Part shown: in pieces, positions 1 to 26,331 of the stretch | How positions within the stretch are numbered: the stretch's first letter is position 1 | Layout: the number at the start of each line of letters is the position of its first letter | DNA from: a virus | DNA length: 26,331 nucleotides | IMG/VR virus record: IMGVR_UViG_3300046311_000336 | Span: 1-26,331 of that record | Strand: one strand, 5' to 3' | Program-made: the position numbers and the translations under genes | Notes under the pieces: model-generated | What the model was told of the DNA's origin: nothing | Database searches by the model: none | The model's input: the letters and a program-made list of their open reading frames with translations, nothing else

Positions 1-55
1 TCTTTTGGCTTTGCACAAACTGCGCTTGTGAGATGACACCATAGTCTGCATAAAA

Positions 56-83
56 GCGGGAACATCTGGGAATTGCCGGGAAC
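56..83. repeat. Three GGGAA repeats in exact 10-bp phase
   Basis: GGGAA occurs at 58-62, 68-72 and 78-82, embedded in GCGGGAAC, CTGGGAA and CCGGGAAC. The 10-bp period puts all three on one face of the helix. Position near the presumed left end suggests transposase or host-factor binding, but no known site consensus was matched. Confidence 0.45.
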
Positions 84-315
84 TGCTGAAAATGGGCGTG
101 ATTTCAGGGGTTTAAATGGCGATGGGCCGGATGGGTGTGCGCAAATGGCCGAGTTGGCATAAATGCGTTTTTGGGGCGTTTTGGCGCAGTCGGCCACTTT
201 GGCGGGTCGAAAATGGCGCTTTGCGCCAGATCGTTTAAACCACCGTAAAATAAGGATTAAACAGGGGTTTGAAGGGCCTTAAAGGGCGATTTAAGCTGTT
301 TGGGGACTGTCTGTA

Positions 316-427
316 CTGGGAACTGCGCTTCCCAGTTTGAATTTCAGTTCCCAGTATGGCTTAAGCCTTTGTTTTGATTTGCATGTTTGGGAAACTAAGG
401 CGCGTGAAATCCACAGGTAACTGGGAA
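316..427. repeat. CTGGGAA repeat cluster, including a palindrome
   Basis: CTGGGAA lies at 316-322 and 421-427. Its reverse complement TTCCCAG lies at 329-335 and 348-354, and a variant TTGGGAA is near 388. The 316-335 pair forms CTGGGAA, a 6-nt spacer, then TTCCCAG. The cluster sits just past the 3' end of the repressor gene. No T-run follows on either strand, so it is not an obvious intrinsic terminator. A related palindrome recurs at 21047-21067. It could be a transposase or regulator binding array; the function is unknown. Confidence 0.45.
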
Positions 428-439
428 GCGATTTTCGCC

Positions 440-1135
440 CTAAATGCCGATTGTATGCCCAAACCAGCGGACGCGACCGATGATGTTCAGGGCCTTGAGG
501 CGCGGGCCGCTGATTACCTCTGGCGGGAATTCCGGGTTGTCTGAAATGATAAGCAACAGGTCGGCTGTGGGGCGCGCGAGACGTTTCACGCGGTCGGTGC
601 CGTCCTGGTGAAAGGCGTAGATCGCGATGGGCTTGCCCCGCTTGGGTGGCAGCACGGGCACCTCTGTCACGCTGGTGTCGATCAAGACCAAATCGCCGTC
701 CAGGATGCATGGGGCCATAGAGTTGCCGGTCACGTGGACCAGCGTCGCCTTGTCTGCCTGTATCGAATGTTGTTTCAGCCAGTCCTTGCGAAAGATCAAA
801 TGGCCGATCACCTGATCGTCACCATTGACCGCCCCGCCACCTGCCGCCAGCTGGGCGGCGCGTTCAGGAATCGCGAGGAACTCGCCCGCGTCGATATGGA
901 TGGGGGCTAAAGGTGTGGGTGCAGGTTTCGGACCGATTTGAAATGAGAGGCCGAGAGCCTCAACAATTTCTAAAGCGCGTGAAAGTGAAGGGCCATCGCT
1001 CTTCTTGCTTCTCAAAACGTTTCGAATCGCATCTGGCGGCAATCCATAAGCCTGCTCAACAGCAAATGCGTTTGTTTCCAATGCATTAAGCTGTCTGGAT
1101 ACGAGTTCCTTAAAGTCAAAGTTCTTGGCGTTCAT
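440..1135 (-). CDS. Phage repressor, LexA/S24 peptidase type
   Basis: A 231-aa leftward gene in the position of the Mu c repressor. The N-terminal ~65 residues look like a helix-turn-helix domain (VEQAYGLPPDAIRNVL, then SLSRALEIVEALGL). The C-terminal part is an S24/LexA-like peptidase: GNSMAP carries the presumed nucleophile Ser139, DGDLVLID follows, and Lys184 in DRVKRLAR is the likely general base. An Ala98-Gly99 pair in the linker suits LexA-type self-cleavage. This differs from Mu's own c repressor, which is not a LexA-type peptidase, and implies possible RecA/SOS induction. It reads away from the early operon across a shared control region with palindromes at 1137-1152 and 1181-1202. 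The domain call is firm; SOS control is inference. Confidence 0.9.
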   Translation of the reverse strand: MNAKNFDFKELVSRQLNALETNAFAVEQAYGLPPDAIRNVLRSKKSDGPSLSRALEIVEALGLSFQIGPKPAPTPLAPIHIDAGEFLAIPERAAQLAAGGGAVNGDDQVIGHLIFRKDWLKQHSIQADKATLVHVTGNSMAPCILDGDLVLIDTSVTEVPVLPPKRGKPIAIYAFHQDGTDRVKRLARPTADLLLIISDNPEFPPEVISGPRLKALNIIGRVRWFGHTIGI

Positions 1136-1222
1136 GTCGGTAGTAATACCGAAAAAAACACATCTTGACTACAGGTAGATTTACCGATTAGACTATCGGT
1201 AACGAAACCGAGTAGTTTAAAA
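1136..1222. promoter_or_regulatory. Divergent early control region: promoter and operators
   Basis: A rightward promoter reads TTGACT (1165-1170), 18-nt spacer, TAGACT (1189-1194). The -10 hexamer is the exact spacer of a perfect palindrome with arms TTACCGAT (1181-1188) and ATCGGTAA (1195-1202). A second palindrome, TCGGTA-GTAA-TACCGA (1137-1152), abuts the repressor start codon, and a half-site ACCGAG is at 1207-1212. The arrangement suits repressor and/or Ner/Cro-like binding that blocks RNA polymerase at the early promoter and autoregulates the repressor. Confidence 0.75.
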
Positions 1223-1471
1223 ATGGAAACAAAGCATATCGTCGAACTGGGTGAGAAGTACGGCACCCACATGGAGTTGAGGCTCTCTACTGTCTCCACC
1301 TATGCGGCTGGCGACGGAAAGTGGTTGGGTAATCTCAAGCTCGGAATCGCGGGTTGCACAATTCGCAGAGCCCAGCTGGTCATGGCTTGGTTCAGTGCGG
1401 CATGGCCGAACGACCTTGAGTGGCCACGCCATATTCCTCGCCCAACCAAGACAAAAAAGGAGGCCGCATGA
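1223..1471 (+). CDS. Small early protein in Ner/Cro position, probable DNA-binding
   Basis: An 82-aa protein encoded by the first gene of the rightward early operon, where Mu has ner. It starts about 28 nt after the -10 hexamer, with no strong Shine-Dalgarno. The central part (residues ~20-65: LSTVSTYAAGDGKWLGNLK, then RRAQLVMAWFSAAWP) resembles short helix-turn-helix proteins of alphaproteobacterial phages, with the WFSAAWP/EWP tail I recall from that group. A role as Cro-like regulator of the divergent promoters is inferred from position and fold impression only. Its stop overlaps the next start (ATGA). Confidence 0.65.
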   Translation: METKHIVELGEKYGTHMELRLSTVSTYAAGDGKWLGNLKLGIAGCTIRRAQLVMAWFSAAWPNDLEWPRHIPRPTKTKKEAA

Positions 1472-2085
1472 TGGATGATTATTCAGGCGAAACCGAAGCC
1501 GCAGAATTGGCGCGTTTGCGAGCGGCGTGGATAAAGTCCGAGCGCGCTGCGCTGGCTATTTCCGCAGAGATCCAAACACGCCCGCAGGCATCGGTATCCA
1601 TCCAGCATCAAGCAGGTTCGCCCATATACCACGGGTACCGGGTGGCAATCCCAGCAGGGTGGCAGGCGATTGTGCCTGTCTTTTATCCAACTTTTGACGT
1701 GCCCGATGAATCAGCGCCGCAAGGTGTGCCCGCTGCACTTGTGAAAGGCTGGAAGCGGTTTCGGGTAGGTGTTTTGTTGTGCCGTCTGGAAACAGACTGT
1801 CTAGCAGCTGGCCTAGAATTTGAAGCCGGTCTTTTGCTGGAAGCGGCGTTCCTTGGCCAAGACGGTCAGTATCTGCAAGCTGCGCCAGAGCGTCCAGCCT
1901 ATGCCGTAATTCCGCTGGCAGCGCCCAGTTCAACAAGCTTGGATCAACCTCGATCCGCCGAATGCCTGATCCTTCTTCCATTGTATCCCGCCTTTGACAT
2001 TCGCGCACGTGAGTCGCTTGCCCCCGTCATGATGTTGGACGGTGGTGTCTGTGTCTACAGCTCAAATGGGAAGGAGGCTGTGTGA
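1468..2085 (+). CDS. Hypothetical early protein
   Basis: 205 aa, not recognised. The start at 1468 is chosen because a strong AAGGAGG lies at 1458-1464 and the ATG overlaps the preceding stop; an upstream in-frame ATG at 1420 would overlap the previous gene by 50 nt. Residues ~8-40 form a charged helix (AAELARLRAAWIKSERAAL), followed by a Pro/Tyr/Phe-rich segment. The region 1556-2008 also has a long open frame on the opposite strand, so strand assignment is less certain than for neighbours. The operon spacing (strong SD at both junctions) favours the plus strand. Confidence 0.55.
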   Translation: MMDDYSGETEAAELARLRAAWIKSERAALAISAEIQTRPQASVSIQHQAGSPIYHGYRVAIPAGWQAIVPVFYPTFDVPDESAPQGVPAALVKGWKRFRVGVLLCRLETDCLAAGLEFEAGLLLEAAFLGQDGQYLQAAPERPAYAVIPLAAPSSTSLDQPRSAECLILLPLYPAFDIRARESLAPVMMLDGGVCVYSSNGKEAV

Positions 2086-2330
2086 TGGCTGATGGTGTCA
2101 AGTTTTTGATGATTTACCTACTGATCGGCGACTTTATTTTTGCGATTTCACACACGGTTGAAGATTCGAAGCGTGCCCAATTTTTTGCAACTGCCGATAT
2201 CCTAAGTGAGCGCCTTGGTGTGCACCTGCTGTCAGCACAGCTGATGCTTGCGGCCTATGTCATATCGGTCTGGCCCTACACCCTGTGTGAAGCCTTGGTC
2301 GATTTGCTTTTCCCGAAAGGGGGCAAGTGA
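2085..2330 (+). CDS. Small two-span membrane protein, early
   Basis: 81 aa, not recognised. Two hydrophobic stretches, residues ~5-22 (VKFLMIYLLIGDFIFAIS) and ~48-68, suggest two membrane helices joined by a polar loop. ATG 2085 is preferred over GTG 2082 because AAGGAGG at 2071-2077 is 7 nt upstream of it. Small membrane proteins in phage early operons often serve superinfection exclusion or host takeover; nothing here proves that. Confidence 0.55.
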   Translation: MADGVKFLMIYLLIGDFIFAISHTVEDSKRAQFFATADILSERLGVHLLSAQLMLAAYVISVWPYTLCEALVDLLFPKGGK

Positions 2331-2458
2331 TGGCCCGAATAATCGCCGTTTGGGTGTGGCTGGATACGTCTTGGATTGGCGCTGCCATTGGGGGGATTTC
2401 GCTCTTTGGAACGCTGGTCGCTGGTTTGTACATTTGCCAAGGAGCTGGCCTGAAATGA
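2330..2458 (+). CDS. 42-aa single-span membrane peptide
   Basis: A very short frame that fits the operon exactly. Its ATG overlaps the preceding TGA by one base, and its TGA overlaps the next ATG. GAAAGGGGG just upstream (2315-2323) can serve as ribosome binding site. The product MARIIAVWVWLDTSWIGAA continues into a hydrophobic stretch (IGGISLFGTLVAGLYICQ), so it is a probable one-span membrane peptide. Function unknown. The call rests on overlap geometry and composition. Confidence 0.5.
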   Translation: MARIIAVWVWLDTSWIGAAIGGISLFGTLVAGLYICQGAGLK

Positions 2459-2700
2459 GCATGGATAAGACGACAGATGCAGGCGTTGTGACGCTTCAAG
2501 GCAGGGCCGAAATGGTGCGGGTCACCAAGGAGTTGGCGATCAAAACCGGGGCCGACTACCGCGACACGGCGCTGGATCATCCCGACCGTGAGCGGTTGAT
2601 CCGCCTGACCCGTGTTTACTGGCAGGCCTATCACAGTGCGGTTGAGGGGCTGTTGGACACGATCCTGCTGGCCGATGCGCGGGAAGGATCAAAGCCATGA
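2455..2700 (+). CDS. Hypothetical early protein
   Basis: 81 aa, not recognised. The ATG at 2455 overlaps the stop of the preceding small gene and follows a GGAG at 2441-2444; a longer upstream extension would run through two neighbouring genes. It is hydrophilic and mostly helical in appearance (GRAEMVRVTKELAIKTGADY, then a helix to LLDTILLADA), with no catalytic motif. It overlaps the next gene by 4 nt, so it is probably translationally coupled. Confidence 0.6.
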   Translation: MSMDKTTDAGVVTLQGRAEMVRVTKELAIKTGADYRDTALDHPDRERLIRLTRVYWQAYHSAVEGLLDTILLADAREGSKP

Positions 2701-2918
2701 TGTCGGCAAAGCTGCTGTGGTTGAGCATTCAAGACAACCTGCGCGATGCGGCGGTTGCGCAAGCCTGCATCAAGACGTCTGTCGGGCAAATGCAAGACGA
2801 GGCAATGGCGCGCTATGTCGCGGCGATTGATCAGATTTTCATCGATCTTTCACACCTGAATGACGGCACGCATCTTCAGTCGATCGCGCGTTTTCTGGCC
2901 AATCAGGAGGCCGCGTGA
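2697..2918 (+). CDS. Hypothetical early protein
   Basis: 73 aa, not recognised. It starts ATGATG overlapping the preceding stop, with AAGGA upstream. Predicted all-helical (LLWLSIQDNLRDAAVAQACI, later YVAAIDQIFIDLSHL). No domain was identified. It is part of the tightly packed early operon. Confidence 0.55.
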   Translation: MMSAKLLWLSIQDNLRDAAVAQACIKTSVGQMQDEAMARYVAAIDQIFIDLSHLNDGTHLQSIARFLANQEAA

Positions 2919-3235
2919 TGGGCGAGTATGTTTCCAAATACAGCGGACGTCTTGCCGTCTTTTTGGTGCGCGGCAAAGGGTATGTGGTGATCGACGAGCA
3001 GGCCAATAGCCTGACCGATCCCACCCCGTTTCGGCTGATTGCAGAGGGCTTGCGCGCCAAGTTGCAGCGCGAGGCGGACCTTAAGGTGGCCGCGAAACTT
3101 AAGCAGATCAAACGACCCTGCTTGTGCTGCTCAAAGGTCTTTGCATCCGAGGGCATTCATAACCGCCTGTGCAGCAGCTGCCAAGCCGATCCCGCCCAGT
3201 TGCGGATCCGCGACAACCTGCGCCGGAGGGGATGA
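2918..3235 (+). CDS. Hypothetical early protein with C-terminal zinc-ribbon-like motif
   Basis: 105 aa. ATG 2918 is preferred over GTG 2915 because AGGAGG at 2905-2910 is 7 nt upstream. The N-terminal half is unrecognised. The C-terminal half has CLCC then, after ~17 residues, CSSC (PCLCCSKVFASEGIHNRLCS), a pattern typical of a small zinc-binding knuckle followed by a basic tail (RIRDNLRRRG). This suggests nucleic-acid or protein binding. Related short zinc-finger proteins are frequent in alphaproteobacterial phage early regions. Confidence 0.65.
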   Translation: MGEYVSKYSGRLAVFLVRGKGYVVIDEQANSLTDPTPFRLIAEGLRAKLQREADLKVAAKLKQIKRPCLCCSKVFASEGIHNRLCSSCQADPAQLRIRDNLRRRG

Positions 3236-3236
3236 C

Positions 3237-3467
3237 ATGCGCGCAGCTGCCCTGACATCGCCACGCCTGCAACGGGTCGCAAAGCTGCTGTCTGACGGCA
3301 GGCCGCACAGCACGTTGATGATTGTCCGCAAGGCCCGTGTGATGGCGGTCAGCGCCTGCATTTCCGAACTGCGCCAGCATGGGGCCGAGATCATCTGCAC
3401 CCAGCAATACGAGAATGAGACCCGCATCTTTAATTACACCATGACAAAGGCCCCGATTGCAAAATGA
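3237..3467 (+). CDS. Small winged-helix-like protein
   Basis: 76 aa. The start at 3237 follows GGAGGGG (3226-3232); upstream in-frame starts lie inside the previous gene. The sequence reads as a winged helix: residues ~10-35 (RVAKLLSDGRPHSTLMIV), a recognition-helix-like AVSACISELRQHGAEI, then a wing CTQQYENETRIFNYTM. This matches phage helix-turn-helix proteins where a short-sequence 'ISELRxxGAEI' is followed by a beta hairpin. Probably DNA-binding; target unknown. Confidence 0.65.
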   Translation: MRAAALTSPRLQRVAKLLSDGRPHSTLMIVRKARVMAVSACISELRQHGAEIICTQQYENETRIFNYTMTKAPIAK

Positions 3468-3673
3468 ATGAAGCCAATAGAACCAAAGCGATCACCGCCG
3501 TCGACGCCATGGTCCGCAAGGGCGAAGAGATTTCGGGCCGCGCAAAGTTTGCCCAAGAAATGCTGGCGGTGAATGCGCTTGGCGATCTGGAATTTCCGCT
3601 GGAAATGATCCGCGAGAGCATTCGGTCTTTGGAGTTCTGGATGACAGAGCTGGAACAGGCGTTGGTGAAGTGA
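3464..3673 (+). CDS. Hypothetical early protein
   Basis: 69 aa, not recognised. It overlaps the previous stop by 4 nt (ATGA). Acidic and helical (EEISGRAKFAQEMLAVNAL, then IRESIRSLEFWMTELEQAL). It precedes the ParB-like gene and may be co-translated with it. Confidence 0.5.
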   Translation: MNEANRTKAITAVDAMVRKGEEISGRAKFAQEMLAVNALGDLEFPLEMIRESIRSLEFWMTELEQALVK

Positions 3674-4542
3674 TGCCTGAACTGCTTTCCACGATCACAT
3701 CGTTATCCTTGAGCGACATCAGCATTCCAACTGATCGGCTGCGCCCGGTTTCAGAGGCCGGAGTTCAGGCGCTTTTGCACGTCATTGCTGGGTTTGGGTT
3801 TACGACGCCTGTGGTCATTCGGCGCAAGAGGTCCGGCTTTGTGCTGATCGATGGCGCGCACCGCGTTGAGGCGATGAAGCGCAGCGGCATGAGCGAAATT
3901 CCGGTCAGGGTTTACACCTGCACCGACGACGAAGCCCGCGCCATGGAGGCGGGCCAAAACATCGCTGGGGCCGATCTAAGCCCGCTAGATGACGCGCTAT
4001 TTCTGGCCGCGTACAGTGCTGCCTATGAAGAATTGCACCCTGAGACACGCGGCGGAGTGGCGGGAGGTCTTGCCCGACAAGGTTTAGCAACGGAACTTAG
4101 TTCCTTTGCTGATGTGATGGCCGAGAAGCGATCGATCACCACTCGGCAGGTCCGCAAGATCGTCGCGGCGGGCCGTTTGATCAGCCGCAGCGAGGCGGAA
4201 CAGCTGCGCGCGGCCAAGCGCAAGGTGACCCTGAAAGACATCGAAGAGATTGGCAAGATCGGCGAGCCCGAAGAGCGCGCCATGGTTGTGCTGCGTCTGT
4301 CTGTTGGCAACGCCAAGTCTGCCGCCGAGGCGCGACGCAGTTTGCGGGCCGAAAATGGCGATCCGAAAATCACCCTTAAAGACCCCATTGAAGAGGCGTT
4401 TAAGGCCCTGTCCACGATCTGGGCGCGGGCGCACAAATCAGCCAAGCGGCGGTTTGTCGAAGAGCGGGCGGTTGAGCTGGCCGCATTCCTGGACGAGATG
4501 GATTTTGCGGCCGAGTTGGAAGCTGACGAGGTGTCGTTCTGA
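3673..4542 (+). CDS. ParB/Srx-fold nuclease-like protein
   Basis: 289 aa; a GTG three bases upstream (3670) is the alternative start. Residues ~15-100 have the ParB N-terminal layout: ISIPTDRLRPVSEAGVQALL, then TTPVVIRRK, then the signature VLIDGAHRVEAMKRSG and IPVRVY. The C-terminal half is basic/helical with TRQVRKIVAAGRLI, which could be a helix-turn-helix. In Mu-like phages of Rhodobacter a ParB-domain gene sits directly before transposase A, as here (1-nt overlap with A). Known ParB folds bind CTP and centromere-like sites; what this one does in transposition, replication or partition is not known to me. Confidence 0.85.
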   Translation: MPELLSTITSLSLSDISIPTDRLRPVSEAGVQALLHVIAGFGFTTPVVIRRKRSGFVLIDGAHRVEAMKRSGMSEIPVRVYTCTDDEARAMEAGQNIAGADLSPLDDALFLAAYSAAYEELHPETRGGVAGGLARQGLATELSSFADVMAEKRSITTRQVRKIVAAGRLISRSEAEQLRAAKRKVTLKDIEEIGKIGEPEERAMVVLRLSVGNAKSAAEARRSLRAENGDPKITLKDPIEEAFKALSTIWARAHKSAKRRFVEERAVELAAFLDEMDFAAELEADEVSF

Positions 4543-6695
4543 TGACCCGCCCGATTGCGCCAACCCAAGAATGGTGGACAGCCGATGAAATCGCGGCTGC
4601 AGCGCTGCCGGATTTCCCCGCATCAAAGCGTGGTGTGAATCTGCTGATTGATCGTGCTGGTTGGCGCGAGACAGGTGCCATTGCCGCCCGTCGCCGCGCG
4701 GGCAAGGGTGGCGGATGGGAGTATAACTGGCAGTTGTTCCCCGACCGAGCCAAGCGCCGTTTGCTGCAGGCCGCACCGCAGGCCGCTGGCGTGGCAGAGG
4801 CCCCCGCCAGACAGTCGCGCGAAGAGGCTTGGGTCTGGTTTGAAGCCTTGCCGCAGTCGGTCAAGGACAAGGCCGCAGAGCGGTTGAAAATTATCCAGCA
4901 GGTTGAAGCGCTTGAGGCGCAACAAGGTCGCGGGCGGCATCTGGCCACCGTCGATGTGGCTATGATCACAGGCACCGGCACGCGGACAATCTGGACATGG
5001 TTTCAGATGATCGACGGGGTTCGGGTGGATGACCGTCTGGCCTATCTGGCCCCGCGCAACCGCGCCGCTGCGGCATGGGTGCGGTCAAAGGATTTCAGCC
5101 CAGAGTTTTTTGAGGTTTTGAAGGCGGATTTCTTGCGGTTGGGCAAGCCACCTTTTGCAGATTGCTACCGTCGTTCGCTGCGGATCGCCAAAGCCAAAGT
5201 CTATGATGTGCTGCCAGAGCGGACCATGCGCCGCATCATGGATCGTCGGGTGTCAAAGCTGACGCAAGTGCTGGCGCGTGAAGGGGTCGACGCCCTGAAG
5301 CGGCTTTATCCGCCGCAGGTGCGCGACAAGACGGCGCTGGCCCCGATGGAGGCTGTGAACGCCGACTTCCACAAGTTTGACGTGTTTGTCAGCTGGCCCG
5401 CGCCCAAGGGCGAAAAGCCAGTGATTGGCCGGGCGCAGATGGTGGCGTTTCAGGACATCTTTTCGGGCCGGATTCTGGCGTGGCGGTTGGACGTCAATCC
5501 GAATGCGACCGCGGTGCAGTTGTGCGCGGGCGACATGATCGAAAACTGGGGCATCCCAGAGCATATTTTGCTGGATAACGGGCGCGAATTTGCCGCCAAA
5601 TCCATCACGGGTGGGGCAACCACCCGGTACCGGTTCAAGGTCAAGGAAGACGACATTCCGGGCCTGTTCACAGCCCTTGGTTGCACCATCCATTGGGCCA
5701 CGCCTTATCACGGACAGGCCAAGCCGATTGAGCGGGCTTTCCGGGATATGTGCAAATCCATCGCCCTCGACCCGCGTTTTGCCGGGGCATACACGGGCAA
5801 CACACCACTGGCCAAGCCCGAGGATTACGGCAGTCGTGCGATCCCGATCGACGAATTTGAGCGGGTGCTGGCCGAAGGCATCGAAGAGCACAACACCCGC
5901 GTCGGACGCAGGTCCGAAGTGGCATGGGGCCGCAGTTTTGCCCAGGTGTTTGACGAGGCGTATGCCACGGCCCCGATCCGCAAGGCCACTGCCGCACAGC
6001 GCCGACTTTGGTTGCTGGGGGCCGAGGGTGTGCGCGCCGAAAAGACTGGTGCCATCTGGTACCAGCGCAACGAGTTTTACGCAGACTGGCTGCACGATCA
6101 TGCGGGCGAGCGCCTGATCATCCGCTTTGACCTGGCGGCGTTTCACGATGGTTTGCACGTCTATTCATCCGACAACGCCTACCTTGGCTTTGCGCCTTGC
6201 CGTCAAGCTGTCGGGTTCTTTGACAGCGACGAGGCCAAGACCCTGCAGCGCCTGCGCAAGTCATGGATGAACGCCGAAAAGGCCGCTTTGGCCGCACACC
6301 GCACCCTGACCGCTGCCGAAGTGGGCCGCATGTTGGACGAAGCCGCACCCGAAGTGTCGGTGCCGGTGGAATCGAAGATCATCAAGGGCGCATTTGGCAA
6401 AGGCAACGGGTTGCCTAAGCGGCCACAGACCGCGCCGTCCATTTCCGTTGCGGACGTTCAGGTCGCACAGGCGGCCCTAATCACAGATTTGGCGGCACGG
6501 CGATTGGCTGTTGCCCCAGAAGAGGAAACCGCGCGGCAAAGGTTCAAGCGCATGCTTGAACTGGAGCGCCGGATCGAGGCGGGAGAGCCCGTCACGCAAG
6601 AACAGCGCACCGCGCTGCAAGGCTACCAGACCAGCCCCGAATACATCGCCGAGCGGTCGATGTGGAGCCAGTTTGGCGAGGCGTATTTTGGATAA
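4542..6695 (+). CDS. Mu-type DDE transposase A
   Basis: 717 aa; a transposase of the MuA family that catalyses strand transfer at phage ends. Residues ~5-75 form the Mu-type winged-helix end/enhancer-binding domain (EWWTADEIAAAALPDFP, then GWEYNWQLFPDRA). The RNase-H-like catalytic core spans ~265-410: Asp275 in MEAVNADFHKFDV, Asp345 in ILLDNGREF and Glu397 in GQAKPIERAFRD. Spacing (70 and 52 residues) is close to MuA D269/D336/E392. A beta-barrel Mu C-terminal domain follows (~500-580, GAIWYQRNEFYADWL), then a charged helical tail likely contacting the B ATPase. All catalytic residues are present, so the element looks active. It overlaps the ParB-like gene by one base. Confidence 0.96.
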   Translation: MTRPIAPTQEWWTADEIAAAALPDFPASKRGVNLLIDRAGWRETGAIAARRRAGKGGGWEYNWQLFPDRAKRRLLQAAPQAAGVAEAPARQSREEAWVWFEALPQSVKDKAAERLKIIQQVEALEAQQGRGRHLATVDVAMITGTGTRTIWTWFQMIDGVRVDDRLAYLAPRNRAAAAWVRSKDFSPEFFEVLKADFLRLGKPPFADCYRRSLRIAKAKVYDVLPERTMRRIMDRRVSKLTQVLAREGVDALKRLYPPQVRDKTALAPMEAVNADFHKFDVFVSWPAPKGEKPVIGRAQMVAFQDIFSGRILAWRLDVNPNATAVQLCAGDMIENWGIPEHILLDNGREFAAKSITGGATTRYRFKVKEDDIPGLFTALGCTIHWATPYHGQAKPIERAFRDMCKSIALDPRFAGAYTGNTPLAKPEDYGSRAIPIDEFERVLAEGIEEHNTRVGRRSEVAWGRSFAQVFDEAYATAPIRKATAAQRRLWLLGAEGVRAEKTGAIWYQRNEFYADWLHDHAGERLIIRFDLAAFHDGLHVYSSDNAYLGFAPCRQAVGFFDSDEAKTLQRLRKSWMNAEKAALAAHRTLTAAEVGRMLDEAAPEVSVPVESKIIKGAFGKGNGLPKRPQTAPSISVADVQVAQAALITDLAARRLAVAPEEETARQRFKRMLELERRIEAGEPVTQEQRTALQGYQTSPEYIAERSMWSQFGEAYFG

Positions 6696-6700
6696 GGAAA

Positions 6701-6729
6701 GCCGCCGTGGGCTGGACCCCAACGGCGGC
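6701..6729 (+). promoter_or_regulatory. Strong hairpin between transposase A and ATPase B
   Basis: GCCGCCGT (6701-6708) pairs perfectly with ACGGCGGC (6722-6729), with GGG/CCC pairing inside. No T-run follows, so it is not a canonical terminator. It lies 24 nt before the B start codon and could tune B translation or mRNA processing. Confidence 0.5.
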
Positions 6730-6753
6730 GATAACAACGACAGAGAGGTCACA

Positions 6754-7530
6754 ATGACAGAGCCAACCCAAAACTTCAACAATATTGCACCGCTGGCCAA
6801 TGTGGTCAGATTGCAGACACTTGCGGTGCGATTGCAGGGGCGCGCGCACGGTTTGCCGGGGATCGGGTGTTTTTATAGTTTCCCAGGGTACGGCAAGACC
6901 ACAGCAGGCATCTACGTCACCAACAGCATGAACGCCTGCCATATCCAAGCGCTGCCGTTTGGCGGCACCAAGGGCCTGCTGTCGATGATTGTGGCCGAGT
7001 TGGGCGAGCGTCCGGCGAAGTCGGTGTCTGATCTGTTTGCACAAGCCGTCAACCGGCTGCAGCGCACGGGCCGCATCCTGATCATCGACGAGGCTGATCA
7101 AATTCTGACAGACCGCACGATTGAAATGCTGCGCCTGTTGCATGACGCGACCGAAGTGCCCTTGATCCTGATGGGCGAAGAGTTGCTGCCGGAAAAACTG
7201 CGCCAATGGGGTCGGGTCCACAGCCGCATTCTAAGTTGGGTCGCAGCGGAACCTGCCAGCATCGAAGATGTCGGGTTTCTGGCGCAGATTTACGCCCCGC
7301 GCACCGCGATTTCAGATGATTTGAAAGCTGCGGTATTGGCTGCGTCACGCGGGTCGATCCGCAACGTCTCGACCAACCTTGCCTATGTTTCCGAACTGGC
7401 GGTCGGCAAGGGTGTTGCAAAGCTGACCCTCGCGGATTGGGGCGGCAAGGCGTTTCACACAGGCGAAGCGCCAAGCCCGCGCCATCCGCCTGGCGCGGCC
7501 ACGACGCGGTCACGGAGGACTGCAGCATGA
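6754..7530 (+). CDS. MuB-like AAA+ ATPase, target-DNA activator
   Basis: 258 aa; an AAA+ ATPase that in Mu polymerises on target DNA, delivers it to the transpososome and stimulates MuA. A Walker A-like loop SFPGYGKTTA (Lys48, Thr49) has Ser instead of the usual first Gly. Walker B is ILIIDEAD (Asp112, Glu113), and a sensor-like LILMGEE follows. ATG 6754 is chosen for its AGAGG Shine-Dalgarno; longer frames reach back into gene A. The C-terminal tail is basic (TTRSRRTAA), fitting DNA binding. It directly follows A and overlaps the next gene by 4 nt. Confidence 0.92.
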   Translation: MTEPTQNFNNIAPLANVVRLQTLAVRLQGRAHGLPGIGCFYSFPGYGKTTAGIYVTNSMNACHIQALPFGGTKGLLSMIVAELGERPAKSVSDLFAQAVNRLQRTGRILIIDEADQILTDRTIEMLRLLHDATEVPLILMGEELLPEKLRQWGRVHSRILSWVAAEPASIEDVGFLAQIYAPRTAISDDLKAAVLAASRGSIRNVSTNLAYVSELAVGKGVAKLTLADWGGKAFHTGEAPSPRHPPGAATTRSRRTAA

Positions 7531-8081
7531 GCCAGAAATACACATCCGCCACGTCAAAACTGCGGGCCGAGGCCGCGTGGAGTGTCGCACAGCGCCTGCA
7601 GCAGTTCACCTATGCCAGCATCAGTTATGAGGCCACTGTGCCACTGCCGCACGCGACCATGGTCGTCAAAGCGTGGGAGGCAAGCGGCAAAGTGCGCCGG
7701 ATTGCAGCATCATTGCCGGGTGGTGAGGCGCGGATTACCTTTGAGGTGATCCCCAAAGGCGAGATAACTGTGCAGCCACTTGTCGGCGATATGTTCGACC
7801 AAATGTGGTTCTCGGCGCGGAAAAGGCGCAGCTTTTCACCCGTTGATTTGTTATCGACCTGTTCTGTCGCGGTCACGCACGAGCAAGCGGCGGCCTATTG
7901 CCGTGCGCTTTTGGCTGGTGGCTATTTGCGGGTCGTCCAAAAGGCGGCACCGCCGCACAAGGTGGCGATTTACAGGCTGTGCAATGAGACGGGGATCCAC
8001 GCGCCCCGGATACGTCGCCTGAAATGCATCTCTGATCCCAACTTGGGAACATCGACACCTCTGGTGGAGGGCAGCCTGTGA
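7527..8081 (+). CDS. Hypothetical early protein with winged-helix-like segments
   Basis: 184 aa; a gene of this kind follows B in Mu-like phages. The N-terminal half reads as a winged helix (VAQRLQQFTYASISYEATVP, then VVKAWEASGKVRRI). The C-terminal half reads as a second one (THEQAAAYCRALLAGGYLRV, then a wing KVAIYRLCNETG). I do not recognise a named family. Duplicated winged helices suggest a DNA-binding regulator. Its stop overlaps the next GTG start. Confidence 0.6.
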   Translation: MSQKYTSATSKLRAEAAWSVAQRLQQFTYASISYEATVPLPHATMVVKAWEASGKVRRIAASLPGGEARITFEVIPKGEITVQPLVGDMFDQMWFSARKRRSFSPVDLLSTCSVAVTHEQAAAYCRALLAGGYLRVVQKAAPPHKVAIYRLCNETGIHAPRIRRLKCISDPNLGTSTPLVEGSL

Positions 8082-8452
8082 AACCGAATGCCCTTGATAT
8101 GGCGCATGCCGCGTGGGGATATCCTTTGCCAGATTGGGTTGAGGCCCTTGCCAAGGCTTGCAACAAGACGTCGCAAACAAAGGTAGCCCTGCAATTGGAG
8201 CGGTCCGGCGCGATCATCAGCCAAGTGCTACACAAGGTCTATAAGGCCGACATGGCCCACATAGAGGTGCGCGTGCGCGGGGTGTTCATGGGCGGATGTA
8301 TCAGCTGCCCCGGCCTTGGCGAGATCGGCATGCAGGTTTGCCAGAACTGGCGCGAAAAGGCCAACAAGTTTGAAATCGGCAACCCGCTGCGCGCGCGGAT
8401 GTACCGCGCCTGCAATGTCTGCCCGCGCCACCTGAAGGAGGGGGAGCAGTGA
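8078..8452 (+). CDS. Phage HTH protein with cysteine cluster
   Basis: 124 aa, GTG start with GGAGGG 7 nt upstream. The N-terminal half looks like a lambda-repressor-type HTH (WVEALAKACNKTSQTKVALQ, then GAIISQVLHKVY). The C-terminal half carries five to six cysteines in a pattern I recall from a phage regulator family: CISCPGLGEI, then VCQNW, then NPLRARMYRACNVCPRH. They probably bind zinc. It overlaps the following HTH gene. A regulatory role is likely; the target is unknown. Confidence 0.7.
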   Translation: MKPNALDMAHAAWGYPLPDWVEALAKACNKTSQTKVALQLERSGAIISQVLHKVYKADMAHIEVRVRGVFMGGCISCPGLGEIGMQVCQNWREKANKFEIGNPLRARMYRACNVCPRHLKEGEQ

Positions 8453-8745
8453 TGATTTTTTGCCCGCCAACACCTGCCCTGATTGCCAAGCGCGTCGAAT
8501 ACCGGATGCAGGTCATGGGCCTGACGGTGGCAAAGGCCGCCCATGCCTGCAACCTGTCGCAGGCGTCGTTTGAAACCTATCGCTACGGCCAGAACCTGCC
8601 CGGCGCGCTGGCGCTGGCAGCGCTGGCGTGGGGTTTGGATTGCAGCGCGGATTGGCTGCTGTTCGGCGGCAGACCTCAACAGCCAAGCCCAGTACCCCCA
8701 CAAAATGCAGGCGGCATAGAAGCCTTTTTAGGAGTGTTTAAATGA
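8452..8745 (+). CDS. Small XRE-like helix-turn-helix protein
   Basis: 97 aa; ATG 8452 (GTG 8449 alternative) after a very strong GGAGGGGGAG. Residues ~10-65 form an XRE/Cro-type HTH: IAKRVEYRMQVMGLTVAKAA, then LSQASFETYRYG, then LAALAWGLDCSADWLLFG, the usual ending of this domain. The Pro-rich tail is unstructured. A second DNA-binding protein right after the cysteine-cluster HTH gene. Confidence 0.7.
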   Translation: MIFCPPTPALIAKRVEYRMQVMGLTVAKAAHACNLSQASFETYRYGQNLPGALALAALAWGLDCSADWLLFGGRPQQPSPVPPQNAGGIEAFLGVFK

Positions 8746-9392
8746 CCAAGTTTCCCCCCACACTTATCCCTGACGGGCGCACGAATGTCGGCGGTATTGA
8801 ACACCTGCGCGACGCAAAAGGTGGCCTTGTGCCGGTCAATCTGATCAAGCCGCAACACCTGCTGGAAGACCATTTGGTGCGCGGCATGATGGGCCATGCG
8901 GTGGCGCTGTCTGATCAGGTCAGCCGGTTCAAACAGCACATGTTTGACGATCTGAGTGCGTTTGAGGCGCTGTTGGCACAAGAATACAGCAGCACCCTTG
9001 GCGGTGCCAAGGGCAACAAGACGCTGACCAGTTTTGACGGTCTGTTCAAGGTTGCCGTTCAAGTCGCGGACAACATCGTCTTTGGGCCAGAGTTGCAGAT
9101 TGCAAAGACGCTGGTCGACGAATGCCTGAACGAATGGGCGGCGGGCGCGCGCGACGAAATCCGCGCCATCGTGACGCGGGCCTTCAATACCGACAAAGCG
9201 GGCCAGATCAATCGCAGCGAAATTTTCATGCTGCTGCGCTTAGAGATCACCGACCCGCGTTGGATTCAGGCGATGCGCGCGATCCGCGATGCCATGCGGG
9301 TCGAAGGGTCAAAGACCTATGTCCGCTGCTACCGCCGCGAAAGCGCGGATCATGGTTGGCAGGCAGTCACCATCGATCTGGCGAAGGCGTAA
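8742..9392 (+). CDS. DUF3164 family phage protein
   Basis: 216 aa; matches the DUF3164 family found in the semi-early region of Mu-like phages. Visible features are the N-terminal GRTNVGGIEHLRDAKGGLVP, a long helical middle (QVSRFKQHMFDDLSAFEALL), a FDGLFKVAVQVAD segment, then INRSEIFMLLRLEI and a C-terminal TYVRCYRRESADHGWQAVTI. The biochemical role is unknown; a link to replication or DNA protection is speculation. It overlaps the previous stop by 4 nt and follows AGGAG. Confidence 0.85.
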   Translation: MTKFPPTLIPDGRTNVGGIEHLRDAKGGLVPVNLIKPQHLLEDHLVRGMMGHAVALSDQVSRFKQHMFDDLSAFEALLAQEYSSTLGGAKGNKTLTSFDGLFKVAVQVADNIVFGPELQIAKTLVDECLNEWAAGARDEIRAIVTRAFNTDKAGQINRSEIFMLLRLEITDPRWIQAMRAIRDAMRVEGSKTYVRCYRRESADHGWQAVTIDLAKA

Positions 9393-9397
9393 GCACG

Positions 9398-9673
9398 ATG
9401 GCCGATAAAATGATCAGCATCCTGCCAACCGCAGAAATGGACGCCTTTAAGCGTGAACTGATGGCGCTGTTTGCCAAGTATTGCGGGGAATCACCCGCCG
9501 AAGCCCTGCTTGCCATTGCGTCCTACACAGTTGGTCAAATCGTGGCGATGCAGGACCAGCGCCAAATGACGCCTGACAAAGCCATGGCCATCGTGTCGAT
9601 GAACATTCAAACCGGCAACAACGACTGCGTCTTGGCCGTTGCCGCCGCTGCCGCCGAAGGGTGGGTGCAGTGA
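9398..9673 (+). CDS. Hypothetical early protein
   Basis: 91 aa, not recognised. ATG 9398 lies 5 nt after the previous stop; an upstream frame would overlap the DUF3164 gene. All-helical (ILPTAEMDAFKRELMALFAK, EALLAIASYTVGQIVAM), with an Ala-rich C-terminus. No catalytic motif. Confidence 0.6.
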   Translation: MADKMISILPTAEMDAFKRELMALFAKYCGESPAEALLAIASYTVGQIVAMQDQRQMTPDKAMAIVSMNIQTGNNDCVLAVAAAAAEGWVQ

Positions 9674-9915
9674 TGTTGGACCTGCGCCTTAAGGGTGACT
9701 TTTTTATAAATCATGTCACCTCAACCAGTTCCGGGAAAACGGCGCGCATCCATATTTCGCTGGATACCGAAGACGAAACCACCCTGAGACAAATTCTGGA
9801 CGCACTGGCGCAAGCCAAAACCGCCCAGAATTCCACCCCGAAACCCACGTTGATTCAACGTTCTGCCAAATTTCACGCCGACCTTTTGAAAACCCTAAAA
9901 CAGAGAAAGTTTTGA
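9673..9915 (+). CDS. Hypothetical early protein
   Basis: 80 aa, not recognised. ATG 9673 overlaps the previous stop by one base. N-terminal beta-like segment (ARIHISLDTEDETTLRQILD), then a basic helical tail (FHADLLKTLKQRKF). Codon use is less GC-rich near the end than in its neighbours. Confidence 0.5.
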   Translation: MLDLRLKGDFFINHVTSTSSGKTARIHISLDTEDETTLRQILDALAQAKTAQNSTPKPTLIQRSAKFHADLLKTLKQRKF

Positions 9916-9916
9916 T

Positions 9917-10138
9917 ATGTCCCCCACCATTTTCCTGCTGATCGCCCTGTTGAAAACCCCCGGAGAGGGCGGCACGGTGATGATCGAATATCCAACATAT
10001 GCCGCCTGCATGGAGGCGGGTGCCGCCCTTGAGACGCAGTTTGAGGCCATCGTTTTGGACCCGCGCAGCGACGGCAAACCACAGCTGGCCAAGCCAAAAG
10101 TGCTGCACATCTGTTTTGAGGCTCCAAGCCAGCACTAA
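9917..10138 (+). CDS. Hypothetical small protein
   Basis: 73 aa, not recognised. A short hydrophobic N-terminus (MSPTIFLLIALL) is followed by a soluble part with two cysteines (YAACMEAG and HICFEAPSQH). It could be exported or anchored. The gene ends in front of a strong hairpin (10148-10174). Confidence 0.5.
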   Translation: MSPTIFLLIALLKTPGEGGTVMIEYPTYAACMEAGAALETQFEAIVLDPRSDGKPQLAKPKVLHICFEAPSQH

Positions 10139-10147
10139 GCCAACACG

Positions 10148-10174
10148 GGGCCACCCGGCGCGGTCGGGTGGCCC
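10148..10174 (+). terminator. 10-bp perfect hairpin, possible terminator or attenuator
   Basis: GGGCCACCCG (10148-10157) pairs with CGGGTGGCCC (10165-10174) around a 7-nt loop. It sits in the first sizeable gap of the early operon (10139-10212). No U-tract follows, so termination would be Rho-aided or partial; mRNA stabilisation is the alternative. Confidence 0.45.
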
Positions 10175-10212
10175 AAGATCATCGTTGTTGAACAGCAAAG
10201 GGAGATACCATC

Positions 10213-10464
10213 ATGACGCCGGTTGCTTGGGTCCGCACCCCCCTGTTCAGCGTTCACCGCGCGCCCAAGGGCACTGCGTTGGGAATTGCGGATGGCAATA
10301 TCAACAAAGCGCCTTTGACCGTCACGCTGACCGAAGGCGAGATCCACATCGGGTGGGCCGACAGAACCGGACCCGCCTTTGCGATTGACCTGAACCAGCT
10401 GGTCAAAGCCGCCGTCACTGAAATGGAAATATTGCTGGGGCAAGGAAAGGCAGGATCCAAATGA
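10213..10464 (+). CDS. Hypothetical protein upstream of gemA-like gene
   Basis: 83 aa, not recognised. It starts after AAAGGGAG, and its stop overlaps the GemA-like start. Beta-rich appearance (LFSVHRAPKGTALGIADGNI, TVTLTEGEIHIGW), then one helix. No known motif. Confidence 0.55.
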   Translation: MTPVAWVRTPLFSVHRAPKGTALGIADGNINKAPLTVTLTEGEIHIGWADRTGPAFAIDLNQLVKAAVTEMEILLGQGKAGSK

Positions 10465-10901
10465 CCGCAGTTTTGGTCAAGACAATTCACGTGGCCTGCC
10501 GCGATCTGGGGTTAGACAATGACACCCGCCGCGCGCTGCAACTGCAAGTGACCGGCAAGGCAAGCCTGACCGCAATGACGGACGCTGAACAGCTGCGCGT
10601 TCTGGACGCGCTAAAGGCCAAAGGGTTTTCCACCACCCGCAGCGGCAAGTCAAAAGGATATCGCAAGGCCGCAGGGCGCGGTGACGTGCGGTTTTGCCAT
10701 GTTCTTTGGGGCAAACTTGCCCAAGCGGGAATTGTCACCTCGCCCGGCGCGAAAGGGTTGAACAGCTTTATGCGCGTTCGGTTTGAGGCCGCTTGGGGCG
10801 CTGCACCGATCGACATCGATGCGATGACCGACGCCAAGCAAATTGCCACAGTCCTTGAGGCATTAAAGGCGATGTGCGCCCGCGTGGGGATCACCCTATG
10901 A
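10461..10901 (+). CDS. gemA: GemA-like regulatory protein (DUF1018)
   Basis: 146 aa; matches the GemA/DUF1018 family of Mu gp16. The signature N-terminus is VKTIHVACRDLGLDNDTRRA, followed by VTGKASLTAMTDAEQLRVLD and LKAKGF. A second segment WGKLAQAGIVTSPGAKGLNS and a C-terminal LKAMCARVGI follow. In Mu, GemA is reported to affect host gene expression and DNA gyrase-related functions. It lies in the semi-early region as expected. Overlaps both neighbours by 4 nt. Confidence 0.85.
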   Translation: MTAVLVKTIHVACRDLGLDNDTRRALQLQVTGKASLTAMTDAEQLRVLDALKAKGFSTTRSGKSKGYRKAAGRGDVRFCHVLWGKLAQAGIVTSPGAKGLNSFMRVRFEAAWGAAPIDIDAMTDAKQIATVLEALKAMCARVGITL

Positions 10902-11161
10902 AACAGCTGCCAATCCGCATTTCCGACCATGCCGTGCTGCGATACCTTGAACGCGTCGGCGGATTTGAGATTGAGGCGCTGCGCAAGCAGCTGTGTGACC
11001 GGATCGCGCCCGTTGCCGTCGAAGGGATGGAATCTGTCCAAATCGACGGCCACCGCTTTTTGGTCCAACAGGACCCCCGAGGCATTGTCGTCGTCACCAT
11101 TCTTGATGGCAACCGCGTCTCGCGGGAGTTGCCGGGCCGCCCAAAGCGGGTGGGGCCATGA
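10898..11161 (+). CDS. Hypothetical protein downstream of gemA
   Basis: 87 aa; start overlaps the gemA-like stop. RISDHAVLRYLERVGGFEIE is a motif I recall from short proteins of Rhodobacterales phages, and the fold (helix then beta strands, RFLVQQDPRGIVVVTIL) loosely resembles small RelE/DUF4258-like toxins. No toxin function can be claimed. It is the last gene before the ORF6N leader. Confidence 0.55.
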   Translation: MKQLPIRISDHAVLRYLERVGGFEIEALRKQLCDRIAPVAVEGMESVQIDGHRFLVQQDPRGIVVVTILDGNRVSRELPGRPKRVGP

Positions 11162-11178
11162 TGAGGATTTTCCACCAT

Positions 11179-11207
11179 TTGACAAATCAGGCGAACCGCA
11201 GCATGTT
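11179..11207 (+). promoter_or_regulatory. Candidate promoter for the c4-like RNA and ORF6N gene
   Basis: TTGACA (11179-11184), 17-nt spacer, CATGTT (11202-11207). The -35 is perfect and the -10 is weak (3/6). It would start transcription near 11214, upstream of the structured leader. Confidence 0.5.
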
Positions 11208-11300
11208 GGTGTCGTTCGGACGTGCCTTAAGAAGCGCACCGAGCGAGATTACTGCAGGCGGTTACGCCCCGACACAGCGTCTCATCAGAGATCAGCTTCA

Positions 11301-11370
11301 TCCGGGTGCCATGTGCAATGTCCAAGGCGAAAGCCTAAAGGCGCATGGGGATTGTCCTGCGGCAGTCTTC
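11301..11370 (+). ncRNA. c4-like antisense RNA in the leader of the ORF6N gene
   Basis: The leader folds as an outer stem CCATGTGC/GCGCATGG (11309-11316 with 11341-11348) around an inner GAAA-tetraloop hairpin AGGC-GAAA-GCCT (11325-11336). Flanking single-stranded parts match the downstream mRNA. TCCGGGTG (11301-11308) is the exact complement of CACCCGGA (11375-11382). TCCTGCGG (11355-11362) is the exact complement of CCGCAGGA (11402-11409), which covers the Shine-Dalgarno of the next gene. This a/b to a'/b' layout, with b' at the ribosome site of an antirepressor-type gene, is that of c4 RNA in phages P1 and P7. Boundaries are approximate; the Rfam model was not run. Confidence 0.75.
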
Positions 11371-11374
11371 TTAA

Positions 11375-11410
11375 CACCCGGAGCCGTTTCGGCTTCCGTA
11401 ACCGCAGGAG
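11375..11410 (+). promoter_or_regulatory. c4 target sites a' and b' with intervening hairpin
   Basis: a' (11375-11382) and b' (11402-11409) flank a hairpin, GGAGCCG with CGGCTTCC (one bulged T, TTT loop), at 11380-11397. b' contains the AGGAG ribosome binding site of the ORF6N gene. Pairing with the c4-like RNA would hide it. Confidence 0.65.
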
Positions 11411-11416
11411 ATGACA

Positions 11417-12082
11417 ATGGCGCTTCCCACCATAGCAGGGGTTCAGGCCCGTATCTGCAATCTAACAAACAGACCACCGATCATGCTGGCCGATGCCGTG
11501 GCCGAAGTGTTTGGGACCACGGCCAAACGACTGATGGAACAAGTCCGTCGCAATATGGACCTTTTCCCAAGCGACTTCATGATCGAATTGACAGAAGCCG
11601 AATTCAAAGAGAAGTCGCCGCAAATTGCGGCAACTTCTCAGGGGAAGCGGACCGATCTGACACACTACGGCTTTACGGAAGCCGGGGCGCTGATGGTGCT
11701 AAACGTGCTTCGAACTGCGGAAGCGCGGTCAGCGGCGCCAATTGTGGTGCGGGCCTTTCTGGCGATGCGAGAGCAACGGTCAGATGCGCTGCGTCACGAA
11801 CGGTTCGTCGACAAGTATTCCTATGTTGGTCGGTCAGCCTTGCGGCAACGGATCATGGCGGCGGCGGATGCCGGAGCCAGCTACAACGACCTGTGGGGGC
11901 GTTGGGGCTATTCGCACCGGGTGCTGACGGGCGAGATCGAGGCGATGCGGGTGCGCGGCTATATCGGCCCAATGGTTCTGACGCCACCACTGTACATCTT
12001 GCGCGAGATCGACGCCAAAAAGGCCCACACGGCGTTGCACGTCGAGGACACGCAGCAATTGCGCCTTGGCTTGGAGGGTTAA
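11417..12082 (+). CDS. ORF6N-domain protein, probable antirepressor
   Basis: 221 aa. ATG 11417 is chosen because AGGAG ends at 11410, giving 6-nt spacing; ATG 11411 abuts it. Residues ~10-100 fit ORF6N: RPPIMLADAVAEVFGTTAKR, then QVRRNMDLFPSDFMIELTEAE and TDLTHYGFTEAGALMV. The C-terminal half (GRSALRQRIMAAADAGASYN onward) looks like a helical, possibly HTH-bearing, effector domain. ORF6N/KilA-N/Ant-type domains are common in phage antirepressors. The upstream c4-like RNA strengthens that reading, since P1 c4 controls ant. A likely job is inactivation of the S24 repressor or modulation of another regulator; this is inference. Confidence 0.8.
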   Translation: MALPTIAGVQARICNLTNRPPIMLADAVAEVFGTTAKRLMEQVRRNMDLFPSDFMIELTEAEFKEKSPQIAATSQGKRTDLTHYGFTEAGALMVLNVLRTAEARSAAPIVVRAFLAMREQRSDALRHERFVDKYSYVGRSALRQRIMAAADAGASYNDLWGRWGYSHRVLTGEIEAMRVRGYIGPMVLTPPLYILREIDAKKAHTALHVEDTQQLRLGLEG

Positions 12083-12086
12083 GCCA

Positions 12087-12320
12087 ATGTGTAACCATTG
12101 CACCAATCTCGACCCCCGCGACGAAATCGTCTACGCCGCCATTGCACTTGACGGCATTCGGCACCTTGTGTCGGATGTTGGGGTGGACAAGCCGCAATTC
12201 GACCTTACCGGGCCGCGCGAATTGGCCGAACTTTTGGACATGGTCCACAAGCGGATCAGCGGCGCTGCGGACAAGCTGCAAGGCTATGTTCCGCGCGATT
12301 GGACGCCACCGGTGGCTTAA
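12087..12320 (+). CDS. Hypothetical protein
   Basis: 77 aa, not recognised. ATG 12087 after GGAGGG at 12073-12078. It begins MCNHCTNLDP with a CxxC pair, possibly metal-binding, then a helical body (DEIVYAAIALDGIRHLVSDV, LAELLDMVHKRISGAADKLQ). It is the last gene before the late activator. Confidence 0.6.
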   Translation: MCNHCTNLDPRDEIVYAAIALDGIRHLVSDVGVDKPQFDLTGPRELAELLDMVHKRISGAADKLQGYVPRDWTPPVA

Positions 12321-12327
12321 CTCTTCT

Positions 12328-12350
12328 GCGGCCTTCCAATGGGGGGCCGC
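12328..12350 (+). promoter_or_regulatory. Hairpin covering the ribosome binding site of the Mor-like gene
   Basis: GCGGCCTTCC (12328-12337) can pair along its full length with GGGGGGCCGC (12341-12350), including two T-G pairs, around a 3-nt loop. The right arm is the only purine-rich ribosome site and abuts ATG 12351; an alternative ATG (12339) lies at the loop. This suggests translational control of the activator. Confidence 0.55.
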
Positions 12351-12728
12351 ATGAACTATCCGCGCCCGCCCGCCCATATCATGCCCTATATCGATGCCCT
12401 TGGGGTTGAGACCGCCGTGCGGTTCTTTTTGCATTTTGGCGGTGCGGAACTTTACATCCCGCGCGCCCCAAAAGGCAAAAGTGAGCTGGTGGAAGAATTG
12501 GGGATGGAGGCAGCCCTCGCGCTGTCTGCGCTGGCAGAACGCATGGTGTTGCCACCCCGCATTCCAACCGCCAAACCGTGGCTTGCGCGCTATATGAAGG
12601 TCGTCGAGGGTTATTCAGTGGCCAAGATATCGCGTAAGCTGCACAGTTCTGACGTAGCCGTGCGCCGCTGGATTGCCGGTATGGGCGATCACCGCGACGA
12701 AGCGAGCAACCAGCTGAGCCTGTTTTAG
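12351..12728 (+). CDS. Mor/C-like late transcription activator
   Basis: 125 aa from ATG 12351 (129 aa from ATG 12339). The layout is that of the Mor family: a dimerisation half YIDALGVETAVRFFLHFGGA then LYIPRAPKGKSELVEELG, followed by a helical stretch and a C-terminal HTH (VVEGYSVAKISRKLHSSDVA, VRRWI). In Mu, Mor and C activate middle and late promoters lacking a good -35. The same role fits here: two identical-geometry promoters with a shared box lie at 12760-12807 and 21642-21689. The last five residues, QLSLF, match the consensus sliding-clamp-binding motif. The family call is by pattern only, but position (just before the lysis operon) agrees. Confidence 0.8.
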   Translation: MNYPRPPAHIMPYIDALGVETAVRFFLHFGGAELYIPRAPKGKSELVEELGMEAALALSALAERMVLPPRIPTAKPWLARYMKVVEGYSVAKISRKLHSSDVAVRRWIAGMGDHRDEASNQLSLF

Positions 12729-12759
12729 GCCGCTGGTCGCTGCCAGAGTTTCCGCGCAC

Positions 12760-12807
12760 TCCCACACAAAGTTGCGGGTGAAACCCAAAACCGCCCCCGC
12801 CTAGAAT
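12760..12807 (+). promoter_or_regulatory. Late promoter of the lysis/packaging operon (Plys-like)
   Basis: The box TCCCACACA-A-AGTTG-C-GGGTG (12760-12780) is followed, 21 nt later, by a -10 TAGAAT (12802-12807). No -35 is present. A near-identical box and spacing occur before the protease gene (21642-21689). Centred near -44, it sits where Mor binds Mu Pm. The rest of the gap 12729-12846 holds nothing else recognisable. Confidence 0.75.
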
Positions 12808-12846
12808 GACCCTAACGCGCGCGCTTGGCGCAGTCGGGGGTCGGAC

Positions 12847-13764
12847 ATGCAAACCAGCACAAAAGGCATCACCGCCCTTGAACTTGAAGAGGGTGTGGTG
12901 TTGCGGGCGTACCGTGATGTGGTGGGGGTCTGGACTATTGGTCCCGGTCTGACCGCCGCGTCCGGGGTTGTGAAACCAGTTGCTGGCATGGTGATCACCG
13001 CATCAGAGGCGTCACGTTTGTTGCGAGAGGCATTGCGCCGCCGCTATGAGCCTGCCGTTGACACAGCCCTTGAGGCACATGTGACCTTGCCCCAGCAGCA
13101 CGAATTTGACGCAGCGGTGTCGTTTCATTGGAATTTGGGCGCGATTGGCAAGGCCAGTTGGGTGCGTCTGTGGAAGGCGAAGGCGTCTGATTTAGAGATA
13201 CACACCGCCATGCGGTTGTGGCGCAAGGCGGGCGGCAAGGTTTTGCCCGGACTGTTGGCCCGGCGCGACCGTGAAGCGATGATGTTCCTGAAAGGCATCT
13301 ACCGGGAGGGGAACTTGCCTGCAAAACCCGGATTGACCTTTGCCTCATGGGGATTGTCCCTGACCGAGGCAGAGCGTGTGGAGGTCCGAAATGGGTTTTC
13401 CGCGCTTGGATACAATACGGGCATCCGTGCGGACGCGGTCCGTTTGGCGGCGGCCATGCAGTTTCAATCTGACCACGCATTGACCGTCGATGGCATCATC
13501 GGTCGCGCGACCCTGACCGCGTTGCAGCGTCGTCTTGATGTCCGGGCAAAATCCACTGTTCGCACCGTGGCGGTCACCGCAACCGCGCCTGCCGCAGCCA
13601 CCGACCTGACATCGCAGATTGTTGATCTGCCCTATCTTGGACCTGCGCTGTTCGCGGTGGCTGTCCTTTGGATGGGTGCCCTTGCCTACAGTTACCGCGA
13701 TGTGATCGCGGCCAAGGTTTATCGTGCGCTGCCGCGCCTTGCGCGCCTTTTGCGGAGTTTCTGA
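12847..13764 (+). CDS. Endolysin: T4-type lysozyme, peptidoglycan-binding domain, C-terminal membrane anchor
   Basis: 305 aa. Residues ~8-155 are a GH24 lysozyme with the catalytic triad in exact T4 spacing: Glu15 (LELEEG), Asp24 (YRD) and Thr30 (WTIGPG). Later come AAVSFHWNLGAIG and RRDREAMMFLKG. Residues ~185-235 look like a PG_binding_1 repeat (ALGYNTGIRADAV, FQSDHALTVDGIIGRATLTA). A hydrophobic helix near 257-277 (LPYLGPALFAVAVLWMGALA) is followed by a basic tail, so the enzyme may be held in the inner membrane by its C-terminus. No N-terminal signal or SAR helix is seen; release would depend on the holin gene downstream. First gene of the late operon, after GGGGGTCGG. Confidence 0.9.
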   Translation: MQTSTKGITALELEEGVVLRAYRDVVGVWTIGPGLTAASGVVKPVAGMVITASEASRLLREALRRRYEPAVDTALEAHVTLPQQHEFDAAVSFHWNLGAIGKASWVRLWKAKASDLEIHTAMRLWRKAGGKVLPGLLARRDREAMMFLKGIYREGNLPAKPGLTFASWGLSLTEAERVEVRNGFSALGYNTGIRADAVRLAAAMQFQSDHALTVDGIIGRATLTALQRRLDVRAKSTVRTVAVTATAPAAATDLTSQIVDLPYLGPALFAVAVLWMGALAYSYRDVIAAKVYRALPRLARLLRSF

Positions 13765-13766
13765 CC

Positions 13767-14081
13767 ATGAACCGGACCCTGCGCCGCGCGATGATCCTTT
13801 TGGCCGTCTTGGCCTGCGAAGCATCAGCACCCGCCCATGCCGAGCCTGTCCCATGTGCGGCCCTTTCGGAAATGCTGCAGCAGTTGGCGCAGAAATATCA
13901 CGAGGCCCCGCTGTTTTACGGCGTTGGCGCGGACGGGGCCGACATCATCATCACTGCCGACCCAAGCGGTAAGACCTGGACTGCGCTTGTCGGCGATGCG
14001 TCCGGCAATGTCTGCATCGCGGCCATCGGCCCCAATTGGCGGTCCATCATCGCCGACGTCTCTTTTGACCAAGAAGGATAG
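13767..14081 (+). CDS. Exported small protein in the lysis cassette
   Basis: 104 aa, not recognised. A clear signal peptide is present: basic MNRTLRR, hydrophobic AMILLAVLACEASA, probable cleavage after PAHA (about residue 26). The mature part has two cysteines that could form a disulfide, and beta-like segments (GADIIITADPSGKTWTALVG). Cys17 in VLAC is a poor lipobox. It lies between endolysin and holin, so an auxiliary lysis or periplasmic role is possible; it lacks an obvious spanin layout. Confidence 0.6.
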   Translation: MNRTLRRAMILLAVLACEASAPAHAEPVPCAALSEMLQQLAQKYHEAPLFYGVGADGADIIITADPSGKTWTALVGDASGNVCIAAIGPNWRSIIADVSFDQEG

Positions 14082-14084
14082 AAC

Positions 14085-14594
14085 ATGAGTTTGGTGCTTG
14101 CACAGCTGGCCTTGCAATCAGGGCTGCCGATCATTGAAAAACTGCTGAGCAAGAAGCTGGGCGACAAGGGTGGCCAATTGGCCGCCGAAGTGCTGCGCGC
14201 CATTGCAGGTCGCGCGGGCGTGTCGCCAGAGGGCGTCGAAGTCTTGGCGGACACGGACACGCCGCGTGTCCTGGACGCGATGCGCGAGGTGGAAAAGCAA
14301 AGCCCGGAGTTGATCGCCCTATATGCGGCAGGCGTCCAAGGTCAGTTTGATTTGCTGCAAGCCGAGCAGGGCGAGCCTGTGTGGATGCGCGCATGGCGGC
14401 CCGTGGGCATGTATCTGATCCTGTTCTTTTGGCTGTGGAACATCGTCGTTTTACACGTCTGTAACGCGGTCTTTAAGATCGCTTTACCGCCCGCACCCTT
14501 TGACGCCCTGGGCTGGCTGACGGGTGTCTACTTCGGTCTTTATATGGGTGGCCATACGATCAAAGACGTGATCGGAAAGTGGGTCACAAAGTGA
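14085..14594 (+). CDS. 3TM-type holin (GTA/HP1-like)
   Basis: 169 aa; resembles the holin-of-3TMs family described from gene transfer agents. The N-terminal half is a soluble helical region (LPIIEKLLSKKLGDKGGQLA, PELIALYAAGVQGQFDLLQA). The characteristic EPVWMRAWRPVGMYLILFFW precedes two clear membrane spans (~105-125 and ~138-160). It should form the membrane lesion that frees the endolysin. Directly downstream of the exported protein gene; its stop overlaps the next GTG. Confidence 0.85.
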   Translation: MSLVLAQLALQSGLPIIEKLLSKKLGDKGGQLAAEVLRAIAGRAGVSPEGVEVLADTDTPRVLDAMREVEKQSPELIALYAAGVQGQFDLLQAEQGEPVWMRAWRPVGMYLILFFWLWNIVVLHVCNAVFKIALPPAPFDALGWLTGVYFGLYMGGHTIKDVIGKWVTK

Positions 14595-14935
14595 GCCCCG
14601 CCGATACATCTGTGCAGGTGCTGCTGCTTTGGGCTGTGGGCCTGTCGACCGTGATCAATTTGGGCACGGTGATCTGGAACATCTTTTCAGGGCCATCCAA
14701 GCGCAATGGGGCGAAACTTGACGAGCATTCGACGGCGCTGCGCCAGTTGGACAATCGTCTGAACACCATAGAGAGCGCCCACCGCGACATGCCCAAACAG
14801 AAAGATTTCCACGAATCGGAAATGGCGATGGTGGCGCTGGGTGGCAAGATCGACGTGCTGACCGAGCGGCTTAAGCCCTTGGAGGCGGTGATGGAGCGGG
14901 CGCAGCAATGGATGATGGAGCACGGGAACAAATGA
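14591..14935 (+). CDS. DUF2730-like membrane/coiled-coil protein
   Basis: 114 aa from GTG 14591, overlapping the holin stop. One N-terminal membrane span (VQVLLLWAVGLSTVINLGTV) is followed by a long coiled coil (LDEHSTALRQLDNRLNTIES, KIDVLTERLKPLEAVMERAQ). This is the look and the position of DUF2730 proteins of Mu-like phages, upstream of the terminase genes. The role is unknown; spanin-like function has not been shown. Confidence 0.75.
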   Translation: MSPADTSVQVLLLWAVGLSTVINLGTVIWNIFSGPSKRNGAKLDEHSTALRQLDNRLNTIESAHRDMPKQKDFHESEMAMVALGGKIDVLTERLKPLEAVMERAQQWMMEHGNK

Positions 14936-15234
14936 GCGACTATGCTGAAATCGTGCGCCAAGACGCCCGTCTGATCATCCTGAAAGCGCTGGCGCTGCAG
15001 GTCGATGAGCGGCTGCATTCGGGTTATCTGGCCGAGGAATTGCTGCGCTTTGGCATCGACCGCCCGCGCGAGTGGATCCACAGCGAGTTGGAGTGGTTGG
15101 CTGAAATCGGCGCGGTCACCTTGACCAAACCGGGCAGCGTCGTCGTGGCCATCTTGGGCGAAAAGGGCGCGCGCCATTTGCGCCGTGCAATTGTGATCGA
15201 GGGCATCAAGCGCCCAAGCCGTCCGGGGGAATGA
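14932..15234 (+). CDS. Mu gp26-like winged-helix protein
   Basis: 100 aa; matches the phage family annotated VpaChn25_0724/Mu gp26 that lies just before the small terminase. Pattern: DARLIILKALALQVDERLHS, a helix-turn-helix YLAEELLRFGIDRPREWIHS, ELEWLAEIGAVTLT and a short C-terminal strand/helix AILGEKGARHL. A winged-helix fold is likely; function is unknown. Overlaps both neighbours. Confidence 0.75.
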   Translation: MSDYAEIVRQDARLIILKALALQVDERLHSGYLAEELLRFGIDRPREWIHSELEWLAEIGAVTLTKPGSVVVAILGEKGARHLRRAIVIEGIKRPSRPGE

Positions 15235-15236
15235 CC

Positions 15237-15821
15237 ATGGCCACAGGGCGCGGCAGGCTTTCATCGTTCGACACCTTGCCCACCGAGGCCGAGGCGATTG
15301 TCGCTTGGGCGGCATCCGAGCTTGCCGATCGGGAAAAGTCGCAAAAGGACATCTATGCGGAATTCGTGACGAAGTGTGACGCCCTGATGGCGGACCATCG
15401 CGGCGAGTTGGAATTTGACATTCCCGCCTTCAGTTCGTTCAACCGCTATTCGATCCGCCAAGCCCGTCTGTCCAAACGCCTGAGCGAGACGCGTGAGATT
15501 GTGGCGGTGCTGGCGCAAAAGCACGATGCGCAAGCCTCGGACGATCTGACGATCATCGCGGGCGAGATGATCAAGAGCCTTGTGTTGCATATGTTGGGTG
15601 ACGGCGCGGACGGAGTGGTGCCCAAAGACATCATGCATTTGGCGGGCGCGTTCAAATTGGCCCAACAGGCGCAGAACATGTCGTCGGACCGCAAGACCAA
15701 AGAAGACAAAAAGCTGGAAGCACGGATTGGTGATGCGGTTGATGTGGTGGCCAAGGCCACGGGCATGACCGCCGAAACCGCGCAAGCGATCAAGGCGGAA
15801 ATTTTGGGGGTGCAGACATGA
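15237..15821 (+). CDS. Small terminase-like protein (DUF3486, Mu gp27)
   Basis: 194 aa; ATG 15237 is preferred, with GGGGGA 6 nt upstream (ATG 15231 abuts it). DUF3486 signatures are GRGRLSSFDTLPTEAEAIVA at the N-terminus, then IPAFSSFNRYSIRQARLSKR. The C-terminal half is helical with a charged KTKEDKKLEARI. In Mu-like phages this protein precedes the large terminase and serves as its DNA-recognition partner. Here, unusually, two extra small genes separate it from the large subunit. Confidence 0.85.
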   Translation: MATGRGRLSSFDTLPTEAEAIVAWAASELADREKSQKDIYAEFVTKCDALMADHRGELEFDIPAFSSFNRYSIRQARLSKRLSETREIVAVLAQKHDAQASDDLTIIAGEMIKSLVLHMLGDGADGVVPKDIMHLAGAFKLAQQAQNMSSDRKTKEDKKLEARIGDAVDVVAKATGMTAETAQAIKAEILGVQT

Positions 15822-16147
15822 CGACGCTCATCGGCGCGCGTGAAGCAGAGCGCCCTGTGACGCAAGTTGTGTGTGATCTGAAGCGTTGCTCTGTGCGGTG
15901 CGGCGATAAAAGCTGCATTCCAACGGTTGATGAGTGGCGGCTTTGCCTGCTGCTGTCGGCGCAGCCCGGCCACGTCAAATCCCGCGCCCAGATTTTGGAC
16001 GTGCTTTATCCAACGAATTTTAAGATCGATGAAAGAACCATCGATTCGCATGTGAAGCGCCTTCGCGCGAAATTTCTCGCGACACTCGGTGTGGACCCAA
16101 TTCAAACGCGCTATGGGTTCGGGTATTCTTGGAACGATCAGCCATGA
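15818..16147 (+). CDS. Stand-alone OmpR/PhoB-type winged-helix protein, copy 1
   Basis: 109 aa with no receiver domain. Residues ~25-105 fit the response-regulator effector fold: VDEWRLCLLLSAQPGHVKSR, QILDVLYP, DERTIDSHVKRLRAKF, then the wing ending VDPIQTRYGFGYSWN. The N-terminal part has Cys19, Cys24, Cys28 and Cys33, possibly a metal or redox site, absent from copy 2. It is about half identical to the next gene over the shared domain, so the pair arose by tandem duplication. Location between TerS and TerL is odd. It may regulate late genes or bind packaging DNA; both are guesses. Confidence 0.8.
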   Translation: MTTLIGAREAERPVTQVVCDLKRCSVRCGDKSCIPTVDEWRLCLLLSAQPGHVKSRAQILDVLYPTNFKIDERTIDSHVKRLRAKFLATLGVDPIQTRYGFGYSWNDQP

Positions 16148-16455
16148 GTGCGCCCTTGGAAAGTCGTCCAGGTATTTGGGTCGATGCAGATCAGTTTGTT
16201 GTCCGGTATGGCGACAAAAGCATTGAACTGACGAAATCAGAGTTCCCGCTGTGTCGACTTCTGGCATCACGTCCGGGCCACATCAAATCCACGGCAGCGA
16301 TTCTGAACGTGTTGACCCCGGTCTATGAGAAGGCAAATGAGACGAGTGTCACAGGCCACGTCAAACGCCTGCGCCAGAAATTTCGCGCGTCTTTGGGGGT
16401 TGACCCGATCAAGACGCATCATGGCGAAGGCTATTCTTGGAATGGTGCCGCATGA
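16144..16455 (+). CDS. Stand-alone OmpR/PhoB-type winged-helix protein, copy 2
   Basis: 103 aa from ATG 16144, overlapping copy 1's stop by 4 nt. Same fold: VRYGDKSIELTKSEFPLCRL, LASRPGHIKSTAAILNVL, recognition helix region NETSVTGHVKRLRQKF, wing VDPIKTHHGEGYSWNG. The sequence ELTKSEFPLCRLLASRPG is close to canonical response regulators, but no phospho-acceptor domain is present. The paralogues share HVKRLRxKF and SLGVDPI/TLGVDPI, so they may bind related sites or form heterodimers. Followed directly by the large terminase. Confidence 0.8.
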   Translation: MSAPLESRPGIWVDADQFVVRYGDKSIELTKSEFPLCRLLASRPGHIKSTAAILNVLTPVYEKANETSVTGHVKRLRQKFRASLGVDPIKTHHGEGYSWNGAA

Positions 16456-18092
16456 GTGGTGCCCTGACCGCGCTTGAGTGGGAGTCCGCACGGCGCGAGG
16501 CGATGGCCGCGATCCCTGCGGTCATTGATCAAGTGGGCCTGCCTGCGGTCTTGCTGCCCTATCAGCGCCGCGTTGTTTCAGTGCTGGACAGCGGCTGCCA
16601 AGTGCTGTTGGTCGAGAAGTCTCGCCGGATTGGTTTGACGTGGGGCTTGGGTGCTTATGGCGTGTTGCGCGCCGGTCGCCAAAAAAGCGCGGGCGGCATG
16701 GATGTGATGTACATCAGCTATAGCCGCGAGATGACCCGAGAGTTTATCGACGCCTGTGCGATGTGGGCACGCGCGTTCAACATCGCCGCCAGTGCCGCCG
16801 AAGAAGTGTTGTTTGAGCAAGACGACGCGGACAAGGCGATCAATGCGTTTCGCATCAAGTTTGCATCCGGTTTCGAGATCATGGCCCTGTCGTCAGCCCC
16901 GCGCGGGCTGCGCGGCAAGCAAGGCGTCGTGATCATCGACGAGGCGGCATTCGTCGACGATCTGGCGCAACTGATGAAAGCGGCGCTGGCGTTCCTGATG
17001 TGGGGCGGTCAGGTGGTCTTGAGTTCAACCCATGATGGGGCCGACAACGACTTTAACGCCCTGATCCAAGACGTGCTGGCCGAGCGGTCAAAATATGCCC
17101 ACATGCGGATCGATTTTGACCAGGCATTGATGGAGGGGCTTTATCAGCGGATTTGTCTTGTCACCGGCAAAGTCTGGTCGGCTGCCAATGAGGCGGTCTG
17201 GCGTCAAGGCATCACCGATTTCTATGGCGACGGGGCCGAGGAAGAACTGTTCTGCGTCCCTTCAATGTCATCAGGCGCATGGTTGCCAGCGCCGTTGATC
17301 GAGGCGCGGATGGTTGTGCAAACTCCGGTGCTGCGCCTGGAGCTGCCCAACGTCTTTATGTTCCTGCCGCAGATGGAGCAGGATGCGTTGATGCATCCGT
17401 TCATGGAGGCGCTGGACGGGCAGCTGGCCGCGCTGGATCTGAAATCACAATTCGCCTTTGGCTTTGACTTTGCCCGCGTGGCCGACCTGACAGCGGGCAG
17501 TTTACTGGCCATTGAACAGGGGCTTAAACGCCGCGAAGTGCTGGCCTTTGAATTGCGCAATGTGCCGGGGGCCGAGCAAAAGAAGATCGTGCGCGCCATC
17601 CTGAAGCGCGTCCGTGCCCGGCTTGTCGGTGCTGCCTTTGATGCCACCGGCATGGGCTGGACTGTGGCCGAAGATATGGGCCGCGAATTTGGACTGCGGA
17701 TTGATCCCGAAGGGTCGGGGCTGGTCGTAGCGGTCAAGTTTTCCGAAGAGTGGTACCGCCTGAACATGCCGCCCCTGAAGGCCGCGATTGAAGACGATAA
17801 ACTAGACCTGATTGCGGACGCAGATCACCTGACCGATTTGCGCGCGGTAAAGCTGGTGCGCGGAATCGCCCGTGTGCCCGCGCTGCGCGAAGGGTCCACC
17901 GGCAAGAAGCGCCACGGCGACCACGCCATTGCGCTGGCCTTGGCGCATTGGGCCAGCAGGCAGCGGTTTGTCGAATACAGCTATCAGGGAGCAGGGTCTG
18001 GCGGATCCCGTAACAGCAACCTGTTTCGTGATGACGATACCCGCGACCCATACAAGCCGCCGCTTGGCGCAGGTCTAAGAGGGGCCCTATGA
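16452..18092 (+). CDS. Terminase large subunit (Mu gp28-like)
   Basis: 546 aa; the packaging motor ATPase/nuclease. ATPase: Walker A-like VEKSRRIGLTWG (Lys56), Walker B GVVIIDEAAF (Asp163, Glu164) and coupling motif LSSTHDGADN. RNase-H-like nuclease: Asp339 in GFDFARVADL, Asp397 in AAFDATGMGW and Asp490 in RHGDHAIALAL. The full set is intact. In Mu this enzyme cuts headful packages out of host DNA starting at the left end. It overlaps the second winged-helix gene and the portal gene by 4 nt. Confidence 0.94.
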   Translation: MSGALTALEWESARREAMAAIPAVIDQVGLPAVLLPYQRRVVSVLDSGCQVLLVEKSRRIGLTWGLGAYGVLRAGRQKSAGGMDVMYISYSREMTREFIDACAMWARAFNIAASAAEEVLFEQDDADKAINAFRIKFASGFEIMALSSAPRGLRGKQGVVIIDEAAFVDDLAQLMKAALAFLMWGGQVVLSSTHDGADNDFNALIQDVLAERSKYAHMRIDFDQALMEGLYQRICLVTGKVWSAANEAVWRQGITDFYGDGAEEELFCVPSMSSGAWLPAPLIEARMVVQTPVLRLELPNVFMFLPQMEQDALMHPFMEALDGQLAALDLKSQFAFGFDFARVADLTAGSLLAIEQGLKRREVLAFELRNVPGAEQKKIVRAILKRVRARLVGAAFDATGMGWTVAEDMGREFGLRIDPEGSGLVVAVKFSEEWYRLNMPPLKAAIEDDKLDLIADADHLTDLRAVKLVRGIARVPALREGSTGKKRHGDHAIALALAHWASRQRFVEYSYQGAGSGGSRNSNLFRDDDTRDPYKPPLGAGLRGAL

Positions 18093-19750
18093 TGGACGAC
18101 AAAATGAATGAGACGACAGCCAACACGAAAGCAGCCACAGGCAAGCAGACCAACGCGCCCGCAATGATGCGCGAAGTTCTGACCAAGGACGTGGCGGGTG
18201 CGACCATTGGCGGTGTGCGCAGCCCTTTGACCAATTACCCGTCTGACGGCCTGACCCCGGCGCGTCTGGCAAATATCCTGCGCGCAGCTGATGCGGGCGA
18301 CGCGGTGCAATACCTTGAACTGGCCGAAACCATCGAAGAGCGCGATCCGCACTATCTGGGGGTCTTGGGCACCCGCCGCCGTTCGGTCAGTCAGATCGAG
18401 GTGACGGTCGACGCGGCATCTGAAGACCCGCTTGACGAGGAAATCGCAGCGATCGTGCGGACATGGCTGGGGCGCGGCGAGTTGACCCAAGAACTGTTCA
18501 ATATTCTGGATTGTCTCGGCAAGGGTTATTCCGTGACCGAGATCATCTGGAAAAACCCGAATGGCGTGTGGGAGCCTGACCGGCTTGAGCCGCGCGATCC
18601 GCGCTGGTTCCGGTTTGCCCGCCATGATCTGACCACGCCGTTGCGGTTGAACGATGTGGGCCAAGAAGAGCCGCTGGAGTTTGGCAAGTTCATCTTTGCG
18701 GCCATCCCGGCAAAATCGGGCATCCCGATCCGGTCAGGCTTGGCGCGGGTGGCAATCTGGGGCTGGTTGTTCAAAGCCTATACGCTGCGCGACTGGGCGA
18801 TCTTTTGCCAAACCTACGGTCAGCCGGTGCGCGTGGGCAAGTTTGACACCAACGCCAGCGAAGAGGACAAGGCCACCCTGTTTCGGGCGGTGTCGAATAT
18901 CGCAGGTGACTGCGCCGCCATCATCCCGCGTTCGATGGAGATTGAGTTCATTGAATCGAGCAGTGTCGGGTCATCGTCCGATATGTACGAGCGCCGGGCC
19001 GATTGGTTTGACAAGCAAATCTCAAAGGCGGTGCTGGGTCAGACCGCGACGACCGACGCCGTTGTGGGCGGTCTGGGGTCTGGCAAGGAACACCGGGCCG
19101 TTCAAAAGGATATCGAGACGGCGGATGCGCGCGCGCTTGCGGCCATCTTAAACCGCGATTTAATCGTGCCATGGATCGAACTGCGCTGGCCCGGTCATGG
19201 GCGCTATCCGCGCTTGAAACTGCAAAGCCCAGAGCAGGAGGATTTGAAGTCACTGGCCGAGGCGCTGGCCCCGCTGATCGACCGAGGTCTTGAGGTGGAG
19301 CAGTCGGTGATCTGGGGCCGCTTTGGGCTGTCAGAACCGAAGGCAGGGAGCAAATTGTTGCGCCCAGAGCGCGCGGAGGCGGGTGCGGGCGGGCAAGTGG
19401 ACCCCAATTCCAAAATTAAAGAGGTTCTAGGCGAAATTAAACGGGGTAACGATGATTTGCGGGCAACCACCGCCCTGCAAGCCGAAGGCCCTGTAGCGGC
19501 CAAAAAAACGGGGGGTTCTGTCGGCGAAGTGATGGCGGACCGGATGGCGGTTGAGACGGCAAAGCCCATAGAGGCGATGCTGGCCAAAATCGAGGCGATG
19601 TTTGATGCCGCAAGCACCTTGGAAGAGCTGCGCGAAATGATCCTTGCAGGCTTTCCTGACCTCGACAGCACGGCACTTTCACAGGTGATCGCACTGGGTC
19701 TTGTGGCCGCAAATGCGGGTGGTCGGGTCGCGGTGGCGGACGAGACCTGA
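18089..19750 (+). CDS. Portal protein, DUF935 family (Mu gp29-like)
   Basis: 553 aa; the portal forms the head vertex ring through which DNA is packaged. Family features: LTPARLANILRAADAGDAVQ near residue 55, EERDPHYLGVLGTRRRSV, LFNILDCLGKGYSVTEIIW, DWAIFCQTYGQPVRVGKF, then the charged C-terminal helical region. The N-terminal ~35 residues are polar and low-complexity. The C-terminal extension with Gly/Lys-rich linkers (about 420-490) is longer than I expect for the core portal. Overlaps TerL and abuts MuF. Confidence 0.92.
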   Translation: MMDDKMNETTANTKAATGKQTNAPAMMREVLTKDVAGATIGGVRSPLTNYPSDGLTPARLANILRAADAGDAVQYLELAETIEERDPHYLGVLGTRRRSVSQIEVTVDAASEDPLDEEIAAIVRTWLGRGELTQELFNILDCLGKGYSVTEIIWKNPNGVWEPDRLEPRDPRWFRFARHDLTTPLRLNDVGQEEPLEFGKFIFAAIPAKSGIPIRSGLARVAIWGWLFKAYTLRDWAIFCQTYGQPVRVGKFDTNASEEDKATLFRAVSNIAGDCAAIIPRSMEIEFIESSSVGSSSDMYERRADWFDKQISKAVLGQTATTDAVVGGLGSGKEHRAVQKDIETADARALAAILNRDLIVPWIELRWPGHGRYPRLKLQSPEQEDLKSLAEALAPLIDRGLEVEQSVIWGRFGLSEPKAGSKLLRPERAEAGAGGQVDPNSKIKEVLGEIKRGNDDLRATTALQAEGPVAAKKTGGSVGEVMADRMAVETAKPIEAMLAKIEAMFDAASTLEELREMILAGFPDLDSTALSQVIALGLVAANAGGRVAVADET

Positions 19751-20982
19751 TGGCCGATTTGCGCGCCAGTTTCGGCAAGCCGTTCAAGTACCAGGTCGCG
19801 GCCTATCGGCTGCGGTTGGCGCAGCTGCAGGGCACCGTCAAATGGGACGATATCTGGCAGGCGCAACACGACCGTGCCTTTATGGTGGCGGGCGCGCTGA
19901 AGGCCGATCTGTTGGCCGATTTGGCGCTGGCGGTCGATAAGGCTGTTTCCGAGGGCACAACTCTGGAAACTTTCCGCAAGGATTTTCGGGCCATTGTCGA
20001 AAAAAACGGCTGGCATGGCTGGACGGGCGAGGGCACCAAGGGCGGCGAGGCGTGGCGCACGCGGGTGATTTACCGCACCAACCTGTCGACCAGCTATGCG
20101 GCGGGGCGATTCGCACAGCTGAGTGAGGCCGGGTTTCCGTTTTGGGTCTATTTCCACGGCAATTCGCTTGAGCCGCGTCACCAGCATTTGGCATGGGACG
20201 GTATGATCCTGAAGCCCGATCACCCGTTCTGGGCGACCCATTATCCACCCAATGGCTGGGGCTGCAGTTGCTATGCATCCGGGGCCCGCACGCTTGAGGG
20301 TGCACGGCGCTTGGGCGGCAAACCCGATCTGGATTTGCCTGAAGGCTGGCAAGTGCCGACCGCCAAAACGGGCGCACCACCGGGCATCGATAAAGGCTGG
20401 GCCTATGCGCCGGGCGCGAGTGTTGCGCACACCGTGGCGATGGCCGCAGAAAAGATTGCTGTCCTGCCACCGATCCTTGGGTCTGATTTTGGCAATGCGA
20501 TGCAAGACGTCGTGGATCGTGTGTGGCCGGTTTGGCTTGCCGATACGATTGCGGGCGGTGGCCACACCCCAATTTTGGCAGGTGTACTGTCAAAGGATCT
20601 GATTGCAGCACTTGACGCCAAGGGGATCGCGCCCGCCACTGCGTCCATTATGGTAAAGCCGGGATTGATCAGCGGTCCGAAGGTCGCCCGCCATGAACGT
20701 TCTGAAAACGCGCTGTCGAGCGAGGACTGGCTTTTGGTGCCACAGCTGCTGCGCAAACCTGACGCGGTTTTGCTGGACAATAAGTCCGGCACACTGATTT
20801 ATGTTTTGCCAAAATCCGGCACTCGCCCTCAACTGGTTGTCCATCTGGACTATAAAACCCGGATCAAGCGGCAAACGGTTACAACGAATATGGTGGTTTC
20901 GGCCTATCATGCCAGCGCGGTCAATCTGCGGTCCCGCGTGTCGTCGGGCGGTTTGACTTTGATTTTGGGACATCTGGGTTGA
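19750..20982 (+). CDS. MuF minor head protein with probable C-terminal toxin-like nuclease
   Basis: 410 aa. Residues ~1-185 are the SPP1 gp7/MuF head-morphogenesis domain: WRTRVIYRTNLSTSYAAGRF, HGNSLEPRHQHLAWDG, then HYPPNGWGCSCYASGART with Cys172 and Cys174. After a linker, residues ~310-395 (SEDWLLVPQLLRKPDAVLLD, TLIYVLPKSGTRPQLVVHLD, VVSAYHAS) resemble the Barnase/EndoU/ColicinE5/RelE-like nuclease domains (PBECR) fused to MuF proteins in many temperate phages. Such fusions are proposed to be toxins delivered with phage DNA. The N-terminal call is firm; the toxin call is by pattern. No immunity gene is evident right after it. Confidence 0.85.
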   Translation: MADLRASFGKPFKYQVAAYRLRLAQLQGTVKWDDIWQAQHDRAFMVAGALKADLLADLALAVDKAVSEGTTLETFRKDFRAIVEKNGWHGWTGEGTKGGEAWRTRVIYRTNLSTSYAAGRFAQLSEAGFPFWVYFHGNSLEPRHQHLAWDGMILKPDHPFWATHYPPNGWGCSCYASGARTLEGARRLGGKPDLDLPEGWQVPTAKTGAPPGIDKGWAYAPGASVAHTVAMAAEKIAVLPPILGSDFGNAMQDVVDRVWPVWLADTIAGGGHTPILAGVLSKDLIAALDAKGIAPATASIMVKPGLISGPKVARHERSENALSSEDWLLVPQLLRKPDAVLLDNKSGTLIYVLPKSGTRPQLVVHLDYKTRIKRQTVTTNMVVSAYHASAVNLRSRVSSGGLTLILGHLG

Positions 20983-20985
20983 GGC

Positions 20986-21077
20986 GGATAACGGAGGGTC
21001 GGGGCACCCCTCATGTACTAGCGATCAGCTTGCGCTGGGACGGTATCTGGGAACCCGTATTTCCCAGGTCGTTATCC
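20986..21077. repeat. Nested inverted repeats between MuF and gpG genes
   Basis: The 110-nt gap holds GGATAACG (20986-20993) and its complement CGTTATCC (21070-21077), enclosing a palindrome CTGGGAA (21047-21053) / TTCCCAG (21061-21067). The inner pair repeats the CTGGGAA element of the left end (316-335). An RNA stem-loop or a protein-binding site are both possible. GGGG-CA-CCCC is also present at 21001-21010. Confidence 0.5.
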
Positions 21078-21092
21078 TGAGAGGAGAGTATC

Positions 21093-21611
21093 ATGTTTAC
21101 CGTCGAACTCAAGGCCGAGGCCGCCACTGCCGCACTGACCCGCGCGGCCACCCTTATGGGCGACATGCGGCCTGTCCTGGACTCCATCGGGGAAATCCTC
21201 GTCCGGTCGACCAAAGTGCGATTCGGCCAAGGCAAGGCCCCTGATGGCACGGCGTGGGCCGCCAAATCCCAGACCACGCTGGAGCGTTACGGGTCGCGCA
21301 AGTCAAACCGGGTTGATATTCGCCCGCTGTTTGGTCCGAGCGGGCGCTTGAACCAAGATATTTTCCACGAAACAGGCGCCGATTTTGTCGAAGTTGGGTC
21401 ATCGCGGATCTATGCGGCAGCCATGCAATTTGGCGCGGCCAAAGGGTCCTTCGGGGCCTATAGCGGCGTCAACAAGAACGGACACGCCTTTGCGGGGTCA
21501 GCCCCTTGGGGCAATATCCCCGCCCGGCCGTTTTTGGGGGTATCCAGTGAGGATGAGACGAATATCCTCGCCGAAATCGCCGAAGCAATTTCGGATGCAC
21601 TTGGCACCTGA
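21093..21611 (+). CDS. Virion morphogenesis protein gpG-like
   Basis: 172 aa; matches the phage virion morphogenesis (Mu gpG) family, needed for head-tail joining. Pattern: an N-terminal VELKAEAATAALTRAATLMG, DSIGEILVRSTKVRFGQGKA, PDGTAWAAKSQTTLERYG, GRLNQDIFHETGADFVEVGS, IYAAAMQFGAAKGSF, and the C-terminal IPARPFLGVSSEDET. Good ribosome site GAGAGGAGAG upstream. Last gene before the second late promoter. Confidence 0.9.
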   Translation: MFTVELKAEAATAALTRAATLMGDMRPVLDSIGEILVRSTKVRFGQGKAPDGTAWAAKSQTTLERYGSRKSNRVDIRPLFGPSGRLNQDIFHETGADFVEVGSSRIYAAAMQFGAAKGSFGAYSGVNKNGHAFAGSAPWGNIPARPFLGVSSEDETNILAEIAEAISDALGT

Positions 21612-21641
21612 TCGCCTGTTTGCGGCTGTTTCGCGCACCCC

Positions 21642-21689
21642 TCCCACACATAGTTGAGGGTGTTTTGACCCCTTGCTTGGCCCGATATT
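21642..21689 (+). promoter_or_regulatory. Second late promoter (PI-like)
   Basis: The box TCCCACACA-T-AGTTG-A-GGGTG (21642-21662) matches the one at 12760-12780 in 19/21 positions. A -10-like GATATT (21684-21689) starts exactly 22 nt after the box end, as in the first promoter. No -35 is present. Mu has a C-dependent promoter PI at this same place, before gene I. The predicted start of transcription is at or next to the ATG at 21696. Confidence 0.75.
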
Positions 21690-21695
21690 GGGCGC

Positions 21696-22760
21696 ATGAA
21701 GCAAAACCTTAATCCTCTTCTAGTTTTGGCTGCGGCGCAGGGCCTGCCTGATGGGCCCAATGTGCCTGAGTGGGTGCATTTACTGCCCACAGCCAAAGGC
21801 GCGATCCTGACCTTTGACGGGCGCGGGCCTTACACAGTCGTGAATGCAGAAGCGGTGATTGCAAATTCACTGCGCGATCCGCGCGGCATTCCAATCGACG
21901 AAAACCACAGCACCAATCTGGCAGCACCAGAAGGCCGCGAAGCCCCGGCACGTGGCTGGGTTGCGCAGATGGAAGCGCGTGCTGACGGTATCTGGGGCCG
22001 TGTCGATTGGACCGAAGCGGGCCGCGCCTTGGTTGGCGACCGTGCGTATCGCGGCTTGTCGCCGGTGATCTTGCTGCAGGCGGACGCAAAAACAGTTTTC
22101 TCAATCACGGCGGCCAGTCTGGTCAACAAACCAAACCTGCGAGACCTCGTCTCGCTTAACGCGGAGACGCATGCAATGACGCTCATGGAGCAAATTCTAA
22201 AGGCCCTCGGATTGGCTGCTGGTGCCACCGATGCGGAGATCATCGCCGCCTGCAAGGCCACCAAGCCTGCGGCTGACCCCAAGCCGGAACTGCAATCCGC
22301 GCTGGTTGAAATCGGTGTGGCTTTGGGCATTGACGGCACCAACACCGCCGCAATCGTCGCGGCGGTCAAAGGCAAGACTGTCGAGAGTGGCTCTCTGGTG
22401 GCCTTGCAGGCAGAAAACACCGCCCTCGCAGGCCGGGTTGCCACGATGGAGACCGCGAGCAAGCGTGCAGCATCCGAGGCGTTTGTTGACGCGGCCATTG
22501 CTGCAAAGCGGGCTGGTCTGAATGCAACCACCCGCGAAACCTACATCGCCCTGCATATGGAGCAGCCTGCAATGGCTGAAACCATGATCAAGGGCATGCC
22601 CTTGATGGGCCCGTCTGGTCTGACGGCAGCGCCGCCAGCTGCGGACGGAACCGTCACCAGTCTGAACGCCGAGCAGGCGGCAGTAGCCACCCAGCTGGGG
22701 ATTTCCAAAGAAACCTACCTCGCGACGCTGCAAGCGGACCGCGCGAACAAGGGAGTTTGA
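21696..22760 (+). CDS. Mu gpI-like head protease with C-terminal scaffold
   Basis: 354 aa; the N-terminal half is a Mu-like I protein (prohead protease): LPTAKGAILTFDGRGPYTVV, IPIDENHSTNLAAPEGREAP, RGWVAQMEARADGIWGRVDW, YRGLSPVILLQADAKTVFSI. His71 and Ser122 are the plausible catalytic pair (inference). Residues ~160 on form a helical scaffold, as Mu gpZ, beginning MTLMEQILKALGL. No Shine-Dalgarno precedes ATG 21696, and the late promoter would start transcription there, so a leaderless message is possible. Followed closely by the decoration-like gene. Confidence 0.9.
   Translation: MKQNLNPLLVLAAAQGLPDGPNVPEWVHLLPTAKGAILTFDGRGPYTVVNAEAVIANSLRDPRGIPIDENHSTNLAAPEGREAPARGWVAQMEARADGIWGRVDWTEAGRALVGDRAYRGLSPVILLQADAKTVFSITAASLVNKPNLRDLVSLNAETHAMTLMEQILKALGLAAGATDAEIIAACKATKPAADPKPELQSALVEIGVALGIDGTNTAAIVAAVKGKTVESGSLVALQAENTALAGRVATMETASKRAASEAFVDAAIAAKRAGLNATTRETYIALHMEQPAMAETMIKGMPLMGPSGLTAAPPAADGTVTSLNAEQAAVATQLGISKETYLATLQADRANKGV
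22176..22760 (+). CDS. Scaffold protein from internal in-frame start
   Basis: An in-frame ATG at 22176 is preceded 9 nt upstream by GGAG (22163-22166). It would make a 194-aa C-terminal product starting MTLMEQILKALGLAAG. Mu makes its scaffold gpZ from the 3' part of gene I in just this way, so separate scaffold synthesis is likely. Confidence 0.6.
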   Translation: MTLMEQILKALGLAAGATDAEIIAACKATKPAADPKPELQSALVEIGVALGIDGTNTAAIVAAVKGKTVESGSLVALQAENTALAGRVATMETASKRAASEAFVDAAIAAKRAGLNATTRETYIALHMEQPAMAETMIKGMPLMGPSGLTAAPPAADGTVTSLNAEQAAVATQLGISKETYLATLQADRANKGV

Positions 22761-22763
22761 GCC

Positions 22764-23195
22764 ATGCCGTTGACCGCTGATCGAAATACGCCGTGCTATG
22801 TGGGTGATTTGCGTGAGCAGCCTGTCGCCGCCGCCAGCAACATTTTCACCGGAGCCATCTTGATGCGCAACGCGGCGGGCTTTGTCCTGCGCGGCGCTGT
22901 CGCCGTGGGTGCTTTTGGGGTTGGTGTGGCCGAGCAGCCTGCCAACAACTCGGCGGGTGCCAACGGTGCCATCAACGCACGTTACCGCACCGGGGCCTCT
23001 GCCCGCCTTCGCAATGCGACGGCAGGTGACCTGATCGTTCAGGCTGATGTCGGCAAAGTTTGCTGGATCCTGGACGATGACCAGGTGGCCAAAACCAATG
23101 GCGGCGCGACGCGCAGCCCCGCAGGCATCATTGAAGCTGTCGACGCACAAGGTGTGTGGGTCCGCTTTGATGAAGCCATCACCCGCGCCTCTTAA
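22764..23195 (+). CDS. Head decoration-like protein (Mu gp33 position)
   Basis: 143 aa between protease/scaffold and major capsid. Beta-rich with repeated small-residue turns: DRNTPCYVGDLREQPVAAAS, IFTGAILMRNAAGFVLRGAV, VGKVCWILDDDQVAKTNGGA, SPAGIIEAVDAQGVWVRF. This is the layout of lambda gpD-like capsid stabilising proteins, often annotated as Mu gp33/DUF2190-like. Ribosome site GGGAG. Identification by position and fold impression. Confidence 0.65.
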   Translation: MPLTADRNTPCYVGDLREQPVAAASNIFTGAILMRNAAGFVLRGAVAVGAFGVGVAEQPANNSAGANGAINARYRTGASARLRNATAGDLIVQADVGKVCWILDDDQVAKTNGGATRSPAGIIEAVDAQGVWVRFDEAITRAS

Positions 23196-23206
23196 GGAGC
23201 CTTGAT

Positions 23207-24100
23207 ATGATCGTTTCTGCCGCCGCCCTCGACGCCCTGCGCTGGGGCTTTTCCACAGAATTTCAACGTGGTCTTGGCATGGCCCCGGCCCTGCGCGCCA
23301 AAATCGCAATGGTCGTCAAATCCACCACGTTTCAAAACCAGTATGGCTGGCTGAACAAGATGTCAGGCATGCGCGAGTGGATTGGTCCACGTGTGGCCGA
23401 CAACCTGTCGGAAAGCACCTATGCCATCCCGAACCGTCATTTTGAAAAGACGATTCAAGTGGACCGCAATGACATCGAAGACGACAACCTTGGCCAGTAT
23501 TCGGCGATGTTTGCGGAAATGGGCGAATTGGTCTCGGCCTTGCCCGAGCAGCTGGTCTGGGGCCTGCTGAAGGCGGGCTTTGCCACCAACTGTTTTGATG
23601 GCCAGTTCTTCTTTGATACCGACCATCCGATCATCGACGAGAGCGGCAACGCGGCCGTTTATGCCAACACGGATGGCGGCGCGGGCACGCCTTGGTTCTT
23701 GCTGTGCACCAACCGCACGGTCAAACCGATCATCTACCAAGAGCGCAAAGCACCGGAGTTTGTCGCCAAAGACAAGGTCACGGATGACAACGTGTTCAAT
23801 GAGCGGATGTTTGTCTATGGCACCGATTTGCGCTGCAACGTCGGTTTCGGCTTCCCGCAGATGGCTTGGGGATCGAAGCAACCGCTGAACGCCGCAAACT
23901 ACGCCATAGCCCGCGCGGCCATTCAGAACATGAAAGGTGACGGCGGTCGCCCATTGGGTCTGGTTCCAAACCTGCTGGTGGTGCCACCAAACCTTGAAAG
24001 CGCTGCGTTGCAACTGCTCAACTCTGAATACGGGGCGGCTGGTGTGACCAACGAATGGAAGGGCACTGCCGAGCCATTGGTTGTGCCGTGGCTCGCGTAA
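23207..24100 (+). CDS. Major capsid protein, Mu gpT-like
   Basis: 297 aa; Mu-like major head subunit (gpT, HK97-type fold expected). Family pattern: ALDALRWGFSTEFQRGLGMA, TTFQNQYGWLNKMSGMREWI, YAIPNRHFEKTIQVDRNDIE, PEQLVWGLLKAGFATNCFDG, QFFFDTDHPI and YGTDLRCNVGFGFPQMAWGS. Length agrees with gpT (about 300). Strong AAGGAG upstream. Made together with scaffold/protease from the second late promoter. Confidence 0.95.
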   Translation: MIVSAAALDALRWGFSTEFQRGLGMAPALRAKIAMVVKSTTFQNQYGWLNKMSGMREWIGPRVADNLSESTYAIPNRHFEKTIQVDRNDIEDDNLGQYSAMFAEMGELVSALPEQLVWGLLKAGFATNCFDGQFFFDTDHPIIDESGNAAVYANTDGGAGTPWFLLCTNRTVKPIIYQERKAPEFVAKDKVTDDNVFNERMFVYGTDLRCNVGFGFPQMAWGSKQPLNAANYAIARAAIQNMKGDGGRPLGLVPNLLVVPPNLESAALQLLNSEYGAAGVTNEWKGTAEPLVVPWLA

Positions 24101-24199
24101 GCGCCCCCCACCCCTGAGTTCGTTTTTTCAAGAGACGGCTGCGCGAAACTTCGCGTTGCCGTTTTCGATAAGACGAAACGCTGCACAAAGGAGATCACC
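24101..24199 (+). promoter_or_regulatory. Structured element downstream of gpT, with alternative hairpins
   Basis: Hairpin 1: ACGGC (24135-24139) and CGCGA (24142-24146) pair with TCGCG (24151-24155) and GCCGT (24158-24162) around AACT, followed by TTTT. Hairpin 2: CGTTTTCG (24160-24167) with CGAAACG (24174-24180), one bulged T. They share bases 24160-24162, so they cannot form together. A T6 run precedes both (24123-24128). The position matches the bioinformatic 'Mu-gpT-DE' RNA reported downstream of gpT genes; I could not compare with that model. Partial termination after capsid mRNA is the simplest role. Confidence 0.6.
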
Positions 24200-24523
24200 A
24201 TGGCACGTACCAAACCAAAAGCAGAGGTTGCAACGCAGACCCCGTCCAAAGGCCAGTCTGTCAAAAATGTTGATGGCGTCGTGGTGATTGGCCCGCAAAA
24301 AGGTCGCTGGCGCATTGGCCGTCATTTTGGCCCCGGTGAAACCTATATCGCGGCCTCTGAGTTGAACGAGACCCAGATCGCGGCGCTGCAGGCGGACGCT
24401 GAGCTGGTGGTTATTGTCGGTCACCTTGTTGAGCAGGTTGCCGTAGAGCCCGAGCCGCAGCCTGTGCCCGAGCCGCAGCCTGCGCCCGAGCCGGTCGCCG
24501 ACCCGGCCCCGCCGAACGCATAA
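24200..24523 (+). CDS. Mu gp35-like small protein with Pro/Glu-rich tail
   Basis: 107 aa after AAAGGAG. The middle (KNVDGVVVIGPQKGRWRIGR, HFGPGETYIAASELNETQIA, ALQADAELVVI) resembles the FluMu/HI1506-like domain of the protein that follows gpT in Mu-like phages. The N-terminus is basic, and the C-terminus is a PEPQP repeat run (about residues 77-100). Unknown head or neck function. Confidence 0.65.
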   Translation: MARTKPKAEVATQTPSKGQSVKNVDGVVVIGPQKGRWRIGRHFGPGETYIAASELNETQIAALQADAELVVIVGHLVEQVAVEPEPQPVPEPQPAPEPVADPAPPNA

Positions 24524-24564
24524 AGCCGACCCCGTTTAATCCCCATTTAAAGGCCCGTTAAACC

Positions 24565-24996
24565 ATGACCTACGCCACCATCCAGTCCATGACCGACCGC
24601 GTTGGTGACGCCATGCTTGTCATGTTGACCGACCGGGGCGAGACCGCCCTTGGGGTGATCGACAGCGTGGTCATGGCGCGCGCCTTGGCGGATGCGGATG
24701 CGGTGATCGACGGCTATCTGGCCGCGCGCTATGTGCTGCCACTGGCCGCGACGCCCGCGCTGATCGCGGATATCGCGGGGGCCATTACGCTGTGGAAGCT
24801 GCATGTCACGTCGCCTGAAGACAAAGTGAAGTCCGACTATGATGCGGCCATCAAGACGCTGCGCGATATCGCCAGCGGCCTGATCCGCGTGCCGGATGCG
24901 GCCGGCGCGCAGCCTGCGTCGTCTGGCGATCAAGGTGTGACGATCACTGATCGTGAGCGGCCCTTTACCGCGGACAATATGAAGGGCTGGATCTGA
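24565..24996 (+). CDS. DUF1320 protein (Mu gp36-like)
   Basis: 143 aa; clear DUF1320 pattern: MTYATIQSMTDRVGDAMLVM, DRGETALGVIDSVVMARALA, DADAVIDGYLAARYVLPL and IADIAGAITLWKLH. It probably acts as a head-tail connector/adaptor in this structural operon. The ribosome site is weak (AGGCCCG). Stop overlaps the next start by one base. Confidence 0.9.
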   Translation: MTYATIQSMTDRVGDAMLVMLTDRGETALGVIDSVVMARALADADAVIDGYLAARYVLPLAATPALIADIAGAITLWKLHVTSPEDKVKSDYDAAIKTLRDIASGLIRVPDAAGAQPASSGDQGVTITDRERPFTADNMKGWI

Positions 24997-25436
24997 TGCT
25001 TGAGGCGCAGACCATCATTGACCGCCTGAAAACCGAAGTGCCCAGCCTTGGGTCGGTTGAAGGTGCTGCAGAGTTGGCAGCGCTTTTGGCGGCACCGCCA
25101 CAGGTTTGGACCAAGCCGCGCGCCCATGTTGTCAGCCTTGGCATTCGCGGCGGTCCTGTCGTCGCGGCGGCAGGCGGTTTCATCCAGTCGATTGAATGGA
25201 CCTTTGCCGTCTATCTGACCTTTGTGGCCCACGGCGACCGGCGCGGCGCGCGCGCCATGGCCGATGTCACGGCAACCCAAAACGACGTCATTCTGGCGCT
25301 GTGTGGTTGGGAGCCGCCTGAGACCGCCATCGCAGGTCAAATGCGTCTGACCCGCGCCTATCTGGCCGAACTGAAACCCGGCACGATTGTCTATGCAGTC
25401 GAATTTGCCGTTCCCGATCAACTGAGGATCTTCTGA
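24996..25436 (+). CDS. DUF1834 protein (Mu gp37-like)
   Basis: 146 aa; DUF1834 pattern: IDRLKTEVPSLGSVEGAAEL, AAPPQVWTKPRAHVVSLGIR, then FIQSIEWTFAVYLTFVAHGD, and a C-terminal AELKPGTIVYAVEFAV. It follows the DUF1320 gene in Mu-like phages; probable tail-completion or neck component. One-base overlaps on both sides. Confidence 0.85.
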   Translation: MLEAQTIIDRLKTEVPSLGSVEGAAELAALLAAPPQVWTKPRAHVVSLGIRGGPVVAAAGGFIQSIEWTFAVYLTFVAHGDRRGARAMADVTATQNDVILALCGWEPPETAIAGQMRLTRAYLAELKPGTIVYAVEFAVPDQLRIF

Positions 25437-25588
25437 TGTCCGTGAAAAAAGCCCCCCAAGACGCAGCCCCCCAAGACGCGCCCGCACTTGTGCCGCTGCC
25501 GATCGGTGGCGGCAGCTATCAGCTGATCAACGGACAGCTGGTCAAAGATGCAGAGCCTGAAGGCGACGCAACAGTGAAGGAGAACTGA
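25436..25588 (+). CDS. 50-aa tail-region protein (Mu gp38 position)
   Basis: A short gene overlapping the previous stop by one base. It begins MSVKKAPQDAAPQDAPALVP, with an APQDA repeat, and ends in GGGSYQLINGQLVKDAEPEG. Very small proteins of this kind (DUF2635-like) sit between gp37 and the first tail protein in Mu-like phages. The match is by position and size. Its start lacks a strong ribosome site, so coupling is likely. Confidence 0.6.
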   Translation: MSVKKAPQDAAPQDAPALVPLPIGGGSYQLINGQLVKDAEPEGDATVKEN

Positions 25589-25589
25589 G

Positions 25590-26331
25590 ATGGCGTTCAT
25601 GCGTTCAAAGGTCTTGCTGGCCAAAATTGAAACCACCTATGCGACCGACCCGGTCCCGACCGGTGCGGCCAACGCCATTCTGGCGATCGACATCAAGATT
25701 TCGCCGATGGAAGGTCAGGATGTCAGCCGCGAGTTGGACCTGCCATATTTTGGCGGCCAGCGTTCCATCCCGGCTGACCTTTATCAAAAGATCGCCTTCA
25801 AGGTGGAAATGCAAGCCAGCGGTGCGCTTGGCACTGTTCCCGGTTGGGGCGTTCTGTTGCGCGCCTGCGGTGCCGCGCAGGTGATTTCTGCGGGCGTGTC
25901 GGTCACCTATAATCCGATCAGCACAGCGCAGGAATCGGTGACGCTGTATCTAGGTGTCGACGGCACCCGGTACGTTTTGCGCGGTGCGCGCGGCAATGCG
26001 AAATTCACCATGGATGCGCAAGGCATCCCCTATATCGAGTTCGAATTCACGGGCCTTTGGCAACCGGCAACAGACGTCGCCAACCCGACAGCGACGCTGA
26101 CCGGATTTATCAATCCGCTTGTGGCGTCCAAAACCAACACGCCCACCTTCACCGTGGCAGGTGTCGCCTTGGTGACCAAAAGCTTTATGATGGATTTGGG
26201 CAACGAGGTGGAGCGGCGGTTCCTGATCAACTCGGACAGCGTGATCATCACCGACCGGGCTGAGAAGATCGAGACGCGGGTAGAAGCGGTGGCTTTGGCC
26301 ACGTTGAATCCGGTTGCGCTGGCCGCTGCAC
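25590..26331 (+). CDS. Phage tail tube protein, incomplete at window end
   Basis: Open from ATG 25590 (AAGGAG 10 nt upstream) to the window edge: 247 codons with no stop. Pattern: MRSKVLLAKIETTYATDPVP, ILAIDIKISPMEGQDVSREL, DLPYFGGQRSIPADLYQKIA, VTYNPISTAQESVTLYLGVD, ARGNAKFTMDAQGIPYIEFE, then ALVTKSFMMDLGNEVERRFL. This is the layout of siphovirus tail tube proteins. Mu itself has a contractile sheath (gpL) here, so this phage probably has a flexible non-contractile tail like RcapMu. Confidence 0.8.
   Translation, partial: MAFMRSKVLLAKIETTYATDPVPTGAANAILAIDIKISPMEGQDVSRELDLPYFGGQRSIPADLYQKIAFKVEMQASGALGTVPGWGVLLRACGAAQVISAGVSVTYNPISTAQESVTLYLGVDGTRYVLRGARGNAKFTMDAQGIPYIEFEFTGLWQPATDVANPTATLTGFINPLVASKTNTPTFTVAGVALVTKSFMMDLGNEVERRFLINSDSVIITDRAEKIETRVEAVALATLNPVALAAA

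Follow-up and report, generated by a model that had tools for sequence, protein, structure and literature searches.

In a Mu-like phage, a C4-type antisense RNA is probably encoded in the leader of the gene ORF6N, and is proposed to block the ribosome-binding site of that gene in trans. From the sequence evidence, the probability of this reading is put at roughly 0.8. The RNA belongs to a widespread C4-like family, which is apparently uncatalogued and for which the proposed mechanism is one known from phage P1. The fold, its covariation and the matching of each RNA to its own locus uphold the core idea of a first-pass annotation of this DNA, which had placed a C4-like antisense RNA in the ORF6N leader.

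The RNA and its sites in the ORF6N leader

The window, the whole stretch of DNA analysed, is a 26,331-base virus record of a Mu-like phage. This character, noted already in the first-pass annotation, is borne out by a Mu transposase (4542-6692), GemA (10461-10898) and a Mor-type late activator (12339-12725), and the S24-type repressor that had also been noted is present on the opposite strand (440-1135). The ORF6N gene, for which the start at 11417 was preferred over 11411, judging from the Shine-Dalgarno spacing and the relatives, is preceded by a leader of approximately 240 bases, and upstream of this leader a small gene ends at 11161. The ORF6N protein is presumed, from its family, to be an antirepressor acting against the S24 repressor. 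One relative of the protein was found in the genome contigs, three weak ones in phages and none in the viral contigs, and at the nucleotide level nothing was found beyond two near-identical Manatee Spring phages. An open frame of 398 codons (11158-12354), whose start overlaps the end of the gene before it at an ATGA, spans the leader and crosses the ORF6N gene in another frame, perhaps by chance. The features of the leader are the following:

11179..11184, + strand: TTGACA, possible -35 element of a leader promoter, from the sequence
11227..11234, + strand: a1, upstream site complementary to a' over 8 nt, changing together with a' in relatives
11251..11258, + strand: b1, upstream site, of which 11252-11258 pairs with b' (seven pairs, one G-U)
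11301..11382, + strand: C4-like RNA (stem P1, P2, P3 and a'), predicted from model R1, fold and covariation
11301..11308, + strand: 5' strand of the closing stem P1, pairing with 11375-11382
11309..11348, + strand: P2 hairpin, from fold and covariation
11309-11316/11341-11348, + strand: lower stem of P2, 8 bp
11318..11342, + strand: core ATGTCCA-hairpin-AAAGGC, conserved in relatives
11325-11328/11333-11336, + strand: apical stem of P2, with the GAAA loop at 11329-11332
11350..11367, + strand: P3 hairpin (11350-11356/11361-11367), from the fold
11355..11362, + strand: b' specificity segment, in and beside the P3 loop, complement of b2
11367..11374, + strand: a' specificity segment, lying after P3 and before the 3' strand of stem P1, complement of a1
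11375..11382, + strand: 3' strand of the closing stem P1, pairing with 11301-11308
11402..11409, + strand: b2, target over the Shine-Dalgarno sequence of the ORF6N gene, complement of b'
11417..12082, + strand: ORF6N gene, presumed antirepressor (Pfam ORF6N, E 3.7e-17; PHROG anti-repressor families)

The covariance model R1, which has the window as one of its 45 training sequences, matched 11300-11383 with 76.4 bits. The RNA has three stems of the C4 type, in which the closing stem encloses two hairpins, one with a tetraloop and one with b' in its loop, and its ends at 11301 and 11382 are predicted from this fold. The GAAA-tetraloop hairpin with its 8-bp stem had been described correctly in the first-pass annotation. 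The leader 11179-11440 folds better than its shuffles (z -3.36, with 1 of 200 as good); for the 72-nt piece 11295-11366, which is without the 3' strand of stem P1, z was 0.35 and 117 of 200 shuffles were as good.

Two perfectly complementary pairs, 11301-11308 with 11375-11382 and 11355-11362 with 11402-11409, had been reported as segments and target sites, and both are present. The second is retained as a target over the Shine-Dalgarno sequence, formed by 8 nt of b' (UCCUGCGG) and b2 (CCGCAGGA). The first, taken earlier as a/a', was rejected as a target, since by the phage P1 layout and by covariation its strands (UCCGGGUG and CACCCGGA) are those of the RNA's own closing stem, P1. The second specificity segment, a', was overlooked, and its partner a1 lies upstream. 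At the b1 position, the relatives L002 and L003 carry a perfect copy of b2, and neither the window nor its near relatives showed an a2 site (a complement of a' adjoining b2), which other members of the family do have. In letter shuffles of the window alone, the b'/b2 duplex was equalled in 16 of 500 and the a1/b1 duplex in 27 of 500. Nested co-folding of the RNA with the target or the upstream region, a procedure which cannot model a contact between a loop and a site, gave no intermolecular pairs and energies that were plain sums. The window locus by itself gives moderate evidence; only when it is compared with relatives does it stand far beyond chance.

Relatives, covariation and matching to the own leader

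In a Rhodobacter MAG (L002), the stretch of leader that begins at TTGACA and ends at the Shine-Dalgarno sequence closely resembles the one described here; the sequence farther upstream is not similar there, and the relative of the ORF6N protein has 58 % identity in the best segment. Similar leaders are also found in the viral contigs L003-L005 and as a second copy on the same MAG contig. Phage ctOK67 (MW202613) has a diverged relative that shares the core and differs in its stem P1 and b'/b2 sequences, in both of which complementarity is preserved; this RNA precedes an ORF without annotation in the record. Paired b'/b2 changes among the near relatives are CCTGCGG/CCGCAGG, CCTTCGG/CCGAAGG and CCATCGG/CCGATGG. 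The first two belong to the Rhodobacter MAG, in which two leader-antirepressor modules with different recognition sequences stand in tandem approximately 2.3 kb apart (L002 and L012; G001:C111:721-956 and 3028-3261): the copy with CCTGCGG/CCGCAGG has a'/a1 CTGTTCAA/TTGAACAG, and the copy with CCTTCGG/CCGAAGG has CTTGCTAA/TTAGCAAG. One of the two copies has 7-nt matches to the leader of the other, so that their separation is partial as judged by sequence alone. In five genomes, with 7, 9, 3, 3 and 2 copies examined, a' generally matched best with its own upstream leader, copies sharing the same a' cross-matched and some b' matches were weak. The nine copies in the 1.6-Mb genome G494 (L186-L194) and the seven in the 4.8-Mb genome G219 (L179-L185) mostly differ in both a' and b'.

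Members entered the family through a degenerate pattern of the short leader core, which was found in 95 stretches of the viral contigs. Among 99 occurrences in the gathered sequences, 47 had four of four inner pairs and 14 had three of four, and the 38 with fewer than three were left out. L016 was added to the remaining 61 by a slightly looser pattern, L056, L057, L073 and L085 were dropped on visual inspection and L024 and L072 were truncated where their contigs end, giving 56 records and, after removal of near-duplicates, 48 distinct members. L014 was judged by eye to be a false positive. The covariation alignment (A3) comprised 45 of the 48, without L048, L062 and L102, which were odd or near-duplicate.

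RNAalifold predicted a P1(P2)(P3) fold for these 45 sequences, with at least one compensatory change in 19 of 25 pairs. When one apical pair was added to this fold, the share of paired cells was 93.9 %, compared with 73.5 % in shuffled alignments, and the covariation score was 0.515 compared with 0.165; neither value was reached in 500 shuffles, and sliding the partners reduced pairing to 27-44 %. Changes on both sides were borne by stem P1 (97.7 % of cells paired, changes in 7 of 9 pairs), the lower P2 stem (6 of 6 pairs) and P3 (89.2 % of cells paired). Covariation in related phages, the lack of which would by the first-pass annotation have counted against the RNA, is clear. The constancy of the core in this alignment is partly a product of the search pattern. 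The model R1 was then used to find loci in genomes, giving 68 matches, most of which keep the ATGTCCA...AAAGGC core and vary widely in the apical stem. Removal of near-duplicates within this set left a second set of 66, none of which was used to build R1.

The segment comprising b' and a' matched its own locus better than other loci. In the 48 members the mean longest match was 7.60 nt with the own downstream leader (5.52 with other loci) and 8.27 nt with the own upstream leader (5.68 with other loci), values not reached in any of 2000 permutations, and a P2 strand used as control showed no excess (1151 and 356 of 2000 permutations reached its values). Among the 66 non-training loci, matches of at least 7 nt were present upstream for b' in 51 (3.8 % with other loci) and for a' in 45 (6.0 %), and downstream for b' in 23 (3.7 %) and for a' in 22 (2.7 %), again with 0 of 2000 permutations for each type; R1 selects stems, not sites outside the RNA. 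In both sets together, 61 of 114 members had a match of at least 7 nt directly 5' of a start codon, compared with 546 of 12,882 pairs (4.24 %) in the other-locus control. The other 53 had no such match at the downstream ribosome-binding site, and control of the downstream gene is therefore not general to the family.

TTGAC is found 60-190 bases 5' of stem P1 in 44 of the 61 members with a ribosome-binding-site target, compared with 9.5 % of letter-shuffled stretches. In the window, a near-palindrome at 11177-11187 (ATTTGACAAAT), possibly an operator, covers the possible -35 element and is the single match there to ATTTG.CAAAT; it is present in both L002 copies and absent from L003.

Downstream genes were compared with domain families for 43 of the 47 first-set ORFs (L035 had no ORF, and L045, L080, L089 and L102 were left out as doubtful or duplicate). 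At E ≤ 0.01 there were 11 Rha, six Bro-N, five ORF6N and four P22_AR_N, counts which overlap, include members without a ribosome-binding-site target and have the window protein in two of them; the PHROG names were largely anti-repressors. The 23 genome loci with a target had, at E ≤ 0.001, five Bro-N, three Rha and one each of P22_AR_N, AntA and ORF6N, which may overlap, while 35 of 38 ORFs at loci without a target gave one AntA, four HTH_3, three sigma-70 region 4_2 and otherwise varied genes. Antirepressor types are accordingly frequent and not universal. Free-standing members, with the C4-like RNA and upstream a1/b1 and without a target at the downstream ribosome-binding site, number 47 (for example L115, L119, L130, L134, L141, L166, L169, L171 and L186-L198), a class which is set by the cut-off and in which at least one member, L153, followed by an AntA gene, is a probable false negative for the target; another six of the 114, whose match is exactly 6 nt long, were assigned neither to this class nor to that with a target. 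The neighbours of free-standing members are varied and include Cro/C1-type HTH, sigma-70-type and surface proteins.

The first-pass annotation had looked to the Rfam C4 model (RF01695) for confirmation, which was not obtained: the window gave no match, nor did a search relaxed to E ≤ 10 find any, whether on 11100-11460 or across the window, G004-G007 and MW202613, while phage P1 as positive control gave 68.8 bits. Below-threshold Rfam matches at the leader were to unrelated families and were rejected. No Rfam family matched at the RNA in 18 further loci, and 20 more gave two tRNAs only. Conversely, R1 did not find the C4 of phage P1 at E ≤ 10.

Genomes were sampled from the family, class and phylum of the Rhodobacter MAG, the class being presumably Alphaproteobacteria, from the MAG title and general taxonomy. 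R1 (E ≤ 0.001) was found in 11 of 198 genomes of the family, 46 of 385 of the class and 49 of 398 of the phylum, G001 included in each, and Rfam C4 in 61 of the 398 phylum-sample and four of the 385 class-sample genomes; these counts may be low because Infernal's stricter filters were used. Both models matched in G629, G650, G693 and G727 of the phylum sample and G347 of the class sample, and no locus was matched by both where coordinates were listed, a comparison made without the C4 place in G693 and covering one of two places in G727. In G727:C167 an R1 member (436-516) and an Rfam C4 RNA (2062-2149) lie approximately 1.6 kb apart on the same strand. Literature searches gave no paper recognisable as describing the C4-like family, of which an earlier description is possible.

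Proposed action of the RNA and competing explanations

A promoter near 11179 would give a leader transcript, from which an RNA of approximately 82 nt would be released, or within which it would act, pairing in trans with sister transcripts. Pairing of b' would hide the ribosome-binding site and block ORF6N translation, so that a lysogen would make leader RNA and little ORF6N protein. The a'/a1 and b'/b1 pairings may contribute to specificity, or to feedback on the transcript from which the RNA comes. Upon new infection or induction the RNA would be scarce, and ORF6N protein could be made until the RNA had built up. Since paired sites change in concert, a module would be expected to recognise chiefly itself, and self-recognising modules would give an immunity type at the RNA level.

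The strongest competitor, which we nevertheless regard as unlikely, is a structured 5' UTR that controls its own ribosome-binding site without a separate small RNA, either through pairing of the b' loop with b2 on its own transcript or through a possible long-range helix, 11257-11265/11396-11404, which reaches into the ribosome-binding site. The minimum-energy fold predicted for 11213-11440 includes this helix, whose strands, CGGTTAC and GTAACCG, are shared by all 11 listed loci of the CATCCGGGTG subgroup, several of them near-duplicates; being invariant there, however, the helix shows no covariation. Control in cis alone also leaves unexplained the changing a'/a1 and b'/b1 pairs and the free-standing members without a downstream target.

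In the 66 non-training loci, matches lie upstream more often than downstream (51 compared with 23 for b', 45 compared with 22 for a'), free-standing members have only a1/b1, and a crude test found a terminator-like hairpin after the RNA in eight of 47 free-standing members and in one of 61 members with a target. These observations would fit a1/b1 as the main target, for feedback or attenuation, with the match at the ribosome-binding site secondary. Against this stand the 61 of 114 matches directly 5' of a start codon, far above the 4.24 % expected from other loci, and the genes at such start codons, which are often of antirepressor types, and we consider this explanation highly improbable. A chance fold with chance complementarity, with which the unremarkable stability of the 72-nt piece and the shuffles that equalled the single-locus duplexes would agree, has next to no likelihood; provided that the alignments are right, it is contradicted by the covariation and by the matching of relatives to their own loci.

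The family may represent a major unnamed system of RNA immunity, prominent in Alphaproteobacteria, with a fast-changing two-segment code. In addition to antirepressor leaders, it would comprise free-standing modules, present in several copies per genome with mostly different codes, which a host or prophage could turn in trans on incoming phages or host mRNAs. This broader proposal is tentative, and we would give it somewhat worse than even odds. C4 is a classic example of RNA-based phage immunity. The family described here is missed by the C4 model and is present in about one in eight of the sampled class genomes, where Rfam C4 is rare (46 of 385 for the family, four of 385 for C4). Such a family would make RNA control of antirepressors common among temperate phages, and a readable a'/b' code would allow immunity groups to be predicted from sequence and put to direct test.

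Comparison with known systems

The phage P1 record annotates a1 at 48255-48261, b1 at 48269-48276, C4 at 48343-48419, a2 at 48423-48429 and b2 at 48452-48459. The order of elements in the window is the same as for C4 (RF01695) of phages P1 and P7, except that a2 is missing in the window's subgroup. The P1/P7 RNAs likewise have a closing stem around the tetraloop and b'-loop hairpins, a' before the closing 3' strand and an antirepressor operon. The closing stem is shorter here, 8-9 bp compared with 17 bp in the Rfam C4 model, whereas P2 is longer than in C4 and carries the core ATGTCCA...AAAGGC. Furthermore, b2 is carried by icd in phage P1, whereas here, where no icd-like gene intervenes, it is carried directly by the antirepressor-type gene.

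The name of the c4-a1b1 motif we take to mean a1/b1 sites ahead of C4. Such sites are also present here. The motif is listed for gamma-proteobacteria and phages and is given no Rfam number (Weinberg et al. 2010; PMC2864571). The sar RNA of phage P22 is a small RNA which base-pairs with the antirepressor mRNA and represses it; repression of an antirepressor would be common to both systems, and the description consulted gives no two-segment a'/b' architecture for sar (PMC12197685). For C4 itself, a 5' end made by RNase P and an RNA of approximately 77 nt are reported (PMC5320573). The same paper describes C4-like Group 1 sRNAs of Acinetobacter baumannii, which are recognised through the Rfam C4 motif, unlike the family here, and which occur in many copies per genome differing in a', in this respect comparable to the free-standing members of the present family (PMC5320573).

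Follow-up and report, generated by a model that had tools for sequence, protein, structure and literature searches.

Why does the late activator of a transposable phage end in a peptide of the kind that binds the sliding clamp of its host? The question is raised by P0001, a Mor/C-like protein encoded in a 26,331-base virus record (the window, meaning the whole stretch of DNA analysed here) whose last five residues are QLSLF. Late genes of such phages may be tied to DNA copying through this tail, which is kept in most of the relatives examined. The phage is transposable, with a MuA-type transposase, a MuB-like ATPase, and F-like and gene I-like proteins (Table 1), and the P0001 gene lies downstream of gemA and upstream of the lysozyme gene, which is the mor position of transposable phages. 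Elsewhere in the window, tandem similar ORFs (15818-16147 and 16129-16455) are flanked by the small and large terminase genes and look by eye like OmpR/PhoB-type winged-helix proteins without a receiver domain.

Table 1. Predicted features of the window that bear on the late activator and its target promoters.
Feature	Position	Strand	Remarks	Evidence
MuA-type transposase	4542..6695	+	replicative transposition	Pfam PF02914, E 7.2e-43
MuB-like AAA ATPase	6610..7530	+		Pfam PF13401, E 2e-13
GemA	10461..10901	+	upstream marker giving the mor position	Pfam PF06252, E 4e-19
mor/C-like late activator gene, P0001	12351..12728	+	125 aa	PHROG_836, E 2.1e-18; Pfam Mor, E 0.018 (below cut-off)
Helix-turn-helix DNA-binding part	12573..12689	+	helices 75-86, 90-97, 101-113	AlphaFold2 model
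Linker, residues 111-120	12681..12710	+	MGDHRDEASN; low confidence/flexible	pLDDT block mean 58
C-terminal beta-clamp-type motif	12711..12725	+	QLSLF	translation; homologue tails
Late operator 1	12762..12777	+	dyad CCACA-N6-TGCGG (5-6-5, as Mu Pm); CCACA-CAAAGT-TGCGG	
-10 box behind operator 1	12802..12807	+	TAGAAT; first base 32.5 nt from dyad centre of operator 1	
Endolysin (Phage_lysozyme)	12847..13764	+	first gene of late operon	Pfam PF00959, E 1.6e-25
Late operator 2	21644..21659	+	CCACA-N6-TGAGG; 18/20 letters as in operator 1 over 20 bp	
-10 box behind operator 2	21684..21689	+	GATATT; register as at operator 1	
Gene I-like protease (Mu-like_Pro)	21696..22760	+	behind operator 2	Pfam PF10123, E 8.2e-43

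The protein is recognized by sequence profiles. Residues 3-125 of P0001 match PHROG_836 ("late transcriptional activator"), and residues 15-46 only match Pfam Mor (PF08765), with 15.5 bits against a curated cut-off of 24.9. An upstream in-frame ATG at 12339 could lengthen the product by four residues. Translation gives a C-terminus of ...GMGDHRDEASNQLSLF followed by the stop, and the AlphaFold2 model (mean pLDDT 91.3) has a confident helical core, in which the HTH helices run to residue 113, and then a poorly ordered tail, its block mean being 65 over residues 121-125 after the low-scoring linker. The first-pass annotation described QLSLF as ending the protein after an HTH and a short linker, and both translation and model agree with it; the motif is a clamp-type pentapeptide in an accessible segment, namely the low-pLDDT tail. 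The HTH aligns with those of sigma region 4, DeoR, and ParB at Z 3-4. Foldseek with the model returned no match at E <= 0.001, the best Z with VIA-align was 4.3, and the Mor/C structures 1RR7 and 9L0X were absent among the matches listed by either program. What ties P0001 to Mor is the sequence profiles together with the operator; the fold is not part of this evidence.

Conservation of the tail was examined in homologues from viral contigs (79 loci), a genome collection (46 loci), full-protein searches, and named phage records. The two large scans used tail-less queries (A1 and A2), hence without selection for the tail, and a tail-less profile then picked 111 distinct homologues from the pooled sources. 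A loose motif (Q..[LM][FLIW] or Q..[LM].[FLI], within the last 12 residues) was present in 91 of these 111, whereas 13 of the 1181 remaining gene-like ORFs in these loci had it, as did 3.4% of homologue tails after internal shuffling. The corresponding counts for a strict motif (Q[LM]xL[FLI] or Q[LM]xLP[LFI]) were 56/111 and 0/1181. Among the 41 listed gene-like ORFs of the window, Q[LM]xL followed by F, L, PL, or xF (x residues restricted) occurs at any position only in P0001. Clustering at 60% identity left 50 representatives, of which 36 fit the regular expression and 40 have Q..[LMF]; these 40 carry a linker of 3-18 residues before the Q, then Q-x-x-[LF] (L in 38, F in 2), most often followed by F (21), P (8), I (4), or L (4). 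Both pentapeptide (QLSLF) and hexapeptide tails (QLTLPL, QLNLPL) are found, the latter requiring at least five changes on an ill-resolved homologue tree. Conservation at the C-termini of homologues had been proposed as the check on the annotated motif. It held in the 91 homologues and extends to Mu Mor and C, so the QLSLF observation is confirmed, more strongly than the first-pass annotation could foresee, and the clamp-type tail is a family trait reaching Mu. Two further comparisons do not enter this count. Q121 and L124 are invariant in alignments A3/A4, but only tail-bearing rows were chosen for them, and the invariance is not evidence. A phrog_836 search of 289 alphaproteobacterial genomes found remoter relatives, only part of which have ends of the Q-x-x-L-F type.

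Twenty of the 111 miss the loose motif, and near-misses among them include QMNLPGL, QPRLPGF, QLPLPL followed by eight residues, QPRFL, and QLDLEDWL. Ten have no Q..[LMF] at all (L060, L064, L067, L100, L106, L116, L122, L126, L134, and L135). Presence or absence of the tail takes six changes on the homologue tree, which has few columns and many open forks, and six of the ten tail-less proteins (L064, L067, L106, L116, L122, and L135) fall in one nine-row group of that ill-resolved tree. A gpG-like gene lies directly behind L116, with a similar-looking ORF behind L067, and the group of six may be a separate, repositioned branch or a paralogue. L060 is tail-less and retains the operator. The tail-less L064 and the tailed L039 share an IMG genome number. 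Frameshifting was considered as a cause of missing tails and rejected: no motif was seen by eye in the other downstream frames of 13 homologues without the standard motif. Pol IV was likewise considered as a yardstick for terminal clamp motifs, with IMS_C sought in 58 alphaproteobacterial genomes, and was dropped, as only 3 of the 30 Pol IV-like proteins read have one; it is not a useful positive control because most carry C-terminal extensions.

Mu encodes the textbook activators Mor and C, and both match PHROG_836 (E 1.2e-10 and 2.1e-11, respectively). Profile-profile comparison (hhalign) of the alpha family with Mu-type proteins gave a probability of 93.6% and E 2e-7, with QLSLF aligned over QPSLL. 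Judged from the shared PHROG and this match, P0001 is a distant Mor/C relative, below the Pfam Mor cut-off. Mu Mor ends in ...YQPSLL and Mu C in ...HQPDLFSPETPK, with the motif QPDLF; in Mu-type proteins the motif stands almost directly behind the last helix. Fourteen further activators were taken from 58 Mor-matching phage records, and 11 have a Q-x-x-L-[LF] pattern by eye, not always terminal, the exceptions being L242 (QYSLDME), L249 and L255 (EPDLF). The alignment of Mu-type proteins (A5) omits L242, L249, L253, and L255. Solved Mor/C structures in the PDB are 1RR7, 9L0X, 9L0Y, and 9VW8; 9L0Y, 9L0X, and 9VW8 may present the tail in some other role.

Genomic context was compared as well. 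Among Pfam-Mor proteins at 40 chosen places, the motif is found in 18/24 with a Mu-type marker in the locus versus 1/18 without (Fisher P 6e-6), in a table that was transcribed by hand and is not leaned on. Two of the loci classed as marker-free (L218 and L222) adjoin a DUF1804 gene, and one of them also a CI-like repressor; L212, the marker-free locus with the motif, has phage-type genes. A passage of the vB_ThpS-P1 genome paper states that this phage is without a Mor activator (PMC5488378). Its gp33 (L010:2995-3381) is a clear P0001 homologue with a C-terminal QLSLF. At L227 and L232, two Mor-domain proteins stand in one locus, one with RQLSLF(EE) and the other stopping right behind the HTH. 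At the other end of the protein, Mu Mor and C (L013 1782-2171 and 2964-3386) have the DLF/ELF-type motifs TEDLF and QHDLF, and N-terminal motifs of this type recur in many Mu-type Mor/C proteins (L242-L246, L251, and L255; for example QSELF in L246 and QLDLL in L251). This is possibly a second clamp-type motif.

Clamp-binding peptides come in a hexapeptide consensus as well as the pentapeptide, and the tail variants xLF, xLI, xLL, and xLP[LFI] interchange among homologues as these two forms allow. The identification of QL(S/D)LF with the beta-clamp-binding pentapeptide, made in the first-pass annotation, matches the published consensus (PMC9690074), and binding to the clamps of three species was shown for a transposase furnished with QLSLF as its C-terminal consensus (PMC4549789). 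Clamp binding is the best explanation of the conserved peptide, and the tail of P0001 probably binds the host beta clamp.

A bound clamp could serve something other than transcription. The tail might occupy host clamps to slow replication or repair in the host, or steer replication enzymes to phage DNA, in the way that Caulobacter SocB blocks elongation through a clamp motif (PMC9690074); C-terminal clamp motifs are also present in many transposases (PMC4549789). We regard such a role as unlikely, since it is the late activator that bears the motif, which is absent from the transposase and the MuB of the window. Mu depends on the host replisome, and a phage of this kind would itself need what it was slowing.

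It is also quite unlikely that the tail is conserved for touching RNA polymerase (at the alpha CTD, sigma region 4, or the beta flap) and resembles a clamp peptide in looks only. Activation of Pm by Mor in vitro does depend on the alpha and sigma C-terminal domains (PMC4287176), and the Mu-type motif, lying right behind the last HTH helix, might touch RNA polymerase there. A linker of variable length (3-18 residues) with a poorly ordered tail is nevertheless more in keeping with a tether than with a fixed contact, and exchange of xLF with xLPL or xLI fits the penta- and hexapeptide forms of clamp motifs.

Target sites of the activator were sought through the operator of Mu, where the Mor site is a 16-bp element with two 5-bp inverted repeats centred at -43.5 (PMC4390567). 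Of 99 regions covering the 140 bp that follow the mor stop, 55 contain a 5-N6-5 dyad where about 16 would be expected, and 51 contain one of the CCGCA-N6-TGCGG type, for which shuffling gave 2.1. Behind these 51 dyads, a -10-like hexamer (A and T at positions 2 and 6) stands in one register in 37 and one base further in 15, with at most 4 in any other register tested. Reckoned from the -10 box, the operator geometry equals that of Mu within about one base. A scan of the window for an operator with an in-register -10 box found, besides operator 1, only the site directly ahead of gene I, and a 20-mer pattern written from these two operators has exactly two matches in the window at up to 3 mismatches (0.01 expected). 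Mu late promoters are at lys, I, P, and mom (PMC4461284). Phage RC1 likewise has one such site behind mor and another preceding its protease gene; the scan used for RC1 found no clear second operator in vB_ThpS-P1 or Aussie. The gene I ATG is only 6-7 nt past the -10 box of operator 2 in both the window (21684-21698) and RC1 (L286, near 16229), and this spacing suggests a leaderless late mRNA from operator 2 in the two phages. The dyad behind mor could instead be just the intrinsic terminator of the early operon, as many relatives have a short T run after it (columns +12.5 to +15.5). We consider this improbable: the dyad of the window has no T run, the -10-like hexamer peaks at a single register, and a second copy stands ahead of gene I in both the window and RC1.

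Transcription of Mu middle or late genes requires replication, a point not used as evidence here. As in Mu, an activator dimer would sit on a 16-bp 5-6-5 dyad, whose centre lies about 44 bp ahead of the transcription start, and recruit host RNA polymerase. Its targets would be P_lys, directly behind the activator gene, and P_I, ahead of the head protease gene. The flexible C-terminal tail, ending in the beta-clamp-binding peptide, would be held by clamps remaining on freshly replicated phage DNA, which would raise the local concentration of activator and favour late promoters on the copies just made by replicative transposition. Provided that the tail binds the clamp, it is somewhat more likely than not that it couples late transcription to replication. 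Taken as a whole, the best reading is that the host beta clamp tethers a late activator of Mor/C type, with late transcription favoured on newly replicated DNA, and we put the chance that this entire reading is correct at about even. The first-pass annotation had suggested loading or tethering by the host clamp and a coupling of late transcription to transpositional replication, and this is supported in part, through the conserved peptide, the kinship with Mor/C, and the two operator-promoters. The ten homologues devoid of the motif, with L060 and its retained operator among them, count against the reading. Mu Mor activates Pm on a plasmid reporter without the phage (PMC4390567). Since Mor works with purified RNA polymerase and on plasmids, the clamp would be a booster rather than a strict requirement at Pm.

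Replication-coupled inactivation through clamps is known in other systems, and a clamp-bound activator could in principle be destroyed or inactivated during replication, making the tail a timer instead of a booster. This is very improbable, as the present analysis holds no supporting result for it and Mu late genes are expressed after the onset of replication (PMC4461284).

The constraint on the tail acts at the peptide level. Among 99 homologues with Q..[LM], 85 distinct 15-mers encode the motif, position 4 is Leu in all 99 with five codons in use, and QLSLF alone is encoded by nine different 15-mers. Selection is placed on the peptide because linkers and codons vary and the penta- and hexapeptide forms interchange. 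Retention of the mor 3' end as an upstream promoter element, with the peptide incidental, is so strongly disfavoured by this codon variety and by the variable spacing of mor stop and operator, which is 33 nt in the window, as to be scarcely credible, even though in Mu the tail of Mor is encoded just ahead of the Pm operator (PMC4390567, primers -87 to -48) and the operator starts 0-9 nt behind the mor stop in many relatives.

A link between Mor/C and the clamp was not known to the first-pass annotation, and our search of CC-licensed papers likewise found none connecting Mor/C to the sliding clamp. Binding of the P0001 tail to the clamp, if real, would give transposable phages a direct mechanism for the order "replicate first, then make particles", and sliding-clamp coupling of late transcription to replication would not be peculiar to T4-like phages. 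A wider proposal, which we advance tentatively and hold somewhat short of probable, is that the host sliding clamp serves as a mobile co-activator for the whole Mor/C family, the activators of Mu among them, and that late transcription comes chiefly from just-replicated copies; Mu-type proteins would perhaps be held there by a second, N-terminal clamp peptide as well. If true for the family, clamp-linked late transcription would have arisen a second time and independently, here from the host clamp and a classical activator.

Comparison with known systems places P0001 closest to Mor and C of Mu (PF08765, PHROG_532). In both phages the gene lies between gemA and the lysis genes; both groups of proteins have a GGxxxYIP-type motif, an HTH, and a C-terminal Q-x-x-L-[LF] motif; and both have a 5-6-5 operator with the -10 box at similar spacing. 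What sets the alpha family apart from Mor and C is a longer flexible linker, together with an additional segment that separates the GG motif from the HTH. Mu has two activators, Mor and C, whereas one was found in the partial record of the window.

Late transcription in T4 provides the nearest parallel in arrangement. The T4 proteins gp33 and gp55 each have a linker that leads to a clamp motif at the C-terminus (PMC7892883, PMC2988020), and in gp55 the motif is conserved while the linker diverges in sequence and length (PMC2988020). The clamp motif of gp33 is essential for transcription in vitro (PMC7892883). P0001 shares this layout of linker and terminal clamp motif, on a protein of late transcription, with the gp33/gp55-gp45 system. 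Pfam and PHROG scans of P0001 gave Mor, PHROG_836, HTH, sigma-4-like, and unnamed models, and no model bearing the name of gp33 or gp55 was among them. T4 supplies its own clamp and loader and places gp33 and gp55 on the polymerase core, whereas the arrangement proposed here would use a sequence-specific DNA-binding activator and the host clamp. Terminal QLxLF peptides are also found on proteins of mobile elements, including the transposases of IS1634 and others, with clamp binding shown for IS1634 (PMC4549789). The window has the reverse of IS1634-type transposases: its transposase is without the motif, and its late activator has it.

Follow-up and report, generated by a model that had tools for sequence, protein, structure and literature searches.

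The window analysed here, a stretch of 26,331 bases that makes up the whole IMG/VR record, probably represents part of a Mu-like phage. It carries genes for a Mu-type transposase, a ParB-like protein, GemA, a 129-aa activator, lysozyme, portal, neck, an I-type protease and capsid. The activator gene (12339–12728) encodes a protein of the Mor/C type, as judged from a phrog_836 match and a predicted helix-turn-helix (HTH), and its 129-aa product is the predicted binder of two boxes. Box 1 (12760–12780; 16-bp dyad core 12762–12777), a candidate activator site, is followed by the −10 hexamer TAGAAT (12802–12807) of putative late promoter 1, with a predicted transcription start near 12814, and then by the lysozyme gene as the Plys-type first late gene (12847–13764; PF00959 Phage_lysozyme, E = 1.6e-25). 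Box 2 (21642–21662; dyad core 21644–21659), the candidate activator site of late promoter 2, is followed after 22 nt by the −10 hexamer GATATT (21684–21689) and a six-base gap (21690–21695). Directly behind this gap, the first gene of late block 2 encodes a Mu I-type capsid maturation protease (21696–22760; PF10123 Mu-like_Pro, E = 8.2e-43; phrog_328, E = 1.6e-61), the A of whose start codon is the predicted +1. All of these features are on the plus strand. The window also contains two overlapping tandem OmpR-type winged-helix genes (15818–16147 and 16129–16455; Trans_reg_C) without receiver domains.

The original prediction held that box 1 (TCCCACACAAAGTTGCGGGTG) recurs as box 2 (TCCCACACATAGTTGAGGGTG) with 19/21 identity and that TAGAAT and GATATT each start 22 nt past the end of their box, and both figures proved exact. 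Its claim that neither promoter has a −35 element was borne out for copy 2, where a simple scan found none, but not entirely for copy 1, where a weak GTGAAA (4/6) lies 18 bp upstream of TAGAAT. With up to three mismatches allowed, the box was present at these two places only on either strand of the 26 kb window, while 100 dinucleotide-preserving shuffles gave 0 matches (mean 0.00). Both copies fit the dyad CCCnCAnnnnnnTGnGGG, and the distance from the end of GATATT to the ATG at 21696 is exactly 6 nt. A separate middle-promoter box was not found.

For the comparative analysis, viral and bacterial genome contigs were searched for relatives of the window activator, giving ∼110 loci (63 viral and 46 genome), mainly from Rhodobacterales, and annotated phages including RC1, RS1 and vB_ThpS-P1 were added. 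We refer to the stretch after the activator gene as region A and to the stretch before the protease gene as region B. The original prediction had made its reading depend on conservation of the box in related phages, and this conservation was indeed observed: among the 30 distinct phages with both places present, a dyad box preceded the protease in 30/30 and the lysozyme in nearly all, with the qualification that co-occurrence of activator and box is partly by construction, since the activator was the search bait. Usually, the lysozyme-side box of these 30 phages was immediately 3′ of the activator gene. A profile built from the relatives' boxes scored ≥12 bits in 56/85 distinct A regions and 28/30 B regions, and the remaining two B regions were also positive, ThpS-P1 having its own version of the box and L053 having it just beyond the scanned stretch. 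The 29/85 A regions missed by this general profile comprised six with a box before lysozyme and two with the ThpS-type version, and the rest included distant or differently arranged loci. In the six (L034, L038, L043, L047, L101 and L106), 1.3–2.7 kb separate activator and lysozyme; the box was found 53–77 nt before lysozyme and none followed the activator gene. The box thus stays with lysozyme rather than with the end of the activator gene, which favours a promoter element over a terminator of the activator operon.

Box versions were specific to each phage and their distance to the −10 hexamer was fixed. The best 20-mer common to regions A and B reached at least 17/20 in 22/30 phages, a score attained by 1/561 random same-phage stretches. 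Pairs from within a phage scored higher than cross-phage pairs (Mann–Whitney p = 9.8e-9) and higher than shuffles (p = 1.7e-15); since the match is far better within phages than between them, both copies of the box evolve together. Such private versions are exemplified by CCCGCAAACCCTTGCGGGTG, present twice in L007, CCTACACACCGTTGTAGG in L028, L029 and L082, TCCACACATCGTTGCGGGCG in RC1 and CCAACTTGTTGCGCATG in ThpS-P1. Phages taken as outgroups, whose activators are of other versions, had private boxes of their own in these two positions, with A/B identities of 20/20 for RcapMu and 18/20 for RhkS_P1 as well as for LPB1 and D3112. No common box was detected near the activator of the Sinorhizobium phages Aussie and StopSmel or the Microcystis phage Mwe-Yong1 (32%, 32% and 28% identity, respectively). 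A search of viral contigs with the exact window box pattern returned near-identical phages and seemingly unrelated matches only.

Across these phages, the box contains a 16-bp dyad composed of 5-bp arms and a 6-bp spacer. The arms are the best-conserved part of this dyad and are complementary at four or five of their five pairs in 75/84 sites; the spacer is 61% G+C. When sites were aligned on the box, no signal between box and gene was stronger than a −10 hexamer of the form nAnnnT, spanning positions +22 to +27 from the box end: an A at +23 and a T at +27 were each present in 96% of 28 B sites, and in 66% and 68%, respectively, of 56 A sites. The centre of the box had been placed near −44, in agreement with the −44.5 that we obtain if +1 is taken as the protease ATG. 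The Mor site at Mu Pm, which takes a dimer, is also a 16-bp element with two 5-bp inverted repeats and a G/C-rich 6-bp spacer; it replaces the −35 element and is centred at −43.5, that is, about −44 (PMC4390567). Dyad arms, G/C-rich spacer and position therefore all follow the layout of a Mor-type promoter, the weak −35-like GTGAAA being confined to copy 1. Placement agrees with Mu as well: in the window and in its relatives the boxes precede lysozyme and the I protease, the same gene boundaries as those of Mu Plys and PI (PMC4461284), as had been claimed.

In 29 phages in which the −10 hexamer of promoter 2 could be related to the protease ATG, the intervening distance was 6 nt in 21, 7 nt in 7 and 5 nt in 1; L053 fits too, with an ATG close behind the hexamer GAATAT. 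The last base of a −10 element is usually at −7, so that a gap of 5–7 nt would put +1 on, or at most one base from, the A of the protease ATG. A Shine–Dalgarno (SD)-like motif was present before the protease in 1/29 phages, compared with 11/12 for the major capsid gene and 17/27 for the neck gene as controls, and a −10 hexamer occupied the corresponding place in 28/29, 0/12 and 3/27 cases, respectively. Conservation in the N-terminal alignment of the protease begins close to the ATG. The gene upstream of the protease in the window ends at 21611, and the resulting gap of 84 nt makes translational coupling unlikely. The position of the −10 hexamer and the absence of an SD motif strongly suggest that the late mRNA of the protease and capsid operon is leaderless, a prediction made from sequence.

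A further copy of the box had been expected before tail or modification genes. The window itself ends upstream of the tail genes. In most of the relatives with long records the box occurs twice, as it does in RC1 and ThpS-P1, where no further copies were found; a clear third copy was seen in one relative. It is located in the L057 phage on the minus strand (L125 1192–1211; G017 2687–2706), before a tail-region ORF and 21 nt before CACTTC, and has the private CTAGCGG variant of the other two boxes in that phage. Weak third box matches were also seen in G023. The L061 phage has an opposite-strand box-like site in its early region (L126 1039–1058; G020 24338–24357), which is separated from CATGCT by a 20-nt rather than a 21-nt gap.

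The profile phrog_836, annotated as 'late transcriptional activator', matched the window protein (E = 1.6e-18) as well as Mu Mor (1.2e-10), Mu C (2.1e-11) and the corresponding proteins of RcapMu (6.5e-28) and LPB1 (6.6e-47), and by this profile homology we assign the window protein to the Mor/C family. Against the Pfam model PF08765 (Mor) it scored 14 bits, compared with a curated cut-off of 24.9, and its relatives gave no significant match; because the phrog_836 link holds, this may be a matter of sensitivity. An hhalign comparison of the family profile with single Mu Mor and C sequences was weak. The protein has a predicted C-terminal HTH (helices 79–90, 94–101 and 105–114), for which a fold search returned generic HTH DNA-binding domains (Z about 5–6), the solved structure of Mor not being among the matches listed. 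In vB_ThpS-P1, we found a Mor/C-type activator at L018 11995–12384 (ALF02072.1; phrog_836, 1.4e-19). The genome paper of this phage states that Mor is absent (PMC5488378), a published claim that the match corrects.

RcapMu and the L080 prophage are both from Rhodobacter capsulatus and differ in their boxes, so that the binder is most likely encoded by the phage and not by the host. Each phage with a diverged activator also has a box pair of its own. A mutual-information comparison of activator columns with box bases, covering 93 sites in 64 phages (with the A site of ThpS-P1 placed a few bases off), was dominated by phylogeny, its top scores were not enriched in the HTH, and it carries no weight in our reading. 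Two associations are suggestive only: L071 and L123, in which a DV of the recognition helix is changed to DK or DN, both have GTGCGG instead of TTGCGG, and activators with xPTVxR go with CCTACACACCGTTGTAGG boxes.

The original reading of the boxes as activator sites stands as far as conservation at fixed geometry, the adjoining Mor/C-type gene and the Mor-site layout are concerned, while the further copies it called for are mostly absent. We put the probability at roughly 0.87 that the two boxes are operators of two late promoters, bound by a dimer of the Mor/C-type activator encoded at 12339–12728, and that the mRNA of promoter 2 is leaderless. In such a mechanism, the activator dimer would bind the dyad, whose centre lies some 44 bp 5′ of the start, substitute there for the missing −35 element and either recruit or open host RNA polymerase at the −10 hexamer. 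Promoter 1 would then give rise to an mRNA for lysis, packaging and portal functions, and promoter 2 to one for protease, capsid and tail, whose first base would be the A of the protease AUG, so that it would be translated without a leader. Binding, activation, start points and leaderless translation are what we infer here; the box pairs, the dyad, the fixed spacings to the −10 hexamer and from there to the ATG, the −10 enrichment, the lack of an SD motif and the joint evolution of the two copies were read directly.

An alternative is that the boxes are intrinsic terminators of the early and head operons, their distance to the −10 hexamer being incidental. Both places do come after a gene end, several relatives have a perfect dyad followed by T runs, RcapMu carries CCCCCGGACCTGTGTCCGGGGGTTTT at both places, and Mu has TransTermHP terminator annotations at Pm and Plys as well. 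However, even loose terminator criteria selected only 15/57 A and 8/29 B sites. Neither window copy combines a stable G/C-rich hairpin with a T run: the hairpins are weak (−5.1 kcal/mol for copy 1, which has no T run, and −3.3 kcal/mol for copy 2), a terminator scan returned no terminator-like site at either box, and the hairpins of ThpS-P1 are poorer still. Terminator function also leaves the conserved loop bases and the same private sequence in both copies unexplained, as it does the box 53–77 nt before lysozyme even when this is 1.3–2.7 kb away from the activator gene. We therefore consider it very improbable that the boxes are terminators and nothing else. A dual role in some relatives, as a DNA operator for the activator and as an RNA terminator insulating the late promoter from upstream transcripts, is unlikely to a lesser degree: perfect dyads with T runs occur in some of the Rhodobacterales set as well as in RcapMu, and predicted terminators overlap Mor- and C-dependent promoters in Mu, but the window, with its weak hairpins, does not need such a role.

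The operators might also be bound by another regulator of the phage, for example the OmpR-type winged-helix proteins encoded at 15818–16455, or by a host factor. Two genes with a Trans_reg_C domain do lie within the first late block, but a check of the other 29 phages revealed neither of them, and the different boxes of the R. capsulatus phages argue against a host protein, which makes another binder very improbable. GemA is near-universal among the phages examined; it is not known as a promoter activator. The two copies might instead be without function, having arisen by recent duplication or resembling each other by chance. This would agree with the presence of only two copies in the window, but is refuted for practical purposes by pairs that are kept across strongly diverged phages while their sequences differ from phage to phage.

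Operators of two activator-dependent late promoters thus remain our preferred reading, and Mu offers the closest comparison. Like Mu Mor, the window activator has 129 aa and is encoded downstream of GemA, although its position upstream of lys matches that of Mu C as much as that of Mor. The site sequence differs from that at Pm, and here one activator apparently serves two late promoters. Mu also has the late promoters PP and Pmom. Going by the oligo design in PMC4461284, transcription from Mu PI starts some 25 nt upstream of the I ATG, for which a ribosome-binding site is annotated, whereas the −10 hexamer of the window ends 6 nt before the ATG and no SD motif is present. By our crude measure, the A and B regions of Mu share at most 15/20, which is not above shuffles.

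The Pseudomonas phages D3112 and LPB1 (Casadabanvirus) also have a phrog_836 activator, their own box common to both late starts and a −10 hexamer 6 nt before an ATG at both late starts. In contrast to the window, their box (CGTTGAACCCCTTCC..TAA) is unrelated and both late starts look leaderless. In LPB1 (L131, about 1498) and D3112 (L134, about 1750), the first late promoter is immediately followed by an unannotated ORF (MSTSSPPTSLRSPRDYAAAIL...) with a leaderless-type start. RcapMu likewise has a phrog_836 activator, whose annotation notes a similarity to Mu gp21 (C), and an identical box at both places, but differs in its perfect long hairpin with a T run and in a protease that is not obviously leaderless. 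About 28 identical bases (CCCCCGGACCTGTGTCCGGGGGTTTTGC) at the two late starts of RcapMu (L136 5947–5975 and just upstream of L137 1040) have the shape of a textbook terminator.

Extended to a large group of Mu-like siphophages, those of Rhodobacterales and the D3112-like phages of Pseudomonas with their unrelated boxes, the comparison points, with somewhat better than even confidence, to a two-step rather than a three-step Mu cascade, in which one Mor/C-type activator would fire both late promoters through a fast-evolving private pair of operators and the capsid operon would be leaderless by promoter design. Mor/C-dependent promoters are already known as a kind; the papers searched gave no precedent for the operator set, for a late switch apparently run by a single activator or for the predicted leaderless capsid operon. 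The open-access literature searched, beyond which most subscription papers lie, contained no prior account of these boxes. Work on the textbook activators Mor and C has essentially been confined to a single phage, Mu. With dozens of activator/operator pairs that have diverged and whose site is directly readable, specificity and its evolution would become testable by swaps, and late start points may be predictable to the base in many prophages. A leaderless mRNA of the capsid operon, if true, would matter for the translation of capsid genes at late stages of infection.

The slot upstream of late promoter 2 is occupied by variable small genes, as seen at L016 21474–23146 and in the gap between neck and protease in L025, L029 and L061. 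In D3112, the same slot holds the anti-CRISPR gene AcrF2 (L134 9928–10200), which makes the genes in the alphaproteobacterial slot candidates for anti-defence functions.
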